From: Natrialba taiwanensis DSM 12281
GTDB taxonomy: Archaea > Halobacteriota > Halobacteria > Halobacteriales > Natrialbaceae
Direction: 5' to 3'
DNA: 45,166 bases
Assembly (NCBI RefSeq): GCF_000337595.1
Contig: NZ_AOIL01000016.1
Span: 30,327-75,492 of the forward strand
The notes beneath the pieces were generated by a model. That model worked only from the letters and a program-made list of their open reading frames with translations, was not told the DNA's origin and ran no database searches. The position numbers and the translations under genes are program-made. This document shows, piece after piece, positions 1 through 45,166 of the stretch; the first letter of the stretch is position 1, and each line of letters begins with the position of its first letter.

Positions 1-71
1 CATGAGATCTGTCGCCACATAAATAATATCAAATCAGGCCTTCTCGGACTGATCACCTGTCGACTGCAGCT

Positions 72-1907
72 TCAGTCGTCTTCAGGTATCCCGTCACCTC
101 CGTCGGCAGCCACGGGTTCGCCGCCGACATCGCCGGTTGACTTGATGTTACCATATCCCTTCCAGAACAGGGCCAGCGCCAGTCCGACCAGCGTCAGGTT
201 GATGACGATCTGACTCCCGGCGGCGATCCAGATCCATATTCCCGGATCACCGGAAATCAGCCGGACGAACAGGACCTGATAGAAGGCGACCCACAGGAGG
301 CCGAGAACCGTAATAACGCCCATCACCGCCAGTGGTCCACCAGTGCTGATAAGTTGCTTGCTGCGGTCCCAGTTGGTCAACCAGACCGTTCCGGTCAACA
401 GCGCCAGCGCGGCCAGCAACTGGTTCGCACCGCCGAACAGCAGCCACAGGTCTTCCCAGCTACCCGTACCGAGTAGAAGGAAGGCGACGAGTACCACGAC
501 GCTCGTGTTTGTGTAGCGGTTGGCGGCGAACGATTGGATCGACGTTGTGGGCGTACCGACGAGTTCCTCGACCATGTACCGGCTGAGCCTGACGGCCGTG
601 TCCATGCTCGTCAGGAGGAAGCTGGCGAGCACTAGCGCCATGAACGGCGCGCCGTAGCTCTCCGGAATACCGAACGCGGTGAGGATTACGCCGCCACCGT
701 CCGCGAAGTTAGGCAGAGCGAGACCAATCCCCCCACTCGCTCCGGCGAATCCCGCGATGCCGATCGTACAGAGCGCGACGGCCGCGAGCAGTCCCTCGCC
801 GAGCATCCCGCCGTAGCCGATCAGACGGGCATCGGTCTCCTTGTCCAGTTGCTTGGCCGTCGTTCCGGAAGAGACCAGCGAGTGGAAGCCACTGACGGTT
901 CCACAGGCGATCGTAATGAACAGTAGCGGGAAAAGCGGCATGAGTTCGTAACCAGCATTTTCACTGCCGAACGCGCCGTACCACGCGTCGACCTGGAACG
1001 TCAACGGTTCGCTGGTGCTGGTCACGAACGTGCCGACGATGACTGCCAGCAGCGCGCCGCCGACCCCCGTGTACAGCAGGAACGACGACAGGTAGTCGCG
1101 GGGCTGGAGCAGCATCCATACCGGCAGGACGCTAGCGATCGCCCCGTAGACGAGCATTACCAGCACCCACATGCCGACGTTCGGATTGAAGCCGAGTTCC
1201 GGAATTATCGACGGTGCAGTCTCTCCGAACAGGACGATCGTGTCGGGTGCGTTCTCGAACTCCGCACCGAAGAACGCGATCGGATACTGAATGCCCACGT
1301 ACACCGTCGCGAAGATACCGGTGACGAAGACAACCGTTCCCACCGAGAACGGCAGATTCAGTTGGTACAGCCAGAATCCGAAGACCAGCGCGAGCGCCAC
1401 GTAGAGCATGCTGGCCGTCGCGGCCTGCGGATAGGAGTCGAACACGAAGCCGATAACCAGCGCGAACACCGCCACCACGAGAATTGTCAGCAGGAACGCG
1501 AACCACAGCAACATGTTCTTGCCCTGCTCCCCGACGTACTCCCCGATGATGTAGCCGATCGACTTCCCCTCGTGTCGAAGGCTCCCCGACAACGAGACGA
1601 AGTCGTGGACCGCGCCGATCAGCGGGTTCCCGATGGCGACCCACAGCGCGGCTGGAACCCACCCCCAGACCAGTGCCGCCGTTATCGGACCGACGATCGG
1701 CGCGCCGCCCGCGATACTCGAGTAGTGGTGCCCCAGTAGCACCGGCTTCTTCGCCGGTACGTACTCCTGTCCGTCCTGGTACTTGTGCGCTGGCGTCTCG
1801 CGACTGTCGTCTAACCCCACGAACTGCGAGAGATACCGCCCGTACCCGACGTACGAGACGGTGAACAACACCAGCACCAGTGCCACGATCCATATTACAC
1901 CCGCCAT
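72..1907 (-). CDS. cstA: CstA-family peptide/pyruvate transporter (carbon starvation protein A)
   Basis: A 611-aa polytopic membrane protein of the CstA family, which in bacteria imports pyruvate or peptides when carbon runs short. The N-terminal block is typical: a first helix, then YGRYLSQFVGLDD, then a segment with KKPVLLGHHYSSIAGGAPIVGP (split here as KKPVLLGHHYSS and IAGGAPIVGP, about residues 53-75), the family's most conserved stretch. About 15 hydrophobic segments follow. The acidic C-terminal tail (EPVAADGGDGIPEDD) is a haloarchaeal trait. The start at 1907 puts a TATAAA-like box (1945-1950 on the other strand) about 40 bp upstream, giving a very short leader. It lies downstream of the ArsA gene on the same strand, 167 bp away, so it is probably transcribed separately. 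The substrate cannot be read from sequence. Confidence 0.93.
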   Translation of the reverse strand: MAGVIWIVALVLVLFTVSYVGYGRYLSQFVGLDDSRETPAHKYQDGQEYVPAKKPVLLGHHYSSIAGGAPIVGPITAALVWGWVPAALWVAIGNPLIGAVHDFVSLSGSLRHEGKSIGYIIGEYVGEQGKNMLLWFAFLLTILVVAVFALVIGFVFDSYPQAATASMLYVALALVFGFWLYQLNLPFSVGTVVFVTGIFATVYVGIQYPIAFFGAEFENAPDTIVLFGETAPSIIPELGFNPNVGMWVLVMLVYGAIASVLPVWMLLQPRDYLSSFLLYTGVGGALLAVIVGTFVTSTSEPLTFQVDAWYGAFGSENAGYELMPLFPLLFITIACGTVSGFHSLVSSGTTAKQLDKETDARLIGYGGMLGEGLLAAVALCTIGIAGFAGASGGIGLALPNFADGGGVILTAFGIPESYGAPFMALVLASFLLTSMDTAVRLSRYMVEELVGTPTTSIQSFAANRYTNTSVVVLVAFLLLGTGSWEDLWLLFGGANQLLAALALLTGTVWLTNWDRSKQLISTGGPLAVMGVITVLGLLWVAFYQVLFVRLISGDPGIWIWIAAGSQIVINLTLVGLALALFWKGYGNIKSTGDVGGEPVAADGGDGIPEDD

Positions 1908-2074
1908 GGTATTATATCACGTGCCGGTTGTTGGACGGAGACACTATAAATATTATTTATTGAGGTCCGTATTCCCTTCGAGAAAACACCTCTTTTCGCC
2001 ACCAAATGGAAGAAATCAGTTGTTATTCGACAAGTCGGAAACAAATGGGCACCTCAAAACCTCGCGAGTTCAGC

Positions 2075-3049
2075 CTATTCCAGCCGCGACTGCTCGTCCG
2101 AGCCCCCCATATCGAGTTCAGCTGCGACGTCTTCGAGGAGACTGCCGCGAACCTCCTCGACGCGCGTTTCGATGGTTGCGACGACCGGCACGTCGAACTC
2201 GCGCTCGATCCGCTCGAGGCGGTCGCGTTCGGTCGCGACCCGCTCGCGGAGATAGCGTGCGCCCCGCCCCGACTCGTCCGGGTCGGGTTCCGGCGTCAAT
2301 CGGTTGACGACGAGCCCGCGAACGGGGAGCTCCGCGTCGGTAAGCGTCTCGACCGAGCGGCGCGTCTCCCGGATCGAGAGTTCGTCCGGATTCAACACGA
2401 GGTAAAACGAGGCGCTTTCCCGCAGCACCTCGCCGGCGAACTCGAATCGCTCCTTGCGTTGCTGGAGGCGAGCGAGGACGGGGTCGCCGTCCATCACCCG
2501 TCGGGGCTCCCGGTTGCCGATCGCAGCCTTCTCGTAGCGGTCGATACTCCGCTTGCGTTTGGCCACCAGTCTGTCGATCCACTGTTCGAGGAGATCCGGC
2601 AGCGCGAGCAGTCGCAGCGTCGATCCGGTCGGCGAGGTGTCGAAAATCACCGTGTCGTAATCCTCGGCGGTCTGCATCACGTCGACGAATCGATCGAACA
2701 GGGCCGCTTCGTAGGCACCCGGCGTCTGATGGGCCATCTCCAGTTGGATGTCCACCTCGTTGACCATCGCCGCTGAGAGCTGCGCATTTAACTGCCGCTT
2801 GAGATCCTGTAGATGGTCCTGTACCTCTTGCTCCGGGTCAATCTCCATCGCCGAGAGACCGGTATACCCCTCGACTTCCCGGGGCTCGTCACCGAAGTCC
2901 TGCTCGAACACGTCGGTCGTGCTGTGGGCCGGATCGGTCGACACGACGAGCGTCTCATGCCCCGAACCGGCGCACTCGAGTGCGTGTGCGCACGAAACCG
3001 TCGTCTTGCCGACCCCTCCCTTGCCGCCGAAAAAGATGAACTCGGTCAT
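2075..3049 (-). CDS. ArsA/Get3-type P-loop ATPase
   Basis: A 324-aa cytoplasmic ATPase of the ArsA/Get3 branch of the SIMIBI NTPases. Seen directly: a deviant Walker A GGKGGVGKTT (residues 8-17), the STDPAHSTTDVF switch I region (37-48), PGAYE (110-114) and switch II DTSPTGSTLRLL (137-148). These residues define the family. No arsenite-binding cysteine cluster and no CxxC zinc motif of eukaryotic Get3 is visible, so arsenite transport is unlikely; tail-anchored-protein targeting or a chaperone-like role is possible. Length is that of single-domain archaeal homologues. It sits between a small protein gene (125 bp upstream) and cstA (downstream), all on the minus strand, which suggests a shared job around the transporter. 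Confidence is high for the family and low for the role. Confidence 0.9.
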   Translation of the reverse strand: MTEFIFFGGKGGVGKTTVSCAHALECAGSGHETLVVSTDPAHSTTDVFEQDFGDEPREVEGYTGLSAMEIDPEQEVQDHLQDLKRQLNAQLSAAMVNEVDIQLEMAHQTPGAYEAALFDRFVDVMQTAEDYDTVIFDTSPTGSTLRLLALPDLLEQWIDRLVAKRKRSIDRYEKAAIGNREPRRVMDGDPVLARLQQRKERFEFAGEVLRESASFYLVLNPDELSIRETRRSVETLTDAELPVRGLVVNRLTPEPDPDESGRGARYLRERVATERDRLERIEREFDVPVVATIETRVEEVRGSLLEDVAAELDMGGSDEQSRLE

Positions 3050-3174
3050 CGGTTGAATCGGATCACCACGTCAGTCAGCAGGGCCATACCACGGGGCAGA
3101 GTCGGCGCTAACAGCGAACGCGAATGCGGGCGCGGACGTGGAATCACCGTCGTGGAATACATTGCATTGTCTGC

Positions 3175-3471
3175 TCAGAAGTGATACTGGTGTCCCTTTC
3201 GTTCGATAACCGACTGCCGATCCCACATCCGACGCTCCCACGCGCTGAACTCGTCCTCCAGATACGGGAGGAGTTCAGCGGTGTAGTACGAAACCGGGCT
3301 CGGGATACCGAAGGCGTCGGGGAAACACGCCAACATGAACGCGTCCTCCGTGTCCTCGGCCTCCTGCTCGATCTTCTCGTAGGCCGGATGCGTGAACAGT
3401 CCGTGAAAGAGCCCGCGAAGCCACTCCTCGAGCGTTGCCTGGTACGACGCGATTCGATCGGCAAGTGTCAT
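3175..3471 (-). CDS. Small conserved protein next to ArsA/CstA (cory-CC-star-like)
   Basis: A 98-aa soluble protein upstream of the ArsA-type ATPase on the same strand. Visible features: an amphipathic N-terminal helix (EEWLRGLFHGLFTHPAYEK), a conserved-looking core FGIPSPVSYYTAELLPYLEDEF (written as FGIPSPVSYYT and AELLPYLEDEF) and a final RKGHQYHF. From memory the core resembles the small 'cory-CC-star' family, but that family is named for a terminal cysteine pair, which is absent here (the chain ends HQYHF). It has no membrane segment and no catalytic motif I recognise. Start at 3471 is the only ATG giving full length. Gene order small protein, ArsA, CstA points to a functional unit. The family assignment is tentative; the gene itself looks real from its conserved pattern and codon use. 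Confidence 0.7.
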   Translation of the reverse strand: MTLADRIASYQATLEEWLRGLFHGLFTHPAYEKIEQEAEDTEDAFMLACFPDAFGIPSPVSYYTAELLPYLEDEFSAWERRMWDRQSVIERKGHQYHF

Positions 3472-3582
3472 CGTCGGTCATACTCGAGGCCGGAGACTAA
3501 AAGGTATCACCCTTTCGTCGGCCCCGTCTGCGGCGTTATTCGGTGGCAGCCTCCGCGCCTAAACAGAACAGAACCGTGCGCG

Positions 3583-3659
3583 CTATAGTAGCAACCAGGC
3601 TACACACCGATCGCATAACCGTCGCGCGATCGTGCGTACACGCCCGTTAGCGACTACAG
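3583..3659. repeat. Palindromic dispersed repeat, copy 1 (MITE/REP-like)
   Basis: Starts CTATAGTAGCAACC and ends CGTTAGCGACTACAG, whose reverse complement begins CTGTAGTCGC, so the ends are imperfect inverted repeats. The middle contains CACACCGATCGC and GCGATCGTGCG. A second element with the same ends and the same ACCGATCG...CGATC core lies at 13320-13405. Neither copy overlaps a gene. This looks like a small non-autonomous mobile or REP-like element. Confidence 0.55.
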
Positions 3660-3736
3660 CTTCGGTCACCGGTACGTTCGAGGGCAGGACGCTGATGACG
3701 CTCTGGCCGCAGAGACCAGCGCGCCGGCGGTCGCGT

Positions 3737-3771
3737 GAAGAGTGAAGAGCGAAGAGCGGAGAGCGGAGAGC
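3737..3771 (+). repeat. Tandem heptamer tract, five units
   Basis: Five consecutive 7-bp polypurine units: GAAGAGT, GAAGAGC, GAAGAGC, GGAGAGC, GGAGAGC. It ends 12 bp before the stop codon of the convergent-side secreted-protein gene (minus strand), so it lies in that gene's 3' region. Confidence 0.8.
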
Positions 3772-3782
3772 GAAACGATCTA

Positions 3783-5810
3783 TTATCGGTTCGGAGACGC
3801 GTATCCAACCTGATACTCGCCGGCATAGCGAACCGACACGTGGTAGACCTCGCCGAACTCGTCGTCGCTATCGGCTTCGGTACCGGCGTCGACCGTGAAC
3901 GTTTCTCCCTCCTCGAAATCGCCGTCGATTTCGTCGCCGAGTTCGATTTCGAATCTATCCTCGTCCGTCCAGACCTCGGCCGTCAGTTCGGCGGCGGACA
4001 GTTCGTCGCCGCCGACGTGTTCGATCGTCCCAGCATCGTACTCGAGTTCGACCGACGGCTGCGGCTGGGTCGAGCCGATTCGCGTCTCCGTGGCGGCCCA
4101 GACGGCCTCGACATCCACACCGATCGGCACGTCCGTAAGTTCGATCGTGGCACCTGAACTGACCGTCTCGAACTCGTCCGTCCACTGCGTGTCGGCGGGC
4201 TCGCCGTCGATCAGGAGTTCGTACTCCGACGCCGATCGCTCGATGTCGCTCGCCTCGACTTCGTCCGTCTCCGAGGCGGGTCGACGGCTGTCGAACTCGA
4301 GAACCGCCTCGAGTCGCTCGCTGTCGTAGTCGTACTCGAAGGAGACGCGTCCCGGAGGACGAGCCTGCACTCGGCTGATGCTGTCGTCGTACGCGGTTCC
4401 GTCCCAGCCGACGAGGACCGTATCGCCGGGTTCGACACCGTCGAGCGTCGCCGTGTCTCCTTCGGACAGCGTCTCACCCGTCCACGGCTGGGCGGACGTT
4501 CGCGGTTCGGGTGTCTCCTCGTCGGGCCGGTAATACGGTCGGTCCTCGTAAACCGCGAGGTGAACTCGATCGCCGTCGAGCGGGAAGTCGTCGTCGTACG
4601 TGACGACGAGTTCGCCGGTATCGACGTCGAACTCGGACTCGAAGCGGAAGTGAGAGAGGATCGACGTTCCGCTCGAGGAACCGCCAAGGGCGTGATCGTG
4701 ACTGAGGCTGATCGACAGGTTCGGTTCGACGTCGTCCATGTCCATGACGATTGTATCGCCGGCCTCGAGTTTGCCGTGGCCGTTGGTCCAGATGTCGCGG
4801 TCGTACTCTTCACCGTCAACCTCGAAGGTCACGTCCTCGATCGGCGTCGGATCGCCGCGGAGGAGTTCGATCTCGAGGTACTCGTCGTCGAAATCGATCT
4901 CACGGTCGACGTGGAGGCTACCGGGACTGTCGTGTTCCCGAACGGCTCGTTCGGCGGCGAGGTCGCGTTCGACCGTGGTGCTGACGAACGCCCCATCAAC
5001 CTCGACCGCGGGTTCGTCCGCCGTTGCAGTGTAGGCGAACTCCGCCTCGAGGGTTTCGATCAGTTCGTCGGTAACAGCCGACTCGTCCTCGAACTGGACG
5101 CCAATCGAAACTTCCATCGTGTCTCGATCGAGAACGGTCTGTGCGCGGACGACGTACTCAACGGCTGCGTCCTCGACATCGCGTGGCGCCATTTGCTCGT
5201 CCCCGACCTGAACGGTCCGTGCGTCGCTGCCGTCGAAGACCGTCAATCCGTCCTCGACCGTCGACGCGGATTCGAGAAGTCGGTCTCCCTCGCCCGCCTT
5301 CGCGTCGAACGCCGCGTCGACTGTCTCGGCGTCCGTGGCGACGACGAGAACGTCGCCGTCCGTTCCGACGACGGTCTCATCCCGGCTGTCGTGTGCAGTG
5401 AACTCGTACTCAATACCGGCGTCACTCTCGCGGGTCTCGGTCTCGGCTTCGAGTTCACTATCGGTGACGAGGACCCTGAGCGGCTGGGAGAACTCGTCGG
5501 TGTAGGAGGTCACGAAGGCGCTCTTTGAGACCGACTCCGCATCGATATCGAGCGAGCCAATGGACGGACGGGGATCGTGGGGCTGGTCGGCCTCGAGCAG
5601 GCGGTCGTAGTCGACCGCGGTTACGACCATCGAGTCGTCGGCGACTGCTGCTGGAAGGTACGCGAGCACGTCATCGAACGACGATTCGGTCGTCGTGGAG
5701 GCAACGGGCGTGCGTTCTGACTCCGTCGTCGCAACGGTCGAACCGGAGAGGGCAGTAATCATCGTCGCACCGATTCCTCCAAGAACTGCGCGGCGGGGAC
5801 GTTGTTGCAT
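3783..5810 (-). CDS. Tat-exported, beta-rich acidic protein with repeated pilin-type Ig-like segments
   Basis: A 675-aa hypothetical surface or secreted protein. The N-terminus MQQRPRRAVLGGIGATMITA has a twin arginine followed by a hydrophobic stretch and small residues, so Tat export is likely; there is no lipobox cysteine. The body is strongly acidic and predicted beta-rich. In the C-terminal half a pattern recurs about three times: an F/V-x-YDYD start, a hydrophobic strand, an acidic 'GD/DG' turn, then 'LxVWxD' or similar (for example FESEFDVDTGELVVTY, VSFEYDYDSERLEAVLEF, VELEYDAGTIEHVGGDE). This resembles the C-terminal Ig-like domain seen in haloarchaeal type IV pilin-like proteins. No enzyme motif is visible. 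It is monocistronic, facing the CobW gene across 135 bp. Function unknown. Confidence 0.8.
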   Translation of the reverse strand: MQQRPRRAVLGGIGATMITALSGSTVATTESERTPVASTTTESSFDDVLAYLPAAVADDSMVVTAVDYDRLLEADQPHDPRPSIGSLDIDAESVSKSAFVTSYTDEFSQPLRVLVTDSELEAETETRESDAGIEYEFTAHDSRDETVVGTDGDVLVVATDAETVDAAFDAKAGEGDRLLESASTVEDGLTVFDGSDARTVQVGDEQMAPRDVEDAAVEYVVRAQTVLDRDTMEVSIGVQFEDESAVTDELIETLEAEFAYTATADEPAVEVDGAFVSTTVERDLAAERAVREHDSPGSLHVDREIDFDDEYLEIELLRGDPTPIEDVTFEVDGEEYDRDIWTNGHGKLEAGDTIVMDMDDVEPNLSISLSHDHALGGSSSGTSILSHFRFESEFDVDTGELVVTYDDDFPLDGDRVHLAVYEDRPYYRPDEETPEPRTSAQPWTGETLSEGDTATLDGVEPGDTVLVGWDGTAYDDSISRVQARPPGRVSFEYDYDSERLEAVLEFDSRRPASETDEVEASDIERSASEYELLIDGEPADTQWTDEFETVSSGATIELTDVPIGVDVEAVWAATETRIGSTQPQPSVELEYDAGTIEHVGGDELSAAELTAEVWTDEDRFEIELGDEIDGDFEEGETFTVDAGTEADSDDEFGEVYHVSVRYAGEYQVGYASPNR

Positions 5811-5945
5811 ACAGGTTCGGTTTGATTCTTCACATACAAGTAGGTTATCATTACTTTCACTGTAAACGATCTATCTGCAGAATCTCACGGTCAAAGACGG
5901 CCCGAGGCGACGAGGCTTAATCCGTGCAATACAATCACTCTCGAT

Positions 5946-7223
5946 ATGGCCGCGACGATTCCCGTCACGATTCTCGCCGGTAGCCTCGGAGCCGGTAAGA
6001 CGACGCTGCTCAATCACCTGCTCCAACACGCCGACGGCCGTGATCTCGCCGTCCTGATCAACGATATGGGCGAGGTGAACGTCGACGCCGAACTCGTCGC
6101 CGACGGGTCGGAACTCGATGTCGACGACGGCATCGCCGAACTCTCGAACGGCTGTCTCTGCTGTGAACTGCAAGACGACCTCGAAACCGCCGTCGTCCGG
6201 CTGGCCCGTTCCTACGAGTTCGATCATCTCGTCGTCGAGTCCTCCGGCATCTCCGAGCCGGAACCCGTTGCTCGCCTCTTTACCACGACCTCGCGCGTCG
6301 CCGCTCGCTACGACGTCGATGCGATCGTTACCGTCCTCGATACGCCGCTGTTCATCGACACCTTCGCGGGGGAAGCGGTACCGGAACGCCGGACCGACCC
6401 GGCCGCAGAATCCGACCGCCCGCTCTCGGACCTCCTGATCGAGCAACTCGAGGCCGCCGACCTGATTCTTTGCAACAAGACCGACCGCTGTGAACCGGCT
6501 GAACTCGCCGAAACGGATGCGCTCCTCGATGCGCTTCGGCCGACCGCCGAGACGATTCACACCGAGTTCAGCGCGGTCGATCCCGATCGAGTGCTCGGCG
6601 TGGACCGATTCGATCCGGCAACTGATGCACAGCAGAATCGGGGCCGTCGGGACCAGGATCGAGGACAGGGTCAACCGTCCGATCAGAACTCCGATCACGA
6701 CCATGAGGCCGACCACACCCACCGCCGCCCATCCGAAGCCTACGGCGTCGACTCGTTCGTCTTCCGCGTACGCCGGCCCTTCCCCCCCGATCGATTCGCC
6801 GCCATCCTCCGCGATCTGCCCGCCGCTGTCGTTCGCTCCAAAGGCACCGCCTGGGTCGCCGGCACCGACATGCAACTCTCCCTCTCCCAGGCCGGCCCGT
6901 CCGTTCGGCTGACTGCAACCGGCCCCTGGATCGCCACCCTACCTGCACTTGAACGCGACCTCTACCGTTCTAACCGTCCCAACCTCGAGTGGCACGACGA
7001 GTTCGGCGACCGACAGACCGAACTCGTGGTTATCGCGACGGCGCGCGACGATACCGGTGAGCACAACGGTTTCGACACTGAAATCGACGGCGTCGAGTCG
7101 CGACTGCGCGCGCGGCTAACGGACGGTCTCGTCACCGAGACCGAGTGGGACCGTGACGCATTCGCGCCCAAGAACTCGTTTCCGGTCGAACCCGGCGAAG
7201 AAACCGTTTTGAGGCGGGAATAG
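5946..7223 (+). CDS. CobW/COG0523-type metallochaperone GTPase
   Basis: A 425-aa G3E-family GTPase that probably delivers a metal ion (zinc in best-studied COG0523 members) to client proteins. Visible motifs: Walker A GSLGAGKT (residues 12-19), the metal-binding GCLCCEL (69-75, the CxCC site), ESSG-ISEP (98-105) and the guanine-specifying NKTD (about 177-180). A histidine/aspartate-rich linker (SDHDHEADHTHRR, about 242-254) separates the GTPase from the CobW C-terminal domain and probably binds metal too. The start at 5946 is preceded by TTAA at 5917-5920, the usual distance for a leaderless haloarchaeal transcript. No cobalamin-biosynthesis genes are nearby, so a B12 role is not supported. 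The C-terminus is complete. Confidence 0.92.
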   Translation: MAATIPVTILAGSLGAGKTTLLNHLLQHADGRDLAVLINDMGEVNVDAELVADGSELDVDDGIAELSNGCLCCELQDDLETAVVRLARSYEFDHLVVESSGISEPEPVARLFTTTSRVAARYDVDAIVTVLDTPLFIDTFAGEAVPERRTDPAAESDRPLSDLLIEQLEAADLILCNKTDRCEPAELAETDALLDALRPTAETIHTEFSAVDPDRVLGVDRFDPATDAQQNRGRRDQDRGQGQPSDQNSDHDHEADHTHRRPSEAYGVDSFVFRVRRPFPPDRFAAILRDLPAAVVRSKGTAWVAGTDMQLSLSQAGPSVRLTATGPWIATLPALERDLYRSNRPNLEWHDEFGDRQTELVVIATARDDTGEHNGFDTEIDGVESRLRARLTDGLVTETEWDRDAFAPKNSFPVEPGEETVLRRE

Positions 7224-7472
7224 CCGCTCTTTTAGGGCGGCCAGAAAGACCTAAACACTGGACACTCATTTTATGACGAATGTCGTATTTTTCTCAATAT
7301 ATGTCGGCGTATTAGAACGGTATTATGTGGTTATTAGGTGCCGAGATTGTCCGGTAAACAGCTACTAACTGCCTAATGCGTGCTTAATGGAGACAGTTCC
7401 TGAATTGAAACGTAATGGCTATTTTACTGTTTATGCCGACACGATATACAATAACGTTTAGGAGGGCGTAGT

Positions 7473-7488
7473 TCACTCACCTGAGTGA
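7473..7488. promoter_or_regulatory. Perfect palindrome just before the DUF7344 gene
   Basis: TCACTCA-CC-TGAGTGA: two perfect 7-bp arms with a 2-bp spacer, ending 5 bp before the preferred ATG at 7494. The downstream product has an N-terminal winged-helix domain, so an autoregulatory operator is a reasonable inference. Confidence 0.5.
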
Positions 7489-7493
7489 GTAGT

Positions 7494-8147
7494 ATGAGCA
7501 CCACCGACCGCCCGACCCCCTCTGCGGCCACAGCGAATGCCTCGGCGAGCGACCGCTCGCGCGACGAATCGACGACACTCTCCGATGACGATGTCTTTCA
7601 TATCCTTCAGACCTCGCGGAGACGCGAGGCGATTCGGTATATGCTCACTGCGGACGGGGCCGTCAAGATGGGAAATCTTGCGGAGCACGTCGCCGCTCGC
7701 GAGCACGAGACAACGGTCGCCAAACTGTCCTCGACACAGCGCCAACGGGTCTACATCCCACTCTACCAGTCGCACCTACCGAAACTCGATAAGGCCGGCG
7801 TTATCGACTACAACAAGTCACGCGGTATCGTCAAGCCCGGGGACCACCTCGAAATCTTCAGACCGTATCTCGAAGTCACGACACCCGATCCGATGGCTGC
7901 CGACGACGAAACCGACCGATCGCTCCTCGGTCGTTTCGGCGGTTCGGTAATGACTGACGAAACGTACTACGTCGCCACCGCGACGGCGAGCGTTGGCCTG
8001 TTACTCGCGGCCGCGTTCGGCCTCCTCCCGATCTCCGGACTCGCTCTCGGCACCATCGTCACGGCTCTGTTCGTCCTGACCACCGTTGCCTGTACCGACC
8101 ACCCGTTTGCGATTCAACAGGTCACCGACCGTCGGCGAAGTCAGTGA
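7494..8147 (+). CDS. DUF7344-type HTH protein with two C-terminal membrane helices
   Basis: A 217-aa haloarchaeal transcription-regulator-like membrane protein. Residues about 25-115 form a winged-helix domain (DVFHILQTSRRREAIRYMLT then MGNLAEHVAAREHE and IPLYQSHLPKLDKAGVIDYN), the pattern I know as DUF7344. Residues about 155-200 give two hydrophobic helices (VGLLLAAAFGLLPISGLALG and TIVTALFVLTTVA). It could be a membrane-tethered regulator. An in-frame GTG at 7485 would add three residues, but it lies within the palindrome at 7473-7488; ATG 7494 is preferred. The 270 bp upstream are AT-rich and carry no gene. Target genes are unknown. Confidence 0.8.
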   Translation: MSTTDRPTPSAATANASASDRSRDESTTLSDDDVFHILQTSRRREAIRYMLTADGAVKMGNLAEHVAAREHETTVAKLSSTQRQRVYIPLYQSHLPKLDKAGVIDYNKSRGIVKPGDHLEIFRPYLEVTTPDPMAADDETDRSLLGRFGGSVMTDETYYVATATASVGLLLAAAFGLLPISGLALGTIVTALFVLTTVACTDHPFAIQQVTDRRRSQ

Positions 8148-8180
8148 TCGGACGCCCCGTCCGACCGCGGCGGACCTGAA

Positions 8181-8212
8181 CCCGGACCCGAACCCGAACC
8201 CGAACCCGAACC
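8181..8212 (+). repeat. Hexamer microsatellite (CCCGAA) units
   Basis: CCCGGA followed by four exact CCCGAA units and a partial one, between the DUF7344 gene and the next small gene. On the other strand it would encode Gly-Ser repeats, but I do not believe that reading frame is a gene. Confidence 0.8.
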
Positions 8213-8257
8213 GCCGGCACGGAAACTGCTAAGTAAGTGTCGTGCCCCTATCGCGCT

Positions 8258-8491
8258 ATGGGTAGCGATCCCGATTCGGAGAGCAGGCGTGACGGATTCC
8301 GCGACGGACTCGAGTCCTCGAGCGGCGATCCGCGCCTGCTCGTTGTGTTGAACGCCGCCCTCTCGGGGCTGTTCGCCTGGTGGCTCGTCTGGGGTGCAGA
8401 CGCGATCGGGATGATCGAGTTCAGCCTCGCTACTGTTGCCGTCGTCGCGGTCGGACTGTTCGTTCTCACGCACGTGATGACGCGCCCGTAG
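8258..8491 (+). CDS. Small haloarchaeal membrane protein
   Basis: A 77-aa protein of unknown function with a charged N-terminus (MGSDPDSESRRDGFRDGLES) and two hydrophobic helices (LLVVLNAALSGLFAWWLVWG and IEFSLATVAVVAVGLFVLTHV). ATG 8258 is chosen over an in-frame GTG at 8237 because the extra residues look non-coding. It lies 110 bp after the DUF7344 gene and is convergent with the sulfatase gene (52 bp gap). Small two-helix proteins of this kind are common in haloarchaea; nothing shows its job. Confidence 0.65.
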   Translation: MGSDPDSESRRDGFRDGLESSSGDPRLLVVLNAALSGLFAWWLVWGADAIGMIEFSLATVAVVAVGLFVLTHVMTRP

Positions 8492-8543
8492 GCTGCAACC
8501 CGTCCGTCTGCGGGGACGCCGAAAAACCGGTCTCGCAATCGTC

Positions 8544-9884
8544 TCACTCGTCGAGATAGCCTAACGCGGCCAGGTCCTTCTTGAACTCGCGCCGTTCAAC
8601 GTCCGACGCGACTTGGACGGATTCGAATTCGCGATCCAATTCCGCGGCTAACTGCTCGCGTTTCGACTCGGGTATTTCTGAGACGGGAACGGTCTCTTCG
8701 TCACCATCACCGATCCGCGTCGCGATTCGCTCGTCTCCAGTATCGATCAGCTTGTACTCCGTTCCGCGGACGCCCTTGATATCTTCCCGGTAATTCGGCA
8801 CTTCCGTGTAGACGTAGTCGGCACCCCCGTCCGAAAGCTCGAACAGTCCGGTGCCGTCAACGATAGATTCCTTGAGTAATCGAAGCGGTGCCTGGCCGTC
8901 GACGGTTCGAGACGGTCCGCGGGGGTGACGAACGATGAGCGGGACGGCGACCAGCGTGTCCCACAGTTCGTGCGCGTGACCGAATTTGCCGAACTCGCCG
9001 AACCCTTCGCCGTGATCGCCGGTGACGATGATAAGCGAGTTCTCGAACTCGCCTTCCGAACGAAGGTGGTCGAGAAGACGGCCGATCTGCTCGTCGACGT
9101 AGCGGACCGAGCAGTCGTAGACGTACTCCATATCGGGGACGTCCGCGTCGGTGATTTCGTCCTGCGCACTCCGTGTTTTCTGCGAGAGTTGTTTGATCTT
9201 CTTCGGCGGAAAGACACGCCCGTACTGTTTCTGGATCCGTTTCGGCGAGAGGTACGGATGATGGGTATCCATGTAATGGACCCACAGGAACCGTTTGCCG
9301 TCCGTTTCCCCCATCCAATCGAGTGCTCTATCGGTGATGACGTCGGCCCCGTCGTCCCTGTGAAAGAGGCTTTTCCCGAGGTGCTCCATCGCGAGATTGT
9401 TCGCGTGCGACGCGGCATCCATGAGCGGCGTGTCTTCGATCAGATCACGGACGTACAGCCGCCACGCACCGCTGTTGTTTTCCTTTCGCGCTTCCGCACT
9501 CACGTCATCGAAGTAGTCGAACCCGCGGTCGATATTGTACCGTCGCCCCGTGAAGTTGTTCTGGCTGAGTCCGGCGGTGGCAAAGCCGCGGTCCGACAGT
9601 TCCTCCGCGATCGTCGTCGGTGAACCGCCCGTTGGCAACCCGTATTCGTCGAACTGGGATGAAAACTTCCCGGTGAGCATCGACGGAATCGTGTCGCGTG
9701 TCGACGGACCGGGCGCGATGCCGGGGTTGAACTCGAGCGCTTCCGCTGCGAGTTCGTCCAGCGTCGGTGTAAGTGGCTCGTCGTTGCGGGTCGCGTGCAC
9801 GCGGTCGGCGCGCAGTGAGTCCGCCGAAAGGAGGATCACGGTATCGAGATCGTCAACCGGCGGCAGTTCACCCGAATTGGTCAT
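8544..9884 (-). CDS. Sulfatase / alkaline-phosphatase-fold hydrolase
   Basis: A 446-aa cytoplasmic enzyme of the alkaline phosphatase superfamily, sulfatase branch. Metal-site signatures are clear: ILLSADSLRADRV near residues 17-29 (the first Asp pair), a FLWVHYMDTHHPY block, and VTGDHGEGFGEFGKFGHAHEL with the DHG and H ligands. The usual CxPxR/SxPxR formylglycine site is not recognisable; the equivalent segment reads PGPSTRDTIPSMLTGK, so the nucleophile is probably the Ser or Thr before Arg and formylglycine is unlikely. It could therefore be a phosphodiesterase or phosphotransferase rather than a true sulfatase. There is no signal peptide. It is divergent from the spermidine-synthase-like gene across 289 bp. 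Confidence 0.85.
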   Translation of the reverse strand: MTNSGELPPVDDLDTVILLSADSLRADRVHATRNDEPLTPTLDELAAEALEFNPGIAPGPSTRDTIPSMLTGKFSSQFDEYGLPTGGSPTTIAEELSDRGFATAGLSQNNFTGRRYNIDRGFDYFDDVSAEARKENNSGAWRLYVRDLIEDTPLMDAASHANNLAMEHLGKSLFHRDDGADVITDRALDWMGETDGKRFLWVHYMDTHHPYLSPKRIQKQYGRVFPPKKIKQLSQKTRSAQDEITDADVPDMEYVYDCSVRYVDEQIGRLLDHLRSEGEFENSLIIVTGDHGEGFGEFGKFGHAHELWDTLVAVPLIVRHPRGPSRTVDGQAPLRLLKESIVDGTGLFELSDGGADYVYTEVPNYREDIKGVRGTEYKLIDTGDERIATRIGDGDEETVPVSEIPESKREQLAAELDREFESVQVASDVERREFKKDLAALGYLDE

Positions 9885-10173
9885 ACCGATGCAACACGGC
9901 TAAACTAGTTAGTCCTTTTTGGTATGAATTCGTGAAATTCGGTGTTAGGTGGGTAGAGACGGATAACAGAACCAACGGAGGGACGTACTTACACATCACC
10001 TCTGTTGCACTTGTGGGGCGTCTGAACTCGCCGGTGACGGCTCCCAGCGAAACGAGCGGGAGTGAGCGATCGCATCGGGACGGTCGATCGGCGCTGAAAT
10101 CGAGCGACTGGACCGCCGTATCGATCTGCCGAAGCCAACAGGTACTCACGGATCGACCGCGACAATCCCAGCA

Positions 10174-11835
10174 ATGGCTGTCCCCGCGTTCGCCTCGGTT
10201 CGGCCGAGCAAACCCGACCTCGCCGTCTTCATCTCGGGTGTCACCAGTATGGGTCTCGAGATGCTCGCCATGCGGACGCTCGCTCCCGAGTTCGGAAATC
10301 ACATCTACACGGTTGGGGGAATCCTGACCGTCTTGCTCGCCGCGTTGAGTCTCGGCTACTGGCAGGGCGGCAAGCGCGCGGCGGTCGCGACGAACCGTCA
10401 GATGAGTTGGCTCATGCTCGCGACCGCGGCGTACGTCGGTGTCGTCGTCTTCGCGAGCGACATTCTGCTCACGTACACCTCGGCGCTCGCGCTCCCTGCG
10501 CGATACGCGTCCCTGCCGGCCGTCATCGTCCTCTTCGGCCCCCCGACCTACCTCCTCGGGTTCATCAGCCCCTACGCGGCTGAACTCTCGAAGAAGGAAG
10601 GCACTGGGGAAGCCTCCGGCCACGTCTACGCCCTCGGCACGATCGGCAGCATCGTCGGTTCGGGGGCGACGACGTTCGTTTTCATTCCGGCACTGAGCAT
10701 CGACGGGATCGGTCTCCTGTTCGGACTCATGCTCGTTGGCACCGCACTCATCCTTGTAGTTCCGGAACTGCCGCGCAGGCCGACCGCTGCCAGCGTACTC
10801 GTTGCGCTCGCGCTCGTCGGCGCTGCCGCCGGCGGTCCCGCCCTCTTCGACATCGACCATCGGGGTGAGGTCGTCTACGAGACCCAGACGCCGTACCAAC
10901 AACTCGAGGTCATCGATAACGGCGGCGAACGGACGATGTACCTCGACGGCGCACAACACAGCGCGCTCGACCTCGACCAACCGGACCGACACGTCTTCAC
11001 CTACACGAAGTACTTCCACCTGCCGATGCTCATGAGCGACGATATCGAGAACGTCGACCGCGTCCTGTTCATCGGCGGTGGCGGCTACACCGGGCCGCAG
11101 GACTTCGCCGACCAGTACAACGCGACGGTCGACGTGGTCGAAATCGATCCGTCCGTCACCGATGCCGCGGAGGAGTACTTCGGCCTCGAAGACCCCGAGC
11201 AGTCCGCCGATATAAACGTCCACGCGACCGACGGGAGACAGTTCCTCCAGCGAACCGACGAAACCTACGACGTGATCGTCCTCGACGCCTACAAGAAAGA
11301 ACAGGTCCCCTTCCACCTGACCACCGTCGAGTTCATGGAACTCGTTTCGGATCGGCTGGCCGATGACGGCCGCTTCCACGCGAACGTCATTTCGGCTCCG
11401 AACGGACCGGCCGCCGAGTTCTATCGCGCCCAGTACCGGACGGTACAGGAAGCCTTCCCCGACGCCTACAGTTTCCGCACGTCGGACTCGAATAACGTCC
11501 AGAACATCGAAATCGTGGCGACGAACGACGACACCGCGTTCGACGAGTCCGAACTCGAAGCCAGGAACGACGCGCGCGCCGAGACGATGGGAGTCGATCT
11601 CAGCAGTGCAATCGATAACAGACTGGACGAGCCGAATACGGACGACGCGCCGGTCCTCCGCGACGACCGCGGCGAGGTCGATAGCCTGCTCGACCCGATG
11701 CTGGGACAGCGGTACGTGATCGAGGAATCGGCGGACGGCGAGGGTGGGACCGAAGCCGATACCGAACCCGCCGAACCGACGGCTGCGATCGCCGCCGATT
11801 CGAACCCCGGTGCGAGGGCGACGCTCATCGGCTAA
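10174..11835 (+). CDS. Membrane-anchored spermidine-synthase-like protein
   Basis: A 553-aa protein with a membrane N-terminal half (about seven hydrophobic segments to residue ~230, beginning LAVFISGVTSMGLEMLAMRT, the family's usual first helix) fused to a spermidine-synthase-type Rossmann domain. The second half shows a SAM/dcSAM-site glycine loop VLFIGGGGYTGPQDF, the acidic strand end VVEIDP, DGRQFL and DVIVLDAY. It belongs to the 'fused transporter/spermidine synthase' group whose substrate is generally not established, so polyamine synthesis should not be assumed. The C-terminal 35 residues are low-complexity and acidic. It ends 11 bp from the convergent zinc-ribbon gene. Confidence 0.85.
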   Translation: MAVPAFASVRPSKPDLAVFISGVTSMGLEMLAMRTLAPEFGNHIYTVGGILTVLLAALSLGYWQGGKRAAVATNRQMSWLMLATAAYVGVVVFASDILLTYTSALALPARYASLPAVIVLFGPPTYLLGFISPYAAELSKKEGTGEASGHVYALGTIGSIVGSGATTFVFIPALSIDGIGLLFGLMLVGTALILVVPELPRRPTAASVLVALALVGAAAGGPALFDIDHRGEVVYETQTPYQQLEVIDNGGERTMYLDGAQHSALDLDQPDRHVFTYTKYFHLPMLMSDDIENVDRVLFIGGGGYTGPQDFADQYNATVDVVEIDPSVTDAAEEYFGLEDPEQSADINVHATDGRQFLQRTDETYDVIVLDAYKKEQVPFHLTTVEFMELVSDRLADDGRFHANVISAPNGPAAEFYRAQYRTVQEAFPDAYSFRTSDSNNVQNIEIVATNDDTAFDESELEARNDARAETMGVDLSSAIDNRLDEPNTDDAPVLRDDRGEVDSLLDPMLGQRYVIEESADGEGGTEADTEPAEPTAAIAADSNPGARATLIG

Positions 11836-11846
11836 GACCGAACCGA

Positions 11847-12068
11847 TTACCGATATATCCCTTGATACCGCTCTCGATACTCTCGGAGTGCGATCCGCGC
11901 CCGTCGTCGCGACGTGAACCCGAACCCGACGGCCGGACACGACTCGTCCGGACACTCCCACCGGAACGTCTCTGACCGTGGATCCTTGCGCACTGGAACG
12001 TCAGACTCGCAGCGCGGACAGCACCATCCCCACCGCGTATCGGCGGCGAACTCTCGTGGCCGTGACAT
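11847..12068 (-). CDS. Small zinc-ribbon protein
   Basis: A 73-aa protein with two cysteine pairs, CCPRC (residues 16-20) and CPDESC (39-44), separated by about 20 residues. That is a plausible zinc ribbon. The C-terminus is basic (SRRRARIALREYRERYQG) and may contact nucleic acid or protein. Haloarchaeal genomes encode many such single-domain zinc-finger proteins, mostly uncharacterised. It is convergent with the spermidine-synthase-like gene and has the octamer repeat tract (12174-12245) about 105 bp upstream of its start. Confidence 0.75.
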   Translation of the reverse strand: MSRPREFAADTRWGWCCPRCESDVPVRKDPRSETFRWECPDESCPAVGFGFTSRRRARIALREYRERYQGIYR

Positions 12069-12173
12069 ACGCTCGATACGGAACAGGGCCGCCGGCCGGA
12101 TAAGAACTCGACTGCACTGGTTTCTGTTTTATCCATCGTTTGCGTCCCCGGATATGACGTTTCGAGAGAGAAA

Positions 12174-12245
12174 GAGAGGAAGAGAGTGAGAGAGGAAGAG
12201 AGGAAGAGAGGAAGAGAGTGAGAGAGGAAGAGAGGAAGAGAGTGC
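12174..12245 (+). repeat. Tandem octamer polypurine tract, nine units
   Basis: Nine contiguous 8-bp units of two kinds, GAGAGGAA and GAGAGTGA, in the order A B A A A B A A B' (the last ends GC). A GAGAGAGAAA run precedes it. The whole strand is purine apart from the T of the B units. It lies between two minus-strand genes, upstream of the zinc-ribbon gene. Confidence 0.9.
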
Positions 12246-12305
12246 GGAGACCGCAGCATCGGCTCACAACCCCAAACGGTGTAGCGACCACGCAGTGTGC
12301 TGGCG

Positions 12306-13061
12306 TTACAGCGACGTACAAACGTGTTCGCCACTCACGACTTCCGGAATCACGACCTCGTCCGCACCGGCACGACGGGCGAGCGCTTCATCGCGTTGGT
12401 CGCCAGCGCGGACGACGAGCGTTACCGTCGGCGCGAGTTGACTCGCCGCGATAGCGATTTGGATGTTCGCGTTCGAATCGTCGATCGCTCCGACGACAGT
12501 AGCCGCCTGCTTGACACCCGAATCAGTGAGCGTCTCTTCACGGCGCGCATCACCGTTTACCGCGAGAATTCCGTCTTCGATTGCCTGCTGGTACTGTGCG
12601 TCCTGTTGTTCGATAACTACCACCTTGCGGTCTGCCTCCCGGAGCCGCGCTGCGATGGTCTTTCCGAACGTCCCGTAGCCACAGATAACGACGTGATCTG
12701 AAAGGGCGTTGATGTCTTGTTCGATCTTCATATGTTTGAACTCTTCCTGTATTTGTCCGCCAAACGCCGCTGAAAACAGCGTTTCACCGATCCATAAACT
12801 AGCGACGACCAAGCCGGAAAGCACGACGATAGCGTATGCTTTGACGAGCGTTGCAGGGCCCTCGTGAGTCTGGAAGTGGAGTTCGATGCTCGTGGGGTCG
12901 ATCAACCAGAAGAGCGAATCGATGATTCCGATTCCATCAACCGTACGAAAGCCCACGATTCCGGCGACAATGACGGCAATAAATGCGACCACAGGCCGTA
13001 GCAACTGCCGCAGCACCGGTCGGCGAACGAACGCTTCAACGAGATTGTTCGAGTTCATCAT
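12306..13061 (-). CDS. Channel-like membrane protein with TrkA-N (RCK) domain, no selectivity filter
   Basis: A 251-aa protein. Residues 18-40 and 75-97 form two membrane helices, and residues 120-251 a TrkA-N/RCK NAD-binding domain with HVVICGYGTFGKTIA (123-137) and the strand-2 acid VVVIEQQD (147-154). The layout is that of a two-helix potassium channel with a cytoplasmic RCK domain. However, the pore loop between the helices reads LIDPTSIELHFQTHEGPATL and lacks the TVGYG/TxGxG filter, so it probably does not conduct potassium selectively and may be a sensor or a channel subunit. Two adjacent ATGs (13058, 13061) are equivalent starts. The C-terminal TrkA-C domain is absent; the chain ends soon after the Rossmann fold. 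Confidence 0.8.
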   Translation of the reverse strand: MMNSNNLVEAFVRRPVLRQLLRPVVAFIAVIVAGIVGFRTVDGIGIIDSLFWLIDPTSIELHFQTHEGPATLVKAYAIVVLSGLVVASLWIGETLFSAAFGGQIQEEFKHMKIEQDINALSDHVVICGYGTFGKTIAARLREADRKVVVIEQQDAQYQQAIEDGILAVNGDARREETLTDSGVKQAATVVGAIDDSNANIQIAIAASQLAPTVTLVVRAGDQRDEALARRAGADEVVIPEVVSGEHVCTSL

Positions 13062-13616
13062 CGTCCCTCCGCTGCGATCGTCGGCTTCCAGAGTGAACCA
13101 CGTGAGTGTGATTCGGTCGAGATGCCGGCTCTCGGCGTTGGATCGTCCTCAGAACGGAGAGTGAGGCCCTGTACTTTAATAAGTATCCTATTACCCCAGA
13201 TTCGACCCAAGTCCATTCTAATACTCGCCAATAGGTACACATATGAGGCACCAATGTATGTATTTCTACTGTATATTAAATCATGTTATTTTCTGCCAAG
13301 CGTTCGGGACTTGGCCCGTCTATAGTAACAACTGCAACGATTTGCATACCGATCGTCTAGTCATCATACGATCAGGCATGTATTGACTTGCAGTAGCGAC
13401 GATAGCTGTTGATTATGGGGCCACCAGACTGTTCGCAGCGAGTAGTTCGACGATACCGGTCGGACGCGTATGTCACAACACGTGTATCCACCAGTCATAT
13501 CGGTTCAGCGGTTGCTGCTCTAGTGCTGGAACAGCGATCCGTTGTCCGGCACAGCCTTTAAAGAGAGCAATAGAACAGGGGAACGGCTACCCGTTCGTCG
13601 TTCCCACCCCCGACAG
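13062..13616. other. Intergenic region, AT-rich, with a palindromic repeat
   Basis: About 555 bp with no convincing gene. It holds the promoter of the channel-like gene (minus strand), an AT-rich stretch (13160-13300) and the dispersed palindromic repeat at 13320-13405. The last 100 bp serve as upstream region of the membrane protein starting at 13617. Confidence 0.6.
13320..13405. repeat. Palindromic dispersed repeat, copy 2 (MITE/REP-like)
   Basis: An 86-bp element. It begins CTATAGTAACAACTGCAA and ends TTGCAGTAGCGACGATAG; the reverse complement of the end is CTATCGTCGCTACTGCAA, so the termini are inverted repeats with few mismatches. The centre carries ACCGATCG and ACGATC as in copy 1 (3583-3659). 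Confidence 0.6.
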
Positions 13617-14114
13617 ATGCAACTCGATCAGTCGACTCAGGAAACCGCCTGGAGCGGGACGGTCCCCAGCGCACTCGACGCTCGCGTACTCGGTCTCGTC
13701 GTCGTGACGGCGGGGCTCGCAGCGTCGGTGAACGTCCCCTACGGCGGCATCCCGCTCGCCGCTGCCGCGTTCGTCCTTCTCGCAGGCACCGGTGTCGTCG
13801 TGCACGTCCTCGGCGAGCGAAAATTGCGACGGATCACCGACGGCCTCGTCGAACGCTGGGCCGACGCCGGCGGCGAGATCGAAACCGTCACGAAATCCAC
13901 AACCGGCATGCGGACCGAGTGGACCGTTCACACCTCCGACGGCACCATCACGATCGGCGGTATCGCACTCGTCCCGCTCTCTCGCCTCTCGATTGAATGG
14001 CAGGGCGTCGGCGATACGATGGACGCCAGCGAGGCGGCGGCGAACATGGACCAACTCGCAGCCAGCCTCTACGAGGAAATCTTCGAAATCGGCTCGCCAT
14101 CCCGGCGCGCGTAA
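13617..14114 (+). CDS. Haloarchaeal membrane protein of unknown function
   Basis: A 165-aa protein. After a polar 28-residue N-terminus come two hydrophobic helices (VLGLVVVTAGLAASVNVPYG and GIPLAAAAFVLLAGTGVVVHV), then a cytoplasmic domain of about 100 residues (LRRITDGLVERWADAGGEIE, then WTVHTSDGTITIGG). The start at ATG 13617 is preferred; an upstream in-frame start at 13542 adds residues without the acidic haloarchaeal bias. It is followed after 127 bp by the R2-like oxidase gene on the same strand. I do not recognise the family. Confidence 0.65.
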   Translation: MQLDQSTQETAWSGTVPSALDARVLGLVVVTAGLAASVNVPYGGIPLAAAAFVLLAGTGVVVHVLGERKLRRITDGLVERWADAGGEIETVTKSTTGMRTEWTVHTSDGTITIGGIALVPLSRLSIEWQGVGDTMDASEAAANMDQLAASLYEEIFEIGSPSRRA

Positions 14115-14241
14115 CTGCCGCTCGCTCCCCTCTCGTCTCACCGGACCGTTTCTCCCACCGCACACCGCGAACCACACCTACTCAGTTGGTATCAGTTTCT
14201 CGTGAACTCGTCTTTAATAGTTGTACAGAATACCGTGTCGT

Positions 14242-15171
14242 ATGGCAACTGAGTACACACCCACCGAGCTGATGGATCGAGATTCCCGAGCGAACCGCTA
14301 CTATCGGAACGCGGTCGAACGCCACTGGGACCCCGGCGAAATCGAACTCGAGGAAGACGTCGAGAATCTCCTCGCATACGTCGACGCTGCAGACGAGTTC
14401 ACTCGGGCGGACTGGGAGCGAACGCTGAACGGCATCGCGAAGTTCGGGGCGGGTGAGGACGCCGTCACGGAGGACCTCGCGCCGCTTGCAACGGTACTCG
14501 ACGATCTCGACGAACAGCTGTTTCTGACGACGCAGTTGTACGAGGAGGCCAAACACGCCGACTTCTTCGACCGCTACTGGCGCGAGGTCCTCTGGACCGT
14601 CGAGGATGAACGCGGCTGGAATCGGTCGAATCCCCGCGCAGACAAGTGGTTCAACGACCCCTACGTCGAACTGTTCGACCGCAATCGGGTGGCCCAGTAC
14701 CGGCTGCTCGAGGACGACACGCCCGAAAACCGTGCGAAGGCGTACTGTCACTACCACCTCACCGTCGAGGGGATTCTCGCCCAGACGGGCTACTACGGGA
14801 TGCAAACGTCCTACGGCGGCGAGTTCGACGCGCTGCCGCACCTTCCGGGACTGGTCGAAGGATTCAGCAAGATCCGTAGCGACGAGGGCAGACACGTCGG
14901 CTTCGGTATGAACCAGCTCAAGAAACTTATCGCCGACGGCGTCGACCCGTCGCTCGTCCAGGAGACGGTCGACGAACTCGTGCCGCTCGTCCAGGGTATC
15001 ACCGAAGACGAGCGGTTCCAGCCCGACGACGAGAGCGAGCAGGTGGGTCTCGAAGACGGGAGACTGGCCGCCTACGCACTCGAGAAGCATACGGATCGAA
15101 TGCAACAGATCACGGACGCCGCAGCCGACATTCCGGATGTCGGTGAACTCGTTCAGCTAGAAGACGACTAG
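14242..15171 (+). CDS. R2-like ligand-binding oxidase (R2lox), ferritin-like di-metal protein
   Basis: A 309-aa helical protein of the ribonucleotide-reductase R2-like superfamily. All six di-metal ligands can be placed: E72 (GEDAV), E102 and H105 (EEAKH), E176 (VEG), E215 and H218 (DEGRH). It matches R2lox rather than NrdB/NrdF: Val75 is three residues after E72 and Tyr171 five before E176, the exact positions of the Val-Tyr ether cross-link known in bacterial R2lox. The fatty-acid ligand and reaction in archaea are not known to me. No nrdA/nrdE partner is nearby, which argues against a reductase subunit. ATG 14242 gives the expected N-terminus MATEYTPTEL; the alternative at 14221 adds only seven residues. 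Confidence 0.88.
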   Translation: MATEYTPTELMDRDSRANRYYRNAVERHWDPGEIELEEDVENLLAYVDAADEFTRADWERTLNGIAKFGAGEDAVTEDLAPLATVLDDLDEQLFLTTQLYEEAKHADFFDRYWREVLWTVEDERGWNRSNPRADKWFNDPYVELFDRNRVAQYRLLEDDTPENRAKAYCHYHLTVEGILAQTGYYGMQTSYGGEFDALPHLPGLVEGFSKIRSDEGRHVGFGMNQLKKLIADGVDPSLVQETVDELVPLVQGITEDERFQPDDESEQVGLEDGRLAAYALEKHTDRMQQITDAAADIPDVGELVQLEDD

Positions 15172-15307
15172 GGGCTCGAAGCGGCCAAGGCCGTCCGATG
15201 ACGGCCCGCGACGAATCGCTCTCGTCGGTGACTTGAACCGGCCAGCACCCCGAGAACCCGACGACTGCCGCCGCGGACACTATAGTCTCAGCGGTCGTCG
15301 CTCCACC

Positions 15308-15967
15308 ATGCTCGTCCTCGGTGACGCCCACGCGTCCGACCCGGCCCGCCGCGAGACCCTGCTCGAATGCTATCGGACCGTCAACCCCGACCGCGTCCTG
15401 CAGGTCGGCGACCTCGAACACTACGACCTGCCGGCACCGACCTGGTTCGTCGCCGGCAACAACGAGGACCTCGACGTGATCGAGGCGCTCCGGACCGAAA
15501 ACCGACCGGCGAGAACGACCAACGTCAACCTCCTCGCGAGTTCAGCCGCGGCGCTCGAGGGGCGCCGTGTCGCCGGCCTCTCGGGAAACTACGCGCCGAC
15601 GAAGTACGACTGTTCACGGGCTGAACTCAAGGACGACCGCCGCCGTCACTTCACCCACGAAGATATCGAACGGGCTGCCGACTTGTCGGATATCGACGTG
15701 CTGCTCACTCACGAGGCCCCGACCGGCCTGCTGTACTACGGCTACGATCCGGGCTGTGAGCACGTGACCGACCTGCTCGAGGCGCTCTCGCCGACCCTCT
15801 GTCTGGTCGGCCACCACCACACCCACCGCGAAGCCGAAATTGCGGGCACCAGGGTCGTGAGTCTCGCACCCGCCTGGGAACGCTACTACACGCTCGACCC
15901 GGCGACGCTCGAACTCACCGCCCACGACCACGAGTTCGGCTCCGGTGAACTCGGTCCCGACGAGTGA
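15308..15967 (+). CDS. Calcineurin-like metallophosphoesterase
   Basis: A 219-aa phosphoesterase with the ordered metal motifs of the family: GDAHASD (residues 5-11, Dx H), VGDLEHY (GD), the GNHE equivalent [15 protein letters not shown] (metal His) and VGHHHTHRE (GHxH). The third motif has Asn-Asn-Glu instead of Asn-His-Glu, so the usual catalytic His is missing; substrate and rate may differ from the family norm. ATG 15308 starts directly at the first beta strand. A CTATAG-like box at 15281 lies 27 bp upstream. Substrate unknown. Confidence 0.85.
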
Positions 15968-16469
15968 CTGGTTGTGTATTCGAGAGCGGCGGAGAATACC
16001 AAAATTATATAGTAGACAATGGTTTGATGGTACTCGAACAGCGATTAGGAACATAAACTCCAGGACCAGTTCAGAGCCGCTCATATGCCCATATACTCCG
16101 TTTCGTAATAGTGGGCTGATATTCGTCGCAACAGAATACAGATACATCAAAGATGGCTATCTGGACTTGAAACGCCGAATACTCTGGGTTCTGGAAGGAA
16201 GGCGATATCAGAGGCACACAAGTAATATATATGAGATTTTTAAGTACACCTCTGGACAAAAACATATCAGATTTGATGTTCCCATTGATCGTGAAACGTT
16301 CATCGTGGTCTCGATATCGATAGCCTTGCGGCGGACGGCGAAACCGGTTCCGCCGTCGCTGCCCACCGTGTTGCTACCACTATCGCTACCAGTTCCGATA
16401 CCGATCAGCCGCCGAAGAGAGACGACGGCCGCCAGGACACTTAAGGGGCCGCTCGAAGAGGGATACGAT
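15968..16469. other. AT-rich intergenic region with no convincing gene
   Basis: About 500 bp markedly poorer in GC than its flanks. An open frame runs through it into the Usp gene, but the translation lacks acidic bias and looks non-coding. The last 140 bp carry a long inverted repeat (16335-16356) and a TTAA box (16441-16444) that suits the Usp start. Confidence 0.55.
16335..16356. promoter_or_regulatory. GC-rich 22-bp inverted repeat upstream of the Usp gene
   Basis: Arms ACGGCGAAACC and GGTTCCGCCGT are complementary at 10 of 11 positions with no spacer. It lies 113 bp before the ATG. It could be an operator or a hairpin ending an upstream transcript; the sequence does not decide. Confidence 0.4.
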
Positions 16470-16904
16470 ATGTATCGCGTCTTACTGTCGGTCAACCGGA
16501 ACGAACGACGAACGGACCAGGCGATCTCGATTCTCCGCTCGCTCCCCGGCGATCCGTCGGACATCGAGGTCGTCGCCCTGAACGTCTTCGAGAAGTTCGA
16601 CGTAACCGGTGTCAGCGGCCGCGTCAATTCGGAAAACCTCTACGATGAAACGGCCTTCCCACAGCACGCCGAGACCGCGCTCGCTGAACTCGAAGACGAG
16701 GGCATGTCGATCGAAACGCGGCGGGAACACGGCGATCCGGCCGAGACGATCCTCGAGGTTGCCTCGGAGATCGACGCCGACAGTATCGTGCTGTGCGGCC
16801 GCGAGCGGAGCCCGACCGGGAAGGTACTGTTCGGCAGCGTCACACAGTCGGTCCTGCTTTCGGCGGATCGACCCGTCATCACACAGATGCAGACTGAAGA
16901 CTGA
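16470..16904 (+). CDS. Universal stress protein (UspA) family
   Basis: A 144-aa single-domain Usp protein. It begins with the typical strand MYRVLLSVN and ends with [38 protein letters not shown], which carries the ATP-binding-type G-2x-G-9x-G(S) pattern ([15 protein letters not shown]). The ATP class of Usp is therefore likely. ATG 16470 is chosen because the open frame continues upstream into AT-rich non-coding sequence, and a TTAA box lies 26 bp before this ATG. It is a lone gene. Confidence 0.88.
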
Positions 16905-17058
16905 GACGGTCTGCTGTACCGATTTCCTGGTGCACCTACAGACGGGTCGCGGCTGCGCCGGAACTAACTACCAGCAGGCCGGATGAGTCCGTCATCGACT
17001 CCGAATCCTCAGTTTCTGACGGCGGACGAACGCCCGGTGCTCGGATTCCCCGCCGTCG

Positions 17059-17880
17059 TCAGCGAACGACCGGGGCATCGACGGTGCCGATCGATTCCAC
17101 GGTGGCGCTGACGTGGTCGCCGGGCGAGATCGGCTCCGCGCCGGGCGTCCCCGTGCTGATCAGATCGCCCGGTTCGAGCGTCATCACGTCGCTGTGGAAC
17201 GAGACGAGTTCAGCCGGCGGGAACAGCATGTTTCGGATCTCGTTTTCGGCTGCAATCTCGTCGTTGACGATGGTGCGGACTGTCAGTTCCTCGAGTGCGA
17301 GCGGTTCCTCGGGGATGGCGATCGCCCGGCCGACGACGAGGAACGAGTCGAAGCTCTTGGCGCGGGTGAGAAATCGCGGGTTGCGCCGGAGGATGTCCTC
17401 CGCGGTCATATCGATGATGGGGAGGTAGCCCGCGATCACGTCGGCAGTGGTCTCTGTGTCGACGTTTCGGCAGGAGCGGCCGATGAGTACGGCGAGTTCA
17501 GCTTCGGCGGTGACGCCGTCCGTCTGCTCGACCGGCGGCAGCCTGATCGGGCCGCCCGGGCCGGTGAGCGCGCTTTCGGGTTTCATGAAACTCGCCGGTT
17601 CGTCGGGTCGCTGTTCGTCCAGATCGCCGGCGTGGTCGGCGTAGTTGAGGCCGATTCCCCAGAGTTTGCCGAACTCGGCGAGCGGCGGGCCGAACTGGAT
17701 GTGTGCCGGATCGATTCGCGCGGCCGGAACAGTATCGAGGGCGGGTAGCGTTCCGGCGGCGGCGCGTCCCAGTGCGTCCCTGACGGCCGTCAGTTCGGGT
17801 GTTGCCGACGCCAGTGGTACGTAGCCGTCGTCGTCGCCGAGAAGCGCCGTTCCGTCGATGGTGCGTGCGAGGTACTTCAT
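17059..17880 (-). CDS. Fumarylacetoacetate-hydrolase-family enzyme (probable acyl-pyruvate / diketo-acid hydrolase)
   Basis: A 273-aa FAH-family enzyme that cleaves or hydrolyses beta-diketo acids. The family core is clear: GIGLNYADHA (residues 75-84), metal ligands E126 and E128 (TAEAELAVLIG), D157 (IIDMTAED) and K175 (RAKSFD). The C-terminal GDLISTGTPGAE is also standard. It is the last gene of the SDR-cupin-FAH operon (36 bp after the cupin). In the oxidative route for 6-deoxy sugar acids, an SDR makes a 2,4-diketo-3-deoxy acid and an FAH enzyme splits it into pyruvate and L-lactate; the pairing here fits that job, as an inference. Single-gene assignment as isomerase/decarboxylase (HpcE-like) cannot be excluded. 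Confidence 0.85.
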   Translation of the reverse strand: MKYLARTIDGTALLGDDDGYVPLASATPELTAVRDALGRAAAGTLPALDTVPAARIDPAHIQFGPPLAEFGKLWGIGLNYADHAGDLDEQRPDEPASFMKPESALTGPGGPIRLPPVEQTDGVTAEAELAVLIGRSCRNVDTETTADVIAGYLPIIDMTAEDILRRNPRFLTRAKSFDSFLVVGRAIAIPEEPLALEELTVRTIVNDEIAAENEIRNMLFPPAELVSFHSDVMTLEPGDLISTGTPGAEPISPGDHVSATVESIGTVDAPVVR

Positions 17881-17916
17881 TAGGTGTCTCTGAATCCGTG
17901 GTCTCTCGATGGAGAG

Positions 17917-18264
17917 TCAGTCGTCCCGATCCGTCCAGAAGTCGAACGAGCGCCCGGGCGCGAACACGTCCAGCCCGATCGCGAGTTCGTCGCCGGTGTT
18001 CTCGACGCGGTGGGACTCCCAGGCGTCGAGCCAGACGGAGTCGTACCGTTCGAGCGTGATTTCGTCGTCCTCGGTCGCAACCGTCAACTCGCCCTCGAGA
18101 CAGAGACAGACCTGCTCGTTCTCGTGGTCGTGCATCGGCGAGCTGTGGCCCGGCGGCTTTTCGAACCACTCGAAGGAGAACGCGTCGCTGCCGGCCATCG
18201 AGACCCGTCGCCAGCCGTCGTCGGGCTCGTAGGTCTCGGCCTCGTCGAACGGGACCGGCTTCAT
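17917..18264 (-). CDS. Single-domain cupin
   Basis: A 115-aa cupin. Motif 1 is PGHSSPMHDHENEQVCLCLEG (read as PGHSSPMHDHENE and QVCLCLEG), with the HxH...E metal ligands; motif 2 is DSVWLDAWESHRVEN with the distal His. It overlaps the SDR stop by 4 bp (ATGA at 18261-18264) and is 36 bp upstream of the FAH gene, so it is translationally coupled in a three-gene operon. Its role may be sugar-acid binding, isomerisation or sensing; the sequence does not say. Confidence 0.82.
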   Translation of the reverse strand: MKPVPFDEAETYEPDDGWRRVSMAGSDAFSFEWFEKPPGHSSPMHDHENEQVCLCLEGELTVATEDDEITLERYDSVWLDAWESHRVENTGDELAIGLDVFAPGRSFDFWTDRDD

Positions 18265-19049
18265 AGGTTCGCTCCGGTCGACCCTCCGTCGATGAGGACG
18301 CTCTCGCCGTTGATGTAGCCCGACAGCGGCGAGGAGAGGAACGCGACGGTGTTGCCCAGTTCCATCGGATCGCCGACGCGCTCGAGCGGGTTACTTGCCC
18401 AGTCGTCGAGCCCCGCTTCGTAGGAGTCGTACTCGCCGCGGTCGACGGCCTGATTGACGAGTTCTTCGATGCGCTCGGTCTCGTGTGGCCCGGGAAGCAC
18501 CGCGTTCGTCCGCACGTCGGGCGCGAACTCCTTCGAGAGGGTCTTCTCCAGGCCGATGACGCTCATCCGGACCGAGTTCGACAGGACGAGGCTGTTGATC
18601 GCCTCCTTAACGCTCCGGGAGGTGATGTTGACGATGGTTCCCGCGTCGCTCTCGCGCAGGTGCGGTTCCGCTTCCCGAGCCAGGCGGACGACGCTCATGA
18701 CGAGCAGGTCGTAGGCCTGATACCAGTCCTCGTCGTCGGTGTCGAGGAACGGACCGGACGGCGGGCCGCCGGCGCTCGTCACGAGGTGGTCGATGCCGCC
18801 GAACTCATCGACGGTGGTCTCGACCAGCGCTTCGATGTCGTCCTCGTCGGTCAGATCGCCCTGCTGGGTGACGACCTCGCCGGTCGCGTCCGCTTCGATG
18901 TCGGCTTTTGCGTCCGCGAGTCGGTCCGCGTCGCGACCGTTGATGACGACGTTTGCGCCCTCCCGGGCGAGCGCCCGCGCAGACGCCTTTCCGAGGCCGC
19001 TCGAGGAGGCCGTCACCAGCGCCGCGTTGCCGTCGATCTGTAGGTCCAT
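18261..19049 (-). CDS. Atypical short-chain dehydrogenase/reductase
   Basis: A 262-aa SDR, first gene of the SDR-cupin-FAH operon. The cofactor loop TASSSGLG (residues 13-20) and the LVTSAGG segment (89-95) are in place, and DGG near the C-terminus is standard. The catalytic set is unusual: Ser144 (NITSRS) is present, but the Tyr-x3-Lys dyad is replaced by Ser157 and Arg161 (SLVLSNSVRMSV). I recall an SDR subgroup with this 'LVLSN..R' pattern, so it may be functional with other chemistry. In context it would oxidise a 2-keto-3-deoxy sugar acid at C4 (inference). ATG 19049 is preferred to 19169: the extra 40 residues do not look like SDR sequence. Confidence 0.85.
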   Translation of the reverse strand: MDLQIDGNAALVTASSSGLGKASARALAREGANVVINGRDADRLADAKADIEADATGEVVTQQGDLTDEDDIEALVETTVDEFGGIDHLVTSAGGPPSGPFLDTDDEDWYQAYDLLVMSVVRLAREAEPHLRESDAGTIVNITSRSVKEAINSLVLSNSVRMSVIGLEKTLSKEFAPDVRTNAVLPGPHETERIEELVNQAVDRGEYDSYEAGLDDWASNPLERVGDPMELGNTVAFLSSPLSGYINGESVLIDGGSTGANL

Positions 19050-19136
19050 ATCGTCCGTAAAGCCAAAGGAGAGCACGAAAAAGGTTGCCGTTGCGGTAAT
19101 CCCAACGGAGGACGGGACGCCGACGACGACCGCTGG

Positions 19137-19153
19137 ATTCCGGACTGCGGAAT
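19137..19153. promoter_or_regulatory. Putative IclR operator, site 1
   Basis: ATTCCGGACTGCGGAAT, a perfect inverted repeat with 6-bp arms and a 5-bp spacer, 88 bp upstream of the SDR start. The right half GCGGAA recurs in the site in front of the IclR gene (19445-19459). Confidence 0.5.
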
Positions 19154-19444
19154 TATCTGGATCCCGCACGCATCGCGGCTTCCAACGGCTAACGGCCGAC
19201 TCTTCTCCAGTAGGTGCGGTTTCGTCCGCCTGGTACCCGACAGTGGATTACATATGTACACCTGTAATGTATCAGTACCGTTCGACGGCTGGTACGCCCC
19301 GCCTGCTTCTTGAATTCCGGCCCATAGAAGCGTTCCACGAAACTGTCTCCGATCATGGACCTGGATAATCGCTGCCCCAGGCGCGCTGTCGCCTGATCCT
19401 CGCCACCCAGGTTAGCTGGTAGCACCACGCCTCCGTAGAGATGA

Positions 19445-19459
19445 TTCCACAGAGCGGAA
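19445..19459. promoter_or_regulatory. Putative IclR operator, site 2
   Basis: TTCCACAGAGCGGAA: arms TTCC/GGAA at the same N7 spacing as site 1. It ends 31 bp before the IclR ATG, next to the TATA-like region, as expected for autoregulation. Confidence 0.45.
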
Positions 19460-19490
19460 CTACTAAGTAGCGGTCCGACCGACAGTCACT

Positions 19491-20288
19491 ATGGCGGACC
19501 GGAACGACAACGACGCGATCCAGACCACGAACACCAGCTTCGAAATTATTCACGCGCTGCAGGAGCTCGGTCCCGCCCGCCTTTCCACCATTGCGGATCG
19601 GCTCGGACTGGCAGAAAGCACGACACACAGGCACTTGCAGACGCTTTCGGACCTGCGGTACGTCTCTCGCGACGGCGACCGCTACCAGATCGGCCTGCGC
19701 TTTGCGCGGCTGGGCCGGGCCGCCCAGACGCGCGATCCGGCCTACGAGATGGCCAAGCCACACGTCCAAGAACTCGCCGAGGAGACCGGCGAACGCGCCC
19801 AGTTCGTCGTCGAAGACCACGGGCTCGGCATCTACCTGCACGTCGAAACCGGTAGCCGGGCCGTCCGCGTCGGCTTCGGCGTCGGCCGACAGATCCACCT
19901 CCACTCCTCCTCCGCCGGCAAGGCGATCCTCGCACACTCCCCCCGCGAGCGCGTCGACGACATCCTCGATCAGTGGGGCCTGCCCGCCCACGCGACGAAC
20001 ACGATCACCGACCGCGACGCGCTCTACGACGAACTCGAAACCGTTCGTGAGCGCGGCGTCGCGTTCAATCGCGAGGAACACGTCGACGGACTCAACGGCA
20101 CTGCGGTCCCGGTCAAACGCGACGGCCGAGCCGTCGGCGCACTCGCCGTCGCCGGCCCCTCACACCGCCTCACCGGCGAGTGGTTCGAAGACGAGGTCCC
20201 GAGCATGATGCTCGCCGCCGCGAACGAACTCGAACTGAACGTGACCTACGCCTCGGACGCGAGTTCAACTGACCACATTGTAGAGTAG
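19491..20288 (+). CDS. IclR-family transcription regulator (sugar-acid module)
   Basis: A 265-aa regulator. Residues about 12-75 form the winged helix (SFEIIHALQELGPARLSTIADRLGLAESTTHRHLQTL, given here as IIHALQELGPARLST and IADRLGLAESTTHRHLQ), and residues 85-255 the IclR effector domain (LHVETGSRAVRVGF, HSSSAGKAILAHSP, GTAVPVKRDGRAVGALAVAG). IclR proteins usually sense a small carboxylate or sugar acid. It is divergent from the SDR-cupin-FAH operon and convergent with the LarA-like gene (4 bp gap), so both are probable targets. The start at ATG 19491 has a TACTAAGTAG box 20-30 bp upstream, typical of leaderless haloarchaeal mRNA. Confidence 0.9.
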   Translation: MADRNDNDAIQTTNTSFEIIHALQELGPARLSTIADRLGLAESTTHRHLQTLSDLRYVSRDGDRYQIGLRFARLGRAAQTRDPAYEMAKPHVQELAEETGERAQFVVEDHGLGIYLHVETGSRAVRVGFGVGRQIHLHSSSAGKAILAHSPRERVDDILDQWGLPAHATNTITDRDALYDELETVRERGVAFNREEHVDGLNGTAVPVKRDGRAVGALAVAGPSHRLTGEWFEDEVPSMMLAAANELELNVTYASDASSTDHIVE

Positions 20289-20292
20289 CCTG

Positions 20293-21594
20293 TCAAGCGT
20301 CGAACGTCGCGGTGCCGTCCTCGAACCGCAACCGTTCCCGTTCGAGCACGGTGACGTTGTCATCGCTCTCGAGTGCAGCGGCAAGCGCCTCGGAGACGCG
20401 GAACTCGGCGAGGGCGGTCGTGTTCTCGATCCAGACGATGCGGGCGGTGGCGGGATCGTAGCCGCCGAGGGCGGGCAGCGCGATCCGAAGCGCGAGTTCG
20501 TCGTCCGGTGCGACGGGCGGGAGTTTCGCCTTGGAGAGCGAGCCGCTGGTCAAGGCGTTCGCGTACACTTTCTGAAGGTCGAGTTGCTCGATCGCTCGCC
20601 GGCGCGTGATGTCCGCGAGGCCGATGCCGTTGCCGTTACCCTTCGTCTTCTCGGTAAGTCCGCGCGCGTAGATGAGATCGATCGAGGGCTCGTCGGGATC
20701 GGGCGCGTTGATGACGCGATACCGGCCGATCACGTTCGTGTCCATGCCCGCGCCGGAGATCTCCTTCCCGAGTTCGTCGACGACGAGGAGGTCGATGTCG
20801 TCGGCGGGCAGCGTCGCCATCTCCGCGGTCGCCCGCTCGAGCAGTTCGGGTTCGCGCGTCTTGAGTTCGGGTGCCGGAATCGCCTCGATGTGGCCGAGTT
20901 CCTCGTGGAAGTTCTCGACGAGCGCGAGGCCGCCGAGCAGCGGGGTGGAGTCGCGGATGGCGGCGGTTAGCGCCTCGATGGTGGGGACGTAGCCTTCCGC
21001 GAGCGCCGTCGAGTGAAACGCCTGCGCGCCTCGCTGTTTGCCGAGGCCGACGGCGAGCATCTTGCAGCACCCGCTTTCGATCCGGCCGGTAAAGTTCGTG
21101 TGCGGTTTGATCCGGTTGATCACCAGTACCGCGTCCGCCTCGAGTGCGGCGGCGGAGAAGTAGACCGGTGTGGCCGTGTCGCCGACGTCGACCTCGTCAA
21201 GCTGCTCGACGGCCATCGCGGCCTCGATGGGGGCACCGACGCGCTCCTCGCTGATCCCGAGCGCGGCGAGGATTTCGCGCTGGCCCTCGGGCGTCGCGCC
21301 GCCGTGGCTCCCCATCGCGGGGACGATGATCGGCTCGAATCCCCGCTCGTCGAGCGTGGCAACCGTCTCCGCGGCGATGTCCGCGATCCGGTGAATCCCT
21401 CTGCTGCCGAGGCCGACCGCCACGGTTGCGCCCGGCTCGAGTTCGTCGAGCGGGAGTCGCCCCAGCTCCTCGCGAACCGTTTCGAGCGGGGTGTCGAGCG
21501 TCGCAGTGGCCGGGTCGTAGCGAACGCGTGCGAACGACGGGAGCGGCTGCGGGTCGAGCAGGTCCTGGAGGTCGCACCGATCGGGGAACTCCAT
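20293..21594 (-). CDS. LarA-like / DUF2088 protein (lactate-racemase-domain family)
   Basis: A 433-aa protein with the LarA N-terminal domain (DUF2088). Conserved blocks: VAVGLGSRGIHRI (about 56-68), PAMGSHGGATPEGQ (about 90-103), VINRIKPHTNFTGRIESG (about 150-167) followed by KMLAVGLGKQRGAQAFH. The family includes nickel-pincer lactate racemase, but many members are uncharacterised racemases or epimerases of 2-hydroxy acids, and the larB/C/E cofactor genes are not in this window. Next to enzymes that could yield lactate, racemisation of lactate or of an aldonic acid is an attractive inference. ATG 21594 is preferred; an ATG at 21618 adds eight residues. Confidence 0.8.
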   Translation of the reverse strand: MEFPDRCDLQDLLDPQPLPSFARVRYDPATATLDTPLETVREELGRLPLDELEPGATVAVGLGSRGIHRIADIAAETVATLDERGFEPIIVPAMGSHGGATPEGQREILAALGISEERVGAPIEAAMAVEQLDEVDVGDTATPVYFSAAALEADAVLVINRIKPHTNFTGRIESGCCKMLAVGLGKQRGAQAFHSTALAEGYVPTIEALTAAIRDSTPLLGGLALVENFHEELGHIEAIPAPELKTREPELLERATAEMATLPADDIDLLVVDELGKEISGAGMDTNVIGRYRVINAPDPDEPSIDLIYARGLTEKTKGNGNGIGLADITRRRAIEQLDLQKVYANALTSGSLSKAKLPPVAPDDELALRIALPALGGYDPATARIVWIENTTALAEFRVSEALAAALESDDNVTVLERERLRFEDGTATFDA

Positions 21595-21641
21595 AGCGGC
21601 TTGTCTCGATCCTGGCATATATACTATCGGCTACATGCTGG

Positions 21642-21658
21642 GTTTCGCGTCGTGAAAC
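21642..21658. promoter_or_regulatory. Near-palindromic 17-bp site between LarA-like and enolase genes
   Basis: GTTTCGCGTCGTGAAAC: arms pair at all but one position around a central T. It lies in the 160-bp divergent promoter region, 48 bp before the LarA-like start and about 100 bp before the enolase start. Operator by position only. Confidence 0.4.
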
Positions 21659-21754
21659 GGGATCGGTGGCGGGAGGGTTGAATCTGAACCGTAACCACAG
21701 GCGACACTTGCCGGATGGTGGGTGGTTTTTGGTACCGTTTGACGTGCACCGACT

Positions 21755-22867
21755 GTGGAGATCACAGCAATCGAAAGCGTTCCGGTAGAGATCCCGCTGG
21801 CGGAGCCGGTGTCCTTCTCGAACCGGACGCTGACCGCCCGCGACCACGCGATCACGTTCGTTCGCACTGCGGACGGCCGCGAGGGCGTCGGCTACTCGCT
21901 CGGGTACGAGGGCGCGCACCTGATCTCGCAGGCGGTGAAGTCGCTCCTCGAGCCGATGCTCGTCGGGGAGGACCCGCGAGACACCGAACGGCTGTGGCGC
22001 AAGCTGTACGACGGGACCGTTCAAATCGGCCGCTCCGGACTCCTCCTGCGGGCGATTTCGACCGTCGATATCGCGCTGTGGGATCTGAAAGCGAAGATCG
22101 CCGAGCAGCCGCTGTACAAACTCCTCGGCGGGCACGCCGACGCGGTCCCCTCCTACGCCAGCGGCGGCTACTACCGCGACGACAAGGGCCACGAGGGGCT
22201 GCGCGAGGAGATGCGCCGGTACATCGACGAGGGCCACGACGTCGTCAAAATGAAGGTTGGCCGGCGGTCTCTCGAGGCGGAAGCCGACCGCGTCGCGGCC
22301 GTCCGCGAGGAAATCGGCGACGAGCGCACCCTGTTGCTCGACGCCAACGGGGCCTGGTCGACCGCGACGGAAGCCATCCGCAACTGCCGCGCGTTCGAGC
22401 CGTTCGACCCGTACTTCATCGAAGAACCGGTCATGATCGACAGCACCGAGGCGATGACCGCGGTCAACGACGCGATCTCGTATCCGGTCGCGACGGGTGA
22501 ACTCGAGGGTCCGCGCTACGACTTCGAGCGCCTGTACAGCGACGGCGCGGCGACGATCCTCCAGCCGGATGCGACGGTCTGTGGCGGCATCACGGAGTGG
22601 CTCAAGATCGCCCACTACGCGGCGGCGCTCGACGTGCCGATCGCGCCCCACTACAACTGGAACCTCCACGCCTCGCTGGTCGGGTCGGTCGAGAACGCCC
22701 TCTGGGTGGAGTACTTCTATCGCGACATGGACGTGAAGGTTTTCGACGACATCGTCGAAACGCCGCTGCGTCCGGACGACGACGGCACGATTTCCCTGCC
22801 GGACGAGCCGGGACACGGCGTCCGGATGGACGAGAATGCGATCGAGCGGTTCCGATACGAGCGATGA
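21755..22867 (+). CDS. Enolase-superfamily acid-sugar dehydratase, MR subgroup (1)
   Basis: A 370-aa mandelate-racemase/muconate-lactonizing-type enzyme. Catalytic residues of the MR subgroup can be placed: K165-x-K167 (VVKMKVG), metal ligands D196 (LLLDANGAW), E223 (FIEEPV) and E249 (ATGELEG), and the Asp272/His299 dyad (LQPDAT, APHYNW). This set abstracts the proton alpha to a carboxylate, so a sugar-acid dehydratase or racemase is expected; the exact sugar acid is open. The start is GTG 21755, which begins VEITAIESV exactly at the first family strand. It is 115 bp upstream of a second enolase-superfamily gene on the same strand, likely the same operon. Confidence 0.85.
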   Translation: MEITAIESVPVEIPLAEPVSFSNRTLTARDHAITFVRTADGREGVGYSLGYEGAHLISQAVKSLLEPMLVGEDPRDTERLWRKLYDGTVQIGRSGLLLRAISTVDIALWDLKAKIAEQPLYKLLGGHADAVPSYASGGYYRDDKGHEGLREEMRRYIDEGHDVVKMKVGRRSLEAEADRVAAVREEIGDERTLLLDANGAWSTATEAIRNCRAFEPFDPYFIEEPVMIDSTEAMTAVNDAISYPVATGELEGPRYDFERLYSDGAATILQPDATVCGGITEWLKIAHYAAALDVPIAPHYNWNLHASLVGSVENALWVEYFYRDMDVKVFDDIVETPLRPDDDGTISLPDEPGHGVRMDENAIERFRYER

Positions 22868-22982
22868 GACAATCGACCCACCCGCAACCACCGACACCGC
22901 ACGCGGAACAGCCGGCCGAATCGATACCCTCCCCATCCGGCGAACCGAAATACGACCCATCACCGACCGACTTACCGACACC

Positions 22983-24200
22983 ATGAAAGACTTCTCCAAC
23001 CAGATCGCGAACCGAGCCGACAGCCGCACCGTCGAAATCACCGCCATCGACACCTGCGTCGTCGAGGGCAACTTCGAGTGGAACCTCATCAAAATCGAAA
23101 CCGACGCCGGCGTCACCGGCATCGGCGAAGCCTACCGCGGCGGCGGCATCCCTGAACTCGTCGAGTACACCGAACGCTTCCTGCTCGGCGAGAACCCGCT
23201 CGACGTCCAGCGTCTCTACAGGCGAATCATCCAGGAGATGTCCGGCCACGGCGGCACGACCGGCAAGGTCGTCACCGCCGCCTCCGGCATCGAAATCGCC
23301 CTCTGGGACGCCGCCGGGAAACTCCTCGACCTGCCGGTCTACCAGTTACTCGGCAGCAAACTCCGCGATGAGGTCCGCATCTACTGCGACTGCCACGCCG
23401 GCGAGGCCTACGCCGTCGAGGACGGCTCCACCGACTACGCGGACGCCGAGGCCTACTCGCCCGAAGCCTACGCGAACGAGGCTCGCCGCGTCGTCGACAT
23501 GGGATTCAGCGCCCTCAAATTCGACCTCGACCTCGAGCAAGACAACGATCCCGACCCGTTCAACGGCCGACTCACGAACGGTGCCATCGAGGAGAAACGT
23601 GAGATCGTCGCCGCCGTCCGCGAGGAGATCGGCTCCGACATCGACCTCGCGTTCGACTGTCACTGGGACTACTCCGTCGAGAGCGCGAAACGGCTCGCCT
23701 ACGAACTCGAACCTTACGACCTCATGTGGCTCGAAGACCTCGTCCCGCCAGAGAACATGGACGCCCAGAAAGAAGTCACGACGGCCACGCGCACGCCGGT
23801 CGCAACCGGCGAGAACCGATTTCGCGTCCACGAACTCTCGGGCCTGCTCTACGACCACGGCGTCGACATCGTCACGCCCGATCCGACGACCGTCGGCGGC
23901 CTCGGCGAAACGATGCGCATCGCCGACCGCGCCGAAGAAAACTACATCCCTATCTCACCGCACAACGTCTGTAGCCCGGTCGGGACGATGGCTTGCGTCC
24001 ACCTCGGTGCAGTGATCTCCAACTTCGACGTCCTCGAGTTCCACGCGCTCGAGGTCGACTGGTGGGACGACCTGATCGAACGCGACCAACCGCTGATTCG
24101 GGACGGCTTCATCGAGGTCCCGGAGACGCCGGGCCTCGGCGTTGAACTCGACGACGCGATCGTCGAGGAGCACCTGCTCGACGGGACGACCGGCTTCTAG
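22983..24200 (+). CDS. Enolase-superfamily acid-sugar dehydratase (gluconate/xylonate-dehydratase-like) (2)
   Basis: A 405-aa second enolase-superfamily member, clearly different from the first. Residues: K179-x-D181 (ALKFDLD), D225 with H227 (AFDCHW), E251 (WLEDLV), E277 (ATGENR), D300 and H327 (TPDPTT, SPHNVC), E352 (LEFHAL). The D-x-H after the third strand is typical of aldonate dehydratases. From memory, the stretch EMSGHGGTTGKVVTAASGIE is like haloarchaeal gluconate/xylonate dehydratases; I could not search. A 20-residue acidic insert (HAGEAYAVEDGSTDYADAEA, 138-157) is present. ATG 22983 is chosen; the upstream extension from 22836 is proline/threonine-rich and not family-like. Confidence 0.85.
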   Translation: MKDFSNQIANRADSRTVEITAIDTCVVEGNFEWNLIKIETDAGVTGIGEAYRGGGIPELVEYTERFLLGENPLDVQRLYRRIIQEMSGHGGTTGKVVTAASGIEIALWDAAGKLLDLPVYQLLGSKLRDEVRIYCDCHAGEAYAVEDGSTDYADAEAYSPEAYANEARRVVDMGFSALKFDLDLEQDNDPDPFNGRLTNGAIEEKREIVAAVREEIGSDIDLAFDCHWDYSVESAKRLAYELEPYDLMWLEDLVPPENMDAQKEVTTATRTPVATGENRFRVHELSGLLYDHGVDIVTPDPTTVGGLGETMRIADRAEENYIPISPHNVCSPVGTMACVHLGAVISNFDVLEFHALEVDWWDDLIERDQPLIRDGFIEVPETPGLGVELDDAIVEEHLLDGTTGF

Positions 24201-24285
24201 GGCGTCGACCGTACGGATGCTGACGAGTTCAACGCTGGAACGATAAAACGGGTGGATTTAACACGGTAGTCAGTGTGTGTCACGC

Positions 24286-24471
24286 ATGGCTTCGGACGAG
24301 ACGATCGGAACGCGGGTGGTAGAGACGCTCGGCCGCGTCCACGAGCGCTACGACGAGACGGCGGCGGGTATCCGGACGTACGTCCCCGCCGCCGTCACCG
24401 CCATCGAGGTTGTCCTCGCCCTGGCGCTGTTCGCGATGCTGGCCCTCTGGTTCGTCCGCTATCTCGGCTGA
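24286..24471 (+). CDS. Small single-helix membrane protein
   Basis: A 61-aa protein. A charged N-terminal half (MASDETIGTRVVETLGRVHE) is followed by one strong membrane helix (VTAIEVVLALALFAMLALWF) and a short RYLG tail. ATG 24286 has a TTTAACACGG box 28 bp upstream. It precedes the CaiB-type gene by 82 bp. No family is recognised; the good promoter and codon pattern make it a plausible real gene. Confidence 0.55.
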   Translation: MASDETIGTRVVETLGRVHERYDETAAGIRTYVPAAVTAIEVVLALALFAMLALWFVRYLG

Positions 24472-24511
24472 CGACGCTGCAAGGATCGTCCTCGGGCCGG
24501 GCGAGGCGAGA

Positions 24512-24526
24512 GAGAACGGAGTTCTC
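24512..24526. promoter_or_regulatory. Inverted repeat in front of the CoA-transferase gene
   Basis: GAGAACGGAGTTCTC: perfect 6-bp arms with a 3-bp spacer, ending 27 bp before the ATG at 24554. Its position suggests an operator at or near the promoter. Confidence 0.4.
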
Positions 24527-24553
24527 ATTACGGGAGCGAACGGTATTCGAGAC

Positions 24554-25756
24554 ATGACATCCGACCCGCTGTCGACGCCGGCCGGGACGCCGACGGAGAA
24601 CGCCCCGCTCGAGGGCGTTCGCGTCCTCGACTGTACGCAGATGCTATCGGGACCCTTCGCGACGCAGATGCTCGCAGATATGGGCGCGGACGTCGTCAAG
24701 ATCGAACGGCCCGACCGCGGCGACATCACGCGAAGCGTCGGCCCCGAAATCGGTGACTCCGGTCTCACCGCCTACTTCACGTCGCTCAACCGCGGCAAGC
24801 GAAGCGTCGAGTTGAACCTGGCCTCTGAGGAGGGTGCCGCCGCTCTCGAACGCCTCGCCGAAACGGCTGACGTGCTCATCGAGAACTACCGTCCCGGCAC
24901 GATGGAGAAATGGGGCCTCGGCTACGACGACCTCCGCGAGGTCACCGACGAACTCGTCTACTGCTCTATCTCCGGCTTTCTCGAGGGCCCCTACCGAGAC
25001 ATGCCCGCCTTCGACATGGTCGTCCAGGCGCTCGGCGGCAGCATGAGCATCACCGGCCAGGCCGATGGCCCGCCGGCCCGCCCCGGCATTCCGATCGGCG
25101 ACATCTGCGCCGGCATGTACGCCGTCATCGGCATCACGACCGCACTCTACAACGACGAGAGCCAGTACATCGACGTTCCCATGTTCGAAGGGCTCGTCTC
25201 CTGGCTCACCGAGCGGGCGGGGCGAACGTTCGTCACCGAGGAACCATACCCGCGACAGGGTACCGTCCACCCCTCGCTGGCACCCTACCGCACCGTCGAA
25301 ACCGCGGACGGCTGGTTCGCCATCGCCATCGGCAGCGACGACACCTGGACCGCGTTCTGTGAGGCCATCGACCGCCCCGAACTCGCGACCGACGACCGCT
25401 ACGTGGCCAACAACGACCGCGTCGAACATCGCGAATCGCTAACAGCTGCACTCGAACCGATCTTCGAGCAGCGAACGAACGACGAGTGGTTCGAATTGTT
25501 CCGCGAGCGCGGCCTGCCAGGAGCGCCGGTTCAGGACACCGTCGAGGTCTTCGAGGACGAACACCTCCGGGCGAGCGGAACGCTCGATGAGCTGACGATC
25601 GACGGCGTCGACCTTCCGTTCCCAACCTGTCCGATCGAGTTCACTGGCAAGACGATGCGATCGGGCCACGAACCGCCACAGCTCGGCGAGCACACGGAAC
25701 CGGTACTCTCGGCCGTGCTGTCCGACGAGGCGCTTGCAAGCGTCCTCGAGCGGTAG
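24554..25756 (+). CDS. CaiB/BaiF-type (family III) CoA transferase
   Basis: A 400-aa CoA transferase that moves CoA between carboxylic acids through an aspartyl-CoA anhydride. The N-terminal block GVRVLDCTQMLSGPFATQML with ADMGADVVKIERPDRGD (31-57) and LNRGKRSVELNL is diagnostic, and the catalytic Asp is D154 (PAFDMVVQALGG). The later DICAGMYAVIGI and the linker to the C-terminal domain (LAPYRTVETADGWFAIAIG) are complete. Donor and acceptor acids cannot be read from sequence. It lies 94 bp upstream of the TRAP receptor gene on the same strand, so it may activate the imported acid. ATG 24554 is chosen because the open frame upstream overlaps the small membrane gene. Confidence 0.9.
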   Translation: MTSDPLSTPAGTPTENAPLEGVRVLDCTQMLSGPFATQMLADMGADVVKIERPDRGDITRSVGPEIGDSGLTAYFTSLNRGKRSVELNLASEEGAAALERLAETADVLIENYRPGTMEKWGLGYDDLREVTDELVYCSISGFLEGPYRDMPAFDMVVQALGGSMSITGQADGPPARPGIPIGDICAGMYAVIGITTALYNDESQYIDVPMFEGLVSWLTERAGRTFVTEEPYPRQGTVHPSLAPYRTVETADGWFAIAIGSDDTWTAFCEAIDRPELATDDRYVANNDRVEHRESLTAALEPIFEQRTNDEWFELFRERGLPGAPVQDTVEVFEDEHLRASGTLDELTIDGVDLPFPTCPIEFTGKTMRSGHEPPQLGEHTEPVLSAVLSDEALASVLER

Positions 25757-25835
25757 CACCGCTTGCTGACCGGGTTCAGTTCTTGCTCCAGTGGTACGTT
25801 ATGTCTCACCAAAGAATATATACGATATCCAGTCG

Positions 25836-25851
25836 ATGGTAGATCTACCAT
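25836..25851. promoter_or_regulatory. 16-bp perfect palindrome over the TRAP receptor start codon
   Basis: ATGGTAGATCTACCAT is a perfect 16-bp palindrome; its last two bases are the first two of the ATG at 25850. A TATA-like run (AATATATACGAT) lies about 30 bp upstream, so a bound protein would block initiation on a leaderless transcript. Confidence 0.5.
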
Positions 25852-26902
25852 GGCTATTGGTAACATCAGCCGCCGGAGTGTCCTACAGACTGGTGCAGCG
25901 ATCGGTGCACTCGGGGCGGCGGGCTGTTTGGGTGGCGGGGGCGGAGACACCGTTCGGATGGGCGCGTCCGCCGGCGGCACGTGGGACGTCGGACTGGCGT
26001 TCGAACAGGCCGTCTCCGACCACGGCGAGGACGTGGCGTACTCGACGATCGAGAGTCCGGGCTACGTCGGGACGACGAACCGGATGAGCGACGGGCAGGT
26101 CGACGGCGGCATCGTTGATACAAACACGATGTCCAAAGCGATGAACGGCGAGGATATGTTCGCGGACAGTTCGGTCGAGATGCTCCCCTGGCAGGGGTTT
26201 CTCGCCTTTCCCTACAGTATCTACGTCGTCGCCCGTTCTGACACCGACATCGAAACGTTCGACGACCTCGCGGGTGCCACCGTCTACCCGGCCGAGCCCG
26301 GCTACTCGACCCGCTCGACGACGCTCGACGTCTGGCAGATGCCCCAGGTCGCGGACATCTACGAGGAGATGGACATCGTCGACATGGGCGTCGACGACGC
26401 CCCAGGAGCCATGGAGGAGGGAACGATCGACGCCGCGATCGCCTACGGTACCCCCGGCGTCGGCAACACCGGCTTCGTCGTCGAGTACGACAGCCGGACC
26501 GACGTTCGATACGTCGAACACACGGACGAACTCGTCGAGGCGATCCAGGAGTACTCCGGTGCCGGATTCTCGGAGTACGACGACGTCGTCGAAGACTTCC
26601 AGTGGCAACAGGACATCGGTGCCGACGGGATCGTCTCTTGGGACCTCGAAGTGACGTTTACGTTCCATCCCGAGACGTCCACGGATCAGGTCTACGAACT
26701 CACGCGGATCGCACACGAACACGGAGACGCCGTTCGCGACGCCGAACCGCGGTTCACTCCGGAATCGCTCGACGAACTCACGTCGGCGGCGATCGACGAT
26801 TACCCGTGGCACCCCGGTGCGGCGGAGTACTACCAGGATCAGGACGCCTGGAACGACGACTGGCTCGTCGGCGATCCCGACGAGGCCGGCTCTTACAACT
26901 GA
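25850..26902 (+). CDS. TAXI-family TRAP transporter solute-binding lipoprotein
   Basis: A 350-aa extracytoplasmic receptor. The N-terminus has a Tat motif (SRRSVLQ, residues 7-13), a short hydrophobic stretch and a lipobox ending at C26 (GAAGC), so it is exported folded and lipid-anchored. The mature part follows the TAXI pattern: VRMGASAGGTWDVGLAF, then YSTIESPGYVGTTNRMSDGQVDGGIVDTNTM (here shortened to NRMSDGQVDGGIVDTN), and a Tyr-rich ATVYPAEPGYSTR. TAXI receptors bind small carboxylates. It is followed after 42 bp by the fused permease. The substrate is unknown; the neighbours argue for a carboxylic acid that is then made into a CoA ester. Confidence 0.9.
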   Translation: MAIGNISRRSVLQTGAAIGALGAAGCLGGGGGDTVRMGASAGGTWDVGLAFEQAVSDHGEDVAYSTIESPGYVGTTNRMSDGQVDGGIVDTNTMSKAMNGEDMFADSSVEMLPWQGFLAFPYSIYVVARSDTDIETFDDLAGATVYPAEPGYSTRSTTLDVWQMPQVADIYEEMDIVDMGVDDAPGAMEEGTIDAAIAYGTPGVGNTGFVVEYDSRTDVRYVEHTDELVEAIQEYSGAGFSEYDDVVEDFQWQQDIGADGIVSWDLEVTFTFHPETSTDQVYELTRIAHEHGDAVRDAEPRFTPESLDELTSAAIDDYPWHPGAAEYYQDQDAWNDDWLVGDPDEAGSYN

Positions 26903-26944
26903 CGACGGGCAGCCGACCTGCGCTACTGACCCACCACTGCACCC

Positions 26945-29017
26945 ATGACGACAGCACAACCGACACCGACGACCGTTCGAGAAACAACACTCCGATACCT
27001 CAACTCCGCGATCACGATCGGCGCGCTGCTGTTCTGGGGAATCGTCCTCTTCTGGGCGAGTTCACCCGGCACGCTGAGTCGAGCGCAGTACGCCGTCGTG
27101 TTCCTCGGCAGCATTCTGGTACTGTACATCCTCAACGAGGCGGTTGGATCGATCGAAGGCGGCGACGATCTCGATCTGTTGATACTGATCGCCTGTGCCA
27201 GCGTGATGATCGTCGCCTGCGCCTACCTGTTTACGAACTTCGAAGCCGTCTACCAGCAGCGACAGGGACGGGCGCTGGAGCACGAGTACCACCTCGCCTG
27301 GCTGGTGGTCGCCGTCATCCTGTACCTGACCTGGCGTTCCTATGGGAAGATTTTTCTCGGCCTCGTCGTCGGTGCGATGGCGTACGCCCTTTACGGGTGG
27401 ATGCTTCCCGGTATCTTCGGCCACGCCGGAATCGATACGCGGTACATGTTGCAGGTTCTGATCACCGATCTCGGCGGGTTCTTCGGCTCGCTGACGCAGC
27501 TTACGGCTACGCTGATCGCGCCGTTTCTCCTGTACGCCGGGCTGTTGTTCGCCTACGGCGCGTTCGATCTCATCCTTCGGGTGGCGATCGCGAGCGCGAA
27601 GTACATCGAATCGGGCGTCGCCCAGACCGCCGTTCTCGCGAGCGCGATCATCGGCTCGGTAAACGGCAGTTACGCCGCAAATGCCGGGATGACCGGCTCG
27701 TTCACCATTCCGACGATGATCGACAGCGGCCTCCGCCCGCGGACGGCGGCCGCGATCGAGGGGACGGCCTCGACCTCCGGGCAGGTCCTGCCGCCGGTCA
27801 TGGGTGCCTCGGCGTTCGTGATGGCCTCGTTCCTCCAGATCGCCTACGTCGACGTCATCGCCGCCGGACTGCTGCCCGCCGCGATCCTCGTCGCCAGCAT
27901 CGTCATCGGCGTCCACTACACCTCGATCCGCGAGGTCGGGAGCCAGGACCTGCAGTTCGACGATCTCTTCGACAATCGGCTCACCCGCGGGGACAAACTC
28001 GTTGAAGGAATTCGATTCGGCATCCCCTTCGTCGTCCTGATCGCCCTGCTCGGCGTGTTGCAGTGGACCGTCGCGACGTCCGCCCTCTGGACCATTGCCA
28101 CCATGATCGGCCTCGGTATCGCGACCCCCGTGCTCCAGTCGATCTACGCGGTCGTCACCGGACGCCGGTCCGCGACCGTCGAACTCGACGACCGGCCGTC
28201 ACCCCGGAGCCCGCGCCTCCGATCGGTCCGCCGATCCCGCATCGTCGACTCGCTCGTCACCGAACTCGGCAACACCGTCTCCGGCTTTCGCCGCGGCGCG
28301 ATCATCCTCGCACCGATCGCCATCATCCTGGCCGCCGTCAACGGCATCGTCGACCTGCTGATGGTGACCGGCACCCCCTCGAAGATCGCGCTGATGTTGA
28401 TGGACATCTCCGGCGGCGTCCTGTTCATCGCCGCCATCCTCGGCATGCTCGTCTGTATCGTCATGGGCATCGGCATGCCGACCGTCGCGGCCTACGTAAT
28501 CACCTCTACCCTCGTCGCCCCGGCGTTCGTCAACGACTTCGGCGTTCCCGAACTCGCGGCCCACTACATGGTGTTCTACGCCGCCGTCATGGCCGGCGTC
28601 ACCCCGCCCGTCGCCATCGCCGTCGTCGTCGCCGCCGGCATCGCCGAATCCAACTTCTGGGAAACGTGCGCCACCGCAATGACGATCGCCGCGCCGCTTT
28701 TCGTCCTCCCCTTATCGTTCATCTACCACCCTGAACTCGTCTCGACCGCACTCGGTCTCCAGTCGCTGGTCACGGCCGGTGCCGTCCTGCTCGGCGCAAT
28801 GGCGATTATCTACGGGCTCAACTATCCGTTTTACTTCGACCGCCAGTACACCATCCCGATCCGCTTCGGCCTGTTCTGGCTCGGCGCGTTCATCATGGTC
28901 TACCCAGCCCTGTTTGCCCAGGTCGCTGGCATCGCCGTCTTCGCACTCGTCTTCATCGCCGAAAAGTACCTCTCAGACAGCTGGACGGTACCGGTCGGAT
29001 CCGAACTCAGCCGATAG
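26945..29017 (+). CDS. TRAP transporter fused permease (DctQM type)
   Basis: A 690-aa integral membrane protein with about 17-18 hydrophobic segments, the length usual for a fused small (DctQ) and large (DctM) TRAP permease. The DctM part shows GSVNGSYAANAGMTGSFTIP with IEGTASTSGQVLPPVMGASAF (given as GSYAANAGMTGSFTIP and SGQVLPPVMGASAF) and, later, GIGMPTVAAYVITSTLVAP and MAGVTPPVAIAVVVAAGIA, all characteristic. It uses the sodium or proton gradient to take up the ligand of the receptor encoded just upstream. It is the last gene of the CoA transferase-receptor-permease run. Confidence 0.92.
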   Translation: MTTAQPTPTTVRETTLRYLNSAITIGALLFWGIVLFWASSPGTLSRAQYAVVFLGSILVLYILNEAVGSIEGGDDLDLLILIACASVMIVACAYLFTNFEAVYQQRQGRALEHEYHLAWLVVAVILYLTWRSYGKIFLGLVVGAMAYALYGWMLPGIFGHAGIDTRYMLQVLITDLGGFFGSLTQLTATLIAPFLLYAGLLFAYGAFDLILRVAIASAKYIESGVAQTAVLASAIIGSVNGSYAANAGMTGSFTIPTMIDSGLRPRTAAAIEGTASTSGQVLPPVMGASAFVMASFLQIAYVDVIAAGLLPAAILVASIVIGVHYTSIREVGSQDLQFDDLFDNRLTRGDKLVEGIRFGIPFVVLIALLGVLQWTVATSALWTIATMIGLGIATPVLQSIYAVVTGRRSATVELDDRPSPRSPRLRSVRRSRIVDSLVTELGNTVSGFRRGAIILAPIAIILAAVNGIVDLLMVTGTPSKIALMLMDISGGVLFIAAILGMLVCIVMGIGMPTVAAYVITSTLVAPAFVNDFGVPELAAHYMVFYAAVMAGVTPPVAIAVVVAAGIAESNFWETCATAMTIAAPLFVLPLSFIYHPELVSTALGLQSLVTAGAVLLGAMAIIYGLNYPFYFDRQYTIPIRFGLFWLGAFIMVYPALFAQVAGIAVFALVFIAEKYLSDSWTVPVGSELSR

Positions 29018-29321
29018 TTCAACGACATATATGATATGTTTCTATTCTGTCGACCTCACAGAATGCAGACTTATTTGCAATAGCAGATTCCTCATCTGAT
29101 CTCCGCAATACTATACGCAGCTCACGGAGTCTCGTCCCGATTCTGATCTTTTCTCCGTTCAATCCCCTCTCGTTCATTCACGGACAATTCCCTCCCCGAT
29201 TTCGCCACTATCATGCCGTACAAAAGCAATTTTCGGTGAATATTGAGGTCAACGGCAGCACTCAGCTTCGTTCTCTCTTTCCGACCTATATCAGTACAGC
29301 AGATATTTTGTAGAACCGGTA
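29018..29321. other. Gene-free gap between convergent permease and mutase genes
   Basis: About 300 bp, AT-richer than the flanks. Both neighbours end into it. Pyrimidine runs (29148-29170) may end transcription, but I see no clear hairpin and no gene. Confidence 0.5.
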
Positions 29322-31022
29322 TTAGACCGGACTGAGTTCCTCCTGATACGCACCGTGATGGTCCTCGAACACCTGCATGATCTCGCCCATCGTCGCGTAG
29401 GTCTTGACCGCGTCGACGATGTACGGCATGACGTTTTCGTCCGTCGGAATCGCGTCCGAGAGGGCCGAAAGCGCCGCCTCGACCGCCTCGTCGTCGCGCT
29501 CGCGCTTGACCCGCTCGAGTCGCTCGAGTTGCCGATCCCGCGTCGTCTCGTCGATCTCGAGGATCTCCGGCGACGTATCCTCCTCGATCGTGAACTCGTT
29601 GACGCCGACGACGACCTCCTCGCCGCGCTCGACGCGCTGTTGGTACTCATAGCTCGAGTCCTGGATCTCCCGCTGGAAGTACCCCTGCTCGATCCCGTCG
29701 AGAACGCCGTCGCGGATCGACCCGTCGCCCATCTCCTGGATCTCCTCGAGATAGGCCATGATCTCGACTTCCATCTCGTTCGTGAGTTTCTCGATCGCGA
29801 AACTGCCGCCCATCGGATCGACGATGTCGGCCGCGCCGGACTCTTCGGCAATGATCTGCTGGGTCCGCAGAGCGACTCGAACCGCCTTCTCGGTCGGCAG
29901 CGCGAGCGCCTCGTCGAAACTGTTCGTGTGCAACGACTGCGTGCCGCCGAAGACGCCCGCCAGCGCCTGAATCGTCACCCGAACGATGTTGTTGAGCGGC
30001 TGCTGGGCGGTCAGCGACTGGCCGGCCGTCTGCGTGTGGAACTTGAGCCGCTTGGACTCGTCGCGCTCGGCGTCGTACCACTCCTCCATGACGCGGGCGT
30101 AAATCCGCCGTGAGGCGCGGAACTTCGCCACCTCCTCGAAGATCGAGTTGTGCGAGTTGAAGAAAAACGAGAGGAGCGGCGCGAACTCGTCGACGTCCAA
30201 CCCGCGGTCCAGACAGTCCTCGACGTAGGCGAAGCCGTCCGCGAGGGTGAACGCGGCCTCCTGGGCCGCCGTCGATCCCGCTTCGCGGATGTGGTAGCCC
30301 GAGATGGAAACCGGGTGGAACTTCGGCGTCTCCTCGACGGCGAACTCGATCGTGTCGGTGACGACCTCGAGCGACGGCTGCGGCGGAACGACCCACTCCT
30401 TCTGCGCGATGAACTCCTTTAACATGTCGTTCTGCAGCGTTCCTCGGATCTCCTCGCGCGGAACGCCCTGCTGGTCGGCCAGCGCGATGTACATCGCGTA
30501 GATGACCGCCGCGGAGGGGTTGATCGTAAACGAGGTCGATACCTCGCCGATATCGATGCCGTCGAAGAGGATTTCCATGTCCCGCAGCGTGTCCACTGCG
30601 ACACCCTCCTTGCCGACCTCGCCCTGACTCATCCGGTGGTCCGAGTCGATCCCCATCAGCGACGGCATGTCGAAGGCCGTCGAGAGCCCCGTCTGCCCCT
30701 GATCGATCAGGTAGTGAAACCGCTCGTTCGTCTCCTCCGCCGTCCCGAAGCCGGCGAACTGGCGCATCGTCCACGTGCGGCCGCGATACATCGTCGGATA
30801 CGGACCGCGCGTGTACGGCGGCTCGCCGGGGAACCCCAGATCGTCCTCGTAGTCGAGTTCAGCGATGTCGTCGGGTGTATAGAGGCGGTCGACCTCGTGG
30901 TTCGAGACCGTCGCGAACCGTTCCTGGCGCTCGCCGTGGTGGTCGAGGGTCGACTCGAGCGTCTCCTCGGTCCACTGCTCGCGCTGTTCGCGAATCCGGT
31001 CTATCTCTTCCTGGTCGAACAT
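29322..31022 (-). CDS. B12-dependent acyl-CoA mutase large subunit, isobutyryl-CoA-mutase-like
   Basis: A 566-aa catalytic (TIM-barrel) subunit of the methylmalonyl-CoA mutase family; it has no C-terminal B12-binding domain, so a separate small subunit is needed. Family residues are present: YPTMYRGRTWTMRQ (75-88), SGYH with H244, LPT after SFDEALA. Numbering happens to equal the Propionibacterium enzyme, where Tyr89 and Arg207 hold the methylmalonyl carboxylate. Here they are Phe89 (MRQFAGF) and Gln207 (FIAQKEW). Phe/Gln at these sites is the pair reported for isobutyryl-CoA mutase. Ala116 replaces the Asp typical of 2-hydroxyisobutyryl-CoA mutase. I infer a substrate without the extra carboxylate, such as isobutyryl-CoA. 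It is divergent from the acyl-CoA ligase gene across a 179-bp control region. Confidence 0.9.
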   Translation of the reverse strand: MFDQEEIDRIREQREQWTEETLESTLDHHGERQERFATVSNHEVDRLYTPDDIAELDYEDDLGFPGEPPYTRGPYPTMYRGRTWTMRQFAGFGTAEETNERFHYLIDQGQTGLSTAFDMPSLMGIDSDHRMSQGEVGKEGVAVDTLRDMEILFDGIDIGEVSTSFTINPSAAVIYAMYIALADQQGVPREEIRGTLQNDMLKEFIAQKEWVVPPQPSLEVVTDTIEFAVEETPKFHPVSISGYHIREAGSTAAQEAAFTLADGFAYVEDCLDRGLDVDEFAPLLSFFFNSHNSIFEEVAKFRASRRIYARVMEEWYDAERDESKRLKFHTQTAGQSLTAQQPLNNIVRVTIQALAGVFGGTQSLHTNSFDEALALPTEKAVRVALRTQQIIAEESGAADIVDPMGGSFAIEKLTNEMEVEIMAYLEEIQEMGDGSIRDGVLDGIEQGYFQREIQDSSYEYQQRVERGEEVVVGVNEFTIEEDTSPEILEIDETTRDRQLERLERVKRERDDEAVEAALSALSDAIPTDENVMPYIVDAVKTYATMGEIMQVFEDHHGAYQEELSPV

Positions 31023-31139
31023 TAGTGAGGATATGTCTGGCAGGAATCTAAAGTCTTGTTGTTACTCGTTGAACGGTCGTCCGCCAGCGGTGGAGACGGC
31101 CATCTCGGTCCGTTTCGACCGATGGCGAGTACGAGTCGA

Positions 31140-31156
31140 ATCGGACTGTCTCGGAA
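31140..31156. promoter_or_regulatory. Operator-like 17-mer between mutase and ligase genes
   Basis: Minus-strand reading TTCCGAGACAGTCCGAT matches the perfect palindrome at 35036-35052 at 13 of 17 positions. It lies 46 bp before the ligase ATG, just upstream of its ATAAAG box (near 31171), and 118 bp before the mutase start. Confidence 0.5.
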
Positions 31157-31201
31157 TCGGTGTCGAAACCATAAAGACATGTGGTGTGATACCTACTGCC
31201 T

Positions 31202-32854
31202 ATGGCGACCGATACGACCGCGGCGGACGGATGGGAGATCCCCGAGTCATACACAGTTACGGCGCGCGTTGCCGAGCACGCCCAGTCGTTCGGCAACCGC
31301 GTCGCCGTTCACTTCCGCGATTCGACTGGCGCGCAAAGCGAACGGACGTACGCCGATCTCCGGGACGACATGAACCGGTTTGCGAACGGGCTCGCTGAAC
31401 TCGGGGTGGAAAAGGACGACCGAGTGATGCACCTGTTCCCGCGCCATCCGGACGCGTTCGCGATCCAACTCGGTGCGCTCGCGACTGGGGCGCTGTTGGT
31501 TCCCTGCTCGTCGATGCTGCGCGCGAACGACATCGAGTTCAGGGCGACCGACTGCGACGCGACGACGATCGTCGTCCACGAGTCGCTGACCGACATGGTC
31601 GAGCCGGTGCTCTCGGAGACGCCGATCGAGCGGGTGATCGTGCTGGACGGGGACGACGCTGCGCTCGCAGACGAGCATGGGGAAGCCGGCGAGAGCGACG
31701 CTCACTGGACTACCGTCCAGGCGGTCCTCGCCGACCAGCCGACCGACTACGACGGTCCCGACCTCGGAGCCGCGGACCCGATGTCGATCAACTACACGAG
31801 CGGGACGACGGGCAAGCCGAAACCCGTCCTGCACAAACACCGCTGGATGTACTGCTTCAATCGGGTCAACGCGCCCCACTGGTGGAACATCGATGACGAG
31901 ACTGAACTCGCGGATGAACTCCTGTGGGCGACGACCGGAACGGGCTGGGCGAAGTGGTTCTGGAGCCCGGTCGGCGTCGGGCTGACGACCGGCGCGACCC
32001 AGCTCATCTACGACGGCGAGTTCAAGCCCGAGACGTTCCTCGAGATCCTCGAAACCGAGGGCGTCACGAAGCTCTGTGCCGTTCCGACGCAGTACCGGAT
32101 GCTGGCCAATGCGGACCTCGACGCCTACGATGTGCAGGTTCGCGATGCGCTTTCGGCGGGCGAACCGCTCAATCGGGAGCCGATGGAGCGCATCGAGGAC
32201 GCCTGGGGGGTGACCCCGCGCGACGGCTACGGCCAGACCGAGACGGTCGCGCTCGTGTCGAACTATCCGGGGATCGATGTCAAGCCCGGCAGCATGGGGA
32301 AGCCGACGCCGGACATCGGCGCGACCATCATCGATGTCGACGACGAGGAGGAAGTCGAATCCGATGAGATCGGCGAAATCGCGGTGCCCGTCGACTCGCC
32401 GGCGATCTTCGACGGCTACTACGAGAAACCCCATCTGGACGAGCAGAAGCTCTCGGGCGAGTTCTATCGGACGGGCGACCTCGCGAGACGGGATGAAGAG
32501 GGCTACTTCTTCTTCGAGGGACGGGCCGACGACATCATCATCTCCTCGGGCTACCGGATCGGCCCCTTCGAAGTCGAGGACGCACTCGTCAGCCACGACG
32601 CGGTCGCCGAGGCGGCCGTCGTCGGGAGTCCGCACGAGGAGCGCGGGAGCGTCGTCAAAGCCTACGTGATTCTCGCCGACGGCTACGAGGGGACTGTGGA
32701 GCTAACGGACGAACTGCAGGCGTTCATGAAAGCGGAGACCGCACCCTACAAGTACCCCCGCCGGATCGAGTTCACCGACGAGTTGCCGAAAACCTCGAGC
32801 GGGAAGATTCGACGGATCGAACTCCGCGAGCAGGAACAGGCACAGCACGGCTAA
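31202..32854 (+). CDS. AMP-forming acyl-CoA ligase (medium-chain/benzoate-type)
   Basis: A 550-aa adenylate-forming enzyme that activates a carboxylic acid with ATP and CoA. Core motifs: YTSGTTGKPK (198-207), GYGQTE (about 346-351), YRTGDLARRDEEGYFFFEGR (about 425-444, containing the hinge Asp) and the C-terminal PKTSSGKIRR with the catalytic Lys. The motif TGWAKWFWSPV resembles medium-chain acyl-CoA synthetases rather than acetyl-CoA synthetase. It is divergent from the mutase and followed after 80 bp by the hydroxyacyl-CoA dehydrogenase, so it probably supplies the mutase or beta-oxidation with substrate. The acid is not known. Confidence 0.9.
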   Translation: MATDTTAADGWEIPESYTVTARVAEHAQSFGNRVAVHFRDSTGAQSERTYADLRDDMNRFANGLAELGVEKDDRVMHLFPRHPDAFAIQLGALATGALLVPCSSMLRANDIEFRATDCDATTIVVHESLTDMVEPVLSETPIERVIVLDGDDAALADEHGEAGESDAHWTTVQAVLADQPTDYDGPDLGAADPMSINYTSGTTGKPKPVLHKHRWMYCFNRVNAPHWWNIDDETELADELLWATTGTGWAKWFWSPVGVGLTTGATQLIYDGEFKPETFLEILETEGVTKLCAVPTQYRMLANADLDAYDVQVRDALSAGEPLNREPMERIEDAWGVTPRDGYGQTETVALVSNYPGIDVKPGSMGKPTPDIGATIIDVDDEEEVESDEIGEIAVPVDSPAIFDGYYEKPHLDEQKLSGEFYRTGDLARRDEEGYFFFEGRADDIIISSGYRIGPFEVEDALVSHDAVAEAAVVGSPHEERGSVVKAYVILADGYEGTVELTDELQAFMKAETAPYKYPRRIEFTDELPKTSSGKIRRIELREQEQAQHG

Positions 32855-32934
32855 CTTCCCCCGCGTTCGCGCGGTCGATCCGCTCAGCCAGCGAGTCGGC
32901 ACACTTATACTGCTCGTGACAGCAGAGACTGCGT

Positions 32935-33795
32935 ATGCACCGGACCCCGGAGACGGTAGACCGTGTCGGCGTCGTCGGCGCGGGGACGATGGGCAATGGC
33001 ATCGCACAGGTCGCCGCAACGAACGGCTACGATGTCGTCATGCGCGACATCGAACGGGAGTTCGTCGACAGCGGCTTCGACTCGATCGACGAGAGCCTCG
33101 GCCGCCTCGACGACCGGGACGCCCTCCCGGACGACCCCCACGTGATCCGCGACCGAATCGAGGGCACGACCGACCTCGGCGACCTCACAGACTGCGACCT
33201 CGTCGTCGAGGCGGCACTCGAGGACCTCGATGTGAAACGCGAGATCTTCGCCGAACTCGACGACATTGTCGCCGCCGAGACGCTGCTAGCGACGAACACG
33301 AGCACGATCTCGATCACCTCGATCGCGAGTGCAACCGACCGGCCGGCGCGGGTCGTCGGCCTGCACTTCATGAACCCCGTCCCGATCATGGAGGGCGTCG
33401 AGGTCGTCGTCGGTGAGAAGACGAGCGACGAGGCCGTCGACCTGGCTCACGAGTTCGCCGAGGACCTCGGGAAGACGACGTGGGAATCGGACGACAAGCC
33501 CGGCTTCGTCACCAACCGCATTCTGATGCCCTGGATCAACGAGGGTATCCGGGCCTACGACGAGGGCGTGGCTACGAAGGAAGACATCGATGCGGGGATG
33601 GAACTCGGGACGAACGTCCCGATGGGCCCCCTCACCCTGGCCGACCACATCGGCCTGGACATCTGCCTGCACGCCTCGGAGACGCTGCACGATGAACTCG
33701 GGGATCGGTACCAGCCGGCCTACCTCTTGAAGCGCAAGGTGGAGGCGGGCGAGCTGGGCAAGAAAGCGGGACGGGGCTTCTACGAGTACGACTGA
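32935..33795 (+). CDS. 3-hydroxyacyl-CoA (3-hydroxybutyryl-CoA) dehydrogenase
   Basis: A 286-aa NAD-dependent dehydrogenase oxidising 3-hydroxyacyl-CoA to 3-ketoacyl-CoA. Rossmann loop GVVGAGTMGNGIA (12-24), the substrate Ser/Asn in NTSTIS (121-126), catalytic His144 followed by NPVP (GLHFMNPVPIMEG) and the C-terminal domain with GPLTLADHIGLD. Length equals stand-alone Hbd/PaaH enzymes. It sits 80 bp after the acyl-CoA ligase, with its own CTTATACT box about 25 bp before the ATG. Its beta-oxidation partners, acyl-CoA dehydrogenase and crotonase, are the next two genes. Confidence 0.93.
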   Translation: MHRTPETVDRVGVVGAGTMGNGIAQVAATNGYDVVMRDIEREFVDSGFDSIDESLGRLDDRDALPDDPHVIRDRIEGTTDLGDLTDCDLVVEAALEDLDVKREIFAELDDIVAAETLLATNTSTISITSIASATDRPARVVGLHFMNPVPIMEGVEVVVGEKTSDEAVDLAHEFAEDLGKTTWESDDKPGFVTNRILMPWINEGIRAYDEGVATKEDIDAGMELGTNVPMGPLTLADHIGLDICLHASETLHDELGDRYQPAYLLKRKVEAGELGKKAGRGFYEYD

Positions 33796-33827
33796 GAGAG
33801 CCGCTGCGACCGCAAAAGCGGCGCAAC

Positions 33828-34955
33828 TCAGCGCGACTTCAGCTCGCGCGCGATGATCTTCTTCTGAATTTCGCTGGTTCCCTCGTAGATCGTCGTGATC
33901 TTCGCGTCGCGGTAGTAGCGCTCGACATCGAAGTCCTTGGTGTAGCCGTAGCCGCCGTGGACCTGGACGGCCTCGTTGGCCACGTCGACGGCCGCCTCGC
34001 TGGCGAAGTACTTGGCCATGGCCGCGGCCGTCGGATCGACGCCGTCTTCGTTCTTCCGCGCAGCATCCCGCGTGAGCAGGCGAGCCGCCTGCACGTCGGT
34101 TTGCATGTCCGCGAGTTTGTGGCCGATCGCCTGGTGTTCGATGATCGGCTTGTCGAACTGCTCACGTTCGTTCGCGTACGCGACCGCAGCGTCGAGCGCC
34201 GCCTGCGCCACGCCGACCGCCTGACTCGCGATCGCAATTCGGCCGCCGGTCAGGATCGAAAAGGCGGCCTTGAGTCCCGATCCGACCTCGGTCAGCCGAT
34301 TCTCGGCCGGAATCCGCACGTCGTCGAAGATGAGCGTCGTCGTGTCGCTCGCCCGCAGGCCCAGTTTATCCTCCTTCTTGCCGACCTCGAGTCCCGCCGT
34401 GTCCTTCGGCACCAGAAACTGGGTGACCGTCTCGGGATCGTCCCTGTCCGTCTTCGCGAAGAGGACGACCACGCCCGCCCGTTCGCCGTTCGTGATCCAC
34501 TGTTTCTTGCCGTTGATGACGTACTCGTCGCCCTCGCGGACGGCCTCCGTCGTCATCTCCGCCGGGTTCGAGCCGGCGTCGGGTTCCGACAGGGCGAACG
34601 CGCCGACGGGACGACCCGAGACCATCTCGGGGAGCCACTCCTCCCGGTGACCCTCGGACCCGAACTCGCGGATGCACGACGTTGCGAGACAGTGGACCGA
34701 CAGCGCCGTCGCCACCGCGAGGTGGCCGTAAGCGAGTTCTTCGTTGACGATACTGTAGGTCACTTCGTCGACGTCCATTCCGCCGTACTCTTCGGGGACC
34801 GTAAGCCCCGTCAGATCGAGTTCGGCCAGCCCGTCCCACACGTCTTCGGGGAACGTCTGGGTCTCGTCGGCTTCGCGGACGTCGGTCCCGACCTCGTTTT
34901 CGACGAACTCTCGAACGGTATCCCGGACGAGTTCCTGTTCGCTCGTCAGTTCCAT
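33828..34955 (-). CDS. Acyl-CoA dehydrogenase (short/medium-chain type)
   Basis: A 375-aa FAD-dependent dehydrogenase that makes trans-2-enoyl-CoA. The FAD/substrate segment FALSEPDAGSNPAEM (about 118-132), VNGKKQWITNG-like INGKKQWITNGERAG and the C-terminal catalytic block YRDAKITTIYEGTSEIQ (with catalytic Glu at about 358) are all present. The catalytic Glu is in the position used by short/medium-chain enzymes rather than isovaleryl-CoA dehydrogenase. No ETF genes are in the window. It is divergent from the crotonase gene; a TTTAGT box about 28 bp before its ATG and the perfect palindrome at 35036-35052 lie in between. Confidence 0.93.
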   Translation of the reverse strand: MELTSEQELVRDTVREFVENEVGTDVREADETQTFPEDVWDGLAELDLTGLTVPEEYGGMDVDEVTYSIVNEELAYGHLAVATALSVHCLATSCIREFGSEGHREEWLPEMVSGRPVGAFALSEPDAGSNPAEMTTEAVREGDEYVINGKKQWITNGERAGVVVLFAKTDRDDPETVTQFLVPKDTAGLEVGKKEDKLGLRASDTTTLIFDDVRIPAENRLTEVGSGLKAAFSILTGGRIAIASQAVGVAQAALDAAVAYANEREQFDKPIIEHQAIGHKLADMQTDVQAARLLTRDAARKNEDGVDPTAAAMAKYFASEAAVDVANEAVQVHGGYGYTKDFDVERYYRDAKITTIYEGTSEIQKKIIARELKSR

Positions 34956-35035
34956 GGCCGAATATTCGTGAGCGGGATACTAAAGCGTCCGATTTTCAGG
35001 AAACGAACCGGTGGGGCCGACCTATATGCTCCAGA

Positions 35036-35052
35036 TTCCGACAGAGTCGGAA
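35036..35052. promoter_or_regulatory. Perfect 17-bp palindrome, reference copy of the IclR-type operator
   Basis: TTCCGACAGAGTCGGAA: perfect 7-bp arms with spacer AGA, in the divergent region between acyl-CoA dehydrogenase (80 bp from its ATG) and crotonase (108 bp from its ATG). Four related sites occur at 31140-31156, 36742-36758, 36864-36880 and 36953-36969, all in this module. Confidence 0.65.
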
Positions 35053-35160
35053 ACAGATCCGACTCGGGTCACTACTGTGCAAACCACACGGCAGCGGCTG
35101 GGTGCCGTGCTCGGACGGACGATAACAGTTAACCACCACCGTCACGAATCGCTGACTGAC

Positions 35161-35949
35161 ATGACTGACTACGAAAACCTCGCCGTCGATCACGACGACG
35201 GCGTGGCGACGGTGACGCTCGACAGCGCGGCCGGACGGAACTCGCTCACCCTCGAGATGGCCGACGAACTCGTTTCGGTCGCGACGACCCTCGGCGAGGA
35301 CCAGGACACGCGCTGTATCGTGCTGACCCACGCCGGCCAGTTCTTCGGCTCCGGTGCCGACCTCACGCAACTCGAGGGCGACGAGACCGACGCCGCGCGC
35401 CTCCGCGAACTCGCGGGCCGCGCCCACGAGGCGATCGTCCAGTTCCACCAGGCCGAAACGCCCGTCGTCGGTGCCGTCAACGGTATCGCCGCCGGAATCG
35501 GCTTCAGCCTCGTGCTGATGCCCGACCTGCTCGTCCTCGGTGAAGACGCGACCCTGCGCTTTGCCTACCCCGGCATCGGGCTGACCGGCGACGGCGGCTC
35601 GACCTTCTTCCTCCCGCGACTCGTCGGCCTCCGGAACGCGAAGGAAATCGTCCTTCGAGACCGGCCGATCGGCCCCGACGAAGCCGTCGACCTGGGGCTC
35701 GCGACCGAGGTCGTCCCCACCGACGAGTTCAATGCGCACGTTACTGAACTCGCGAACGAGTTGGCGGCAGGGCCGACCCAGGCGCTCGGAACCGCGAGCC
35801 GACTCCTGACCGAGAGCTACGGTCGTGAACTTGAGGCCCAGCTCGCGGCCGAAACCGACGCGATCGCCGCGGCGGCCCGAACAGAGGACTACCAGCGCGG
35901 ACTCGACGCCTTCTTCGGCGATGATGACCCCGAATTCGTCGGCCACTAA
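35161..35949 (+). CDS. Crotonase-family protein, PaaG-like isomerase more likely than hydratase
   Basis: A 262-aa member of the enoyl-CoA hydratase/isomerase family. The CoA-binding oxyanion segments GSGADLTQL (63-71) and NGIAAGIGFSLVLMPD (107-122) are conserved. However, both catalytic Glu of classical hydratase are missing: Ser116 stands at the first site and Gly138 at the second (FAYPGIGL). Instead Asp144 in GDGGSTFFLPRLVG aligns with the catalytic Asp of PaaG-type isomerases (PDSGGTW..LPRLVG). I therefore infer double-bond isomerisation or similar chemistry. ATG 35161 is preferred; TTAA at 35129-35132 lies about 30 bp upstream. It is convergent with the second IclR gene (9 bp gap). Confidence 0.85.
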   Translation: MTDYENLAVDHDDGVATVTLDSAAGRNSLTLEMADELVSVATTLGEDQDTRCIVLTHAGQFFGSGADLTQLEGDETDAARLRELAGRAHEAIVQFHQAETPVVGAVNGIAAGIGFSLVLMPDLLVLGEDATLRFAYPGIGLTGDGGSTFFLPRLVGLRNAKEIVLRDRPIGPDEAVDLGLATEVVPTDEFNAHVTELANELAAGPTQALGTASRLLTESYGRELEAQLAAETDAIAAAARTEDYQRGLDAFFGDDDPEFVGH

Positions 35950-35958
35950 CGAGGTCGC

Positions 35959-36708
35959 TCAAACGTAATCCAGATTCACCTGCGTCACGTTCGCCGCGCG
36001 CTGGACGACGTCCGCGATTTCCTCACGGCGCGTCTCGCCGAGGCGACTCTCGGGACCGCAGACGCAGATCGCGCCCTGAATCTGCTCGCGCTTGTCGAGC
36101 ACCGGCGCTGCGATGCAGACCATCCCGGCGATGCGCTCGCCCTCGTCGACCGCGTAGCCCCGCTGTCGGACCGTCTCGAGTTGCTCGAGTAGTACGTCGG
36201 GATCGGTTACTGTCCGGGACGTTACTTCGACGAGCCCCTGATCGACGAGTTCAGCGACGCGCCCGTCGTCCCTATGTGCCAGCATCGCCTTGCCGGGTGC
36301 CGTCGCGTGAAGGGGCATCCGCGCGCCGGGGTAGGCGAACAGGTTGATCGCATCCGGTCCCTCCTGGACGGCGAGGATCACCGCCTGGTCGTGCTCCTCG
36401 ATCAGTAGCGTCACGTGCTCGCCGGTCTCGTCGGCGACGGTTACGAGTTCGTTGCGGACAGCTTTAACGACCTCCAGCCGGTGGCGCTGGCGGTGGCCGA
36501 CCTCGAGAAATCGCGTCGATGTCCGATATTCCTTATCCTCGGCGGTCACGTACCCCGTTTCGACGAGCGCTTGCAGGTAGTCGTGGACGGTACTCACCGG
36601 CATCTCGAGTCGCGACGCGAGTTCGGAGGCCCGACCGCCACCGTTTTCCGAGAGTTCGTCGACGATCCTGAAGGCCCGTTGGACGGACCGGTTGGGGGTG
36701 TTTGTCAT
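35959..36708 (-). CDS. IclR-family transcription regulator (acyl-CoA module)
   Basis: A 249-aa regulator. Winged helix at residues about 8-70 (VQRAFRIVDELSENGGGRAS then LASRLEMPVSTVHDYLQALV), effector domain from about 85 (AVQEGPDAINLFAYPGARMPLHATAPGKAM shortened to AVQEGPDAINLFAYPG and HATAPGKAMLAH; later IAAPVLDKREQIQGAICV). It is distinct from the IclR protein at 19491. Upstream it has three copies of the operator-like 17-mer, the nearest (36742-36758) between its AAATAG box and its ATG, as expected for self-repression. Sites in front of the mutase/ligase and dehydrogenase/crotonase genes make those probable targets. The effector is probably the imported acid or its CoA ester. Confidence 0.9.
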   Translation of the reverse strand: MTNTPNRSVQRAFRIVDELSENGGGRASELASRLEMPVSTVHDYLQALVETGYVTAEDKEYRTSTRFLEVGHRQRHRLEVVKAVRNELVTVADETGEHVTLLIEEHDQAVILAVQEGPDAINLFAYPGARMPLHATAPGKAMLAHRDDGRVAELVDQGLVEVTSRTVTDPDVLLEQLETVRQRGYAVDEGERIAGMVCIAAPVLDKREQIQGAICVCGPESRLGETRREEIADVVQRAANVTQVNLDYV

Positions 36709-36741
36709 GACGACGACTACGACGGACTATCCACAGAAGTG

Positions 36742-36758
36742 TTTCGGTTGTGCCGGAA
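36742..36758. promoter_or_regulatory. Operator-like 17-mer nearest the IclR start
   Basis: TTTCGGTTGTGCCGGAA matches the reference palindrome at 11 of 17 positions and keeps the TTnCG...CGGAA frame. It lies 34 bp before the IclR start, downstream of the AAATAG box on the minus strand. Confidence 0.4.
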
Positions 36759-36863
36759 ACTATTTCGGGTATTTCGATTCGGTCGTCTCCATCGGATCAG
36801 CTATCATCGCAATGCGTAGGTGACCGATGACCGATGCCGGAAGAAGAACAGTGCTGAGAGACG

Positions 36864-36880
36864 GTTCCGAAAGAGTCGGA
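36864..36880. promoter_or_regulatory. Operator-like 17-mer, best second copy
   Basis: TTCCGAAAGAGTCGGAT differs from the reference palindrome (35036-35052) at only 2 of 17 positions. It lies 155 bp upstream of the IclR start. Confidence 0.6.
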
Positions 36881-36952
36881 TTCGAACACAGCGGAGATAG
36901 CCCATTGAATGGATCGTACGGGCATCATCGATATACTGCTGTGCGTTTGGCA

Positions 36953-36969
36953 ATCCGACTGTGCCGAAA
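36953..36969. promoter_or_regulatory. Operator-like 17-mer, distal copy
   Basis: ATCCGACTGTGCCGAAA matches the reference palindrome at 12 of 17 positions. Farthest upstream of the IclR gene (about 245 bp). Confidence 0.35.
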
Positions 36970-37154
36970 GAGGCTTCCAGTATCGGTGACGTACTGGTCA
37001 CAGCCAGTACGGAGACCCGGTGACCGAAGGTGGCATACGTTATTTACAGTTGTACTCATGTATTCACCAGGGCTGAGTGTTACTCATCCACACCTGTCGC
37101 TAGGAGAGTGAGTGAGCCGTCGAATACGCGATCTCGTCGCTAATCAACCGGTAT

Positions 37155-37180
37155 GAATTCTATAATGGTATATAGAATTC
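37155..37180. repeat. Perfect 10-bp inverted repeat
   Basis: Arms GAATTCTATA and TATAGAATTC with spacer ATGGTA. It stands alone in gene-free DNA about 330 bp from the transposase stop. It could be an operator, a hairpin terminator or an insertion scar. Confidence 0.6.
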
Positions 37181-37506
37181 TCCGGCAGTAGATGAGGCTG
37201 GACGTTCGATGCATACGATGGGACATCCTAAAACACGACATTGGTCTCGGTCACACTCGTCTTACAGCGTGGATCGAGGATAATTGCCATGAATTATACT
37301 ATGGTTCTTCAGGAAAAGCTGAAGTCGGCTAGGTGGCCAGCCAATGCACGGACTGCCTATTCATTCCGATTACTTTTTCGATGTACCGAAGAAGCCAGCG
37401 ATAGTATTGGGTCGTGGTCTCAGAATCGGGCTTGCAGCGCATGAGATAAACAGCTATCTGACAGCACTGCCGCTCACGAATCGGGCGAACACGGGAGATA
37501 TCGGCG

Positions 37507-39336
37507 TCAATCAGGCGGGTCGAGACCGTAGAACTGCTTGGCAACGGTCAGAAACTGGTTCGCATCGACGCGCGGTGCGTACGACGTGTTCTCGCCGTCG
37601 ATGGCGAGCTTCACCAGCAGATCGACCAGCCGCCAAACGTTATACAGCACGCATGCAAACACGAAATTGAAGAACCGATAGTCGCGTTCGATTGAAGTGG
37701 TTCGCACCATGAAGTGCTTCTGCTTCTTGAAGCCGTTCTCAATACCCCAACGACGGCGATACCATCGGATGAGCCGCTCGATCATGTGGACGAACGCCTT
37801 TCCGTTCATCCGCTGATCGTCGGCATCACCGGCGGTTACGTAGGGATGATTCGTCTCAAACACGACGGTCCCGGCGGTGTCTACGTCTCCCTCCTGTGCT
37901 TTCTGCTTCCGCTCTTCGATTTCTTCTTCCCGCTGAATGTCTGCGAGCAACCGCGAGAACGACATCCCCTCGCTCGGTTCGCCTTCCACGTCCTCGAACT
38001 CCCACTCACCGCACATCTCCGTCCATACTGCTGAAAGATCGTTGTCTCCCTCCTCGTCGTCGTCCGAATTCGATTGCTTCGGGAGGTAGACCTGCTTGCG
38101 CGTGGGTGTCCCATCGTCGGCTTTCTCCTCCGTGACATGGAACCGTTCGCCGTTACGGTACATCCACGCGATGGTGTCTGCTTCGTCGCTATTGGCGAAG
38201 ATGCGCGTGGGATTCAGATAGTGAACGTCGTACTCCTCGCAGGTGTCCTTGACCGGATCGCTATCGAACTCCCGATCCATCATCACGAGGTCGATGTCGA
38301 CCATCTCGGTCGCCTGCGACAGGAGCTTCTCAACGATCGCGTCTTTCGACTGTCCGCGCACGCGCGGGATGGCATCGAGAACCAGCGGCACGTCCATCCC
38401 GACGATTTTCAGCACCGCCCACTGGTAGTACTCGTTGCCGTCTTTGTACCCGAGGATGTCGTCCTCGTGGTCCTCTACGTCGCCGGTGAACGGGAATCCC
38501 TTGGTCACGTCGATGGCCGCAAAGACCGGCCCATCGAGTTCACCGTGTTGACGGGCACGGGCGATCAGCATCCGCGTCGTGTCTCGCAGCATCTCCCGAA
38601 TCTCCGCGACGGAGAGCTTCCCGATCTGGTAGCGATGAGTCGATCCCGCCGGGATGCGCTCGCGCGTCGTATCGAGTGAGAACGATGCCGGGCCGCTGCG
38701 GGCGTACATGTCCTCGCGCATCCCTATGTAGGCGTGTTGCTCCCAGAAGGCGTTCTCGTGGATCTGCCAGTTCGGCCCGCGATCAAGCGCGAACGCGTCG
38801 GCTACGAATGGTTTGGCCTGCTGCCACACCTCGTCGGTCTTCTGGGCGACGAGCTGGTGTTTGGGAGGATTGTCGGCTTCGGATCCATCCGCTCCGTCGG
38901 TGCCGATCCGGTCGGGAAGCGGAACCTCGTAGGCACGCGCGGTCCTCACAATTACGTCGGCACAATCGTGTACGCCATCACGGAGTTTCTCGCTGAAGCG
39001 TTCGTTCCATGCGCGCCAGAACGTCGATTGATTCGGGAGCGTCTTGAAGCCGAGATTCTGACGCAGCGAAGGGTGTTCTCTGAGGTAGTCGTAGAGGGCG
39101 GTTTCATCCCAGCCGTTGATCTCCGTGAGCAGGCCGGCTCGAACGTGGACCGTCATCGGGTACGGTCCCGCGTACGGAGCGGACGCATCGTGTGTGGCGA
39201 ACGTGAGATGATCGATCGGGAGATGGCAGATCAGCATCTCGATGTCGTCGTAGCTTTCCCACCGCTCGCACTGTGACTGCACGATGGTCGTGACATCCGC
39301 AACGAATCCGTCGAGATGGTCGTCTGCCCCTTCCAT
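37507..39336 (-). CDS. IS4-superfamily DDE transposase
   Basis: A 609-aa transposase. The DDE core is intact: first Asp in AAIDVTKGFPF, second Asp in LVMMDREFDSDP, and Glu in YRRRWGIENGFKKQK, which fits the IS4 signature Y-x2-R-x3-E-x6-K exactly. An acidic insertion (SNSDDDEEGDNDLS) sits between the second Asp and the Glu. There is no frameshift or stop, so the protein may be active. ATG 39336 (MEGADDHLDGF) is preferred; the frame extends to 39420 only by running into the next gene. I could not find terminal inverted repeats or a target duplication. Right next to its start is a TCTCACGTGAGA palindrome. The IS group name is not known to me. Confidence 0.88.
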   Translation of the reverse strand: MEGADDHLDGFVADVTTIVQSQCERWESYDDIEMLICHLPIDHLTFATHDASAPYAGPYPMTVHVRAGLLTEINGWDETALYDYLREHPSLRQNLGFKTLPNQSTFWRAWNERFSEKLRDGVHDCADVIVRTARAYEVPLPDRIGTDGADGSEADNPPKHQLVAQKTDEVWQQAKPFVADAFALDRGPNWQIHENAFWEQHAYIGMREDMYARSGPASFSLDTTRERIPAGSTHRYQIGKLSVAEIREMLRDTTRMLIARARQHGELDGPVFAAIDVTKGFPFTGDVEDHEDDILGYKDGNEYYQWAVLKIVGMDVPLVLDAIPRVRGQSKDAIVEKLLSQATEMVDIDLVMMDREFDSDPVKDTCEEYDVHYLNPTRIFANSDEADTIAWMYRNGERFHVTEEKADDGTPTRKQVYLPKQSNSDDDEEGDNDLSAVWTEMCGEWEFEDVEGEPSEGMSFSRLLADIQREEEIEERKQKAQEGDVDTAGTVVFETNHPYVTAGDADDQRMNGKAFVHMIERLIRWYRRRWGIENGFKKQKHFMVRTTSIERDYRFFNFVFACVLYNVWRLVDLLVKLAIDGENTSYAPRVDANQFLTVAKQFYGLDPPD

Positions 39337-39348
39337 TCTCACGTGAGA
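39337..39348. promoter_or_regulatory. 12-bp perfect palindrome at the transposase start
   Basis: TCTCACGTGAGA directly abuts the ATG at 39336. It may be an operator or part of the element's end. Confidence 0.4.
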
Positions 39349-39353
39349 CACTC

Positions 39354-39890
39354 CTATCCCTTGGGCCAGATCGTGTAGCTGAATGACCAGACAAAATCGA
39401 TCGCAAGGATGACACCCCACAATTTTGCCATCTCCGTTAACACTCTCGTTCTGTCAAAATCACCTACGAGTGCAACAGCCCCGAGAAGCAGAGCGCAGCC
39501 GATTATCCAAGCGAGAAAGTGCCGTCCCCACTGATGGCGTTCATGTTGAGCGTGCGCTCGACCCGTCTTCGGTGGTTTTGTGGGTGGTGGACCATCAGCG
39601 AACCAGTAGGAGAATCGTTCATCGGCCCAGCGGATTAGGCGATGGCCAAAAGCGACAGAAACTCCGATATATATCGCGGCTAACCCATGGGCAGAGGTTG
39701 CAGTTCCCCCATTATTGAGGTCGATTACAGTAAACGTCAGTAAGAGCAAATCAACAAGCGGGACGCCTGCCAGTAGCACTGTACTCAGCCGTTGCTGGCC
39801 GAGGAGATATCGAGTAGAGAGCCCTGCAAGAAGCACGACCCAGAACCCAATCTCACAGCCGATGATAGCGACGTAAATCAGATCGCTCAT
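39354..39890 (-). CDS. Membrane protein of unknown function
   Basis: A 178-aa protein with about five membrane helices (first VAIIGCEIGFWVVLLAGLST, then VLLAGVPLVDLLLLTFTVID, and HFLAWIIGCALLLGAVALVG). A histidine/proline-rich loop (GPPPTKPPKTGRAHAQHERH) separates helices 3 and 4. The C-terminus WSFSYTIWPKG is complete and ends 17 bp from the transposase ATG. No family is recognised. Base composition is like the accessory stretch, lower in GC than the flanking modules. Confidence 0.7.
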   Translation of the reverse strand: MSDLIYVAIIGCEIGFWVVLLAGLSTRYLLGQQRLSTVLLAGVPLVDLLLLTFTVIDLNNGGTATSAHGLAAIYIGVSVAFGHRLIRWADERFSYWFADGPPPTKPPKTGRAHAQHERHQWGRHFLAWIIGCALLLGAVALVGDFDRTRVLTEMAKLWGVILAIDFVWSFSYTIWPKG

Positions 39891-40021
39891 ACCTAACTAA
39901 TGCGGACGGGAGTGTGTGGAGTTACTGCCATGCATGCTCGGCAAGTTTAAGAGTATATGTCCTGCAATATCGAGTGAGATATGAGATACACTTCTTTACA
40001 CACATCATTGAGTATTTATTT

Positions 40022-40669
40022 ATGAGATATGTGACCCTGGTCATCGACCCGAGTGACGCTCACGAGACATTCAACGAACTGAGACAAGTACAGGTAGATA
40101 ACGAAGTGATTGCAACATATGAAGAGATCTATGATCTCAATCCGCTCGATGATGGAACTGCTGTCGAGTTGGTTCGACTCACTGGCGATATCGAACGGTT
40201 TGCGAGAAGCACGTCAGAGCTGGGAGATGTGTCGGTCATACCCACGAGCGAAACAGGGTTTGTATACATACACTTGAATCCCGGAAACCTCGACACGGCG
40301 CTCATCGACATCATCGATACTCATAAGATTACTGTGGACTGGCCAGTCAGATATACCAATCGGGGTTTTCAACTTACGCTCCTCGGTGAAGACATATCTC
40401 TCCAACACGTCGTCGCGGATCTCTCCGAAATTGTAGACGTGACGATTGAAAAAACGGGTGACTACCATCCCGGAATGCGCGATCCCGCATGGCACCTGAC
40501 AGACCGTCAAATTGAGGTCGTGCGCGCTGCAATCAATGGAGGATATTATGATCTCCCTCGGAAGGCTGGTCAGCGTGATCTCGCGGCCAAACTCGAACTC
40601 TCGCGAGGTACAGTCGCCGAGCATCTCCGAAAGGCCGAAGCAAGGGTGATGCAGGAAGTGGTGAAGTGA
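40022..40669 (+). CDS. HTH_10 (bacterio-opsin activator-type) regulator (1)
   Basis: A 215-aa regulator. The C-terminal 55 residues are the HTH_10 domain: LTDRQIEVVRAAINGGYYDL then RDLAAKLELSRGTVAEHLRKAEAR. The N-terminal 155 residues are the ligand-sensing region usual for such proteins (MRYVTLVIDPSD..., DDGTAVELVRLTGDIERF). ATG 40022 is preferred to the open frame from 39914 because MRYVTL matches the start of the second HTH_10 protein (MRSLRL). The second protein (42153-42800) has the same 215-aa length and layout, so the two are paralogues. Targets unknown. Confidence 0.88.
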   Translation: MRYVTLVIDPSDAHETFNELRQVQVDNEVIATYEEIYDLNPLDDGTAVELVRLTGDIERFARSTSELGDVSVIPTSETGFVYIHLNPGNLDTALIDIIDTHKITVDWPVRYTNRGFQLTLLGEDISLQHVVADLSEIVDVTIEKTGDYHPGMRDPAWHLTDRQIEVVRAAINGGYYDLPRKAGQRDLAAKLELSRGTVAEHLRKAEARVMQEVVK

Positions 40670-40691
40670 AAGCACTCGCATACTGTTTTAG

Positions 40692-40740
40692 CTGAAGTTA
40701 GGCAGGTAGATTGCTCATGCACGGCTTGGCTCGAAATCTA
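40692..40740 (-). repeat. 50-bp repeat, inverted copy L
   Basis: Starts CTGAAGTTAGGCAGGTAGAT and ends CGAAATCTA. Compared base by base with the reverse complement of copy c (43597-43646) it matches at 39 of 49 positions with no gaps, so it is the left inverted partner of that copy. Confidence 0.75.
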
Positions 40741-40750
40741 TACCGATAGT

Positions 40751-40800
40751 CTAAATTTCGCAGATGGTTGTGCATGACGAATCTAACTAGCCGACCTCTG
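40751..40800 (+). repeat. 50-bp repeat, copy a
   Basis: Begins CTAAATTTCG, then 10 variable bases, then TGCATGACGA, and ends CCGACCTCTG. With copy L it forms an inverted pair about 110 bp long. Confidence 0.7.
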
Positions 40801-40831
40801 TTCATGATGAATATTGGAACCAATCGATGGC

Positions 40832-40881
40832 CTAAATTTCGTAGGTAGCTATGCATGACGAACCGACCTAGCCGAGTTCAG
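40832..40881 (+). repeat. 50-bp repeat, copy b
   Basis: Begins CTAAATTTCG, 10 variable bases, TGCATGACGA, and ends CCGAGTTCAG. It lies directly in front of the CPBP gene's stop side. Confidence 0.7.
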
Positions 40882-40897
40882 ATTAGAACGGAAAGAA

Positions 40898-41779
40898 TCA
40901 GCTTTCCTGCTGACGGTTTCCCAAGCGTTCCATCCAACCAGGCAGCCGGGTGCTGGCGAGTGTTCGTGAGTCCCAGATAAGAGAGAGTGCAAGGGCTAGG
41001 CCTGCGATGAGCAGCGTGTCGATAAGCCACGCATCAAATGAGTTCCTCGGGAACAAGGTGAACATGACGTTGAGGATGGCGTGACACACAACGACTGCGA
41101 AAACGCTGTTTCTCGTGTTGTTGTACAACCAGACCAGCACCACCCGCACCCCCACCAGGTGGAGAGATGCCAAAGCGATCACCAGCGTCGAGTGGCCAAG
41201 ATGCAGCGGAATATGCAATATTGCCCAGATCACTCCCAAGAAAATACTGGCACGGAGCGCCCCCCATCGCTCCTGCATCGGATCGATAACGTATCCCATC
41301 CATCCCAGTTCTTCACCTAAAGCAAAGATAACGAACACGCCGAAAAAGAGCAGTGTCGATACTACCGAGAACTGTGGAAGAGAGTGTGGCAATCCCAATA
41401 ACTGCATCAATCCATATCGCACAACCACCACGCCAGGCAGTAATAGTACAACGGGAATATACCAGATCGTCGGTCTGATTTGCTTATAATCGACGGACCG
41501 TCCCAGTAGAGAGGTCACAGCTGCAGTACCATCCGTTTTGTAGACGAGTATTACAGCGGCTATCGCTGGGCAAATGGCCGCAAGTACGGTCACGGGGGTT
41601 CTTGGGAACAGGTATGTGTTTGTCGCCAACCCGAATATCAAAAACGGGAGGAAAAGCGTGAACACCAGCACGAAGAACGTCAACGGTGACCGCCCTGACA
41701 GGTTGGAGCTTGCGAAACTCCCATCAGCAGACGAACGAAATGATGGCCTCGATGACTCCTGTTGCTCGTCACCAGTCAT
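40898..41779 (-). CDS. CPBP-family intramembrane metalloprotease-like protein
   Basis: A 293-aa membrane protein with about eight hydrophobic segments. CPBP motifs: the Glu pair at E156-E157 (FALGEELGWMGY), FxxxH-like WAILHIPLH with H189, and VVCHAILNVMF with the third His. The Arg that normally follows the Glu pair (EExxxR, usually WRG) is Met161, so the protease motif is incomplete. CPBP proteins process prenylated or membrane proteins and often accompany peptide or immunity genes. The N-terminus is polar and acidic (30 residues). It belongs to the segment bracketed by the 50-bp repeats. Confidence 0.8.
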   Translation of the reverse strand: MTGDEQQESSRPSFRSSADGSFASSNLSGRSPLTFFVLVFTLFLPFLIFGLATNTYLFPRTPVTVLAAICPAIAAVILVYKTDGTAAVTSLLGRSVDYKQIRPTIWYIPVVLLLPGVVVVRYGLMQLLGLPHSLPQFSVVSTLLFFGVFVIFALGEELGWMGYVIDPMQERWGALRASIFLGVIWAILHIPLHLGHSTLVIALASLHLVGVRVVLVWLYNNTRNSVFAVVVCHAILNVMFTLFPRNSFDAWLIDTLLIAGLALALSLIWDSRTLASTRLPGWMERLGNRQQES

Positions 41780-42152
41780 GCGCGTTCCTCATTAGGGTTA
41801 TGTCCACAGGTCGCTCAAAGCGCGCGACGAGATATTGATCGGCGATGCCATAGCTACCTTGCTTTGGCTGGGCAAGCTACACAATTCACTCTGTACAGCT
41901 GTGAACAGAGGGTCCGCAATCACAGCTGTTTCTCTGGATCGATTCATGGTTCGTACTGTCAGATAGACCATATCGGTACTGAGAGAAGCGATCCGATGAC
42001 ACTTCCGTCAGATATTGGGGGGAGTTTAAGTCGGGTCGAGTTATGTACTGACTCGCGCTTGGCCAGCAGTGGGATACCGATATCAGGTTTTCTGCGGCGA
42101 CCATCTCGCCGAATGCTCCGAGTTTAAAGACGTGGAACCCGTTCGTAGCTTC
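41780..42152. other. Divergent intergenic region between CPBP and HTH_10 genes
   Basis: About 370 bp. It contains the promoters of both genes; a TTTAAA box at 42123-42128 lies 25 bp before the HTH_10 ATG. No gene or repeat is recognised. Confidence 0.55.
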
Positions 42153-42800
42153 ATGCGTAGTCTTCGTCTCACTGTTTCCGAAGACGACCTCTCGCCAAGT
42201 CCCGCAGTTACTCGGGGAGCTATCCTGAACATGCGACTACTGCCCGACGGAACGATGGTTGAGCTCTATCGTGCCGAGGGTGATGTGGACGCACTCATAA
42301 CGGAGCTCGATGGTGATCCCAGTTGTCTACAATACGAGATCTGTGGCCGCAACGAACGAGAATGCTACCTCTACAACCACTGTCGCCCCGATGAACAATT
42401 GCGACATCTGCATTCGATTTTGGATAGACACGCCCTGATGGTCGACCTACCAATTCGAATCGAGACTGGGGTCGGCGTGACGATTCGTATTGTCGGCCCC
42501 GAAACCCAACTGTACGACGCATTTCACGCGTTTCCGGAAACGATCCGGGCCAATATGACGATCGAGAATATCGGCTCGTATGTGCCGGAGACACCCGAAA
42601 TCCGTTCCGTTCTCACCAACCGCCAGCTCGAAGTGATTGAGGCCGCTATTGCAGTCGGTTACTATGCGACGCCCCGCACCGCAACTGCGGCGGACGTTGC
42701 AGAACGGATCGGGTGCGCACGAAGCACAGCCTCTGAGCATCTACGGAACGGTGAAGCACGTCTCATAATGGCACTTCCTACTGGGTCACAAACGAGGTAG
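42153..42800 (+). CDS. HTH_10 (bacterio-opsin activator-type) regulator (2)
   Basis: A 215-aa paralogue of the regulator at 40022. C-terminal HTH_10: LTNRQLEVIEAAIAVGYYAT then DVAERIGCARSTASEHLRNG. N-terminal region: MRSLRLTVSEDD, DGTMVELYRAEGDVDAL, CYLYNHCRPDEQ. ATG 42153 is chosen over 42069 because it aligns with the other protein's start and has a TTTAAA box 25 bp upstream. It is 133 bp upstream of the methyltransferase gene and divergent from CPBP, so both are possible targets. It lies inside the repeat-bracketed segment. Confidence 0.88.
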   Translation: MRSLRLTVSEDDLSPSPAVTRGAILNMRLLPDGTMVELYRAEGDVDALITELDGDPSCLQYEICGRNERECYLYNHCRPDEQLRHLHSILDRHALMVDLPIRIETGVGVTIRIVGPETQLYDAFHAFPETIRANMTIENIGSYVPETPEIRSVLTNRQLEVIEAAIAVGYYATPRTATAADVAERIGCARSTASEHLRNGEARLIMALPTGSQTR

Positions 42801-42933
42801 TCCACCATTCCAGTCTATCCATATCCCCCGCTCTGAGGGCAAGTAACTTCGAAACCGCTGTCGTTTAAACCTCCATCACTATCTGGAAGAGGTCTCTTTG
42901 TGGAACAGTACCTTCTCACAACTACCAGATCAT

Positions 42934-43581
42934 ATGAACCACCCAGATCGAGATTCGACTGTGGATGCCCACCCTGTGTTCGCGGCTGTCTATGACTTCC
43001 AAGGGCGCTGGAGAGAAGAGAGGTTCATGCGCAAACATCGCCAGTATCTCGCAGAAGACCTTCATGGCTCCGTCTTGGATATCGGACCCGGTACAGGTGA
43101 TATGTTTCCCTACTTCAAAAAAGCAGCAGAGCGCGACCGCTCACTCCAGTTTCATGGAATCGAACCCGACCCACATATGCGAAAGCGTGCCAAGAAACGT
43201 GCCACAGAAACCGGGATATCCATCGATCTTCGCTCAGGCAGGGCTGAGTCGCTCCCCTATGAAGACAAGCGGTTCGATGTAGTCCTCGCCTGCTCGGTAC
43301 TCTGTACCGTTTCTGATGTCGAACAGACGCTGAAAGAGATTCACCGCGTGCTGAAACCGAGTGGAGAGCTACGGTTCTGCGAACATGTGCGTTCAGACGG
43401 GTTAATCGGCCGATTCCAAGATACGATCAATCCTCTCTGGAAGCGGTTCACCGCTGGATGTCATCTCAATCGCCAGACTGAGAAAACGATGAGAAAAAGC
43501 CCTCTCGAAATAGCTGAAATCGACTATATCGACAGCAGATTCCAACCAATAAAACGAGGGAAGACTATCCGAAGGAACTAG
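42934..43581 (+). CDS. Class I SAM-dependent methyltransferase (UbiE/Methyltransf_11 type)
   Basis: A 215-aa methyltransferase. Motif I VLDIGPGTGDMF (residues 47-58), the acidic end of strand 2 HGIEPDP, a motif-III/IV region RFDVVLACSVLCTVSD and the post-motif HRVLKPSGELRFCEHV are all in order, so the AdoMet fold is complete. The C-terminal 60 residues (FTAGCHLNRQTEK) may bind the substrate, which could be a lipid, quinone or small molecule. ATG 42934 is preferred to 42898 because MNHPDRDST starts the usual N-terminal segment. It ends 15 bp before repeat copy c. Confidence 0.88.
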   Translation: MNHPDRDSTVDAHPVFAAVYDFQGRWREERFMRKHRQYLAEDLHGSVLDIGPGTGDMFPYFKKAAERDRSLQFHGIEPDPHMRKRAKKRATETGISIDLRSGRAESLPYEDKRFDVVLACSVLCTVSDVEQTLKEIHRVLKPSGELRFCEHVRSDGLIGRFQDTINPLWKRFTAGCHLNRQTEKTMRKSPLEIAEIDYIDSRFQPIKRGKTIRRN

Positions 43582-43596
43582 CGATAATCGAGAGAC

Positions 43597-43646
43597 TAAA
43601 TTTCGGTCAGTGGCGTGCATGACGAATCTACCTGCCTGACTTCAGA
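43597..43646 (+). repeat. 50-bp repeat, copy c (right boundary)
   Basis: Begins CTAAATTTCG, 10 variable bases, then TGCATGACGA, ATCTACCTGC and CTGACTTCAG. It is the inverted counterpart of copy L at 40692-40740 (39 of 49 identical), enclosing about 2.85 kb. Confidence 0.75.
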
Positions 43647-43874
43647 GGAAAAGGATATTCTCAGCCTGGATTTCGAAACCGCCTCCTCACTAATGAAGGG
43701 GTCGGGCGGTACCGCCGAACGAGGATGGGATGGTATCGGCAGTTCCATCCAATCGTCTGCGTGTTTGCTATCACTAACGCAGAATCGGCCTGTGAGGAAC
43801 GCTACCATATTCAGAGCGTTTCAACACGGTATTTGGAAAGCGAAGCGATCGAACGGAACCGCCTTTTCGGACGG
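43647..43874. other. Short gene-free gap after the repeat-bracketed segment
   Basis: About 230 bp between repeat copy c and the DUF4097 gene. Short open frames cross it, but none has a promoter or recognisable content. Confidence 0.45.
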
Positions 43875-44729
43875 TTAATCGGTGATCGTCACGTCGCCGT
43901 TCGTCGTTTCGAACTGCAGTTGGTGTGTTCCGTCACCGACGGTCGCCTCGAGTTCGCTGCCAGTTTGTGTTACGGGATCCGCGTGCGTTGCGGTGAGTGA
44001 AATATCGCCGTTGACCGTCGTGGCCGCTACGGTTGCATCCACGGTCTCGTTGAGCGTATAGTCGATCGCTCCGTTCGTCGACTCGAACGTGGCGTCACCC
44101 CCAAGGGCGTCCGCATCGATTGTGATATCGCCGTTCGTCGTCTCAATCAGGGCCCCATCACTGAGACGGGCACTGGTCGCGTTGATCGCGCCATTTGTAG
44201 ACGAAAGCGAGTCGATAGTCGAGACATCTTCGAGTGTAATCTCTCCGTTCGCGGTGCTGGCGCTTACGATCGACTCGATGTTACGCACATCGATAGCGCC
44301 GTTTCGCGTCTCGAGAACGGCTCGTTCGATTTCGTGTGGCACGGTACAGACGATTTCGGAGTCCGGTCTCGAATCGGCTGTCAGCCCGAACTGCTCTACG
44401 AGGGTCTGATCGTAATCAACTGATACGTCGAGTGTACCGTTGTGTTCGTCGGCCGACAGCGTGGTGCGGTCCAAAGCGCGCTCCGCGCCGTACTGTTCGA
44501 CCTCGAGTTCAACGGTCTCCCGCTCGGAACCGGTGATCGATATCGGACCTGTCACGGTGGCGATCGAAACCTCGTCGACATCGTAGGTCGCGGTGAACGT
44601 TTCCGACGCGGTTTCATCATCCCTATCCTCAAGCACGCGAGTGGCTGCAATACCGCCGAGTGCAACTCCACCGGCCGAGACGGCAGCAGTTGCAATGACG
44701 GCCCGTCGACGAGTGATCTCCGTATCCAT
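43875..44729 (-). CDS. Tat-exported DUF4097 beta-repeat protein (adhesin-like)
   Basis: A 284-aa protein. The N-terminus ITRRRAVIATAAVSAGGVAL is a Tat-type signal with an Arg run and a hydrophobic core, without a lipobox Cys, so it is probably membrane-anchored or cleaved. The body is a series of short strands ending in NG-D/A-I turns: NGAIDV, NGEITL, NGAINA, NGDITI, NGAIDY, NGDISL, NGDVTI. That regular pattern is the DUF4097/putative-adhesin beta-helix. It is monocistronic, with an AT-rich promoter (TTATTTAAG on the minus strand near 44768-44776). Function in adhesion or envelope stress is possible but not shown. Confidence 0.85.
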   Translation of the reverse strand: MDTEITRRRAVIATAAVSAGGVALGGIAATRVLEDRDDETASETFTATYDVDEVSIATVTGPISITGSERETVELEVEQYGAERALDRTTLSADEHNGTLDVSVDYDQTLVEQFGLTADSRPDSEIVCTVPHEIERAVLETRNGAIDVRNIESIVSASTANGEITLEDVSTIDSLSSTNGAINATSARLSDGALIETTNGDITIDADALGGDATFESTNGAIDYTLNETVDATVAATTVNGDISLTATHADPVTQTGSELEATVGDGTHQLQFETTNGDVTITD

Positions 44730-45166
44730 AGCGAATGTTCACCTTAGTAGTCTAACAGTAGGCCTCGCTTAAATAAGATACTATTTCCGTCTTAGATTTT
44801 GTATCAAACGATCGATGTTGACGACCCATAAGGTACAGAAAGACGAGTTACAGCCGACAGACGGAACGCAATTAGATCGTGTTGCACTCGATGAAAGACG
44901 CTCCGGGCCGTCATCTAACGGATGACCGACGGCGAGATACACGGTTCCGACGATTATCGTGTGTCGGTTAGCGTACCGAGTGGAGTAAATGGTGTCACAA
45001 TTTTGAGGAACTCATCGATCCGAGTACCGTTCGTGGAGAGTGTGAACGGAATCATTGGGCGGCAGCGATATCCCGGCTCCTTCTATAGTAGGAGTTAGAA
45101 ATAGCCACTCATTTTGGGAATAGGGAGTTAATCAAGAGCGGTATCGATCGCTGTTGTTAGCTCAGA
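44730..45166. other. Gene-free end of the window
   Basis: About 440 bp, AT-richer than the average. It contains the promoter of the DUF4097 gene. Near the end, CTATAGTAGGAGTTAG (45084-45099) begins like the palindromic repeats at 3583 and 13320, but the rest does not follow that pattern and may run past the window. No gene is recognised. Confidence 0.5.

Follow-up and report, generated by a model that had tools for sequence, protein, structure and literature searches.

Positions 37319–43645 of the window (the whole stretch of 45,166 nucleotides from Natrialba taiwanensis DSM 12281 analysed here) very probably constitute, judging from their sequence, a single ISH7-like DDE transposon with passenger genes, inserted in the remnant of another transposase gene with duplication of 8 bp. 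The unit holds, in this order, the transposase, a membrane protein, an HTH_10 regulator, internal 109-bp elements, a CPBP protein, a second HTH_10 regulator, and a methyltransferase. The repeats that drew attention to this region are genuine, yet the mobile unit exceeds the segment first drawn around them: that segment, 40692–43645, is best described as the distal cargo module (CPBP, HTH_10, and methyltransferase) of the larger transposon. Target duplications and empty sites support the view that a haloarchaeal IS-type transposase would move multi-gene cargo of 3.8–20.7 kb. This cargo includes a copper-resistance set shared by two plasmids, and its movement would represent a gene-exchange route between plasmids and chromosomes.

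Ends, Target Duplication, and Empty Site

The transposase-side terminal repeat (RE, CTGAAGTCGGCTAGGTGGCCAGCCAATGCACGG) occupies 37319–37351 (+ strand), a position like that of the sharp 3′ ends of related IS copies. The distal end (LE; 43588–43645, + strand) is formed by the right half of a 109-bp element (model positions 52–109) with its terminus at 43645, and the duplication starts at the next base. Both ends have CTGAAGTC, AGGT, and ATGCACG in common, with only about 21 of 33 bases alike. The sequence AGGAAAAG lies at 37311–37318 and is repeated exactly at 43646–43653; among six possible end pairs, 37319/43645 is the sole match to show an exact 8-bp duplication, the other five having none. 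Because AGGAAAAG outside 37319 recurs only outside 43645, 37319–43645 was taken as one unit of 6,327 bp. Distal ends at 40800 or 40881 were also considered for the window and dropped, as no duplication is found there.

The target is represented by the interrupted transposase-gene remnant, with its left part at 37254–37318 and its continuation at 43654–43820 (both on the + strand). When these flanks are joined with one copy of AGGAAAAG, they align without a break to a genome of the same genus (G002), with 89% identity over 141 bp, in a match that stops approximately 10 bp beyond the junction. The joined flanks also align across the junction, at about 68–70%, to the intact 3′ end of a transposase gene in many genomes. 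Since the joined flanks align to an uninterrupted transposase gene, these sites are considered empty sites, and the transposon is therefore placed within a transposase-gene remnant.

The first-pass annotation had described four 50-bp copies with two fixed blocks around three genes, and had proposed a passenger unit moved by a transposase supplied elsewhere. Part of this description stands. The motif CTAAATTTCG-N10-TGCATGACGA has three exact copies in the window (at 40751, 40832, and 43596) and none in any of 100 shuffles, although the blocks of the inverted left copy are inexact. The outer copies, previously scored as matching at 39 of 49 positions, are indeed inverted repeats of 49 nt (40692–40740 and 43597–43645), 80% complementary, a closer match than that of the 37319/43645 ends, and none of the three genes between them encodes a transposase. 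These features would suit a non-autonomous unit of 2.95 kb (40692–43645) moved in trans, but such a unit is very unlikely: its borders show no target duplication (ctgttttag/aggaaaagg), and the duplication and the empty site, the two checks that the annotation had proposed, were both found for 37319–43645 instead. The genes do appear to ride in a mobile unit whose end is the right-hand repeat, but its left limit was misplaced. The functional left end, 37319, lies outside that segment and is none of the four noted copies, and the transposase gene is located within the same unit, approximately 1.3 kb to the left of the first repeat.

The ISH7-Like Transposase and Its Passenger Genes

The transposase gene (37507–39420, − strand) has an intact frame of 637 aa with a match to Pfam DDE_Tnp_1 (E = 1e-7), and its true start is probably located downstream of 39420, near 39333. 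The protein exhibits 76–86% identity to transposases on plasmids of Halalkalicoccus, Halococcus, Halocatena, and Natrinema, and 45% to the annotated ISH7B (ISNCY) transposase on pNRC100 of Halobacterium salinarum; in the NCBIfam search, no transposase model scored above its cut-off, the best being ISH3 with 64 of 225 bits. Copies of the transposase have a well-defined terminus, roughly 190 bp beyond the gene, at CTGATGTCGGCTAGGT...ATGCACGG, and the same terminus is found on the 109-bp element. On the other hand, the side upstream of the transposase varies between copies because the passengers sit there. These variable 5′ borders had suggested an IS with a single defined end, a possibility that was dropped once distal ends and duplications were found; distal ends have been located in the related elements L131–L133, of which the ISH7-like L131 shows a 7-bp duplication (TCACGGC).

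The window transposon resembles ISH7 and ISH7B (ISNCY-like in the NCBI annotation) in this homologous DDE transposase, in a sharp 3′ end starting with CTGATGT, and in the variable DNA upstream of the transposase; alike terminal repeats and a short target duplication also agree with an ISH7-like (ISNCY) assignment. However, it belongs to a different subfamily. The search for cargo, internal 109-bp ends, and free MITEs covered the subfamily of the window, in which all three were found. No open paper on the structure of ISH7 or on such haloarchaeal cargo transposons was found in a literature search of partial coverage, which is weak evidence for novelty.

The passenger genes are arranged in two modules divided by the internal 109-bp copies at 40692–40881. 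Module 1, beside the transposase, holds an ORF for a predicted membrane protein of 178 aa (39354–39890, − strand), with no Pfam or NCBIfam match, and an HVO_0513_N-HTH_10 regulator identified by Pfam (HTH1; 40022–40669, + strand). Both are conserved at the L117 locus of Halocatena marina (97 and 94% identity, respectively), where the 178-aa homologue adjoins the same transposase. Module 2 comprises a CPBP/Rce1-like membrane protease (Pfam PF02517; 40898–41779, − strand), a second HVO_0513_N-HTH_10 regulator, also identified by Pfam (HTH2; 42153–42800, + strand), and a class I SAM-dependent methyltransferase (Pfam Methyltransf_11; 42934–43581, + strand). The protease and HTH2 have relatives of 64 and 61% identity, respectively, at the L065 locus of G002, and on plasmids no close relative of the CPBP-HTH_10-methyltransferase module was found. 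The passengers probably serve in stress or export, together with HTH_10 regulators of their own.

The 109-bp MITE-Like Element

A whole-genome search combined with flank extension revealed that the repeat unit is 109 bp, not 50 bp. The element is non-coding, with a length of 104–110 bp and inverted ends (roughly CTGAAGTCAGGCAGGTAGATT.CTCATGCACG ... CTAAATTTCG-N10-TGCATGACGAATC.ACCTAGCCGACYTCWG) that match the right end of the ISH7-like IS. What had been read as the first two 50-bp repeats are not separate repeats, but the arms of one complete internal element (40692–40800, + strand). The third belongs to a second, truncated element directly next to the first (40801–40881, + strand; model positions 27–108), and the fourth corresponds to the right half that forms the distal end of the transposon.

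A sequence profile detected about a dozen element sites in this 4.6-Mb genome, and matches in 11 of 125 genomes of the family and, in the search of haloarchaeal genomes that had been proposed, in 30 of 392 genomes of the order; G413 is an example of a genome with many copies. No match was found in the phage records searched. All of the unique full elements examined lie outside predicted genes, and the neighbouring gene ends are mostly 3′ ends.

Exact target duplications of 6–7 bp flank 4 of 113 free copies, against 0.15 expected from shuffled flank pairs; most free copies are devoid of duplication, having either lost it or never acquired one, and the duplications of the parent transposon are 7–8 bp long. 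For one of these four copies (L170 6059), three uninterrupted sites were found, whereas searches for empty sites of single MITEs at a UppP locus and a TetR locus yielded no clean one. The duplications on four copies, together with the uninterrupted sites for one of them, therefore identify the 109-bp element as a MITE of this transposon family, with inverted ends common to the full transposon and duplications similar in length to those of the parent. As these flanks show, the MITE moves alone. Whole transposons also have it as their distal end: Halalkalicoccus jeotgali and the C67 unit of this genome have the complete or almost complete element there, and the window has half of it.

An alternative proposal was that the local HTH_10 regulators bind the repeats as conserved sites. 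At several loci the element starts 0–25 bp from the stop codon of an HTH_10 gene, and these genes are denser near the elements than in control stretches (0.49 versus 0.08 per 10 kb). However, most copies of this dispersed mobile repeat are far from any HTH_10 gene, the elements sit at 3′ rather than 5′ gene ends, and there are copies with target duplications and fixed ends, which makes a binding-site function extremely improbable. Several of these transposons carry HTH_10 genes as cargo, and this explains the association of such genes with the element; an HTH_10 gene and a neighbouring membrane protein recur beside the repeats because they are carried as such.

Other short elements of haloarchaea offer a comparison. 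SMR-A of Haloquadratum walsbyi is a non-coding repeat of approximately 110 bp with prominent terminal inverted repeats, and most of its copies lack a target duplication (PMC3119063). SMR-A copies often adjoin other mobile elements, but no transposon with matching ends was found and their mobilisation was called enigmatic (PMC3119063). Judged by the published description, the 109-bp element is similar in its length, inverted ends, rare duplications, and mobile neighbours. Unlike SMR-A, it has ends matching those of an ISH7-like IS, and duplications of 6–7 bp flank a few of its copies. Furthermore, it shows no palindromic target preference of the kind known for SMR-A, whose targets are palindromes of IS605-type elements (4.13 for the joined flanks of 30 elements versus 4.03 for random sites), and an assignment to SMR-A was consequently rejected, even though length and inverted ends agree. 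Haloarchaeal MITEs such as ISH2, mobilised with ISH8, are short, lack a transposase, and have ends matching those of the mobilising full transposon (PMC10264941). In contrast to these, the 109-bp MITE has a second role, in that complete cargo transposons use it for their distal end. The family described here would provide a concrete parent for the class of ~110-bp inverted-repeat elements in archaea.

Other Complete Units and Their Cargo

The same end-pair test uncovered seven further units (3.8–20.7 kb) with exact duplications of 7–8 bp. Two of them are located in this genome (C32, 8,866 bp, and C67, 5,443 bp), and the others in Natrinema sp. SYSU A 869 (5,773 bp), Halocatena marina (3,801 bp), G180 (9,234 bp), and plasmids 1 and 3 of H. 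jeotgali (NC_014298.1 and NC_014300.1; 20,674 bp each, at L259 2–20675 and L262 2–20675). The two H. jeotgali units are identical base for base and lie in different targets, with duplications of 8 and 7 bp (CTTCTAAT and CTATACT, respectively). In a control restricted to 7-mers adjoining the exact end motif, by which 8-bp duplications are missed, the chance-match rate was 1.4e-4; with a fuzzy motif and any position allowed it rose to 6%, the matches found being all on recognised element ends. Four REs with enough upstream sequence (L063, L256, L257, and L258) gave no duplication partner. The compared genomes are mostly drafts, and gene calls at unannotated loci were made in this analysis.

The H. 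jeotgali transposon carries a copper-resistance load that includes a copper P-type ATPase, another P-type ATPase, and a multicopper oxidase. Among the units, the cargo also includes methyltransferases, aldo/keto reductases, a short-chain dehydrogenase, an MFS exporter, TrmB and HTH_10 regulators, DUF998, a TetR-family regulator, and a PEP-utilising enzyme. Several units hold, in addition, a serine recombinase of the resolvase family.

Transporter IS, as generally understood, consist of an IS transposase and two IS-type ends carrying unrelated genes, with a target duplication. This description also fits the units reported here, with unrelated genes between two IS-type ends, one transposase, and a target duplication; the differences are a cargo of up to 20.7 kb, several modules within one unit, and copies of the end element that lie internally, between these modules. 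With two modules within 37319–43645 and, among its relatives, an identical 20.7-kb unit at two targets, the window transposon, on sequence grounds, works like an IS with passenger genes, which is a known class, its transposase being ISH7-like.

Proposed Acquisition of Cargo

The L117 locus of Halocatena marina is informative about how modules may be gained. It has the transposase, the 178-aa protein, and the HTH_10 regulator in common with the window, with 91% DNA identity over 38339–40722, and its internal element lies at the same spot, in the opposite orientation. Its distal cargo, however, is DUF998 and not CPBP-HTH_10-methyltransferase, with its own 7-bp duplication at the end. That the internal element is followed in L117 by other distal cargo also argues against the 2.95-kb passenger unit discussed above. 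In the C32 unit (8.9 kb), internal elements likewise divide gene modules.

In the mechanism that we propose, the transposase would recognise the shared inverted ends and would pair its own fixed end with any suitable distal copy beyond. If a MITE landed past neighbouring genes, everything up to it would become cargo, and the former distal end would stay behind as an internal copy. L117 fits this pairing model because it has the same transposase-side module and an element at the same spot, followed by different distal cargo. Under such a mechanism, this would be an accreting transposon family, in which dispersed 109-bp MITEs act as surrogate ends, regulator-plus-transporter modules are added serially, and old ends remain as seams, an interpretation to which we give a little less than an even chance. 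It would also explain the movement of SMR-type 110-bp repeats; if it is true, ISH7-like transposases would account for their mobility as well. The use of a MITE as a spare transposon end provides a testable model of cargo gain.

Alternatively, the elements at 40692–40881 could be MITEs inserted later into an existing transposon, the cargo having been gained otherwise, through recombination or one original capture. This explanation is tenable, if somewhat doubtful. The opposite orientations of the elements at the same internal spot in the window and L117 would agree with it, as would the frequent insertion of MITEs beside transposon ends and beside each other, usually at gene 3′ ends. Nevertheless, the window and L117 cease to be homologous at the internal element, beyond which the distal cargo differs, and later insertion does not readily account for the division of modules by internal elements in the C32 unit too. 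A relationship to integron attC cassettes was also considered and rejected, since the elements occur in both orientations and show no array order.

Additional Sequence Features

It is common for the 109-bp elements to lie directly against one another or against the end of an ISH7-like IS, as though such ends were preferred for insertion (L165 5992–6192, L191 5316–5518, L185 5579–5802, L168 6904–7272, L063 7068–7220, and 40800/40801 in the window). The target of the L170 MITE is a dispersed repeat of approximately 600 bp (L170 6168–6773), also present in L237, L243, and L245. The element begins at the stop codon, or a few bases from it, in several HTH_10 genes that belong to different subfamilies (L014 5001, L077 6965, L182 6187, L194 6154, and L119 1054), and some of these genes have the TGA within the element's CTGA as their stop codon.

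Serine recombinases of the resolvase family are encoded upstream of the transposase at L115 2778–3624, L122 2777–3623, and L009 (11193 onward). In these three loci the recombinase gene is preceded by a palindrome like TTTTCGTATCGATACGAAAA. The homology between copies stops at this palindrome, which may function as a resolution site or as a place where cargo is exchanged. A border upstream of the recombinase gene (RAAAACACC...) was tried as the left end of L115, L122, and L009; it was dropped for L009 and for the copy on H. jeotgali plasmid 1, the true ends of which are further out. A strong palindrome around GAATTCTATAATGGTATATAGAATTC is also found in the window at 37157–37191, just to the left of the transposon.
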